Origin: Flavobacteriaceae bacterium
GTDB lineage: Bacteria; Bacteroidota; Bacteroidia; Flavobacteriales; Flavobacteriaceae
Reading direction: 5' to 3'
DNA length: 37,333 nucleotides
NCBI GenBank assembly: GCA_002691645.1
Contig: NZIP01000058.1
Coordinates: 1-37,333, forward strand
Shown here: positions 1 to 37,333 of the stretch, in pieces
Numbering within the stretch: the stretch's first letter is position 1
How the letters are laid out: each line of letters starts with the position of its first letter
Translations under genes and position numbers: made by a program
Notes under the pieces: generated by a model
Database searches by the model: none
Told to the model about the DNA's origin: nothing
The model's input: only the letters and a program-made list of their open reading frames with translations

Positions 1-76
1 TAGTTTTGGTAATTAAAACAAATACTAAAAGAGAAAAAATGTGAACTAACGGAATGGTTACAATTGATTTTTTCAT
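1..76 (-). CDS. Partial N-terminus of a membrane or secreted protein
   Basis: An open frame runs leftward from an ATG at 76-74 to the window edge without a stop, giving 25 codons. The translation begins MKKSIVTIPLVHIFSLLVFV, a lysine-rich start followed by a hydrophobic stretch, as in a signal peptide or first membrane segment. It would be transcribed divergently from the gene at 223, leaving about 146 bases for both promoters. The product cannot be identified because nearly all of the gene lies outside the window. A chance ORF is possible, as only 76 bases are seen. Confidence 0.4.
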   Translation of the reverse strand, partial: MKKSIVTIPLVHIFSLLVFVLITKT

Positions 77-222
77 ATTGTTAAGATAAAAATTATTCAA
101 AAATATCTTCCTGCTAATGACATTGAAATAAAGTAAATCACCGGAGGTATATATACATAATCATATCTTCTTCATTAAAATTTTAGTTGTATATTTAAAT
201 ATTAAACTATAAATTAATAAAA

Positions 223-954
223 ATGAAAAAAATTCTATTCGGATTGTTTATGTCTACGACTGTTTTTGTTAATGGACAATTCTTTCAATCAAGACTGCTT
301 AAAGTCGATCAAGACAACGTTGCTAAATTCGAAGCCGCTGTAGCACAAAAAACAAAGTTGTACAACAGCAAGGAAGGGCAGCCACGATATATAACCTTTA
401 AAATCTTATCAGGCCCTTATGCACAAAATTATGTGCGTATGCAGTATGCAGAAGAAATAAGCGAATTTGATAAAATTGATAAAGTTGGTAACGATTACTG
501 GCTTAAAACAACTGGGAAGCTACATGTTTCAGAAGGGAATAGAATTTTCTCAAGAAATGCAGAAGGAACTTATTCTCCTGAAGGGGCAGAAAGAGTTAAT
601 CATAGACGTATTTTATATTATAAAATTAAGCCAGGAAAAGAAAAGGATTTCTGGAGGTATAGAACAAGGTTAGTAAAAGCTTTAGAGGCAGCTAATTGGC
701 CAAACAGAGTATCTACATTAAACTGTAATTCTGGCTGTGACGGGAATTGGGTAATGGTAAGATACCACCACAAAGATTTTAAAAACGAAAATGAAGCAAA
801 TACTAAAATATTCCCAGTTGTGGTTGAAAAATACAATGAATTATTCGGTGAAGATTCCTATGAAGATGACAATAAAAGGCTTCAGATGTCAGTTGAAGAA
901 AACAGAACAAGACATCATCAAAGAATGCCAGCATTAAGTTCCTCTTGGAATTAA
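223..954 (+). CDS. Secreted protein of unknown function, two related alpha/beta domains
   Basis: A 243-residue protein with a Sec signal peptide (about residues 1-18, cleavage near VNG-Q). I do not recognise a named family. Two stretches look alike in predicted pattern: residues about 19-95 and about 128-215 each open with a beta strand, continue with a charged helix containing a K-x-x-x-F/W motif, and then a strand ending in a V-R-M-Q-Y or V-M-V-R-Y sequence. This suggests a tandem dimeric alpha/beta-barrel-like fold, by inference only. The second half has two cysteines close together (NCNSGC, about residues 167-172). The C-terminal tail is acidic, then basic. The gene stands alone and is closed by a clear hairpin terminator at 965-990. 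It is more AT-rich than most of the window. Function unknown. Confidence 0.75.
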   Translation: MKKILFGLFMSTTVFVNGQFFQSRLLKVDQDNVAKFEAAVAQKTKLYNSKEGQPRYITFKILSGPYAQNYVRMQYAEEISEFDKIDKVGNDYWLKTTGKLHVSEGNRIFSRNAEGTYSPEGAERVNHRRILYYKIKPGKEKDFWRYRTRLVKALEAANWPNRVSTLNCNSGCDGNWVMVRYHHKDFKNENEANTKIFPVVVEKYNELFGEDSYEDDNKRLQMSVEENRTRHHQRMPALSSSWN

Positions 955-964
955 GATAGATTTT

Positions 965-990
965 ACCCTCCCAAGCGGAGGGTTTTTTTT
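965..990 (+). terminator. Rho-independent terminator
   Basis: A perfect 7-bp inverted repeat, ACCCTCC at 965-971 and GGAGGGT at 977-983, encloses a 5-base loop and is followed by a run of T to 990. It starts 11 bases after the stop codon of the secreted-protein gene ending at 954. It is the only strong intrinsic terminator I found in the window. Confidence 0.88.
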
Positions 991-1037
991 CTTTGCGATT
1001 TATTTTATCTTTAATTAAAATCAACAAGTAAACAAGG

Positions 1038-1997
1038 ATGAATAAGCTACCAACATTATGTTTTTTAATTTGTTTTTCACTTTCTTTTTCCCAAGAAAAG
1101 TATGCGAAATATAATCAGACAGTTTCTTCTGTTGAGAGTAATATGATATTAAAAGTAATTCCAGTTAAAAATGATATTTATATGATTGAAGGACTTGGAG
1201 CAGGAATGGGAAACATTGGCCTATTTGAGACAGATGATGGCGTTATAATGATTGATAATTCTTTTGAAATTATTGAAGACATGATTACTGAGGCGGTTAG
1301 AGAAGTTAGTGTTAAACCTATCAAATATATTATCAATACGCACTACCATTATGATCATGCTGACGGCAACCGTGCCTACGGGTCTCAAAATATACCAATT
1401 ATTGCTCATCATAATGTTCGGGACCGACAAAAAAAGGAGACAAAAGCATACGGTGGAATATATACTGCCTTGGACAACTTTTATGTGCCTAAACACGAAG
1501 AAAACGAATTACCAACTCTAACTTTTGAAAAAGAGTTTAGCCTTCATGAAAGCAAAGAGGAAATATCGATATATTATTTTGGTAATGGCCATACAGACGG
1601 AGACGCTATTATAAAATTTCAAAACTCTAATGTTGTACATACCGGAGATTCGTTTGTCTTGTATGGGTTGCCTTTTATTGATATTTCTAACGGAGGAAGC
1701 ATTAAAGGATTTATTTCTAATTTAGAAATGATTGACTCGGTTTGTGATGAAAACACGATTATCATTCCAGGACACGGTGGCTTAAGCGACCAGAGCCAAG
1801 TTCAAAAATTGCATGAAGGATTAGCAGAGTACTACAGTAAAACGATGACAGGGTATCAAAATGGGCTTAGTATTGACCAACTTGTTGAAACAATAGAAAC
1901 AAGTTTGGGTAACACCTCAGGTTTTGGCGATCCAGTGCAAGTTAAGCGTAACTTTATTAAGTCAATTTTACTCGAGAATAATATAATTGTAGAATAA
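1038..1997 (+). CDS. Exported metallo-beta-lactamase-fold hydrolase
   Basis: A 319-residue protein with a signal peptide (residues 1-18, cleavage near SFS-Q). The zinc-binding signature of the MBL fold is intact: THYHYDHADG gives H102, H104, D106 and H107, FGNGHTDGDA gives H185, HTGD gives D204, and PGHGG gives H246. It is therefore likely an active, probably dinuclear, periplasmic hydrolase. The single-domain architecture and GHTDGD motif resemble the large group of exported MBL hydrolases that includes SoxH/quinoprotein-relay-type proteins and B3-like enzymes. The substrate cannot be told from sequence. A bona fide carbapenemase is not implied. The next gene starts one base after the stop, so the two are probably co-transcribed. 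Confidence 0.88.
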   Translation: MNKLPTLCFLICFSLSFSQEKYAKYNQTVSSVESNMILKVIPVKNDIYMIEGLGAGMGNIGLFETDDGVIMIDNSFEIIEDMITEAVREVSVKPIKYIINTHYHYDHADGNRAYGSQNIPIIAHHNVRDRQKKETKAYGGIYTALDNFYVPKHEENELPTLTFEKEFSLHESKEEISIYYFGNGHTDGDAIIKFQNSNVVHTGDSFVLYGLPFIDISNGGSIKGFISNLEMIDSVCDENTIIIPGHGGLSDQSQVQKLHEGLAEYYSKTMTGYQNGLSIDQLVETIETSLGNTSGFGDPVQVKRNFIKSILLENNIIVE

Positions 1998-1998
1998 A

Positions 1999-2523
1999 TT
2001 GAAACTTAAAAAGCTTTCCAAAATAGCTGAAATAATTGGTTCAGCCGGTATTATAATCAGCCTACTTTATGCAGCTATTCAATTTAGGGAGAATGCCAAG
2101 GCTATTAGATCTTCTAATGCGAACCAGACTGTTTTTTCAATCACAACCTGGTATTCAGAGTTAGCGAACGACGAGCAATCTAGTCACATTTATTATCAAT
2201 TTTTTATTGATCCTGAGCCTCTTACTCCAGAAGAAAGGTTCCAATGTGTTCTCAACCTTCATGCGCTTATGCTGAACTTTCAAAACGCCTATTATTTTGA
2301 CGACGATGGCACATTGGACTCGAGAATAAATAATTCCATTGCAAGCATAATGAAAGCAGCTAAAGACAGCAAAGGTTTTCAATATTATTGGGAAATGAGA
2401 GAGGAAAGTTTTGCACCTGAATTTATGAGTTATGTGAATTCGTTTTTAAAAGACACGAGCATCCAAACGAACATGGATGAAATTTACGAACGTGGAGCTG
2501 AGGTAAAACCTCGAGGTGATTAA
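1999..2523 (+). CDS. Small membrane-anchored hypothetical protein
   Basis: A 174-residue protein starting with TTG one base after the stop of the MBL hydrolase. The start is fixed by this spacing and by the N-terminal membrane segment: residues about 9-28 (IAEIIGSAGIIISLLYAAIQ) form one transmembrane helix, followed by an R-x-N-x-x-A-I-R-S-S-N helix. The remainder is soluble, acidic and probably helical, with a F-A-P-E-F motif near residue 140. Proteins with this layout, one N-terminal helix followed by a helical domain of about 150 residues, are common hypothetical proteins in marine bacteria. I know of no assigned function. Tight linkage suggests co-expression with the MBL enzyme. Confidence 0.75.
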   Translation: MKLKKLSKIAEIIGSAGIIISLLYAAIQFRENAKAIRSSNANQTVFSITTWYSELANDEQSSHIYYQFFIDPEPLTPEERFQCVLNLHALMLNFQNAYYFDDDGTLDSRINNSIASIMKAAKDSKGFQYYWEMREESFAPEFMSYVNSFLKDTSIQTNMDEIYERGAEVKPRGD

Positions 2524-2544
2524 TGGCACAAATTTTAGGTTGAC

Positions 2545-2997
2545 TTATCTACACTGAAAATCAGCAGCTTTTGTTGCTATTTGAATGTTAGGCTTAATAT
2601 TTACTTTGTAGCCTAAAGAATTAGCCCATCCTTTGGCAAGTTGAACAAGACGATGGGAATAAAAGCTTTCATTTTCATTAAAATCCATGTCAATTTGAAC
2701 GTCAACACCTACATTTGAAGTTAACCATTCGGCGACTTCAATACTTAACTCCGCTTCTTTTAGAAGTTTTGTCCAGCGGTCTTTGATCTTTTCGACCTTG
2801 ACTTTATGATAGATATAATGAACTCCATTAGTTCCGAGTCTGTACGCTACTACAACAGAATAAGTCGTCTGGTTCTTATAATTTTGAGAATCTGACCCAA
2901 CATGAATTTCGCAATCTGGGTTTGAGGAAATTATATTTTTTGTGTGCTCACTTACGTCTACAAAATCTCCATTGATTTTTTTAAATTCTCTAACCAT
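2545..2997 (-). CDS. YkuK-like (DUF458) RNase H-fold protein
   Basis: A 150-residue cytoplasmic protein. The strand-loop motif IHVGSDSQNYK (D36) followed by TYSVVVAYR matches the first two strands of the YkuK/DUF458 family, which adopts a ribonuclease H-like fold. The pair IDMDFN (about residues 101-106) and the C-terminal KPNIQIATKAAD supply the other acidic and conserved positions seen in that family. The biochemical role of YkuK proteins is not settled; nuclease activity is predicted from the fold. The gene converges on the small membrane-protein gene ending at 2523. A small membrane-protein ORF lies 8 bases upstream on the same strand. Confidence 0.85.
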   Translation of the reverse strand: MVREFKKINGDFVDVSEHTKNIISSNPDCEIHVGSDSQNYKNQTTYSVVVAYRLGTNGVHYIYHKVKVEKIKDRWTKLLKEAELSIEVAEWLTSNVGVDVQIDMDFNENESFYSHRLVQLAKGWANSLGYKVNIKPNIQIATKAADFQCR

Positions 2998-3005
2998 AAT
3001 ACGAG

Positions 3006-3218
3006 TTAATGACAGCTGTTAGAAGCTATAACTAAAGTGTTTTTCTGTGACTTGTTTAACCGTTTGCGGTTACGTTTTTCGATTTGTTTCAATATAATGA
3101 TAAAGATTAACACCCATAGGGTCCCAAAGGGTAAAAACCACAAAAACATTAAAAAAACCTTACACTTTTTATCTGTTTCTACAATCTTTTCTTGTATTGA
3201 TTTAAATGATAAACGCAT
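3006..3218 (-). CDS. Small single-pass membrane protein (hypothetical)
   Basis: A 70-residue ORF with a basic and acidic N-terminus, one hydrophobic helix at about residues 21-43 (FLMFLWFLPFGTLWVLIFII) and a strongly basic region straight after it (KQIEKRNRKRLNK). This gives a convincing positive-inside topology with the C-terminus in the cytoplasm. It sits 8 bases upstream of the YkuK-like gene on the same strand, and its start is preceded by an A/T-rich stretch without a Shine-Dalgarno sequence, as is usual here. No family recognised. A plus-strand ORF of 61 codons covers the same bases but looks less protein-like. Confidence 0.5.
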   Translation of the reverse strand: MRLSFKSIQEKIVETDKKCKVFLMFLWFLPFGTLWVLIFIIILKQIEKRNRKRLNKSQKNTLVIASNSCH

Positions 3219-3344
3219 TTAAAGATAATCCACTATAGAATGGTTCTAAAGATAACTTTTGGATGTTCTTGAACAGTTAGCTTAATTTTAAGAAATAGTC
3301 AGCAATCAATTAAAAGGCTTGAACTGACCTGTGGAAACACATCT

Positions 3345-3372
3345 TTTGGGACGGTTTAAAATTGTATCTTAA
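3345..3372 (+). promoter_or_regulatory. Candidate promoter of the S9 peptidase gene
   Basis: TTTG at 3345-3348 and TATCTTAA at 3365-3372 are separated by 16 bases and resemble the Bacteroidota -33/-7 pair TTTG and TAnnTTTG. The box ends only 9 bases before the ATG at 3382, so the mRNA leader would be very short. Alternatively the second ATG at 3388 may be the start. By eye only. Confidence 0.3.
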
Positions 3373-3381
3373 AACAAATTT

Positions 3382-5439
3382 ATGTTCATGAAACGACTTC
3401 TTTTTTTCTTTTTTGTATTGTTTGGTTTTGGTCTACAATCCCAAAGCCTAAAAGAAATTTTAGACGCCCCTTTTGCTACTGATTTAACGGTTTCAAATGA
3501 CGGTAAGACCATAGCCTGGGTAGATAATAGTGCCGGAGAGCGCAATATTTTTGTAGCTAATGGCTCCTCTTTTGAATCGGTTAAGCAGCTTACAAAATAC
3601 CAAGGTGATCAGGGTGTAGCACTTGGAAACTTGCAATTCACATCCGATGATAAGAGCATCATTTTTATTCGAGGTAACACTAAAAATAGAAAAGGTGAAG
3701 CGGCAAATCCAGCACTTCTTCAAGAAAACACAGAACAGGTCATTTATATACAGTCTTTAAAGGAGGTAGATGCGACTCAAATTGCCGCTGGATCAAGACC
3801 AAGTCTTTCTCACAATGGTTTTCAATTGGCTTTCATAAAAGGAGGTCAAGTATGGCTTGTTGATTTAACGGAGACTGAGCCTGAAGCAAAGCCCTTATTT
3901 AAAGTAAGAGGGAGTCAATCTGACATTAAATGGAGTCCTGACGATAGTCAAATTGCATTTACAAGTTCCAGAGGAGACCACTCTTATATTGGAGTATACC
4001 ACATTGAAAAGAAAAAAGTACACTTTTTGAATCCTTCTTTAGACAGGGATTTTTCTGCAGAATGGAGCCTCGACGGTCAATCTATTGCTTTTATAAGAAG
4101 ACCTAATGCCAAAGATGTGCCACCGTTTACACCCCAAAAAACCGGACATCCCTGGAGTATTCACGTATTTGATTTAGAACAGCATACTTCAAAGAAAGTT
4201 TGGCAAGCAGAACAAGGCATGGGATCTGTGTTTTTTGGACAATTTCCTGGAGCCGCTTTGGAGTGGATCTCTAAAGATGAATTGGTGTTTCCTTGGGAAA
4301 AAGAAGGCTGGATGCATTTATACGCCTTACAAACTTCAACAGCTAAGGTCACTGAACTGATCAAAGGAGCTGGAATCGTAGAAGATTACTCCCTTTCTCG
4401 AGACAGGCAATCGCTATTTGTTACGACAAACATTGGAGACATTCACAGAAGACATATAGGGCGAGTTGATTTGTCTTCACACAAGATGACGATGTTAACC
4501 AAAGGAAAGGGCTCAGAGTTTAACGCTGAGGAAACAGCAAATGGACTCGCTTTTTTGAGAACTACTGCTCAACATACCTCAAGACCGGCTAAGCTTGAGA
4601 AAAACAAAATAGACCTTATCGGCAATCAGGCTAGAGTTTTTGATAAACAAAAGACGCCCGAAGTAATTGAAATTACGGCTACAGATGGAAGGGTGTTTAA
4701 TGCAACTGTTTTTTATCCGAATAACTATAATAAACGAAAAAAGTATCCGGCAACAGTGTTTTTACACGGGGGTAGTCGCAGACAGATGCTTCAAACTTAT
4801 CATTACAGCGGATACTACAGCAATGCTTTTGCCCTTCAGCAGTATTTTGCCAGTCAAGGATATATCGCCATTATGATAAATTATCGCAGCGGGATTGGGT
4901 ATGGAACAGAATTTAGAGAGGCAGAGAATTATGGAATCACAGGAGCGAGTGAAGTTAACGATCTAATAGGTGCGGGGCTGTATTTGGCCTCGAGAGCGGA
5001 TGTAGATCCTGAGAAAATTGCACTTTGGGGCGGAAGTTATGGAGGATATTTAACAGCCCATGGACTCGCTCGTAGAAGCGATTTGTTCGCTGTTGGTGTC
5101 GACATTCATGGGGTGCACAATTGGAATACAGAACTTCCAACTTTTGCGAGATGGTATCATCAAAGTTTTTATCCAGAAATCGCTGAACTTGCCTTTAAGT
5201 CTTCTCCTGAGGCGTACCTAGATGGATGGAAAAGTCCAGTACTACTCATACACGGTGATGATGACAGAAATGTTCCTTTTTCTGAGACCGTTGTGCTTTC
5301 AGAACAATTGAGAGACAGAGGGGTTTATTTTGAGCAGCTCGTTTTTCCTGATGAGGTTCACGGCTTTCTTCTTCATCAAAACTGGGTGAATGCCTTAGAA
5401 GCGACCTACGAATTTATAAACAGGCACATCGGAAATTAA
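3382..5439 (+). CDS. Secreted S9-family prolyl oligopeptidase-like serine peptidase
   Basis: A 685-residue exported peptidase (signal peptide residues 1-20). Residues about 30-410 have the repeating W-S-P-D-D/S-x-D-G-x-x-I-A-F pattern of a beta-propeller (the TolB/DPP IV N-terminal type), and residues about 430-680 are the alpha/beta-hydrolase domain. The catalytic triad is visible: S552 in WGGSYGGY, D628 in HGDDDRNV and H660 in DEVHGF. LHGGSRRQM (461-469) provides the oxyanion-hole region. The family cleaves short peptides, typically dipeptidyl or acyl-peptides after proline or other small residues. It probably acts in the periplasm. The ATG at 3388 is an equally possible start that removes two residues. 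A second, divergent S9 enzyme lies at 21823. Confidence 0.93.
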   Translation: MFMKRLLFFFFVLFGFGLQSQSLKEILDAPFATDLTVSNDGKTIAWVDNSAGERNIFVANGSSFESVKQLTKYQGDQGVALGNLQFTSDDKSIIFIRGNTKNRKGEAANPALLQENTEQVIYIQSLKEVDATQIAAGSRPSLSHNGFQLAFIKGGQVWLVDLTETEPEAKPLFKVRGSQSDIKWSPDDSQIAFTSSRGDHSYIGVYHIEKKKVHFLNPSLDRDFSAEWSLDGQSIAFIRRPNAKDVPPFTPQKTGHPWSIHVFDLEQHTSKKVWQAEQGMGSVFFGQFPGAALEWISKDELVFPWEKEGWMHLYALQTSTAKVTELIKGAGIVEDYSLSRDRQSLFVTTNIGDIHRRHIGRVDLSSHKMTMLTKGKGSEFNAEETANGLAFLRTTAQHTSRPAKLEKNKIDLIGNQARVFDKQKTPEVIEITATDGRVFNATVFYPNNYNKRKKYPATVFLHGGSRRQMLQTYHYSGYYSNAFALQQYFASQGYIAIMINYRSGIGYGTEFREAENYGITGASEVNDLIGAGLYLASRADVDPEKIALWGGSYGGYLTAHGLARRSDLFAVGVDIHGVHNWNTELPTFARWYHQSFYPEIAELAFKSSPEAYLDGWKSPVLLIHGDDDRNVPFSETVVLSEQLRDRGVYFEQLVFPDEVHGFLLHQNWVNALEATYEFINRHIGN

Positions 5440-5615
5440 GATTAAATCTTAAGGTAATGAAACTGCCACGGTCTTCAAAAAGCGCAAGAACCTCGGCTGA
5501 ACAGACGATTATACTTTTCACACCTTAAAAACTAAAAGAGGAATTATCTCATGTGCTTAAGACGCTCTTCCGTTTTAGTTTTAGTATCTTCAAGCTCCTT
5601 GTTAACTATTTAAAA

Positions 5616-6884
5616 ATGAAAAAGCTCGTACTTGGCCTTGCGGCTATAGCACTTATAATTTTGGTTGTTAGTAGCCTTTCTTCTGAGCTCCCATCTTATG
5701 AGCCTGAGCGTGATTATCTCGATTTAGAAGAAGCCCTGGTAAAGGAATTCATTTTTGCCAAAGACAGCTCAGTTATTGAATTACCTGAAGGGCATTTCTT
5801 ATTTTCTCAATCCCTAAGTTTAGACAATAAAAAACATTTGACCATTAGGGGAAAGGGAATGGATAAAACGGTGCTTTCTTTTAAAGGACAAAAGTCTGGA
5901 GCAGAGGGCATAAAAATCACAAATTCGCAGCACATTACTCTAGAGGATTTTACCATCGAAGACGCTGCTGGAGATAATTTGAAAGTGAGCGAAACAGACA
6001 CTTTAATCATTAGGCGAATAAGATCGGCTTGGACTGGAGAAGTCTCAGAAGAAAACGGGGCTTACGCTCTGTACCCTGTGCTTTCGACAAATGTACTGAT
6101 CGAGCAAAGCGAGGTCATTGGTTCCTCTGATGCGGGAATTTATGTTGGGCAATCAGACAAAGTCATTATCAGAAACAACAAGGCTTTTTTCAATGTGGCT
6201 GGAGTAGAGAGTGAAAACAGCACTAATGTTGAAATTTATGAGAACGAGGTCTTCAATAACACAAGCGGACTGCTCATTTTCAATTTGCCGGGATTAACCA
6301 TGTCTGGCGGATACGTCAAGGCGTATAACAACCGAGTTTACGATAACAATCTTTCTAATTTTGCAGTTAAAGGTTCAATAGTGAGCGCTGTTCCTAAAGG
6401 TACAGGAGTGATTGTAATGGCCACTAAAGATGTAACGCTTTTTGACAATGAGATCAAAGACCATAAGACTTCTAATATGTCTATTGTGAGTTATGAACTT
6501 TTTGCTTTAGAACAAGAAGATGCTGAGCTCTCTGATGAAGCTGAAGACAGAGGCCTAAGAGGAATTGATGTCGACTTTAAAAACGACCTCGATTACAATC
6601 CGTATTCGGGCCGCGTTTACGCTTATGAAAACAGGTTTGAAAATCGATTTTTATTACCCACCTTTTCAAATGATTTTGGTTTGTTATGGGCGTTTAAAAA
6701 TGGCTTTAAAATTCCTGATATCACATATGATGGTATTATAGCCGATGACGGAAAACTTCAAGATCAGGCGCATTTAATTTGTTTGAAAAATAATGAAGGA
6801 GCAAGCTTTGCATACCTTGATGCGGCTAATGATTTTGAAGGATTTACAACGGATGTTAATATGTTTGAATGTGAAGGCGAGTAA
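5616..6884 (+). CDS. Parallel beta-helix repeat protein (TIGR03805-like)
   Basis: A 422-residue protein. I start it at the ATG at 5616 because MKKLVLGLAAIALIILVVSS gives a clean signal or anchor sequence; the frame extends upstream to a GTG at 5553 without adding a plausible N-terminus. Residues about 65-300 show repeats of right-handed beta-helix type (N-x-x-I-x-x-N-x-A, V-x-I-x-x-N-x-V, V-x-L-x-D-N-x-I), related to NosD and pectate-lyase-like folds. The C-terminal part is acidic. It closely resembles the uncharacterised family TIGR03805, whose members are typically encoded next to a TIGR03806 diheme protein, as here. The downstream gene overlaps its last 14 bases. The function of the pair is not established. 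The protein may bind or modify a polysaccharide, by fold analogy only. Confidence 0.82.
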   Translation: MKKLVLGLAAIALIILVVSSLSSELPSYEPERDYLDLEEALVKEFIFAKDSSVIELPEGHFLFSQSLSLDNKKHLTIRGKGMDKTVLSFKGQKSGAEGIKITNSQHITLEDFTIEDAAGDNLKVSETDTLIIRRIRSAWTGEVSEENGAYALYPVLSTNVLIEQSEVIGSSDAGIYVGQSDKVIIRNNKAFFNVAGVESENSTNVEIYENEVFNNTSGLLIFNLPGLTMSGGYVKAYNNRVYDNNLSNFAVKGSIVSAVPKGTGVIVMATKDVTLFDNEIKDHKTSNMSIVSYELFALEQEDAELSDEAEDRGLRGIDVDFKNDLDYNPYSGRVYAYENRFENRFLLPTFSNDFGLLWAFKNGFKIPDITYDGIIADDGKLQDQAHLICLKNNEGASFAYLDAANDFEGFTTDVNMFECEGE

Positions 6885-7977
6885 AGCATATCTTTTTTTG
6901 GGACTCACCTCTTTGTTATTTGTCGCTTGCGCTGAAGACAAAAACATCCCTCCAAAAGCGAGAAAGGTTTCTTCTACAATTTTGCAAAACTCAACTGTTT
7001 CACAGGAGTTAGAGCAATTATCGGCTTATGGGTTTTTTAAAGGAGAACTCTCAAAACTAGAATCAGAAACAGACGTTTATCCCTACGACATCAACACCCC
7101 GCTTTTTTCGAATTACGCCTTAAAAGAACGCTTTGTCTATTTGCCTGATGCGACCAAAATGCGTTTTGAAGAGAACGGGCCAATGCATTTTGAAGACGGT
7201 AGCATTTTGATAAAAAACTTTAGGTATGAACACCTAGAGGAGGACGACCAAACAAATGCCTCAAAATTGGTTGAAACGCGCTTACTCCTCAACAGAGAAG
7301 GCAAATGGATTCCTTTAAATTACATCTGGAACGAAGAACAAACGGATGCCTATTTGAACTATACAGGAAGCGCTGTTCCAATAAATTACAGACATACAGA
7401 TGGAAAGCTCAAAACCTTTGAATACGTTGTTCCAAATAACAATCAATGTAAAAATTGTCACAGTATAGACAATGAAATTTCACCGGTTGGAATGACTGCC
7501 GCCCAACTCAATAAAGAATACAGCTTTATAAGTGCGCAAATCAACCAGTTAAATTATTTTAAGACAGAGGAACGATTAATTGGAATGAACAATTTAGATG
7601 AGGTTGCTGCAATGCCGGTATGGAACGATGTATCAAGCGGAAATTTAGAAAATCGAGCCCACGCTTATCTCGATGCCAATTGCGCGCATTGCCATTCCAA
7701 AAGAGGTAGCGCCAAAAACTCAGGTCTTTATCTGGAGTATCAGCAGGCTGATCAGAGAGCGAGAGGTATATACAAACCTCCTGTAGCAGCAGGAAAAGGA
7801 TCCGGCGACTTTCAATACGGTATTGTTCCCGAAAAAGCCGAAGAATCTATTTTTACTTATAGAATGGCCAGTGTCGATCCCGCGATACGCATGCCAGAAC
7901 TGGGCCGCAGTGTTGTTCATCAAGAAGGCCTTGAATTGATCAAAGCCTATATCAATCAAATGCAATCCTCTAATTAA
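6871..7977 (+). CDS. Diheme c-type cytochrome lipoprotein (SO2930/HNE_0200, TIGR03806-like)
   Basis: A 368-residue lipoprotein. I choose the GTG at 6871 as start because it yields a perfect lipoprotein signal, MKASKAYLFLGLTSLLFVAC, with the lipidated cysteine at C20; the ATG at 6793 would place 26 unconvincing residues in front. Two CxxCH heme-c sites are present: C193-K-N-C196-H197 and C271-A-H-C274-H275. The region P-L-F-S-N-Y-A-x-K-x-R-F-V-Y-L-P (about 77-92) is typical of the SO2930-type family. It overlaps the beta-helix gene by 14 bases, implying translational coupling. It is probably an envelope electron carrier working with that protein; the electron donor and acceptor are unknown. 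Its stop codon interlocks with that of the converging GH78 gene. Confidence 0.88.
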   Translation: MKASKAYLFLGLTSLLFVACAEDKNIPPKARKVSSTILQNSTVSQELEQLSAYGFFKGELSKLESETDVYPYDINTPLFSNYALKERFVYLPDATKMRFEENGPMHFEDGSILIKNFRYEHLEEDDQTNASKLVETRLLLNREGKWIPLNYIWNEEQTDAYLNYTGSAVPINYRHTDGKLKTFEYVVPNNNQCKNCHSIDNEISPVGMTAAQLNKEYSFISAQINQLNYFKTEERLIGMNNLDEVAAMPVWNDVSSGNLENRAHAYLDANCAHCHSKRGSAKNSGLYLEYQQADQRARGIYKPPVAAGKGSGDFQYGIVPEKAEESIFTYRMASVDPAIRMPELGRSVVHQEGLELIKAYINQMQSSN

Positions 7978-10649
7978 GGATTTAAATCTCCTACTAATTC
8001 ATAGCTTCCAGAACCTAATTCAAAGCTAGCTGTCGTTGTGTGCCATTTTTTCGCAGAGTTAAGTTTCCAGTTTCGATTTTCAGGAAGCTCAATTTCAGCA
8101 CTTGTATTGGCTGGAATCACAACACTTAGGTGTAGTTGCTCATTCTTAGATTCCCAGTTTACGGCGATTTTCCCATAAGGGGAAATGTGATGTCCTTTGA
8201 TGTGCTCAAAGTTCTTGTCAAAAAGCGGGCTGATTTTAAATTTTTTAAACCCTGGATGTTGGGGGTTCAATTTTATGCCTAAAAGCTCCTTGTACATCCA
8301 TTCACCAATCGCGCCATAAGCGTAGTGATTATATGAATTCATAGTGGGGGTCTGTGTGGATCCATCAGGTTTGATACCGTCCCAACGTTCCCATATGGTG
8401 GTGGCTCCCATAGTAACAGGGTATAACCATGAGGGATAGGTCTCTTGTAACAACAAGGCTATAGCGAGATCTTCATAGCCGTTATCGGTAAGCACATGAC
8501 ACAGATAAGGGGTGCCTAAAAAGCCTGTGGTCAAATGCGTGTCATAACTCTTTACATTGTCTGCTAAACGTTTTGCTGCATTGGCCTTGAGATGTTCAGG
8601 AATCAAATCAAAAGCAAGAGCGAGCACATAAGCCGTTTGAGTGTCAGAGACGAGTCGTCCATTTGGAGTCATGTACTCCTCGAGAAACACAGCCTTGATT
8701 TTTTTCAATCGACTTTCATACATTTTCGCCTGATCATGATAGCCAAGAATTGCCGAGACCTTTTTCATGATAGATGTTGATTTAGCATAAAAAGATTGTG
8801 CGATGAGCTCTTTATTGGTAATTGCAGCGCGGCCATCATTGTCGTATTCGGGCTTGAAAAACAACCAATCACCAAAGTGAAATCCTCCAGTATACTTTCC
8901 GTCTGTGCTGTTGACATGCATGTATTCCACCCAGTTTTTCATGCTTTCGTATTGGGCCGCCAGCTGTTCTATGTCTCCGTATGCGAGATAGTGGTTATAG
9001 GGAATTATAGTTGCTGCGTCTGCCCAACCTGCGGAGCCTGCGGAGTTTTCTCCTAAAACATTTGGAATCACCCATGGAACAGAGCCGTCTTGGCGCTGAT
9101 CTAAACTCAGGTCTATTAACCATTTGTCAAAGAAGTTTTTGACTTCCATATTGAAGCTGGCTGTATTGTAGAAGGCTTGAGCATCCCCCGTCCACCCCAA
9201 ACGCTCGTCTCTTTGAGGACAATCCGTAGGAACATCTAAAAAATTTCCTTTTTGGCCCCATAAGATGTTTTGCTGAAGCTGATTAATGTTTTGGTTTGAG
9301 GATTCAAAATGCCCTGTTGTTTGCATATCTGAGTACAAGGCAACGGCTTTAAACTTTGAAGGATCTATTTTGGTAATGCCTTCTACCTTAGCATATCGAA
9401 AGCCTTGAAATGTAAAATGAGGGCGGTATATTTTTTCGGAATCATCATTTAGAATATAGGTGTTTAACTGGTCTGCATCTCTTAAATTCTCGGTGTAGAA
9501 TGAACCGTTTTTGTCAAGTATTTCAGCGTGATATAAGCGCAAGGTGTCGCCCTTTTGACCGACATCAGAAAACTCAATCCACCCCACTAAATTCTGTCCA
9601 AAATCTAAGACCTGGTCTCCCTCGGGGGTGGTGATTAACTCAATAGCATCTAGTATTTCTTGTGCCTTGATGGTCTCGTTGTGTGTGTTCACTAATCGCT
9701 CTGTAACATTTTCGGCCAAAACTGCAGCTCGATTATTTTGTAGGGGAATACCGTAGGTGCACCAATTGTCTTCGAGAAGGGCGTTGTAGAATTCACCATC
9801 GTAAAGTTCAGAATCAATGATAGCGCCGTGTTTGTAGTTCCAACTTGTATCAGATTCAATTACTTCTTGACTTCCGTCTTGGTAGGTAATGATGAGTTGT
9901 GCAATAAACGAGACGTCATCGCCATAAGTGTTTTTATTGTCTGACCAAGCCAAATAACCTCTGTGCCATCCGCTTCCCAAGACCACGCCAAGTGCGTTAT
10001 TCTCATTTAAATGCTCTTTTACATCATAGGTTTGGTATTGAATGCGATTGTTGTATGCCGTCCAGCCTGGGGTCAAATAATCATCTCCTATTTTTTTGCC
10101 GTTGAGGTAAGCTTCGTACATGCCTTGAGCACTGATGTGCAAAAAGGCCGATTGAACCTTTTGAGAGGTTGAAAAATCTTTTTTGAAATAAGGGCTTTTT
10201 CGACTTCTATTATCTGTTTCGTTTTGTGTGATCCATTTGGCTGTCCAATCTTTAGTGGATAAGCCCATGGACCAATGATTTAAGACACTTGTAGTTGGCC
10301 TTTTTTCTTTGCTATTCCACACCCTGACTTTCCAAAAATACCGCTCATTAGCCACTAGTTTTGGGCCTTTGTATTTTAAGTACTGACTTTTATCGCTTTC
10401 GATTTTTTGTGAATCCCAGACAAGTTCACTATTTCTAAAAGAAGCGCTTTTAGAAACCATTATTTGATAATGTGTCTGCATGACACTATTTAAATCAGAG
10501 TCGATTTTCCAAGAAAAATTCGGAGAAGAGCTCGATATGCCCAGGGGATTGGTTTGACCTTCGAGTTTTAAGTCGTACACTCTGGTCTTTTGTGCTAGAC
10601 CTTGAGTACATATGAAAAGCGCTGTAAAAGCAATTAGAAAAGAACGCAT
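7974..10649 (-). CDS. GH78 alpha-L-rhamnosidase, secreted
   Basis: An 891-residue exported enzyme (signal peptide 1-19, cleavage GLA-Q) that hydrolyses terminal alpha-L-rhamnose from glycans. Domains in order: an Ig/Fn3-like N-terminal domain (about 25-130), a galactose-binding-like rhamnosidase N domain (about 150-310) with the family hallmark YLNG and GDDYLTPGWT, a beta-sandwich (about 330-445), the (alpha/alpha)6 catalytic domain (about 450-790) and a C-terminal beta domain. The signature DVPTDCPQRDERLGWTGD (472-489) holds the conserved acidic residues E482 and D489, and ERWDG further on supplies the second conserved Glu. Length fits the family. It is divergent from the oxidoreductase at 10759 and ends interlocked with the cytochrome gene. 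Substrate linkage cannot be inferred. Confidence 0.94.
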   Translation of the reverse strand: MRSFLIAFTALFICTQGLAQKTRVYDLKLEGQTNPLGISSSSPNFSWKIDSDLNSVMQTHYQIMVSKSASFRNSELVWDSQKIESDKSQYLKYKGPKLVANERYFWKVRVWNSKEKRPTTSVLNHWSMGLSTKDWTAKWITQNETDNRSRKSPYFKKDFSTSQKVQSAFLHISAQGMYEAYLNGKKIGDDYLTPGWTAYNNRIQYQTYDVKEHLNENNALGVVLGSGWHRGYLAWSDNKNTYGDDVSFIAQLIITYQDGSQEVIESDTSWNYKHGAIIDSELYDGEFYNALLEDNWCTYGIPLQNNRAAVLAENVTERLVNTHNETIKAQEILDAIELITTPEGDQVLDFGQNLVGWIEFSDVGQKGDTLRLYHAEILDKNGSFYTENLRDADQLNTYILNDDSEKIYRPHFTFQGFRYAKVEGITKIDPSKFKAVALYSDMQTTGHFESSNQNINQLQQNILWGQKGNFLDVPTDCPQRDERLGWTGDAQAFYNTASFNMEVKNFFDKWLIDLSLDQRQDGSVPWVIPNVLGENSAGSAGWADAATIIPYNHYLAYGDIEQLAAQYESMKNWVEYMHVNSTDGKYTGGFHFGDWLFFKPEYDNDGRAAITNKELIAQSFYAKSTSIMKKVSAILGYHDQAKMYESRLKKIKAVFLEEYMTPNGRLVSDTQTAYVLALAFDLIPEHLKANAAKRLADNVKSYDTHLTTGFLGTPYLCHVLTDNGYEDLAIALLLQETYPSWLYPVTMGATTIWERWDGIKPDGSTQTPTMNSYNHYAYGAIGEWMYKELLGIKLNPQHPGFKKFKISPLFDKNFEHIKGHHISPYGKIAVNWESKNEQLHLSVVIPANTSAEIELPENRNWKLNSAKKWHTTTASFELGSGSYELVGDLNP

Positions 10650-10705
10650 GTTTAAATAATTAGTTAGTTGAATATCAAGTTAATGATTATTTCTTGTCAC
10701 TCCTT

Positions 10706-10717
10706 TTTCACATGAAA
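10706..10717. promoter_or_regulatory. Candidate operator in a divergent promoter region
   Basis: TTTCA at 10706-10710 and TGAAA at 10713-10717 form an inverted repeat around a 2-base spacer, in the 109-base gap between the divergent GH78 and oxidoreductase genes. A -7-like TATCTTGA lies at 10726-10733 for the rightward gene. Such short AT-rich repeats arise by chance, so this is only a candidate regulator site. Confidence 0.22.
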
Positions 10718-10758
10718 TTCTTTATTATCTTGAAAGAACAACGACTAAATTAAAATAG

Positions 10759-12048
10759 ATGAAAAGAAGAACGTTTATTAAAAAAACAGCGGCTTCAGCT
10801 TCTGTATTCAGTATTGTGCCAAGTCATGTTCTGGGCTTTTCAGGCACTAGCCCTAATGATAAAATTCAACTGGGTTTTATCGGTCTCGGGAAACAGGGTC
10901 AAGGATTAATGCGCAACTTTTTAAATTATGAGCAGGCGGCGGTCATGGCGGCAAGCGATGTCGATTCTGAAAAGCTCACTTTTTTTGAAGACATGATGAA
11001 AAAAGAGTTACGCAAGAGTGAAAAGTCCCTTCACAACCTAATGAATTTTACTTCGTACAGAGCGTTATTAGAGCGAAAAGATATAGATGCGGTAGTGATT
11101 GCCACACCAGACCATTGGCACGCACAAATGGCGGTGGATGCGGCAAAAATGGGTAAGGATATTTACTGTGAAAAACCACTCTCGTCATCTGTTGCTGAAG
11201 GAAGAGCAATGGTCGATGCTACTCGAAAATACCAGCGTGTTTTTCAAACGGGTAGTATGCAGCGTTCTTGGGATCGATTTAGACATGCAGTTGAGCTGAT
11301 TCGAAACGGATATATTGGTGATATCATAGAGGTTAAGGTGGCAATCGGGGAGCCTTATAAATTTTGCGATTTACCTTCACAACCTATCCCAGATAATATC
11401 GATTGGAATGCTTGGATTGGCCCTGCATCTTATAGAGGGTATCACCGAGATTTGGCATGCCCTTTAAATGATAAGCGCTGGGGACAATGGAGACATTATA
11501 AACCTTTTGGAGGAGGAATGGTTACCGATTGGGGCGCTCATATGTTCGATATTGTGCAATGGGCATTAGATATGGATCACTCTGGCCCCATCCTTTTTGA
11601 ACCGCCAAAAGAGCGTTCAGACTTTGGCCTGACTTATACTTACGAGAGCGGCATCAAAGTAGAGCATACCAAATGGGGTGAGGGAAATAATGAAATTCGC
11701 TTTAATGGAACAGAAGGCCGACTTGAAGTCAGCCGTAGTTATCTCAAGACATTTCCCAATAAAGACTTAGCGACAACACCACTTAAGCGAAGGGATAAGA
11801 ATCGCGTTTACAAAAGCGAGAACCACCTTGTCGATTGGTTAAATGCGATAAGAGACCGTTCGATGCCGATTTGTGATGTTGAAATTGGACACCGAACCGC
11901 ATCCATATGTAACATAGCCAATATTGCTTACGATCTTGAACATTCTTTAAAATGGAATCCAAAGAGCGAAACTTTTGAAAATGACAGAAGCGCTTCTATG
12001 TTATTGGATCGCACTTATCGAGGGCAGTGGAACTATAAGGATTTTTAA
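10759..12048 (+). CDS. Gfo/Idh/MocA-family oxidoreductase with Tat signal
   Basis: A 429-residue NAD(P)-dependent oxidoreductase. The N-terminus MKRRTFIKKTAASASVFSIV is a twin-arginine signal (RRTFIK), so the enzyme is likely exported folded with its cofactor bound. The Rossmann motif GLGKQGQG (residues 43-50) follows, then TPDHWHA (116-122) and CEKPLS (137-142), the family lysine-proline signature. The C-terminal half is the GFO_IDH_MocA substrate-binding sheet, with G-G-G-M-V-T-D-W-G-A-H-M-F-D. Members act on sugars and inositols, and some Tat-exported Bacteroidota relatives are glycosidases of the NAD-dependent GH109 type. Its placement between a rhamnosidase and a fucosidase suggests a sugar substrate. 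Specific activity is unknown. Confidence 0.9.
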   Translation: MKRRTFIKKTAASASVFSIVPSHVLGFSGTSPNDKIQLGFIGLGKQGQGLMRNFLNYEQAAVMAASDVDSEKLTFFEDMMKKELRKSEKSLHNLMNFTSYRALLERKDIDAVVIATPDHWHAQMAVDAAKMGKDIYCEKPLSSSVAEGRAMVDATRKYQRVFQTGSMQRSWDRFRHAVELIRNGYIGDIIEVKVAIGEPYKFCDLPSQPIPDNIDWNAWIGPASYRGYHRDLACPLNDKRWGQWRHYKPFGGGMVTDWGAHMFDIVQWALDMDHSGPILFEPPKERSDFGLTYTYESGIKVEHTKWGEGNNEIRFNGTEGRLEVSRSYLKTFPNKDLATTPLKRRDKNRVYKSENHLVDWLNAIRDRSMPICDVEIGHRTASICNIANIAYDLEHSLKWNPKSETFENDRSASMLLDRTYRGQWNYKDF

Positions 12049-13355
12049 TTCTGTTCAACAGCGCCATTGTGTTCTCGATACAACTCAATTTCATCATCGA
12101 GTAGTACGGCAATAACGGTGTAGTAGGGGTCGATACTTTCTTTGAGAACTTCGATATAGGTGAGCCCAGGATATTTATTCCAATACACCGTGCAAATGGT
12201 CTGTTGGTTTAGAATAGCCCCCTGACCTACCACATAGGCCCTGTTGATTTTATTGCTGATTCCTTTTAAGACAACATTCCCGTCTTTTGGGATGTCTCTG
12301 AGATAGAGATAGAGGGTTTTGCGGTCTTTACTCAAGCTTGTTGGCCCATAAAAATGCTCGTAAGGAATTCCTCTTTGGGTGGGATAAACGGCACTTTGAT
12401 GCTTTTTAATCCAGCGACCTAATTCATTGAGTACGTTTTTTTGCGCATCAGGAATGCTACCGTCAGCCTTGGGGCTAATATTCAAGAGCAGGTTTCCTCC
12501 CTTGCTGAGGGTGTCTACAAAAAGATCAATAACCTGCATGGGGGTCTTATAATTATTGTCATTGGGTTGATACCCCCAAGAATCGTTAATGCTGACACAA
12601 AGTTCCCAATGTTTTGAGCGAGGAGCCATCACGGGTATTCCAATTTCTGGAGTCTCGTAGTCTCCTTTGCCATTGAGCCTAGAATTGAAAATGCTGTTTT
12701 TGTTTTGGGCAATCAGTTTGGTTTTAATTTCGTCTACTCTCCATTCTTCAGATGAATGTTCCCAATCGCCATCAAACCACCACAAATCAGGAGTATAATT
12801 TTGGCTGAGTTCGTCCAGCTTTGCGTTCATATAATTCAAATACCTATTCCAGCGCAAAGTATCAGCTGCGATTTGGTAGCGCCTAATTTTATTGGTGTGA
12901 TGCGTATAGTCTTCATAAGACCAGTCGGGAAGCGAAAAATACATTCCAAGTTTTAAATCGCTTTTACGAACGGCTTTCACAAAGGGGGTTAATACATCTT
13001 TCTTTGCCTTAGCTGAAGAAAAGGCATTTAGGTTTCCGTGTTTTGAATTCCACAGGGCAAAACCATCGTGGTGTTTTGAGGTGATTACGGTGTATTTAGC
13101 ACCGCTATTCGAGATCATTTTTACCCAATCTTTGGGTTGGTACTTTTCAGCAGTAAAGCCATCCAGTTGTTTCATATAATCTTCATGCGAAAGATATCCG
13201 TTGTAAAAAGACCAAGATTCGCTAATTCCATTTACTGCATAAATTCCCCAATGTATGAAGATGCCAAGTTTGGCCTCTTCAAACCAGCTCATTTTGTCTT
13301 GGGCATGTGAAAAACCAAAGAGTAAAAGAAGCGCAAGTGTAAAGGTTTTTTTCAT
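12045..13355 (-). CDS. GH29 alpha-L-fucosidase, secreted
   Basis: A 436-residue exported enzyme removing alpha-L-fucose from glycans. The ATG at 13355 is chosen because MKKTFTLALLLLFGFSHAQ is a clean signal peptide; the longer frame to 13394 adds 13 residues before it. The GH29 core starts at once: KLGIFIHWGIYAVNG (29-43), TSKHHDGFALW (92-102), then PDLWWFDGDWE (189-199) with D195 as the expected catalytic nucleophile. A C-terminal beta domain follows (about 330-436). The acid/base residue is poorly conserved in GH29 and is not assigned. Its stop interlocks with that of the oxidoreductase, and its promoter region is shared with the nitrilase gene. Confidence 0.93.
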   Translation of the reverse strand: MKKTFTLALLLLFGFSHAQDKMSWFEEAKLGIFIHWGIYAVNGISESWSFYNGYLSHEDYMKQLDGFTAEKYQPKDWVKMISNSGAKYTVITSKHHDGFALWNSKHGNLNAFSSAKAKKDVLTPFVKAVRKSDLKLGMYFSLPDWSYEDYTHHTNKIRRYQIAADTLRWNRYLNYMNAKLDELSQNYTPDLWWFDGDWEHSSEEWRVDEIKTKLIAQNKNSIFNSRLNGKGDYETPEIGIPVMAPRSKHWELCVSINDSWGYQPNDNNYKTPMQVIDLFVDTLSKGGNLLLNISPKADGSIPDAQKNVLNELGRWIKKHQSAVYPTQRGIPYEHFYGPTSLSKDRKTLYLYLRDIPKDGNVVLKGISNKINRAYVVGQGAILNQQTICTVYWNKYPGLTYIEVLKESIDPYYTVIAVLLDDEIELYREHNGAVEQN

Positions 13356-13376
13356 TGAACAGCTAATAAGTACCTT

Positions 13377-13406
13377 AAAAGGTATAAAATTCAAAGGAGA
13401 TACAAA
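13377..13406 (-). promoter_or_regulatory. Candidate promoter of the fucosidase gene
   Basis: Read on the minus strand, TTTG (13406-13403) and TACCTTTT (13384-13377) are separated by 18 bases, a close fit to the Bacteroidota consensus TTTG, 17-23 bases, TAnnTTTG. The ATG lies 21 bases beyond the -7 box. Confidence 0.45.
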
Positions 13407-13407
13407 C

Positions 13408-13442
13408 TTTGCTTAGGAGAAGAAAAATGTTTAGTAACTTCA
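13408..13442 (+). promoter_or_regulatory. Candidate promoter of the nitrilase operon
   Basis: TTTG at 13408-13411 and TAACTTCA at 13435-13442 are 23 bases apart, at the upper limit for a Bacteroidota -33/-7 pair. The ATG at 13461 follows a purine-rich GGAAGAA. The -33 element is one base away from that of the divergent fucosidase promoter. Confidence 0.35.
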
Positions 13443-13460
13443 TTTTAAATCCTGGAAGAA

Positions 13461-14411
13461 ATGAGTGAACTCAAGATTGCAATGGCGCAGTTGGCACCGG
13501 TTTGGTTGAACAAGAGTCAGACCATTGAAAAAGCAGAACAGGCGATACGCGAGGCTGCACAAGAAAAAGCGGATTTGATTGTGTTTGGCGAGGGTTTTCT
13601 TCCTGGATATCCCTTTTGGTTGGCCCTTAGCGATGGGGCAAAGTGGGAACTACCAATTAACAAATCACTCTACGCTCACTATGCGATGAACGCTATTCAA
13701 ATTGAAAGTGGAGATCTCAAGAACATTTGTCTTTTGGCTAAAGAGCTTAAAATTGCCGTGTATTTAGGTATTATTGAACGAGCTGCTGACAGAGGAGGGC
13801 ACAGCCTTTACTGTTCCTTGGTTTACATTGACCAAAAAGGAGAAACACAATCCGTCCATAGAAAATTGCAACCTACCTATGATGAGCGATTGACTTGGTC
13901 CCCAGGCGACGGAAACGGATTACGGGTTCACAATTTAAATGGCTTTACCCTTGGTGGACTCAATTGCTGGGAAAATTGGATGCCTCTTCCACGGGCAGCA
14001 CTTTATGCACAGGGAGAAAACCTGCATATTGCAGTATGGCCAGGAGGACTGCACAACACCAAAGACATCACGCGTTTTATCGCAAGAGAGTCGAGGTCTT
14101 ATGTGGTTTCGGTATCAAGCTTAATGCGCAAAGAAGACTTTCCTAAAGACACCCCTTATTACGATAACTTAATGGACAAGGCCCCTGCTATTTTAGCCGA
14201 TGGAGGCTCTGCAATTGCAGGCCCAAACGGAGAATGGTTGGTTGAGCCGGTAGTTCACAAAGAAGGATTAATTTACAGCGAAGTTGAATTGAAAAGAGTC
14301 TTTGAAGAACGACAAAACTTTGATCCTGTAGGACATTATTCGAGACCAGACGTTACAAAACTTACCTTGAATACTGAAAGACAAAATACATTAAACATCA
14401 AAAACCAATAA
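13461..14411 (+). CDS. Nitrilase-branch carbon-nitrogen hydrolase
   Basis: A 316-residue cytoplasmic enzyme of the nitrilase superfamily. The Glu-Lys-Cys triad is intact: E44 in FGEGFLPGYPFW, K135 in HRKLQPTYDERLTW and C169 in GLNCWENWMPLPR. The R-K-L-x-P-T-x-x-E-R-L and C-W-E-x-W-x-P-L motifs point to branch 1, true nitrilases converting nitriles to carboxylic acids and ammonia, rather than amidase or carbamylase branches. Length is typical. The lipoprotein RidA gene starts 12 bases downstream, so the two form an operon. Natural substrates could be aliphatic or arylaceto-nitriles, possibly plant- or alga-derived, but the sequence does not decide. Confidence 0.9.
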   Translation: MSELKIAMAQLAPVWLNKSQTIEKAEQAIREAAQEKADLIVFGEGFLPGYPFWLALSDGAKWELPINKSLYAHYAMNAIQIESGDLKNICLLAKELKIAVYLGIIERAADRGGHSLYCSLVYIDQKGETQSVHRKLQPTYDERLTWSPGDGNGLRVHNLNGFTLGGLNCWENWMPLPRAALYAQGENLHIAVWPGGLHNTKDITRFIARESRSYVVSVSSLMRKEDFPKDTPYYDNLMDKAPAILADGGSAIAGPNGEWLVEPVVHKEGLIYSEVELKRVFEERQNFDPVGHYSRPDVTKLTLNTERQNTLNIKNQ

Positions 14412-14423
14412 ATCAAAACACGT

Positions 14424-14972
14424 ATGAGAAATTTTATCTTGGCAGGACTCCTTATTTTGAGTTCATGCATGAGCAAAGAAATAGAAGCGGTTACATTTGA
14501 AAACACAGAAACTCCCGAAATGCGATTAGCTGCTATGGGTATTGATTTGCCCGAGCCATCCTCACCTGTGGCGAACTATGTCAGTGTGGTTCAAACAGGC
14601 AATTTGTTGTTTTTGTCTGGAACTGGACCAAAGCAAACTGACGGCTCTTACATTCAAGGCAAGGTAGGAGAAGACCTCAGCTTAGAAGAGGGATATCAGG
14701 CCGCTCGCCTTACAGGAATTAACCATTTGGCGCTTTTAAAAAATGAACTAGGCGATCTTAGCAGAGTAAAGCGAATTGTCAAGGTACTGGGAATGGTAAA
14801 TTGTACCCCAGAATTTCAAGATCAGCCCAAGGTCATCAACGGATTTTCTGACTTGATGGTTGAGGTTTTTCAAGAAAAAGGCAAGCATGCAAGATCAGCC
14901 GTTGGCATGAATTCTCTGCCGATAGGGATCGCTGTTGAAGTTGAAATGATTGTCGAAATCGCTCCTGAATAA
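14424..14972 (+). CDS. RidA-family protein carrying a lipoprotein signal
   Basis: A 182-residue protein: MRNFILAGLLILSSC is a lipoprotein signal with the lipobox L-S-S-C at C15, then a linker of about 20 residues and a RidA/YjgF/UK114 domain (about 40-182). Domain marks include LLFLSGTGP (residues 53-61) and KHARSAVGM, whose Arg aligns with the imine-contacting Arg of RidA proteins. RidA members hydrolyse enamines and imines such as 2-aminoacrylate and are normally cytosolic, so the lipid anchor is unusual. It is a paralogue of the cytosolic protein at 17446-17922, sharing KVLGM, T-P-x-F, N-G-F-S-x-L and ARSAVGM. The gene follows the nitrilase gene by 12 bases. Activity in the envelope is inference. 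Confidence 0.88.
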   Translation: MRNFILAGLLILSSCMSKEIEAVTFENTETPEMRLAAMGIDLPEPSSPVANYVSVVQTGNLLFLSGTGPKQTDGSYIQGKVGEDLSLEEGYQAARLTGINHLALLKNELGDLSRVKRIVKVLGMVNCTPEFQDQPKVINGFSDLMVEVFQEKGKHARSAVGMNSLPIGIAVEVEMIVEIAPE

Positions 14973-14977
14973 AAAGA

Positions 14978-15214
14978 CTACTCTGTTCTGCTCCCATTTT
15001 GCATGGGCGTAGTATCGGGCATCAGCTTATTTAGTATGGTGTATACTGGACAGAACTTTGTGATCGGGCTAAGAATTTGAAGCACTGCGGCGGCTACAGC
15101 AACAAAAATAAAATTATAGCCAAATTCATTGGCCAAGGCTACAGAGCCGAGGTAAATTAAACCTACAATACCGTCGTGCACTCTTATTTTAACAATGTCT
15201 CTTGGGTTTCTCAT
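14978..15214 (-). CDS. DUF2892 (YgaP-type) inner-membrane protein
   Basis: A 78-residue membrane protein with two hydrophobic segments, about residues 14-29 and 32-50, and the ending CPVYTILNKLMPD (55-67), which is the hallmark of DUF2892, the membrane part of YgaP. No rhodanese domain is attached. The role of stand-alone DUF2892 proteins is unknown. It starts 62 bases downstream of the dipeptidase gene on the same strand and converges with the lipoprotein RidA gene, with 5 bases between the stops. Confidence 0.85.
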   Translation of the reverse strand: MRNPRDIVKIRVHDGIVGLIYLGSVALANEFGYNFIFVAVAAAVLQILSPITKFCPVYTILNKLMPDTTPMQNGSRTE

Positions 15215-15276
15215 GTTTGTTGTTCATTAGGTTATCAATTTAAAGGTAACAGAATGAACGTGTTAAACAAAAAAGT

Positions 15277-16341
15277 TTAAGGCAAATGCGTACTTAAAAA
15301 ACGAAGCGCATTTTTGTAGAGAATATTGTCAATGTCTGAGGGACTATATCCTTTTTGACTTAGAAGATCGTCTAGTTTTTGCAAATCGGCAATCGTTTCT
15401 AAATCATAAGGGCATTGTTCTTTTCCAAAACCACCGTCTAAATCAGAGCCAAGCATCAGGTGTTCGCTACTGCCGGTCAATTGACAGATGTGATCGATAT
15501 GGGCGATGATGGTTTCTATTTTAAGCCCTGAGGCTTCAGGGGTTGTTACTCCTCGCTTCCAATCAGGAATCATCATCCAAGCATCGAAGGCCATGCCAAT
15601 AATGCCTTCTCTTGCGACTATTGCTTTGATTTGTTCATCGCTGAATTGTCGGTGATTAGGAACAAGCGTTCTACAATTTGAATGACTTGCCCAGAGGGGT
15701 CCGTCATAACAATCTAAGGTCTCCCAAAAACTCTCATCACATAGATGCGTGAGGTCTAAGATGAGGCCTAGCTCTTCTACTTTTTTTACCAAATCTTTGC
15801 CTTTTTGTCCAATTCCTCCCTCTGAATCTGTACCATGTGCATAGGTTCCAGGTCCATAGTGCGCAGCTCCTATAGCACGTAAACCTTCTTCGTACATCAG
15901 CTCTAGATGTTCTAAGCTTACAATTGAATCTGCGCCCTCGAGACTCAATATATAGCCCAATGGCATTTCTTTTTCTTGTTGCCAGTTTTCAAAGTGCTGA
16001 TTTAATGCTGCAGCTGATTTAAGCTGAGCTAGAGAACCGTTTTTTTCCATTGCCCTATACCAAGCGAGTTGGGCCTGAGTTTGCGCCCAGGCTTGTTCGG
16101 GAGAGTTCCATCCCGGAAGCGGATTGTTTGGCTTAACGTAGCGAGCAATTAATGTTGCAACGCAAATGCCGATGTTTCCTTTTCTCATCGCCGGAAATGA
16201 AACTGTATTCTTTTCGCGATCTGGAAAATCCTTTAATCCGGCTTCACTTTTACGGATGTATGAAACCTCATGTCTCAGGTCACGATTCCATTCCATGGCA
16301 TTCATAGAAAGATCTAAATGGGCGTCAATAATAAACTTCAT
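15277..16341 (-). CDS. M19 membrane-dipeptidase-family dipeptidase
   Basis: A 354-residue zinc dipeptidase of the renal-dipeptidase (M19) family. Metal ligands are in place: H8 and D10 in DAHLD, E135 in SLEGAD, H199 in LDLTHL and H220 in WASHSN; GSDLDGGFG supplies the conserved substrate-side Asp. There is no signal peptide, so it acts in the cytosol. M19 enzymes accept dipeptides whose C-terminal residue has the D configuration, which fits the neighbouring D-amino-acid-type PLP enzyme. Its ATG overlaps the TGA of that gene by 4 bases (ATGA), so translation is probably coupled. Confidence 0.92.
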   Translation of the reverse strand: MKFIIDAHLDLSMNAMEWNRDLRHEVSYIRKSEAGLKDFPDREKNTVSFPAMRKGNIGICVATLIARYVKPNNPLPGWNSPEQAWAQTQAQLAWYRAMEKNGSLAQLKSAAALNQHFENWQQEKEMPLGYILSLEGADSIVSLEHLELMYEEGLRAIGAAHYGPGTYAHGTDSEGGIGQKGKDLVKKVEELGLILDLTHLCDESFWETLDCYDGPLWASHSNCRTLVPNHRQFSDEQIKAIVAREGIIGMAFDAWMMIPDWKRGVTTPEASGLKIETIIAHIDHICQLTGSSEHLMLGSDLDGGFGKEQCPYDLETIADLQKLDDLLSQKGYSPSDIDNILYKNALRFLSTHLP

Positions 16342-17444
16342 AGAGGAGGGTGAATTAAGTAATCTCTTGCCTCAATCGGCCAGACTTCTTTGATCTCATG
16401 CTCGCTACAAACATATGCCGCATTGTATTTGGCAACAGTTGGACAGATGTGAACGGGAATCGCATAGTACAAATCACCCACTTTACAATCTATGGGAGAT
16501 GCTGTTTTTAGGATGAGGTGTTCTTCACTTTGCCCGATGTGCTGTGCATTTTCAAATCCAATGATTGAAACCCTCGGCATGGGCATTTCAGAGGCAAGTG
16601 CCTTATGGCCTAAGTCAAAACAATAAATGGATGGCGCTGGCTTGCTGATTAAACGCGTCAAAATAAGGGCAGCCTGTTTAAAAGGAGATTCGGCCCATAT
16701 CTTTTGATAGCCCAAATCCCATAATAAGGTGGTTCCAGGACTTAAATAATTATCCTGTCTTAAAGCGTGAGGCAAAAAACTTGGAGAGCCACCGGTAATG
16801 AGTTTGACTGCCTGCTGTTCTTCATTTTCTATTCTAGCAATCAGGGCTTCAACCGATTTAAAGTGGCCTTGACAGTTTGCAATGCGCTGATTTAAATCGT
16901 GGTCACGGATGTGTCCGTCGTAGATGTGAAGCCCGGCAAAAGTCAAGTTAGGTGAAGATTTGATTTTTGAGTATAACTCAAAGGCTTCTTCTGGCACTAT
17001 TCCACTTCTGTTCATGCCATTGTTGATGTCAATCCAAAGTGATAATTTCAGTTGATGTTCATGTGACAATTGTTCAAAAAGAGCAAGACTGTCTGAATTA
17101 TCACAAAGGGTTGAAAACTCGGTAGACGAAAACTTTTTTTGAGCGCTCAAAAGTGTTTTTATTTTTTCTGTACTCGGCTGATGGGCCAAGAGAATCTTAT
17201 CGACACCTTCTCTGGCGAGCAGTAGCATTTCTGAGGTTGTGGCACACTTGAATTTAGTGATGCCCTGCTTTTTTTGGAGGGCGATTATCGCCCCCATTTT
17301 ATGGGTTTTGACATGAGGCCAAAGTCGGTCTGCACTTCCAGCTATGTTGAGCATCTCTTGAATGTTGTGCTCAACACGCTCTGGATAAACCACAAGAGCT
17401 GGGCTAGAGAGCTCTTCACTATGCTTAATTTGGTACCACTCCAT
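16338..17444 (-). CDS. D-threonine aldolase/D-serine dehydratase-like PLP enzyme
   Basis: A 368-residue fold-type III PLP enzyme of the alanine-racemase-like family. I use the ATG at 17444 because it lies directly behind the stop of the RidA gene; the frame also opens at a TTG at 17462. PALVVYPERVEHNI (15-28) begins the TIM barrel and WPHVKTHK (42-49) contains the PLP lysine, K46. The C-terminal metal site reads PVHICPT: a His-x-Cys pair is the zinc ligand set known from eukaryotic D-serine dehydratase, while characterised D-threonine aldolase has His-x-Asp. That favours D-serine dehydration, giving 2-aminoacrylate and then pyruvate and ammonia, but is not proof. RidA, just upstream, would deaminate 2-aminoacrylate. 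Confidence 0.88.
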   Translation of the reverse strand: MEWYQIKHSEELSSPALVVYPERVEHNIQEMLNIAGSADRLWPHVKTHKMGAIIALQKKQGITKFKCATTSEMLLLAREGVDKILLAHQPSTEKIKTLLSAQKKFSSTEFSTLCDNSDSLALFEQLSHEHQLKLSLWIDINNGMNRSGIVPEEAFELYSKIKSSPNLTFAGLHIYDGHIRDHDLNQRIANCQGHFKSVEALIARIENEEQQAVKLITGGSPSFLPHALRQDNYLSPGTTLLWDLGYQKIWAESPFKQAALILTRLISKPAPSIYCFDLGHKALASEMPMPRVSIIGFENAQHIGQSEEHLILKTASPIDCKVGDLYYAIPVHICPTVAKYNAAYVCSEHEIKEVWPIEARDYLIHPPL

Positions 17445-17445
17445 T

Positions 17446-17922
17446 TCAGTGTTCAATTTCAAAAATGGCTTCTACTTCTGCGGTGATATTTTGAGGAAGC
17501 ATCATGCCAACAGCACTGCGAGCACCGATTCCGCTTTCAGTTCCAAAGACTTCTGCGAGCAATTCGCTAAAGCCATTAACGGCATAGGTATGTTCATTGA
17601 AATCTGGGGTTGAATTGATCATTCCCAGCACTTTGACAACCTTTGTTATACGAATACCGGGGTCTAAATAGGTCACCAGAGTAGACAACATGGTAAGGCC
17701 TACTTGACGAGCCGCTTCTTTGGCCCCATCTTTATCTAAATCTGAGCCGGCTTTTCCTTTGATGAGTTCAGAAGAACTGAGAACTGGCCCATGCCCTGAG
17801 ACGTATAAATGGTTGCCTGAAATGGCAAATGGCTTATATACTCCAAGAGGTTTAGGAGCTGGAGGTAAACTGAGACCTAAACTTTTTATTCGACTGCTGA
17901 GTTCAATTGCATTCATGCCCAT
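17446..17922 (-). CDS. RidA-family protein, cytosolic
   Basis: A 158-residue RidA/YjgF/UK114 protein without a signal peptide. Features are HLYVSGHGP (residues 38-46), KVVKVLGMINSTPDF and GARSAVGM, whose Arg corresponds to the substrate-binding Arg of imine deaminases. It belongs to the longer RidA subgroup of about 150-160 residues. It is the first gene of a minus-strand operon (RidA, PLP enzyme, M19 dipeptidase), with the PLP gene starting one base after its stop. The expected role is hydrolysis of the reactive enamine or imine released by the PLP enzyme. An ATG two codons later (17916) is an alternative start. Confidence 0.9.
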   Translation of the reverse strand: MGMNAIELSSRIKSLGLSLPPAPKPLGVYKPFAISGNHLYVSGHGPVLSSSELIKGKAGSDLDKDGAKEAARQVGLTMLSTLVTYLDPGIRITKVVKVLGMINSTPDFNEHTYAVNGFSELLAEVFGTESGIGARSAVGMMLPQNITAEVEAIFEIEH

Positions 17923-17997
17923 AAGAAAAGAGGTAAGGAGTTTAAAATGAATTCTTTAAATTAATGTTTCAAAACAGAATAACTAACAGTCAATATA

Positions 17998-19497
17998 ATG
18001 AGAATCTTTTTATTTTTTTCGCTTTTACTGCTTTTCACCTTTGGATGTCAACCTACTTCAAAAGAGACTTCTCCAAACATTCTGGTGATTTATATGGATG
18101 ATTTAGGATTTGGAGACGTGGGCTTTAACGGAGGAAAGGCGATCAGCACACCAAATATGGACCGCTTGGCCAATGAGGGCTTGAACTTTGTCAATGCGTA
18201 TTCGAGTTCGGCAACCTGTACGCCAAGTCGATATGCCTTACTCACAGGAGTTTATCCTTGGAGAGAAAAGCGTGCGCGAATTTTGCCGGGCACTGCTACC
18301 CTCATAATTGATACAGCTCAGGCCACCCTGCCAAGAATGCTGCAATCTAAAGGTTATTATACGGCTATAATTGGGAAATGGCATTTAGGTTTAGGTGATG
18401 GAGATGTGAATTGGAACGAGACCATATCGCCAGGGCCAAATGAGTTGGGGTTTGACTATTCTTATATTTTAGCTGCTACGCAGGATAGAGTTCCAACCGT
18501 CTATATCGAAGACGGCAATGTGGTTGGCCTCGAAGAAGACGACCCCATAGAAGTGGATTATAAAACGAATTTTGAAGGGGTGCCAACGGCTTTGACACAT
18601 CCCGAACTTTTAGAAGTCATGTGGGATCACGGGCACAACAACAGCATTGTCAATGGTATTCCTCGAATTGGGTTTATGAAAGGCGGAAAAAACGCTTTAT
18701 GGAGCGATATCGATATGGCCGATGCATTTTTAGATCAGGCCAAAAGCTTTATCACAGCCCATTCAAAGGAGCCCTTTTTCTTGTTCTATCCTATGCAACA
18801 ACCACATGTTCCAAGAACGCCTCACCCTAGATTTGTTGGAGCTACAGACCTTGGTCCGAGAGGTGACGTCATTGCTGAAGCCGATTGGGTTATTGGAGAA
18901 TTACTAGCACAATTAGAAACCGAAGGCATTTTAGAAAACACTCTTGTTATTTTCACAAGCGACAATGGGCCGGTTTTAAATGACGGATATGTAGATCAAG
19001 CTGTCGAACGCAATGGCGATCACACACCATGGGGGCCGCTAAGAGGAGGTAAATACAGTCTTTTTGACGCGGGTACTCATGTACCATTTGTAGCTTACTG
19101 GAAAGGAAAGATCCAAACCGGAACTTCAGGCTCACTTATTAGTCAACTCGATTTGTTTTCTTCTTTGGCCGCGATAGTCAATAGCGAAGAACGCACTGCT
19201 GACAGTCATGATTTGCATCAAACCCTATTGGGTCGATCACAGGCGGGGCGTAGGGATTTAATTATCGAGGCTAGCGGTCGAACGGCACTGAGAACCGAAG
19301 ACTGGGTGTACATTCCTCCCTATACGGGTCGTCGTGCAGTGAGTCGTTTTACCAACATTGAACTCGGCAACAGTGAGACTCCTTTGTTGTACCATTTAAA
19401 AACAGATATAGGGCAACTGCAAAACTTAGCAACAGATAGCCTAAGTCAGCTGAAGTCAATGCAAAAGCAATACAAGACTATTTTAGGTGTCGAATAA
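17998..19497 (+). CDS. Cys-type sulfatase lipoprotein (S1 family)
   Basis: A 499-residue sulfatase that hydrolyses sulfate esters, probably on carbohydrates. It has a lipoprotein signal (C17 after LLLFTFG), then NILVIYMDDLGFGDVG with the calcium ligands D34 and D35, and CTPSR with C74, the residue converted to formylglycine. KWHLG and TSDNGP further on complete the S1 active site. No formylglycine-generating enzyme or anSME gene lies in the window, so maturation depends on a distant gene. The fucosidase and rhamnosidase nearby suggest a sulfated glycan, but regiospecificity cannot be read off. Confidence 0.94.
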   Translation: MRIFLFFSLLLLFTFGCQPTSKETSPNILVIYMDDLGFGDVGFNGGKAISTPNMDRLANEGLNFVNAYSSSATCTPSRYALLTGVYPWREKRARILPGTATLIIDTAQATLPRMLQSKGYYTAIIGKWHLGLGDGDVNWNETISPGPNELGFDYSYILAATQDRVPTVYIEDGNVVGLEEDDPIEVDYKTNFEGVPTALTHPELLEVMWDHGHNNSIVNGIPRIGFMKGGKNALWSDIDMADAFLDQAKSFITAHSKEPFFLFYPMQQPHVPRTPHPRFVGATDLGPRGDVIAEADWVIGELLAQLETEGILENTLVIFTSDNGPVLNDGYVDQAVERNGDHTPWGPLRGGKYSLFDAGTHVPFVAYWKGKIQTGTSGSLISQLDLFSSLAAIVNSEERTADSHDLHQTLLGRSQAGRRDLIIEASGRTALRTEDWVYIPPYTGRRAVSRFTNIELGNSETPLLYHLKTDIGQLQNLATDSLSQLKSMQKQYKTILGVE

Positions 19498-19550
19498 ATT
19501 TTTGGCAAAAAAAATCTATCTTCACCACTACGACTAATTATTTGCGAAAC

Positions 19551-21758
19551 ATGAGACTAAGACTATTCGGGTTTGTGCTCTTATTGACAGGCCTACAATA
19601 CATTAATGCGCAACAAAATAATTTTAAAGAGCGACCGTCTTTTGCTCCGGCAGCCTTAAAAACTTTAGAACCTGTTATAGACGGAAATGTTATAGACGAT
19701 CCCGTTTGGCAAGATATTGACCCCATTACTAATCTAACTCAAGTCACACCTAACTTTGGAGCAGCTGTAAGTGAAAAAACAGAAATCAGGGTTGCCTATA
19801 CAAATAACTCTTTTTTGGTCGCTGTAGTTTGTTACGACAATACCCCAGAGCGTATCGTAGTCTCTGATTCGCGAAGAGACGCTAAGCTCAACGACGAGGA
19901 TAGTTTTCAGTTTATTATAGACACTTATAATGACCAACAAAATGGGTTTTTGTTCGGAACTAACCCAGATGCTAAACAGTACGATGCACAGATTGATAAC
20001 GAAGGTGATGGAAACTTTTCACGAGCTGGACGTCAGCAGGGAGGAGTTATTGGAGGAACCAACCTCAACTGGGATGCTTCATGGAATGTGGTCACTCAAA
20101 AAGGAGAATTCGGATGGAGTGCTGAGTTTGAAATACCGATGAAATCTATACGATTCCTATCGGGTCAAAACAAAACTTGGGGAATTAATTTTCAAAGAAA
20201 TATCGCTAAAAACACTGAAATTGCTTTTTGGGCGACACTGCCTCTTGGGTTTGAAATCAAGCGCGTTTCTATGGCGGGAAAAATGAATGGTATGCAGCTT
20301 AGAAACCCAAAAAACTTAAAGCTCTTCCCCTATGTTATCGGTCAAGAAATCAGAGATAATGCTGGAGTTTATAACAGCTCTCAAACCAATGGAGACGCTG
20401 GAATTGATCTTAAATACAGTTTAACTCCAGGGTTGACTTTAGACCTCACCTACAATACAGACTTTGCTCAGGTTGAGGTCGATGAACAGCAGATCAATTT
20501 AGATCGCTTTAATCTGTTTTTTCCAGAAAAACGCGCTTTTTTCTTAGAAAATGCAGGACAATTTTCAGTAGGAAGCCCAGGTGAGGTAGACTTGTTTTTC
20601 AGCAGAAGAATTGGAATCGGCGAAAACGGCTCAGTAGTACCAATTATTGGAGGGGGTCGTATTTCTGGTAAGGTAGGACAAACCAATGTTGGACTTTTGG
20701 GCATGCAAACTGAGGCCGTAGGAGAAGACGGGTTTAGAACTAATTTTTCAGTTGCTCGAGTCAATCATGATTTTTCGAAAAGCCGTTCGTCTTTAGGCGC
20801 TATAGTAGTTGGTAAAAACGACGTAGGTGCCGGTTCAGAAAATTTTAACAACGTCATTGCGATAGACGGAAAATTAGGGCTGGGTAAAAAAGCAGATATA
20901 ACAGGTTTTATTGCAAAGAGTAATGGGCTTCAAGATCGTGAACGTGAGCATGCCTATCAATTCAAAGGAAATTACAACTGGGATGGTTGGCGAGTAACCC
21001 TGGGCTATACCGAACTCGGAGAAGGCTTTAATCCTGAAGTAGGATTTTTATTGCGCTCCTCTTTTAAAAAGCCCGAGTTCTTGATTTTTAAACAGTGGAG
21101 AACCAAAAACCTGGGGCCTATATTCGAAGTTCGACCACATGTTTATGGGTTTAGCTATTACGACTTTGACAATCGTTTAATCAGTAGTTTTTTACATGTA
21201 GATAATCACTGGGTTTGGCCAAACGGCTTTGAAATTCACACTGGAATTAATTTTAGAACAGAGGGTGTTTTTGAGCCTTTTTCACTTACTGGAGTTGAGG
21301 TTCCCGTTGGAGAATACAATCATCAAGAACTACAGTTTGTTTTGATAACGAATCCGAACAAGGCCATTAACTTTTACAATAGAACTTTTATTGGAGGATA
21401 TTACGGCGGAAATCGAATACAATTGTCAAACACCATGAATATTCGTTCTGGCAATAAGCTCTCGGCCAACATCAACCTGACTTACTCTGATTTAAGATTG
21501 CTTAATGGAGATGTGAACGCTTTAATTACAGGAGCTCGATTGAGCTATTCGTTTACTCCTAAGATGTTTGTTCAAAGTCTGGTACAGTATAATAATATCA
21601 CAAATGTCACCTCTTTAAATGCCAGATTTGGATTGCTTCAAAAAGCAAATGCAGGTTTATATGTGGTACTGAATATTGTGAAAGACAAAGATTGGATCGA
21701 TCAAATAAACAATCAAACACTGTCTATTAAATACAGTAGACAGATAGACGTATTATAA
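19551..21758 (+). CDS. DUF5916 outer-membrane protein with CBM9-like domain
   Basis: A 735-residue protein. The ATG at 19551 gives the signal peptide MRLRLFGFVLLLTGLQYINA; an in-frame TTG at 19542 is less likely. Residues about 33-235 resemble a family-9 carbohydrate-binding-like domain (D-G-x-x-D-D-P-V-W-x-D, A-Y-T-N-N-S-F-L-V-A-V-V), and the rest is DUF5916, with the diagnostic PEKRAFFLENAGQFSVG and LFFSRRIG. The alternation of aromatic beta strands to the C-terminus suggests an outer-membrane barrel. Such proteins are widespread in Bacteroidota, often near peptidases. The function is unproven; surface binding or transport of carbohydrate or peptide is a guess. Its neighbours are a sulfatase and an S9 peptidase. 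Confidence 0.87.
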   Translation: MRLRLFGFVLLLTGLQYINAQQNNFKERPSFAPAALKTLEPVIDGNVIDDPVWQDIDPITNLTQVTPNFGAAVSEKTEIRVAYTNNSFLVAVVCYDNTPERIVVSDSRRDAKLNDEDSFQFIIDTYNDQQNGFLFGTNPDAKQYDAQIDNEGDGNFSRAGRQQGGVIGGTNLNWDASWNVVTQKGEFGWSAEFEIPMKSIRFLSGQNKTWGINFQRNIAKNTEIAFWATLPLGFEIKRVSMAGKMNGMQLRNPKNLKLFPYVIGQEIRDNAGVYNSSQTNGDAGIDLKYSLTPGLTLDLTYNTDFAQVEVDEQQINLDRFNLFFPEKRAFFLENAGQFSVGSPGEVDLFFSRRIGIGENGSVVPIIGGGRISGKVGQTNVGLLGMQTEAVGEDGFRTNFSVARVNHDFSKSRSSLGAIVVGKNDVGAGSENFNNVIAIDGKLGLGKKADITGFIAKSNGLQDREREHAYQFKGNYNWDGWRVTLGYTELGEGFNPEVGFLLRSSFKKPEFLIFKQWRTKNLGPIFEVRPHVYGFSYYDFDNRLISSFLHVDNHWVWPNGFEIHTGINFRTEGVFEPFSLTGVEVPVGEYNHQELQFVLITNPNKAINFYNRTFIGGYYGGNRIQLSNTMNIRSGNKLSANINLTYSDLRLLNGDVNALITGARLSYSFTPKMFVQSLVQYNNITNVTSLNARFGLLQKANAGLYVVLNIVKDKDWIDQINNQTLSIKYSRQIDVL

Positions 21759-21774
21759 TGCTTTATCGCCAGTA

Positions 21775-21800
21775 TTGGATTTAAGAATTTTGTAATTTCA
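21775..21800 (+). promoter_or_regulatory. Candidate promoter of the S9 peptidase-GntP operon
   Basis: TTG at 21775-21777 and TAATTTCA at 21793-21800 are 15 bases apart, slightly short of the usual Bacteroidota spacing. The ATG is 22 bases beyond the -7 box. Weak by itself. Confidence 0.28.
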
Positions 21801-21822
21801 TAACAACTCAACTTAACCTGTC

Positions 21823-24273
21823 ATGAGAAAAAAACTTACCCTGCTTTTTGTAACTCTTGTTTGCACTGGGCTATTTGCGCAACAAGATTTGGGCTATCAA
21901 ACTCCTAAAAAAGCCCTGAACGATTTAATTGACGTCGATTTGGCGCCTACTGTTCTTAGAGATTCTAAAGACGAACACATGGTCTTTGCCTATAGGCCAA
22001 CCTATAAAAGTATAGAAGAGCTATCGCAGCCTGAACTTAGAATTGCGGGACTGAGATTAGATCCTAATACCCATATTGGAAGTCGAACAACCTATTACAC
22101 CAAGGTTGAAGTTGTCGATTTAAAACAAAAAAAGCGAAGACTTCAAGTCGAAGGTCTTCCACAAAATCCGCGTCTCGCTAATTTTTCATGGTCGCCAGAC
22201 GAGTCTCATGTGGCCATGACACACACCACTTCTACTGGAGTAGAACTTTGGGTATTAAATGTAGCTCATCAAAAGGCCAAACGCATATACGAGGCTAAAC
22301 TCAACGCGAGTTTGGGCTCCCAATTTGTCTGGTTAAAGAACAGTAAAGAACTATTGATTAAGGTCGTTCCAGAAGATAAAGAAGCCCTAATCGACACTTC
22401 GAAAAAAACACCAACTGGACCAAAGGTTACCGAAAACAACGGAGAAAAAGCGCAAAACAGAACTTATCAAGACCTCATTAAGAACCCGAGCGATGCGTAC
22501 AATTTTAAACAATTGACAAGAGCTAATATTTTTAAAATCTCTTTAATAGGAGAGACATCTTCTTTTTTGGATACACGAATGTACAGGGCTATTCGAATCT
22601 CACCTGATGGCAAATATGTGATGATTAGCTTTTTAAAAGAACCTTTTTCGTATTTGGTTACATACAGTCGTTTTCCATTGGAAACTCATGTTTACGACAT
22701 GAACGCCAATCTCATCAAGCTTGTTGATGATAGTCCTTTAGAAGAAGTTCGACCTAAAGGTTTTATGGCTACAAAAAAGGGCAAACGATCTCTAGCCTGG
22801 AGAGCAGACAAAGCATCTACCTTATATTTCACTCAGGCCATAGACGGAGGAGACCCCCAAAACAAGGTAGCGTATAGAGATGCGCTTTACCAGTGGAAGG
22901 CTCCTTTTAATGAAGCTCCAGAGATGACGGTCATGGTTAAAAACAGAATCTCCAATGTGATTTGGGGAAATGATAGAACGGCTGTAATTAGAGATCGTTG
23001 GTGGAACACACGTAATACTAAAACCTATGTATTTGACCCTTCGAAATCTGAACAAATTCCTCAACTGATTTTCGATCGCAACTATCAGGACGTTTACAGT
23101 GACCCTGGTCGATTTGTGACGCAAAAATCAAAATACAATACTTACGTTTTAAGCCTTGAGGGCAATAGTGCTTTTTTAATTGGAAGTGGATTTTCTGACA
23201 AAGGCCAATTTCCTTTTGTCGACCGTTTAAACTTGAGCAATGCAAATGCGAGTCGTGTTTATGAGTCTAGCTACACCGATAAATACGAGGGCATTTTGGA
23301 TTATGAGAGCGATAAAAATCGCCTGTATGTTCGAATAGAATCACCAAAGGAGTTTCCGAATTATTACTATCGCAATTTAGATCAGCAAAGTGAACTCGAT
23401 CAATTGACCTCATTTGAAAATCCATTTAAAGCTTTAGCCGACGTTGAGAAAGAACTTGTGAGTTATCAGAGAAAAGACGGTTTAGAATTAAGCGGAGTAC
23501 TCTATACTCCTGCGGGCTATGACAAGACAAACCCCGATCCGCTGCCCATGATTTTATGGGCTTATCCAAGAGAGTATAAAGACAAGAGTAGCGCAGCTCA
23601 AAAGACCAATAATCCAAACCGATTTATTTATCCTTCTTGGGGCTCTCCAATTTATTGGGTTACTCAGGGGTATGTGGTTTTAGATCGAGCAGCTTTTCCT
23701 ATTATCGGAGAAGGGGATACCGAACCTAACGATTCGTTTAGGCCCCAGCTTGTAGCCAATGCTGAGGCGGCCATTGATGCTGTTGTCGGATTGGGTTATG
23801 CTGATCGAGATAGAGTAGCTGTTGGGGGCCATAGTTATGGCGCCTTTATGGTGGCTAACTTGTTGAGCCACTCAAATCTTTTTGCAGCTGGAATTGCAAG
23901 ATCGGGAGCCTACAATAGAACACTGACTCCTTTTGGCTTTCAAAGTGAGCCTCGATCTTATTGGGAAGCACCTGAAGTGTACTATACCATGTCGCCTTTT
24001 ATGCATGCCGATAAGATGAAAACGCCACTGCTATTGGTGCACGGAGAAGAAGATAATAATTCAGGAACCTACCCCATGCAGAGTGAGCGTTATTACAATG
24101 CACTTAAGGGATTAGGCGCCACCACTAGACTTGTGATGTTTCCAAAGGAGAGTCACGGTTATAGAGCCAAAGAAACCATCCTACATTTAATCTGGGAACA
24201 GGACCGCTGGTTAGAGAAACACGTCAAGTCGAAAAAGACCGATTTGTCCAAAGAAAAAACACCTAAAGGATAG
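21823..24273 (+). CDS. Secreted S9-family serine peptidase (glutamyl-endopeptidase-like)
   Basis: An 816-residue exported peptidase (signal peptide 1-20, cleavage LFA-Q). A long N-terminal propeller region (about 40-530) is followed by the alpha/beta-hydrolase domain (about 550-800). Triad: S671 in GGHSYGAF, D744 in HGEEDNNSGT and H778 in KESHGY. The HGEEDNNSGTYPMQSER stretch resembles the S9 subgroup that includes the plant chloroplast glutamyl endopeptidase. It shares little with the S9 enzyme at 3382 outside the triad, so a different specificity is likely. The GntP permease gene starts 9 bases later, so peptide breakdown and uptake may be coordinated. Confidence 0.93.
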   Translation: MRKKLTLLFVTLVCTGLFAQQDLGYQTPKKALNDLIDVDLAPTVLRDSKDEHMVFAYRPTYKSIEELSQPELRIAGLRLDPNTHIGSRTTYYTKVEVVDLKQKKRRLQVEGLPQNPRLANFSWSPDESHVAMTHTTSTGVELWVLNVAHQKAKRIYEAKLNASLGSQFVWLKNSKELLIKVVPEDKEALIDTSKKTPTGPKVTENNGEKAQNRTYQDLIKNPSDAYNFKQLTRANIFKISLIGETSSFLDTRMYRAIRISPDGKYVMISFLKEPFSYLVTYSRFPLETHVYDMNANLIKLVDDSPLEEVRPKGFMATKKGKRSLAWRADKASTLYFTQAIDGGDPQNKVAYRDALYQWKAPFNEAPEMTVMVKNRISNVIWGNDRTAVIRDRWWNTRNTKTYVFDPSKSEQIPQLIFDRNYQDVYSDPGRFVTQKSKYNTYVLSLEGNSAFLIGSGFSDKGQFPFVDRLNLSNANASRVYESSYTDKYEGILDYESDKNRLYVRIESPKEFPNYYYRNLDQQSELDQLTSFENPFKALADVEKELVSYQRKDGLELSGVLYTPAGYDKTNPDPLPMILWAYPREYKDKSSAAQKTNNPNRFIYPSWGSPIYWVTQGYVVLDRAAFPIIGEGDTEPNDSFRPQLVANAEAAIDAVVGLGYADRDRVAVGGHSYGAFMVANLLSHSNLFAAGIARSGAYNRTLTPFGFQSEPRSYWEAPEVYYTMSPFMHADKMKTPLLLVHGEEDNNSGTYPMQSERYYNALKGLGATTRLVMFPKESHGYRAKETILHLIWEQDRWLEKHVKSKKTDLSKEKTPKG

Positions 24274-24282
24274 GGCTTAAAG

Positions 24283-25599
24283 ATGTCGTTAGTTGTAGTT
24301 GGAATTGGTATTCTTGCGTTGTTTCTGCTTGTAGCAGTTATAAGATTAAACACCTTTATCTCTTTTATTCTGGTCGCCTTAGGGATTGGAATCTTTCAAG
24401 GAATGCCCTTAGATCAGTTGGTTGGATCTCTAGAAAAAGGAATCGGAAATATTCTTGGTTTCTTGGTTATGATTTTAGGCTTTGGTGCAATGCTCGGCAA
24501 ACTTGTCGCAGAAAGTGGAGCGGCCCAGCGAATTACCGAAGGTCTGGTCGCTTATTTTGGTGTAAAAAATACGAAAATAGCGGTCATGCTTACAGGCTTT
24601 TTAGTGGGTATTACACTCTTTTATTCTGTAGGCTTTGTCATTTTAGTGCCCTTGGTATTCACAGTTGCAGCTTCAACAGGACTGCCTTTGATTCAGGTTG
24701 CCCTACCCATGCTTGCCTCTCTATCGGTTACCCACGGATTTTTACCGCCACACCCTGCGCCATCAGCCTTATCTGTGATGTTTGAAGCAGATTTGGGTAA
24801 AACTTTGTTGTATGGATTTATTGTTTCTATTCCGGCAATACTGATTTCAGGACCAGTATTGGTCCGTTTTTTACCAATGGTTCAGGCCAGACCAATTAAA
24901 GAATTTCAAGCGAGTCGCGTCTTTACCAAAGAAGAAATGCCAAGCTTAGGTATAAGTTTGTTCACCACCTTACTGCCAGTGCTCATTATTGGAATAGCCA
25001 CTGTACTTATAGAGTTAAATACCTTGTCAGCCCAAACCACAACTGTTGTTGAATTTATAGGTAACCCTGTTATCGCCTTATTAATTACAGTATTATTCGC
25101 CGCTTACGTCTTGGGAATTCGCAGAGGTAAAAGCGTCAAAGAGGTAATGGATATTTATGCCAATTCAATTAAGGGAATTACAATGGTGTTGCTCATTATA
25201 GCTGGCTCAGGAGCTTTAAAACAAATCTTAGTCGACAGTGGAGTCAGTCAAGAAATTGGTGTGATGTTAGAGGGCATCAGTATATCTCCACTTATTATTG
25301 CCTGGTTTATCGCTACTGTTATTCGATTTACAGTGGGTTCTGCTACTGTGGCAGGGCTTACGGCAGCGGGTATTGTGCTCCCACTGGTCAGTGCTACTGA
25401 TGTGAGCCCAGAACTTATGGTCTTGGCAATTGGTTCTGGTAGTTTGATGCTGTCTCATTTGAACGATTCAGGCTTTTGGTTGTTCAAGGAGTATTTTAAT
25501 CTTACAATAAAAGAAACGCTATCCACCTGGACGGTGATGGAAACCAGCATTGGAATTTCTGGTTTATTGGGTGTCTTAGCGCTTAACCAATTGATTTGA
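24283..25599 (+). CDS. GntP-family permease (gluconate/D-serine/hydroxyacid type)
   Basis: A 438-residue polytopic protein with about 12 hydrophobic segments. The family stretch G-F-G-A-M-L-G-K-L-V-x-E-S-G-A-A-Q-R-I-T (about 65-85), followed by THGFLPPHPAP (150-160) and LSHLNDSGFWLFKEYF, identifies the gluconate:H+ symporter (GntP) family. Members import gluconate and related acids, and E. coli DsdX, a member, imports D-serine. Here it is co-transcribed with a secreted peptidase, and no gluconate kinase lies nearby, so an amino-acid-like substrate is as likely as a sugar acid. It converges with the GNAT gene, overlapping its last 17 bases. Confidence 0.93.
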   Translation: MSLVVVGIGILALFLLVAVIRLNTFISFILVALGIGIFQGMPLDQLVGSLEKGIGNILGFLVMILGFGAMLGKLVAESGAAQRITEGLVAYFGVKNTKIAVMLTGFLVGITLFYSVGFVILVPLVFTVAASTGLPLIQVALPMLASLSVTHGFLPPHPAPSALSVMFEADLGKTLLYGFIVSIPAILISGPVLVRFLPMVQARPIKEFQASRVFTKEEMPSLGISLFTTLLPVLIIGIATVLIELNTLSAQTTTVVEFIGNPVIALLITVLFAAYVLGIRRGKSVKEVMDIYANSIKGITMVLLIIAGSGALKQILVDSGVSQEIGVMLEGISISPLIIAWFIATVIRFTVGSATVAGLTAAGIVLPLVSATDVSPELMVLAIGSGSLMLSHLNDSGFWLFKEYFNLTIKETLSTWTVMETSIGISGLLGVLALNQLI

Positions 25600-26044
25600 C
25601 GACTTGGTGTAGGTGCAATCCTTTGCCCCAAAAATCAGCTTGGGTTTTTTCGAGTTTATAGCCTAATTTCACAAAGAAGGCAGAAGTCTTTTGGGATGTT
25701 GTGATTACAATTTTTTTTACTGCTTTATGTGGTAAAATCTTCGATTCGCAAAAACGAACAGCCTTGCTTCCTACCCCTTTGCCGTGAATCTTAGGGTCAA
25801 AAAAGATCCAGTCTATTTTTGCAATTCTTTCAGATGAAAAAAGGCTATACCCAAATCCTCCTACCACCTTTTTATTTTCATTATACACCGTAAAGTAAAA
25901 CTGCTTTTGGGCATTCAAGAACCTAAGGTAATCTTCAATTTCATCAGGGTCAAAAAAAGTTGGCATGTTCAACTTGATCACACGTGATAATTCAACATTG
26001 TCATTTATGTTGTAGAGATTAAAAGCAATTTGTAATTCGTTCAT
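25583..26044 (-). CDS. GNAT-family N-acetyltransferase
   Basis: A 153-residue acetyltransferase. The central VVGGFGYSLF and AKIDWIFFDPKIHGKGVGSK contain the acetyl-CoA binding signature (K-G-V-G-S-K for the usual Q/R-x-x-G-x-G/A), and the terminal F-V-K-L-G-Y is the typical last strand. The acceptor is unknown. Its ATG overlaps the TAA of the GH30 gene by one base (TAATG), so it is probably translationally coupled to it. The 3' end overlaps the GntP gene by 17 bases. Confidence 0.87.
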   Translation of the reverse strand: MNELQIAFNLYNINDNVELSRVIKLNMPTFFDPDEIEDYLRFLNAQKQFYFTVYNENKKVVGGFGYSLFSSERIAKIDWIFFDPKIHGKGVGSKAVRFCESKILPHKAVKKIVITTSQKTSAFFVKLGYKLEKTQADFWGKGLHLHQVVKSIG

Positions 26045-27435
26045 TAGGGTTTAGAAAAAGTGACACTTAGTGCAGATTGAGCCGGTACAGCGAAGGTGAA
26101 AAAGTCTTCGAGTCCACTTATTCGAATAGTATGCTCTTTTTCATCTTTGTTATAAAGCAAAACGCTGATACTACCGTCTTCATTTTCATATGCGGTGTTC
26201 GGCACATTGTCGTGTTGGGTGGAATGAATTCTGAAGGCTCCCGGACGAACGAAAGGCGCGGTATGTGCCATGACGTAATACGAAGGGTTGGCGATTACTT
26301 TGTTTTGATCTATGGTTATTGCACCTAAACACCTAGTGCATCCACCTCGGTCAGTGTGCGGCTGCAGCTGTGGATTATTGCTGAGGTTCCATTCTAAAAC
26401 AACTTTTGACCAATTGTTTGGCGCCCCGATCATGAGTTGTTCAAAGTGCCAGCTGAAATCTTGTTCGAAATCGCCAGGAGCGCCTGTCCATTGTTCAGTA
26501 AAATAGAGGTTTTTTGACGGAAAGGCCTTGTGAACTTCTGAAAGGGCAGTAATGGATCCTGCATAGAGATGAAAGGCTGATCCATCGATATAAGCGTTTG
26601 CTTCAGGATCATTGAGTACTTCAATAGGATAATTGTATTCGTCAGCGTTATGATCCCAAATGATGATTTTGGTATCAATGTTTTCTTTTTCAAAAAGAGG
26701 GCCCAAGTGAGCTCCGATAAATTCAGCTTGATCGGTAGAACCCATATACATACTGGGATTGTTTCCTGGGTGATGAGGTTCGTTTTGAATGGTAATGGCA
26801 TCTATTTTTATGCCTTCTTCTCCCATAGCCTTGATGTATTTTGCGAAATACAAGGCGTAGGCTGAATAGTATTTTTTGAGTAACTCTCCACCTCTACTGT
26901 CTTGGTTGCTCTTCATCCACTTTGGGGCTGACCAAGGAGACGACATCAATTGTATTTTAGGGTTGATGCTTTTTATTTTTTTCAAAACAGGAAGTAAGTA
27001 TAAAGTATCTTTGCTCAAGCTAAATGCAGATAAGTCTTCATCTTCTTGATTCGAATCGAGGTCATTGTACGACCAGGGGAATTCGTCCAAATCTGAAGCC
27101 CCCAAACTCAACCTCAGATAGCTTATTCCTAGTGCTCCTTTTTGGGTTCCGAAAAGAGCTTGCAGCAAAGAGTCTTGAGGTACTGCATCCATTTGAAAGA
27201 TATGCGCGGCACTGCCTCCAGTCAGGGTATAGCCAAAACCATCCATCTGTTGAAAACGCTGAGTGGAGTCAATGGCAATTTCTAGGTCAAAGGCAGAATT
27301 TTCAGTGGGTGAAATTGGGGTGATTTTTTGAGCTCCATCACTTTGACTTAAAAGGGCAAAACTGCTTAAAGGTTCTTTTTTGTCACAGCCAATAAGTGAG
27401 GTAAGTGCTGCTAATAAAATTATTATTTTTTTCAT
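26044..27435 (-). CDS. GH30 glycosidase lipoprotein (glucosylceramidase-type)
   Basis: A 463-residue glycosidase with a lipoprotein signal (lipobox L-I-G-C, C17). MDGFGYTLTGGSA (64-76) opens the GH30 (beta/alpha)8 barrel. ITIQNEPHHPG holds the acid/base E219, and LYFTEQWTGAPGDF holds the nucleophile E314; SPWSAPKWMK (166-175) is also characteristic. The C-terminal beta domain side-lobe is at about 385-463. GH30 members cleave beta-glucosyl, beta-1,6-glucan, beta-xylan or beta-fucosyl linkages. The glucosylceramidase-like motifs suggest subfamily 1 or 3, but the substrate is open. The GNAT gene follows at once. Confidence 0.93.
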   Translation of the reverse strand: MKKIIILLAALTSLIGCDKKEPLSSFALLSQSDGAQKITPISPTENSAFDLEIAIDSTQRFQQMDGFGYTLTGGSAAHIFQMDAVPQDSLLQALFGTQKGALGISYLRLSLGASDLDEFPWSYNDLDSNQEDEDLSAFSLSKDTLYLLPVLKKIKSINPKIQLMSSPWSAPKWMKSNQDSRGGELLKKYYSAYALYFAKYIKAMGEEGIKIDAITIQNEPHHPGNNPSMYMGSTDQAEFIGAHLGPLFEKENIDTKIIIWDHNADEYNYPIEVLNDPEANAYIDGSAFHLYAGSITALSEVHKAFPSKNLYFTEQWTGAPGDFEQDFSWHFEQLMIGAPNNWSKVVLEWNLSNNPQLQPHTDRGGCTRCLGAITIDQNKVIANPSYYVMAHTAPFVRPGAFRIHSTQHDNVPNTAYENEDGSISVLLYNKDEKEHTIRISGLEDFFTFAVPAQSALSVTFSKP

Positions 27436-27511
27436 GGCTTAAGCTTAGTTGTGGAGTAAATCTCACACCTTTTTCATAACTTACAAGTTAGACTAACTAA
27501 ATCATTAAACA

Positions 27512-28774
27512 ATGAGAAAATATTTATTTATCCTGCTTTTAGCGGGAGTTCAATCGACTTTATTTAGCCAACAATTGGTCGAAAATAAGGCCGAAGCTGT
27601 AGGAATGTCTTCTGAGCGATTGAACACCCTCAGTCATACTTTTCATCAATATGTGAATCAAGGACAATTACCGGGTACAGTTACGTTAATTGCTCGAAAA
27701 GGGCAAGTCGTTTATCACGAAGCTATTGGGATGCAAGACATAGAAAATGAGATTGCAATGGGTACAGACGCCATGTTTCGTATAGCCTCTCAAACCAAAG
27801 CGATTGTGAGTACGGCGGTGATGATGTTACAAGAACGAGGGCTATTATTAATAAGCGACCCAATTAGCAAATACATTCCAGAATTTAAAAACAGTACAGT
27901 GGCTGTTAAAAACGAAGATGATTTTTACGATGTTGTTCCGGCCAATAGAGAAATTACCATTCGTGATTTGCTTACCCACACAGCGGGTATTGGCTATGGA
28001 TATGGAGTTGCAGCAGATAAGTGGGAAGAGGCAGACCTGCAAGGTTGGTATTTTGCGCACAGAGACGAGGCGGTTTTGGAAACCATTAAACGCATAGCGG
28101 TGCTGCCACATGAAGCACAACCGGGAACACAGTTTGTCTATGGTTATAATACCGATATTTTAGGTGCTTTGGTCAATGTGGTTTCAGGACAAAGTTTAGC
28201 GGAATTTTTAAGTGAACATATTTTAGATCCTTTAGGAATGAACGACACCTATTTTTACCTGCCTAAGAACAAGGCAAAACGTTTGGCTACGGTCTACAAT
28301 ATGGTTGACAAAAAATTAGAGCGAGCTCCTAAAGACGGAACCATGCAGAGTCAAGGGCATTATGTTAAGGGCCCTCGTAAGAATTACTCAGGAGGAGCTG
28401 GTTTAGTCAGTACTGCCATGGATTATGCGAAGTTTTTGCAGATGATGCTCAATGGAGGAACCTACAATAACCATCGAATTCTGTCTCGAAAATCTGTTGA
28501 ACTGATGACTGTAGATCACCTTGGAGGTATTGAGTACAGCTGGCAAAACGGAATGGGTTTTGGATTAGGCTATTCGATATCGAAAGATTTAGGCCTAAGA
28601 GGTGAATTAGGCTCTGTAGGTGAGTTTGGCTGGGGAGGCGCTTACCATTCGAGTTATTGGGTTGACCCTAAAGAAGAGCTTGTCGTAGTTTATTTTACGC
28701 AAGTGATTCCTATTCAAAATGTAGATGATCATCAAAAATTAAGAGCCTTAGTTTACCAGGCCATCATCGATTAA
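27512..28774 (+). CDS. Exported beta-lactamase-family serine hydrolase (family VIII esterase-like)
   Basis: A 420-residue exported hydrolase (signal peptide 1-20). The class C/PBP-like S-x-x-K motif is S93-Q-T-K96. The tyrosine motif reads Y210-G-Y rather than Y-x-N, as in family VIII carboxylesterases of the EstB type, and FGWGGAYHSSYWVDP near the C-terminus matches their W-G-G region. That favours an esterase or D-peptidase-like activity over a true beta-lactamase. It probably acts in the periplasm on an ester or amide. The Dabb gene begins 4 bases downstream. Confidence 0.9.
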   Translation: MRKYLFILLLAGVQSTLFSQQLVENKAEAVGMSSERLNTLSHTFHQYVNQGQLPGTVTLIARKGQVVYHEAIGMQDIENEIAMGTDAMFRIASQTKAIVSTAVMMLQERGLLLISDPISKYIPEFKNSTVAVKNEDDFYDVVPANREITIRDLLTHTAGIGYGYGVAADKWEEADLQGWYFAHRDEAVLETIKRIAVLPHEAQPGTQFVYGYNTDILGALVNVVSGQSLAEFLSEHILDPLGMNDTYFYLPKNKAKRLATVYNMVDKKLERAPKDGTMQSQGHYVKGPRKNYSGGAGLVSTAMDYAKFLQMMLNGGTYNNHRILSRKSVELMTVDHLGGIEYSWQNGMGFGLGYSISKDLGLRGELGSVGEFGWGGAYHSSYWVDPKEELVVVYFTQVIPIQNVDDHQKLRALVYQAIID

Positions 28775-28778
28775 GCTT

Positions 28779-29165
28779 ATGAAAAAAATCATTTTAATTT
28801 TAGTTATTGCAATGAGTTCAACAGCATTCTCACAAGCAGAACCTTTGGAAGGTCCTTTAGTGCACACCGTTTTATTTTGGCTCGATGAGCCGGATAATGC
28901 ATCTAACCGTGCCGATTTTGAAAAAGCCATTAAAGAGTTAATGGCCACCAATCCACAGGCGATAAAATCACATCTTGGTAGACCTGCATCCACAGAGCAA
29001 AGAGATGTAGTGGATAACAGCTACACCTATCTCTATATGATGACATTTGCCAACGCTAAAGACGAGGCGGCCTACCAAGTAGATCCGACACATTTAAAGT
29101 TTGTGGAGTCGGCAAACCATTTGTGGAAAAAGGTTGTGGTTTACGATTCTAGCGCTATCGATTAG
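28779..29165 (+). CDS. Exported Dabb (stress-responsive alpha/beta-barrel) protein
   Basis: A 128-residue protein with a signal peptide (1-18, cleavage AFS-Q) and a Dabb domain: the opening VHTVLFWLDEP (28-38), a helix with F-E-K-A-I-K-E-L, and the closing Y-L-Y-M-M-T-F and Y-x-V-D-P-x-H. The D-P-T-H-L-K-F-V ending is diagnostic. Dabb domains usually form dimeric barrels in the cytosol, so the export signal is noteworthy. It lies 4 bases after the serine hydrolase gene and overlaps the convergent sulfatase gene by 11 bases. Function unknown. Confidence 0.9.
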   Translation: MKKIILILVIAMSSTAFSQAEPLEGPLVHTVLFWLDEPDNASNRADFEKAIKELMATNPQAIKSHLGRPASTEQRDVVDNSYTYLYMMTFANAKDEAAYQVDPTHLKFVESANHLWKKVVVYDSSAID

Positions 29166-30894
29166 ACCTTCGGCTGAGCTCTAATTGTTGGAATTCAATA
29201 CTGTGTTCTCCACTTTTTATTCTGTGAAGAACAATAGTGTCTAAGCCTTTTTCTAGAAACAAGCTGTCTTTAAAACGCAAGGGATAGAAGTCTTTGATAT
29301 AAGACTCGATTCGACGCACTCTATCTTCCTTAGCTCCTATAGGCTCTGAGACAAAGGGCTTTTTAATGGCTTGTTGTACACTGCCGTTCTTGCTTTTGAT
29401 TTTAAGAGGCACCCCCACCTCTGTCTTAGGGGCTGTATAGTACAGGGTAAAAGAGTACCAACCTGTTTCGAAATTTTCGACAGGCCAAAATATGGAGTCT
29501 GACGCGGATTTCCACTGTTCGAGATAGGAATCATTGGGCCAGCGATTTGACCTTTTTATCTCAGGGCTAAATGAGGCATCCCTGCTGGGTAAAACAACTG
29601 GAAATACGGCTGCATTGGCAATACTAAAAGGTCTATTTTTTGGGGTTGACGAGAGATGTTCGGCGAGCCACTTTTCTTTTTGAGATTGAAGTTGGGCAAA
29701 AACAGAATCGTTTTGAATAGGAAATTTTTGAAAGGGATCTTTACCTATTTCAAACAAAGCATTCTGAGCATCCAGTTTATACTCATTGGTTCTAACACTG
29801 AGTTGATTGTTCCAAAAGTGAAAAAGTGTTTTGTCTTTAATTTCATTGCTTAAAATACTAGGCATGAGAGACACACCATCTATACCCTTTGGTATGCTGA
29901 TTTTACATAGCTCCAATAATGTTGGTAATAGGTCAATGGAAGAGGCAAGTTGCTCAATTTTTCGGCCTTTAAAGGGCGAATATTTTAAAAAGAAATTGGT
30001 TTTAACCCCTCCTTCATCTGTAGAGCCTTTGGTACCTTTTAGACCAGCGTTGAAGCGGTGTCCATTGGGACCATTGTCGCTCATATAAATCAGCACTGTA
30101 TTATTATCAAGAGCATTATCTTTGAGTCCTTGTTGTATGCGTTTAAGGTTGTGATCTATGTTTTCAACCATGGCATAAGCGGCCTTGGAATGATTTACAT
30201 TCTCACGCTCATTCCCTTTAATACTAATGGTGTCAAACTTTTTATACCACTCTTCAGGAACCTGCATTGGGCTGTGCGGGGTATTCAAACTCAGGACGGC
30301 TAAAAAGGGTTCTTTAGCATTTTGACTGGCAAATTCAATTGTTTTAGAGGTGAGATCATCGGTTAAATAGCCTTTGGAACGGATGGCTTTTCCGTTGTGC
30401 TCAATACGGGCGTCAAAGTAGTGCCCGAGATGTCCAGAACAGAAGCCATAAAACTCGTCAAACCCTCTTGCATTGGGGTGGTAGGGATACTGCTGCCCAC
30501 TATGCCATTTACCAAAAAAACCTGTTCGGTATCCACCTTCTCTGAAATAATCACCGAGCAGTTGTTGGTCTAAATTGATACGCTCACCACCTGCTGAGGT
30601 GGAGTACACTCCAGATCTCGGATAATACTTTCCAGTAAGTAATTCAGCCCGTGTTGGTGAGCAAACGGGACTCACATAAAAATTTTCAAATGAGAGCGCG
30701 CTTTCGACTAGCTCATCTAAAGTTGGGGTGTGTAAGTAAGGATTTCCTCTTGCACTCAAGTCTCCATAGCCTTGATCGTCAGCAATAATGAGAATAATAT
30801 TGGGTCTTTGGTCTGTTTCAGTGTTGGTTGTACAAGAAAAACACATCAAGAAAATCAGACTTATGCAACACGAACAACAAAACTTCCAATTCAT
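29155..30894 (-). CDS. Cys-type sulfatase with C-terminal extension
   Basis: A 579-residue sulfatase. The N-terminus is hydrophobic and unusually cysteine-rich (C6, C7, C9, C10, C18, C21), so it is exported, probably as a lipoprotein at C21. NIILIIADDQGYGD carries D39 and D40, and VCSPTRAELLTG carries C78, the formylglycine precursor. GKWHSG and YMSDNGP complete the site. After the sulfatase fold (to about 430), residues about 440-579 look like an added beta-rich domain. It belongs to a different S1 group from the sulfatase at 17998, with insertions and CSPTR instead of CTPSR. The 3' end overlaps the Dabb gene by 11 bases. Confidence 0.92.
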   Translation of the reverse strand: MNWKFCCSCCISLIFLMCFSCTTNTETDQRPNIILIIADDQGYGDLSARGNPYLHTPTLDELVESALSFENFYVSPVCSPTRAELLTGKYYPRSGVYSTSAGGERINLDQQLLGDYFREGGYRTGFFGKWHSGQQYPYHPNARGFDEFYGFCSGHLGHYFDARIEHNGKAIRSKGYLTDDLTSKTIEFASQNAKEPFLAVLSLNTPHSPMQVPEEWYKKFDTISIKGNERENVNHSKAAYAMVENIDHNLKRIQQGLKDNALDNNTVLIYMSDNGPNGHRFNAGLKGTKGSTDEGGVKTNFFLKYSPFKGRKIEQLASSIDLLPTLLELCKISIPKGIDGVSLMPSILSNEIKDKTLFHFWNNQLSVRTNEYKLDAQNALFEIGKDPFQKFPIQNDSVFAQLQSQKEKWLAEHLSSTPKNRPFSIANAAVFPVVLPSRDASFSPEIKRSNRWPNDSYLEQWKSASDSIFWPVENFETGWYSFTLYYTAPKTEVGVPLKIKSKNGSVQQAIKKPFVSEPIGAKEDRVRRIESYIKDFYPLRFKDSLFLEKGLDTIVLHRIKSGEHSIEFQQLELSRRSNR

Positions 30895-30944
30895 TTCGAA
30901 TAACTTTGAGCGCTAAAAGCTTTAAGATGGCAAACTTTACAGAA

Positions 30945-31028
30945 TTAATCAAACAATCTGACCTTGTCTTGAACATTTGCTGAAAACACAAACGAAATGA
31001 GTAGCAAAAAGAGTCCAATTTTTTTCAT
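30945..31028 (-). pseudogene. Orphan signal-peptide ORF, likely truncated gene
   Basis: A 27-codon ORF that encodes a typical signal peptide, MKKIGLFLLLISFVFSANVQ, and then stops (TAA at 30947-30945) after seven more residues. The next gene, the sulfatase, starts 51 bases downstream in its own frame. No continuation of a recognisable protein is seen in the other frames. The upstream bases have the same AT-rich character as other gene starts here. I read it as the N-terminal remnant of a lost exported protein. An expressed micropeptide or leader is possible. Confidence 0.4.
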
Positions 31029-31065
31029 GGATGTAGTTTTTTAGTAGGAGTAAAAAGTACAAATT

Positions 31066-31740
31066 TTATTTGTCAGTATAGTCGTACCAATATCTAGCTC
31101 TGACAAAGGCCTTGTCTTGATCAAACATATAACTGCTCCTTTCCGAGGGCACCCAAACGCCTTTGCTTTGGGTCATTTTTTCATTGTGAATAATGCTTTT
31201 TCTGCCGTTGTGCATTAAGTCGTAGCCTTCAACCAAGCCACTTTTTTTATTGATAAAGAGCTTCCAAATATCATTGGAATTGTCGTTGAACACAATTTGT
31301 AACTGATAACATTTTTGATCGAAAAAAACACTGTCTTTAAGACGAGAGATCTTTGCTTTTTCGTCTTTGAAAACATGGGGCTGGTAGAGTACAAATCGCG
31401 AAGTATAAACGGCTGTTTCAAAGGATTTTATTTGCGCTTCGCTATAGTTGTTTTCGGCAGAGGTAAAAATGCGATTTACTCTCATTTCAAAGGTTTCCTG
31501 CGAAGGGGTGTTTAAGCGTTTTATTTGATACCAAAAGGGTTTGGAGTGAAATCTGTGCATTTCTATTTGTGTTTTTTCAAGGGTTCCGTCAGAGAGAAAC
31601 AAACTTGTTTTTTTCTCAAAACGCAAGCTGTCCTGTTCGCTTAAAACACCTGTGGAAACTATGGCATCTTCAAGAATAGAATCAGCGCTTTTTTGACAGG
31701 ATACAGAGAGTAATATTAGGAGCGGAAGAAGAGATTTCAT
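31066..31740 (-). CDS. Lipoprotein, DUF6503-like
   Basis: A 224-residue lipoprotein starting at the ATG at 31740, which gives MKSLLPLLILLSVSC with the lipidated cysteine at C15; the open frame continues to 31869 but that part overlaps the amidase gene and has no signal. The body is beta-rich with repeated strands such as W-K-L-F-I-N-K-K-S-G-L-V-E-G-Y and a terminal R-A-R-Y-W-Y-D-Y. This resembles the Bacteroidota family DUF6503 and, more loosely, outer-membrane lipoprotein-sorting folds. No function known. It is transcribed divergently from the amidase with only 40 bases between the starts. Confidence 0.72.
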   Translation of the reverse strand: MKSLLPLLILLSVSCQKSADSILEDAIVSTGVLSEQDSLRFEKKTSLFLSDGTLEKTQIEMHRFHSKPFWYQIKRLNTPSQETFEMRVNRIFTSAENNYSEAQIKSFETAVYTSRFVLYQPHVFKDEKAKISRLKDSVFFDQKCYQLQIVFNDNSNDIWKLFINKKSGLVEGYDLMHNGRKSIIHNEKMTQSKGVWVPSERSSYMFDQDKAFVRARYWYDYTDK

Positions 31741-31780
31741 TTTAAAACTTAACTTTAATACAACTTTAAAATTAACCATT

Positions 31781-33343
31781 GTGCGAAAATTGAAAATCTT
31801 TTTTGTGCTTCTTAGCTTGAATGGCTTTCTATCCTGTGAATCAAACCAAAGTGTTAGCTCTAAACTCATGGAAATCGATGTCGAAGGATTATCTGAGGCC
31901 TATCTCGCTGAAGAACTAACCGTAAAAGAAGTGTTGCAATTTTATATAGATAGAATGAATACGCTAGACAAGCAAGGCCCAGAACTCAATTCTATAATTG
32001 CATTGCATCCAAATATCTGGAATCGAGCTGAAGAATTAGATGCAGAATTGGCTGCTGGAAAATGGAGAGGTCCTCTTCACGGAATACCCGTTCTCATAAA
32101 AGATAATATTGACATTTCTGGAATGCCTACTACGGCTGGATCTCGTGCAATGAAAGACGCTTTCCCAGAACAAAGCAGTTTTTTAATCACGCAATTGGAA
32201 GAGGCTGGAGCACTGATTATGGGTAAAACCAATTTGAGTGAATGGGCAAATTTTAGAGGGCGAAACTCATCGAGCGGATGGAGCGGCGTTGGAGGACAAA
32301 CCAAAAACCCATATGTGCTTAATCGTACACCATGTGGTTCAAGTTCAGGATCTGGAGTTGCTATAGCTGCAAACTTGGCGGTCTTAGCAGTGGGAACCGA
32401 AACCAATGGTTCTATAGTTTGCCCTTGCTCGGTAAATGGAATAGTAGGTATAAAACCTACCGTAGGTCTTGTGAGTCGTCAAGGAATCATCCCGATAAGT
32501 GAAACCCAAGATACGGCTGGCCCAATGACCAGAACAGTGGCAGATGCAGTCTACATGCTTGAAGCGATGAAAGGCGAAGACAAGCGCGACCCAAAAACAT
32601 TGTATTCACCAGCGGAACAAGATTTAAGAGCGCACCTTAAAAAAGGAGGCTTAAAAGGTAAACGCATAGGGGTTTACTTTGCGCAACAAGGAAGGTATAT
32701 ACAAATGGACAGCCTTTTTGAGTCTGCTCTTAAAACCCTAAAATCCTTAGGGGCTGAATTGGTTGATATCGATGAGATCACCTCATCAAAGACCTCCTCA
32801 TTTTCATTTCAAGTGATGATTCATGAATATAAAGACGGTTTAGAAGCTTATTTTAATTCAAACCCAAATGGAGTAGAATCATTAGAAGCACTGATTGCAT
32901 TCAATGAGAAAGACAGCGTTGAAACCACATTTTATGGGCAACAATATTTAGAAATGGCTCAAGAGTCGGGAGGTAAAAATGTTCAAACCTATAAAACAGC
33001 ATTAGACAGCCTAAACTATTACAGTAAATTACAAGGATTAGACAAGGTGCTGAAAGCGCATAATTTAGACGCAATTGTATCTCCGACTCGCAGCCCGGCA
33101 TGGGTAATCGATAAGGTAAGTGGAGATTCTGGCGGATATGGAATTTCATCTTCGTCTTTTGCGGCCTGGTCTGGATATCCTTCTATAACGGTGCCAATGG
33201 GAGCCATTCACGGCCTACCTGTTGGATTGAGCTTTTTTTCTGAAGCTTGGTCTGAGGCTAAGCTTATCGAAATAGCATACGATTATGAACAATCTTCATT
33301 AAAACGCGAAGCCCCCATGTTTGTTGGAAATTTGGAGTATTAA
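31781..33343 (+). CDS. Amidase-signature-family amidase, lipoprotein
   Basis: A 520-residue amidase with a lipoprotein signal (C19 after NGFLS). The Ser-cisSer-Lys triad of the amidase signature is visible: K107 in VLIKDNID, S188 in CGSSSGSG and S211 in GTETNGSIVCPCS. The G-S-S-S-G-S-G form of the loop and the export signal resemble the peptide-amidase type, which deamidates C-terminal peptide amides. An extracytoplasmic role in peptide or amide use fits the region. The start is a GTG at 31781, the only initiation codon giving a good signal; a TTG three codons on is possible. The regulator gene follows without a gap. Confidence 0.9.
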   Translation: MRKLKIFFVLLSLNGFLSCESNQSVSSKLMEIDVEGLSEAYLAEELTVKEVLQFYIDRMNTLDKQGPELNSIIALHPNIWNRAEELDAELAAGKWRGPLHGIPVLIKDNIDISGMPTTAGSRAMKDAFPEQSSFLITQLEEAGALIMGKTNLSEWANFRGRNSSSGWSGVGGQTKNPYVLNRTPCGSSSGSGVAIAANLAVLAVGTETNGSIVCPCSVNGIVGIKPTVGLVSRQGIIPISETQDTAGPMTRTVADAVYMLEAMKGEDKRDPKTLYSPAEQDLRAHLKKGGLKGKRIGVYFAQQGRYIQMDSLFESALKTLKSLGAELVDIDEITSSKTSSFSFQVMIHEYKDGLEAYFNSNPNGVESLEALIAFNEKDSVETTFYGQQYLEMAQESGGKNVQTYKTALDSLNYYSKLQGLDKVLKAHNLDAIVSPTRSPAWVIDKVSGDSGGYGISSSSFAAWSGYPSITVPMGAIHGLPVGLSFFSEAWSEAKLIEIAYDYEQSSLKREAPMFVGNLEY

Positions 33344-33970
33344 TTGCTATCTTGCAAGCCAAAATTTATTACAGTGCCTTTACACACCTATTACAGTGTT
33401 CTCGATCAATTTTTAAAAGACAATAATTTATCATTGACTCAAGATGAGCTTAAAAAGTTCATGTCGTATTTCACTATAGAGAAGTACAAGAAAAAGGAAC
33501 ACCTGGTTGTGGTAGGTCAAAACTCCAGTAATTATTTCGTTTTACAAGGAGGACTTCGCATGTATTACATAGATGAAAAAGAACAGGAGTATAACTTGAA
33601 ATTTGCTTTCGAGGGATGGTGGCTGGGCGATGTTGTTAGTTATATCAACCTCACGGGTGCAGAGTATTTGGTTCAGGCTATGGAGGACACTATAGTCATT
33701 GGAATTACGCGTAAATCTCAGTTCGAAATGTTTGAAGAATTTCCTCAAATTAAAGATGTATATATCAGTGAATTAGAAAGGGCTTTGGTTTGGACATTTC
33801 AGCGGATTTTAGATTCCACTAAAAACACGGCAAATGAACGTTTTATGAATTTCATGAAAAATTATCCAAACTACATTAATAGAATTTCCGACGCCAATAT
33901 TGCCTCATTTATCGGAGTGAGCCCTGAGTATTACAGCAAGTTGAAAAAAACTTATCTATTAAAAGGTTAA
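33344..33970 (+). CDS. Crp/Fnr-family transcriptional regulator
   Basis: A 208-residue regulator. Residues about 28-115 form a cyclic-nucleotide-binding-like beta roll (KKKEHLVVVGQNSSNYFVLQGGLRMYY), then a dimerisation helix and a short C-terminal HTH (ISDANIASFIGVSPEYYSKLKK, starting near 182). Bacteroidota Crp-like proteins of this size commonly end just after the recognition helix. The start is uncertain: a TTG directly after the amidase stop (33344) or a GTG at 33374 giving MPLHTYYSVLDQF. It probably regulates this operon or nearby catabolic genes; ligand and target site are unknown. Confidence 0.86.
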   Translation: MLSCKPKFITVPLHTYYSVLDQFLKDNNLSLTQDELKKFMSYFTIEKYKKKEHLVVVGQNSSNYFVLQGGLRMYYIDEKEQEYNLKFAFEGWWLGDVVSYINLTGAEYLVQAMEDTIVIGITRKSQFEMFEEFPQIKDVYISELERALVWTFQRILDSTKNTANERFMNFMKNYPNYINRISDANIASFIGVSPEYYSKLKKTYLLKG

Positions 33971-33977
33971 GCTTCAG

Positions 33978-35087
33978 ATGAAAAACCTACGACTTCTTTT
34001 TTTAGTGCTGTTAAGCAACCCTTTAGTTCAAGGGCAAGAACTTAATGTACATCATTATACAGTTGCAAAAAGCGGGTTAAACGTAAGAGTCATGCCTAAA
34101 CTTGGGATGCCTAAGGTCACAACGCTTTTATACCTGACAGAGGTAGAGGTTATTGCAGAAACAGGGGTTGAGTTAAGTATTGTTGACCAAGGTAAAACGC
34201 TCAGCGGACAGTGGATTGAAATTCAATTTAAAGATGAAAACAATCTTACAAAGAGTGGTTTTGTGTTTGATCAGTTTGTAAAATCCATTTCATTTGGGAC
34301 TTCTGCTCCAAAAGGAACACTACAAATTGCGCATCTTTCTAAGGCACATTTTGATATTTTAACGCAGCATTTAAGTTTGGAGACCCTTATAGATTATGAT
34401 GAATATCAGCGCCTTATTCGTCAAGAAGACGAGGATCTAATAGACTTATATGTAAAAGCCCGCAGATTAAAGGAGCGATTAGACAAGGAATTCGGCAAGG
34501 ATTATCGCTTGAACGTTGAAAAATTACTACGAGAACTAAGGGATTTTGAACAAAAAGAAATTTTAGGTGTTTACAGCTCCTGTATTGACGAATGTATAGT
34601 TTATTCAATGAAACTGCGCACATCTGATTTTTATGATCAATCCAATGAAGATCGAGAGCGCATCTTTTTTTCTATCCTCAAAGAATTAGCCCCCAGTGGA
34701 GATTTGAAAGGAACCTATCACGCTGCTTGGACTACTGCAGTCTGCGATTACGCAGGATACAGTAAACTAGGGAATAGAATGATATACAATAACATGAAGA
34801 AAATGAAAGCTTATTTATCTGAGTATTCTGAATCTGAGCAGGATTTAAGCTATAAAGTACTTAAATCTTTGAGGAATACTATAATTGGTCAGTTAAGTAT
34901 GCGAGCCTATGGATCTACTCAAGAAAAAGTTATAGCCGAATTAAACGATATGTTGAGTGACGAGGTATTGTTTGACAATGAGGTTTATCACGTTAAAGAA
35001 GCTATGGTTAAAGTTAAAGAGGGTGACGTTAACTACAGAAATGTAGAATTCGGCTGTGCTACGACTAGATGCGTGGTTTGCTACTAA
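33978..35087 (+). CDS. Exported SH3b-domain protein, cysteine-containing C-terminus
   Basis: A 369-residue protein with a signal peptide (1-19) and a bacterial SH3 domain (about 27-105: A-K-S-G-L-N-V-R-x-M-P then W-I-E-I-Q-F and G-F-V-F-D-Q-F-V). The rest, about 115-369, is helical and charged and I do not recognise it. Six cysteines occur in the C-terminal half: SSCIDEC, AVCDY and the ending GCATTRCVVCY. Bacterial SH3 domains often bind peptidoglycan or peptide ligands, so a wall-associated role is plausible. The gene starts 7 bases after the Crp gene and looks like the end of the amidase operon. Confidence 0.75.
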   Translation: MKNLRLLFLVLLSNPLVQGQELNVHHYTVAKSGLNVRVMPKLGMPKVTTLLYLTEVEVIAETGVELSIVDQGKTLSGQWIEIQFKDENNLTKSGFVFDQFVKSISFGTSAPKGTLQIAHLSKAHFDILTQHLSLETLIDYDEYQRLIRQEDEDLIDLYVKARRLKERLDKEFGKDYRLNVEKLLRELRDFEQKEILGVYSSCIDECIVYSMKLRTSDFYDQSNEDRERIFFSILKELAPSGDLKGTYHAAWTTAVCDYAGYSKLGNRMIYNNMKKMKAYLSEYSESEQDLSYKVLKSLRNTIIGQLSMRAYGSTQEKVIAELNDMLSDEVLFDNEVYHVKEAMVKVKEGDVNYRNVEFGCATTRCVVCY

Positions 35088-35162
35088 GGCTAATTTGTTG
35101 GCGTTTTCTGAGTAGAATTCACTTTCTTTCTTATTTTAGAGCTCACAACTAACGCAATAAAC

Positions 35163-36938
35163 ATGGAAATTTCTTCTTTAGACTACGCCATTATATTTGG
35201 ATTTTTCACATTAGTTTTAGTCATTGGACTGATCGCTTCTAAGACCTCAGGAAAAAACACATCTGAATTCTTTTTATCTGGACGAAATATGCCTTGGTGG
35301 CTTTTGGGATTCTCCATGGTGGCCACAACCTTTTCAACAGATACACCTAATTTGGTGACAGATATTGTCCGCACAGACGGAGTCTCTGGAAACTGGGTTT
35401 GGTGGGCCTTTTTACTTACAGGATTACTCACGGTATTTGTATATGCCAGACTTTGGCGCAAGTCGAATGTCACTACTGATATTGAGTTTTACGAGTTGAG
35501 ATACAGCGGTAAGAGTGCGCGTTTTCTAAGATGGTTTAGAGCAGTATACTTAGGCTTGGCCTTTAACGTATTGGCGATGGCAGGTGTAACACTTGCCGCC
35601 ATTAAAATAGGTCAAGTGATGTTAGGCGTTTCGCCTATAACTATTGTTGCTATTGCCGGAACAATCACTGTGCTTTTCAGTACCTTCGGTGGATTTAAGG
35701 GGGTTATTTATACCGATTTTTTACTATTCATAGTAGCGATGATAGGAGCCTTTGGAGCGGCGATTTACTTGATTAATTTACCTGAGGTTGGTGGCTTAGA
35801 ACAATTGCTTTCTCACGCAGAGGTAAAAGGCAAACTCGATTTGATTCCGAGTTTTGACGATAAAGATGTGTTTATCGCTATTTTGATTATTCCTTTGGCT
35901 GTGCAGTGGTGGAGTGCCTGGTACCCTGGCGCCGAACCTGGAGGTGGAGGTTATGTGGCTCAGCGAATGCTGGCGGCTAAAGACGAAACCCATGCGATAA
36001 AGGCGACTTTTTTCTTTAATATCATGCATTATGCATTAAGGCCTTGGCCATGGATTTTGGTAGCCTTAGCGTCTTTAGTGCTCTATCCAGATGTCGCCTC
36101 AATTCAACAGGCCTTTCCTCAAGTAGAAGCTTCAAAACTCGGTAACGATTTGGCTTATTCTGCAATGCTTACTAAGCTTCCTGCTGGTCTTTTGGGCATT
36201 GTTTTGGCCTCATTAGGAGCAGCCTATATGTCAACTCTATCTTCTCATCTCAACTGGGGGTCTTCTTATATCGTGAATGACTTTTACAAGCAACAAATCA
36301 ATTCAAATGCAAGTGAAAAGCAGCTTGTTTTGGTGGGTCGTATTTCTACTGTTTTACTAATGGTCTTAAGTAGCTTCTTTGCTTTACAAATGCAAAATGC
36401 AAAGCAGCTGTTCGATATCATTTTAATGTTTGGAGCAGGTAGTGGTTTGATTTTTATTTTGAGATGGTTTTGGTGGCGTATCAATACCTGGAGTGAAATT
36501 ACAGCCATGGTGGTCTCTGGAGTAGTGTCTATTTTAATCAGCTTCACTGCTGTAGGTCCTGCTTTATTTGGAGCAGATGGTTTTTTTGACTCTTGGTTTC
36601 AATTTCCTTTTGTTGTAATTGTTACGACAATTGCTTGGTTGGCGGTTACTTTTTTAACGCCTGCTGAAGACCATGAGGTTTTACAAGAATTTGTGACAAA
36701 AATAAATCCAGGAGGACCTGGCTGGAAACGATTTAATGCTCCTTCAACCGAGTCTTGGAATGTGCCTAAAGGCATCATGGCCATGTTGTCTGGATGCGTA
36801 ATGGTTTACGCCGTGCTCTTTTCTGTAGGCAACTTCATTTACGGAAAGAACGTACAGGGGCTCATTCTATTTGTGGTTGCTTTGTTAAGCGGATACGTGC
36901 TTTCTCGTGCTTGGAAGCAGATGCAAGGTTTATTCTAA
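35163..36938 (+). CDS. Sodium:solute symporter (SSS family)
   Basis: A 591-residue polytopic protein with about 13 hydrophobic segments. SEFFLSGRNMPWWLLGFSM (residues 34-52) and T-F-S-T-D-T-P-N-L-V-T-D are the N-terminal signature of the sodium:solute symporter family, and the substrate- and sodium-site region continues in G-G-F-K-G-V-I-Y-T-D. This long flavobacterial form has an extended C-terminal segment. Substrates in the family range from proline and sugars to inositol and urea; none can be chosen from sequence, although the neighbouring peptide and amide enzymes make an amino acid plausible. Its stop interlocks with the riboflavin synthase stop. Confidence 0.92.
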   Translation: MEISSLDYAIIFGFFTLVLVIGLIASKTSGKNTSEFFLSGRNMPWWLLGFSMVATTFSTDTPNLVTDIVRTDGVSGNWVWWAFLLTGLLTVFVYARLWRKSNVTTDIEFYELRYSGKSARFLRWFRAVYLGLAFNVLAMAGVTLAAIKIGQVMLGVSPITIVAIAGTITVLFSTFGGFKGVIYTDFLLFIVAMIGAFGAAIYLINLPEVGGLEQLLSHAEVKGKLDLIPSFDDKDVFIAILIIPLAVQWWSAWYPGAEPGGGGYVAQRMLAAKDETHAIKATFFFNIMHYALRPWPWILVALASLVLYPDVASIQQAFPQVEASKLGNDLAYSAMLTKLPAGLLGIVLASLGAAYMSTLSSHLNWGSSYIVNDFYKQQINSNASEKQLVLVGRISTVLLMVLSSFFALQMQNAKQLFDIILMFGAGSGLIFILRWFWWRINTWSEITAMVVSGVVSILISFTAVGPALFGADGFFDSWFQFPFVVIVTTIAWLAVTFLTPAEDHEVLQEFVTKINPGGPGWKRFNAPSTESWNVPKGIMAMLSGCVMVYAVLFSVGNFIYGKNVQGLILFVVALLSGYVLSRAWKQMQGLF

Positions 36939-37333
36939 ATCTTATCTTGTTGCTTTAAGATTTTGTGAATGTATTTTCCAATAACATCGAACTCGATGTT
37001 CACCACGTCTGAGGGTTGATAACGCTGAAATCGAGTATGCTCATAGGTGTAGGGAATAATAGCTACAGAAAATTCTTTTTCCATTGAATCTACGACGGTA
37101 AGGCTGACTCCATCCACAGTGATAGATCCTTTTTCAACGGTAATGAACTCTGGTACATCTTCAAATTGAAATCGAAACTCCCAGCTTCCGTCTTGGTTAG
37201 AAACATGTGAGCAAATGGCAGTGGTATCTACATGTCCTTGTACCATGTGTCCGTCTAGTCGCGCATTCATAAGCATGGCGCGCTCAAGGTTGACAAAACC
37301 TCCTTGTTTGAGGTGATTGAGATTTGTTTTTTG
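36935..37333 (-). CDS. ribE: Riboflavin synthase alpha chain, 5' end beyond the window
   Basis: The last 132 codons of riboflavin synthase, which dismutates two 6,7-dimethyl-8-ribityllumazine to riboflavin. The frame is open to the right edge, so the gene is cut by the window and not broken. Two lumazine-binding repeats are visible: the end of the first (GGFVNLERAM, then GHMVQGHVD) and most of the second (VEKGSITVDGVSLTVVD). The N-terminal half is outside. It converges with the symporter gene, overlapping it by 4 bases. A housekeeping gene, it probably marks the end of the accessory region. Confidence 0.92.
   Translation of the reverse strand, partial: QKTNLNHLKQGGFVNLERAMLMNARLDGHMVQGHVDTTAICSHVSNQDGSWEFRFQFEDVPEFITVEKGSITVDGVSLTVVDSMEKEFSVAIIPYTYEHTRFQRYQPSDVVNIEFDVIGKYIHKILKQQDKI

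Follow-up and report, generated by a model that had tools for sequence, protein, structure and literature searches.

A conserved Bacteroidota operon of a Rid1-like protein, a fold-type III PLP enzyme and an M19 amidase, with a possible role in D-glucosaminate catabolism

The window, i.e., the whole 37,333-nucleotide stretch of Flavobacteriaceae DNA that was analysed, carries on its minus strand a gene for a predicted Rid1-like imine deaminase of 158 aa (17446..17922; PF14588), a gene for a fold-type III PLP enzyme of 368 aa (16338..17444; PF01168 and PF14031) and a gene for a predicted metallo-amidase of the M19, or renal-dipeptidase, type of 354 aa (15277..16341; PF01244). As proposed in the original prediction, a single base separates the Rid stop codon from the PLP gene's ATG at 17444, and the PLP and M19 reading frames overlap by 4 bases (16338-16341). 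An in-frame TTG at 17462 provides an alternative PLP start, with which this gene would overlap the Rid gene. The tight packing of the three genes is thereby upheld, but a fourth operon member had been missed. This is a GntP-family symporter gene, which in the window lies apart from the others (438 aa; 24283..25599, plus strand; TIGR00791). Its product scores 529 bits against TIGR00791 (cut-off 293) and shares 71%, 72% and 66% identity with the symporters encoded in the operons of genomes G137, G178 and G290, respectively, pointing to orthology with the fourth operon gene.

The PLP enzyme matches PF01168 with 80 bits and PF14031 with 55 bits, and its AF2 model (pLDDT 93) has the D-serine dehydratase/D-threonine aldolase fold. 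The PLP lysine had been placed in the WPHVKTHK motif and the metal ligands in PVHICPT, and both assignments hold: the residues are K46 (codon at about 17307-17309) and the pair H332 and C334 (about 16443-16451). The Lys, Arg, Tyr, His and Cys of the site are invariant across the 61 aligned sequences, including that of the window. The top-scoring solved structures, which share the fold, are D-threonine aldolase (4v15) and the 3-hydroxy-D-aspartate aldolase BhcC (6qkb). Foldseek gives similar scores to BhcC (E 1.9e-27), D-threonine aldolase (5.7e-27) and D-serine dehydratase (3.4e-26), while phmmer (84, 77 and 67 bits, respectively) places the enzyme, if anything, nearer the aldolases. Although its closest solved structures are aldolases, an aldolase function is disfavoured by the His-x-Cys pair. 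D-threonine aldolase is described as having His-x-Asp metal ligands and His193 as the catalytic base (PMC4401734), whereas Cys replaces this Asp in all 61 aligned sequences; the His193 column, where the alignment is less certain, holds Asp in the window and His in 6 of the 61. His-x-Asp also occurs in one BhcC (Leisingera, HCD) and in one DSD1-type sequence. A role in the beta-hydroxyaspartate cycle, as for BhcC, was rejected on the NF045642 score (101.7 bits against a cut-off of 690) and on the different metal motif. Chicken D-serine dehydratase, which is zinc-dependent (3anu), has the fold, the PLP lysine and the His-x-Cys pair in common with the window enzyme, at about 24% identity over the structural alignment. 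Delftia D-threo-3-hydroxyaspartate dehydratase (3wqc) shares the fold and the PLP lysine at 18-19% identity, and its His-x-Cys pair can be deduced from the titles of the H351A and C353A mutant entries. The window enzyme differs from both in sitting in a transporter/Rid/M19 operon. It is predicted to be a beta-hydroxy-D-amino-acid dehydratase/ammonia-lyase.

The first gene had been called RidA. Its product does belong to the Rid family (PF14588, 50 bits, cut-off 35) but is not an archetypal RidA (TIGR00004, 23.2 bits against a cut-off of 106.25). Its closest Rid-named PDB chains, below two uncharacterised chains, are PA0814 (51 bits) and ACIAD3089 (43 bits), both classed as Rid1 (PMC5619798). 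Length, the conserved Arg and sequence relationship are common to this subfamily and the window protein, which is probably Rid1-like; what distinguishes the latter is the fixed set of PLP, GntP and M19 partners described below. The catalytic arginine, Arg135 (about 17518-17520), corresponds by motif to RidA Arg105; this residue is common to RidA, Rid2 and Rid3 and is kept in 124 of 124 aligned sequences. Proteins spanning Rid1 to Rid3 are reported to deaminate imines in vitro (PMC5619798), and a 2015 account describes these subfamilies as having no known in vivo substrate (PMC4433059). The invariance of the Rid arginine and of the PLP enzyme's His-x-Cys pair fits well with an eliminase whose imine product would be cleared by Rid1.

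The M19 protein matches PF01244 with 176 bits (cut-off 26). The eight or nine residues presumed to form its active site are each kept in all, or all but one, of 109 aligned sequences, their roles as metal ligands or active-site residues being assumed after the human enzyme. Renal dehydropeptidase I, an M19 member, has dehydropeptidase activity. Deacetylation of sugar acids is, to our knowledge, not an established activity of any M19 enzyme.

Conservation of the gene order in relatives was a check set beforehand, and it went in favour of the original prediction. Rid1 lies directly upstream of the PLP gene in 113 of 149 distinct loci (160 minus 11 duplicates) and M19 directly downstream in 103 (elsewhere or absent in the other 46), with both arrangements combined in 93. 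GntP is upstream of the PLP gene in 105 loci, and all four genes occur in order in 80, an arrangement that spans Flavobacteriaceae, Cytophagales and Bacteroidales. In four Opitutales loci (L106, L131, L123 and L135), the genes are rearranged, yet still adjacent. Family neighbourhoods were compared for 60 of 66 PLP matches, leaving aside the window's own match, that of G212:C13, where M19 is 2.4 kb away, two fragments of G221 that have no partner and two pieces of G113 in which Rid and M19 are adjacent. Of a 30-genome phylum sample, 20 genomes were added to four that had been included before, and six with short loci were left out (L177, L196, L198, L199, L200 and L203); five of these have no partner adjoining the PLP gene and one has its PLP gene uncalled, so that their inclusion would lower the fractions a little. 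The 66 PLP matches come from 62 of the 299 family genomes. When Rid was sought within 1.5 kb (best 50 Rid matches) and M19 within 4 kb (all M19 among the matches listed), 41 of the 66 had both neighbours, 7 only Rid, 5 only M19 and 13 neither. The Rid/PLP/M19 order is beyond chance, and the imine deaminase, the His-x-Cys fold-III PLP enzyme and the M19 protein form a conserved unit, as had been proposed. A description of this operon was not found in a search of open-licence papers, which is weak evidence of absence.

M19 is not within 3 kb of the PLP gene in 36 of the 149 loci, and no recurrent substitute was seen in their gene lists. In 18 of the 149, M19 is missing from this range while Rid1 directly precedes the PLP gene. 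These 18 loci speak against the idea that Rid1 receives its imine not from the PLP enzyme but from M19 acting as a dehydropeptidase on dehydroamino-acid peptides. The intact presumed M19 active site would allow this activity, and in G217:C2 a Rid1 match adjoins an M19 match without a PLP match separating them; on balance, we consider this origin of the imine highly improbable. A sister architecture, RidA-PLP-class III aminotransferase-dehydrogenase-M19, was found to contain no genes for 2-keto-3-deoxygluconate (KDG) metabolism; the substrates of related enzymes are therefore probably different. An apparent Rid1-PLP fusion at L039 was discarded: its 524-aa reading frame is joined only through an N in the Rid1 stop codon (TAN).

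The symporter and the genes near the operon bear on the substrate. Of the equivalog models, that of a gluconate transporter gives GntP its best score (520 bits, cut-off 744), ahead of the DsdX model NF007395 (272 bits, cut-off 618). Since GntP passes no equivalog cut-off, the gluconate match is a lean and no proof. A KDPG aldolase gene is present in 10 and a KDG-kinase-like gene in 9 of the 149 loci, at most seven genes away and in varied positions: between Rid1 and PLP in one genus (L210, L212, L213 and L216), after M19 (L159, and L072 with the aldolase only), before GntP (L073, L140 and L160) or divergent from it (L037). These loci perhaps represent five or six lineages. The KDG-kinase-like proteins fall below every NCBIfam cut-off, as does one of the three aldolases tested. 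At the genome level, 46 of the 50 genomes that carry the operon or its variant have a KDPG aldolase, compared with 118 of the 249 others; at E 1e-10 it was not found in the remaining four, G178, G182, G215 and G290. In the window genome, a PfkB kinase gene adjoins a KDPG aldolase gene outside the window. GH20 genes lie nearby in seven loci of one genus (g127 where known), presumably Flavobacterium, and at L109, Pfam having been applied to L210 and L109 among these. Near the operon of Aquimarina L159 lie genes for a GH18 and a gluconolactonase-like protein as well as a fragment of a GH20 gene, and a YdjC-family gene is present at L036/L037.

The gluconate lean of GntP and the KDG, GH20/GH18 and gluconolactonase-like genes near the operon leave the D-serine substrate of the original prediction less supported. 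In a D-serine/D-threonine salvage pathway, M19 would free D-Ser from L-X-D-Ser, the PLP enzyme would convert it to 2-aminoacrylate, Rid1 would yield pyruvate and ammonia, and GntP would be a DsdX-like importer. The His-x-Cys pair, as in chicken D-serine dehydratase, the in vitro imine deamination by Rid1-3 proteins (PMC5619798), the membership of DsdX in the GntP family and the M19 residues presumed to bind a C-terminal carboxylate all agree with such a pathway. D-serine keeps some probability because the related enzyme OngC, which converts 2-amino-2-deoxy-gluconate (GlcN1A) to KDG, also deaminates D-Ser and D-Thr (PMC9537276). However, the symporter leans towards gluconate over DsdX, albeit below the equivalog cut-offs, and neither KDG-type genes nor chitin-type hydrolases have a role in D-serine breakdown; D-serine/D-threonine salvage thus appears rather unlikely.

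The broad specificity of OngC (PMC9537276) would also suit a general clearance of beta-hydroxy D-amino acids with Rid1 as a generic guard. GntP, together with kdgK and eda, serves hexuronate (pectin) use in the marine flavobacterium Gramella (PMC5306329), so the KDG genes could be passengers of GntP in gluconate or hexuronate metabolism. RidA-PLP pairs also occur beside a D-glutamate cyclase gene (L239), beside aminotransferase and dehydrogenase genes (L090) or with RidA as the PLP gene's sole neighbour (L240). General clearance is nonetheless improbable in our judgement, as a transporter-Rid1-PLP-M19 operon that is stable across many genera suggests a defined substrate, and KDG genes are also found between Rid1 and PLP.

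The reading that we favour, to which we give an even chance, is that the operon is a Bacteroidota catabolic module converting D-glucosaminate to KDG and ammonia, with D-Ser/D-Thr as rival or side substrates. The gene order, its conservation, the catalytic residues and the entry of KDG genes into the operon in relatives are observed, and from them we infer the substrate, the M19 step and the Rid1 substrate. GntP would take in a D-amino acid that resembles a hydroxy acid, the best candidate being D-glucosaminate (2-amino-2-deoxy-D-gluconate, GlcN1A), and M19 would free the amine of an N-acylated form. The PLP enzyme, with the metal held by His332 and Cys334, would eliminate the beta-hydroxyl to give the enamine/imine of KDG, which Rid1 would hydrolyse to KDG and ammonia before it attacks PLP enzymes. 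KDG-kinase-like and KDPG-aldolase genes elsewhere in the genome would then complete the route to pyruvate. In favour of this reading are the conserved four-gene order, the His-x-Cys pair, the Rid1 arginine, the KDG and GH genes near the operon, the frequency of KDPG aldolase in operon genomes and the ong precedent; against it weigh the small share of loci with KDG genes (10 of 149), the four operon genomes without KDPG aldolase, the lack of an AA10 LPMO in the 62 PLP-bearing genomes, the use of GntP and KDG genes for hexuronates, the in vitro activity of OngC without its RidA-type partner, its action on D-Ser and D-Thr, and the loci that have no M19 nearby. A more specific version is offered tentatively, and we hold it to be somewhat less probable than an even chance: GntP would take up (N-acyl-)D-glucosaminate left behind when other organisms attack chitin or peptidoglycan oxidatively, while M19 would act as a sugar-acid amidase instead of a dipeptidase and Rid1 as a dedicated KDG-imine hydrolase. 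The cell's own LPMO is unsupported as a source of oxidised sugar in the family sample, AA10 (PF03067) being found in 0 of the 62 PLP-bearing genomes and in 5 of 299 overall. Aquimarina muelleri is reported to have an LPMO (PMC10535946).

The defined Rid1-PLP pair, with its transporter and, in relatives, downstream genes, makes the substrate of Rid1-3 proteins and the role of RidA in the ong pathway testable together. Should the glucosaminate reading be true, the breakdown of oxidised amino sugars would reach beyond Gammaproteobacteria into many Bacteroidota, among them members of the window's family whose genomes have no AA10 LPMO. If Rid1 is a dedicated KDG-imine hydrolase, the Rid1 subfamily would gain an in vivo substrate, and the essentiality of the Rid protein in the ong pathway would be explained.

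Two known systems invite comparison. The Dga pathway employs another PLP fold and a PTS-phosphorylated substrate. As published, it involves the same type of chemistry on a phosphorylated sugar acid, and its enamine is discussed as possibly cytotoxic, with mention of RidA. The ong cluster of Pseudoalteromonas prydzensis, the nearest pathway that has been worked out, serves catabolism of oxidised chitin, or GlcNAc1A. Its OngC, a distant relative of D-Ser deaminase and D-Thr aldolase, produces KDG and ammonia in vitro even when OngD is absent; growth nevertheless requires this RidA-type protein, whose role was stated in 2022 to be unexplained (all PMC9537276). Shared with the present operon, OngC being compared by its description, are a Rid-family protein, a fold-III PLP deaminase, an inner-membrane symporter and an amide hydrolase. 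The ong system is reported from Gammaproteobacteria and one Betaproteobacterium (PMC9537276), whereas the operon described here is found in Bacteroidota; an SSS symporter and the D-aminoacylase OngB occupy the places of GntP and M19, a 127-aa RidA stands in place of the Rid1-like protein, and the sampled operon genomes carry no AA10 LPMO. In some relatives, a SusC/SusD-like pair is present along with GH20, KDPG-aldolase and KDG-kinase-like genes, and it is these KDG- and GH-bearing operons that, by gene content, appear to resemble the ong pathway.

The three genes of the unit lie head-to-tail and tightly packed on the minus strand, and encode a Rid protein of 158 aa (17922-17446; Pfam PF14588), a PLP enzyme of 368 aa (17444-16338; PF01168 and PF14031) and an M19 enzyme of 354 aa (16341-15277; PF01244). 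These coordinates confirm the originally described arrangement, in which the ATG of the PLP gene lies one base past the Rid stop and the M19 and PLP genes overlap by four bases. The unit is bordered by a divergent gene at 17998, judged by eye to be a sulfatase, and by a second Rid gene that converges on it and ends at 14972. This second Rid gene begins 12 bases after a nitrilase-family gene whose nearest model is Nit6803 (175 bits, cut-off 503); the pair spans 13461-14972 on the plus strand. The second Rid protein shares 43% identity with the operon Rid1 and may be secreted, judging from a lipoprotein-like signal seen by eye; a secreted Rid protein is unusual. The region 7974-30894 is rich in polysaccharide genes, with a GH78 rhamnosidase, a GH29 fucosidase, a GH30 and one sulfatase recognised by Pfam, the sulfatase read by eye at 17998 being the second. 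In Galbibacter (L102) a GH29 homologue separates GntP from Rid1, and at locus L082 one lies close to the PLP gene.

A GntP-family symporter gene (24283-25599) lies on the other strand, about 6.4 kb from the unit and behind an S9 peptidase gene. It is the orthologue of the symporter found beside Rid1 in relatives; three of the operon copies were compared with it and are 71, 72 and 66% identical. With 529 bits against a cut-off of 293 the protein qualifies for the GntP subfamily model, but it reaches no equivalog cut-off, scoring 520 of 744 bits for the gluconate transporter and 272 of 618 bits for DsdX. At one locus (L038), a DASS-type anion symporter occupies the GntP position.

At the thresholds used, the PLP gene is present in 62, a Rid homologue in 80 and an M19 homologue in 46 of 299 genomes of the family; in this search the PLP gene was not found in either of the other two genomes that share the window's genus. 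The 66 PLP entries of the family are accompanied by both partners in 41 cases, by Rid only in seven, by M19 only in five and by neither in 13. Neighbourhoods were compared for 60 family loci, 80 named loci (the best 80 of 589 confirmed, which skews them towards close relatives) and, from a phylum-wide draw of 296 genomes, 20 of the 30 that carry PLP, and 149 of these 160 were kept after removal of 11 with duplicate PLP sequences. Rid1 lies directly upstream of PLP in 113 of the 149 loci (family 42/60, named 60/69, phylum 11/20), M19 directly downstream in 103 and GntP upstream in 105. Rid1 and M19 are both in place in 93 loci and all four genes in 80, with median gaps of 7 nt (Rid1-PLP) and 9 nt (PLP-M19) by simple ORF calls. 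The gene order is conserved, and the original observation holds, with a wider reach than the sequence alone could reveal. Named carriers include Maribacter, Arenibacter, Eudoraea, Aquimarina, Galbibacter, Joostella and Dyadobacter; the Rid-PLP-dipeptidase order also occurs on plasmid-labelled records of Hymenobacter and Parabacteroides, and four Opitutales loci have the genes adjacent in rearranged order. Neither kind of Rid appears in 22 loci, at least two of which are artefacts (L039, and L068, whose Rid shows in the homologue search). Two family genomes carry an apparent M19 remnant with internal stops (G270:C1:324858-325091) and a PLP gene split across two frames (G113:C1:978357-979435), each reflecting decay or sequencing error.

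The nearest Rid-named PDB relatives of the operon Rid, behind two uncharacterised chains, are PA0814 and ACIAD3089, both placed in Rid1 in a study that reports imine deamination for six proteins spanning Rid1-3 (PMC5619798). The catalytic Arg is kept in all 124 aligned Rid sequences. Four loci have a canonical RidA of 130 aa immediately upstream of PLP. Their PLP sequences group as a single clade in a quick tree and so probably reflect one replacement event, but the exchange suggests that the unit needs a Rid function rather than Rid1 in particular. Canonical RidA, PLP and M19 also occur in differing combinations in a sister architecture (L090, L091, L093 and, partly, L205, L211 and L223), usually accompanied by genes for a class III aminotransferase and a 3-hydroxyacyl-CoA-dehydrogenase-like protein, and more distant PLP relatives adjoin RidA in Peptoclostridium and Paraburkholderia. 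Rid-PLP pairing is therefore a wider theme, probably involving several substrates. The sister cluster (all but L223) comprises an AraC-type regulator, RidA, a GSA-aminomutase-like aminotransferase, the dehydrogenase-like protein, M19 and PLP, with an additional protein of 455-474 aa, ceramidase-like by eye, in L205 and L211.

The His-x-Cys pair, the PLP lysine, one Arg and one Tyr are present in all 61 aligned PLP sequences. His-x-Cys is described as the metal pair of chicken D-serine dehydratase and 3LLX, whereas D-threonine aldolase uses His-x-Asp (PMC4401734); for D-threo-3-hydroxyaspartate dehydratase, the titles of PDB entries on H351A and C353A mutants are consistent with His-x-Cys as well, and two plasmid-encoded sequences, one BhcC and one of DSD1 type, have His-x-Asp instead. 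This one well-understood motif favours beta-elimination over aldol cleavage as the predicted reaction. The AlphaFold model is confident (pLDDT 93), and Foldseek did not separate dehydratases from aldolases, aldolases being the top entries. The M19 enzyme keeps, in the alignment, the residues presumed to bind metal and carboxylate and is probably an active amidase, for which dipeptides and N-acyl-sugar-acids both fit as candidate substrates. M19 is missing from the direct downstream position in 46 of the 149 loci; in 36 loci, including one that lies at the end of a contig, it was not found within 3 kb of PLP.

Genes with a possible link to 2-keto-3-deoxygluconate (KDG) accompany PLP in some loci. 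Within seven genes of PLP, a KDPG aldolase occurs in 10 of the 149 loci and a KDG-kinase-like gene in nine. Three kinases and three aldolases were scored with NCBIfam: none of the kinases reaches any cut-off, while two of the aldolases each pass one. The positions differ: four genomes of a single genus (g127, which we suspect to be Flavobacterium) have such genes inserted between Rid1 and PLP, L159 (Aquimarina) has them after M19, as does L072 for the aldolase alone, L073, L140 and L160 have them before GntP, and in L037 they are divergent; none was found in the six sister-architecture loci. In g127 a GH20 beta-N-acetylhexosaminidase lies near the operon in seven loci (Pfam run on one); of the loci of this genus, L210 also has a DeoR-type regulator nearby, and a putative SusC/SusD-like pair, read by eye, precedes GntP in L210 and L212. 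A GH18 gene, a GH20 fragment and a gluconolactonase-like gene are found near the operon of Aquimarina L159, and L036 and L037 have a YdjC-family gene nearby. An M81 (MlrC-like) metallopeptidase gene adjoins the operon in the latter two, both family genomes, and another directly precedes a D-TA family PLP gene in Rhizobium phaseoli (L243). A role in pectin (galacturonate) utilisation is also attributed to GntP together with kdgK and eda in Gramella flava, a flavobacterium (PMC5306329); the KDG genes could therefore follow GntP rather than the PLP enzyme.

If KDG were the product, operon genomes would be expected to carry KDPG aldolase. At E 1e-10, it is found in 46 of 50 genomes having PLP with Rid1 and/or M19 near, variant architecture included, versus 118 of 249 others (Fisher p = 8e-10, genome size and lifestyle uncontrolled). 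The four operon genomes in which the search found none (G178, G182, G215 and G290) count against this reading; of these, G178 weighs heaviest, being one of the window's closest relatives with all four genes present. Two GH20 genes occur in the window genome, as does a PfkB kinase gene adjoining one for KDPG aldolase; this pair is seen on two contigs, C13 and C46, whose sequences there are nearly the same and probably represent strain variants within the assembly. AA10 LPMO was recognised in five of the 299 family genomes, none with the PLP gene, which counts against the carriers oxidising chitin themselves; Aquimarina muelleri, reported to have one (PMC10535946), lies outside this sample or could not be recognised in it. 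In the operon genomes sampled, any glucosaminate would need to derive from other organisms, glucosamine oxidation or another source.

Altogether, there is good support for a PLP eliminase coupled to a Rid protein, as originally proposed, while D-serine as its substrate is possible and the context leans towards D-glucosaminate, to which we give about an even chance. The latter reading draws on the ong cluster for oxidised chitin sugar catabolism of Pseudoalteromonas prydzensis, reported only from Gammaproteobacteria and one Betaproteobacterium. According to that report (PMC9537276), OngC is a fold-type III PLP enzyme distantly related to D-serine deaminases and D-threonine aldolases that converts 2-amino-2-deoxy-gluconate to KDG and ammonia and also accepts D-serine and D-threonine, while the RidA protein OngD is required for growth and dispensable for the in vitro reaction. 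The KDG-type and amino-sugar hydrolase genes near the operon in some relatives resemble this cluster. An ong-like combination is also seen on a plasmid of the archaeon Haladaptatus pallidirubidus (L237), where a PLP relative with the His-x-Cys pair adjoins a D-aminoacylase gene and an SSS symporter is encoded two genes upstream.
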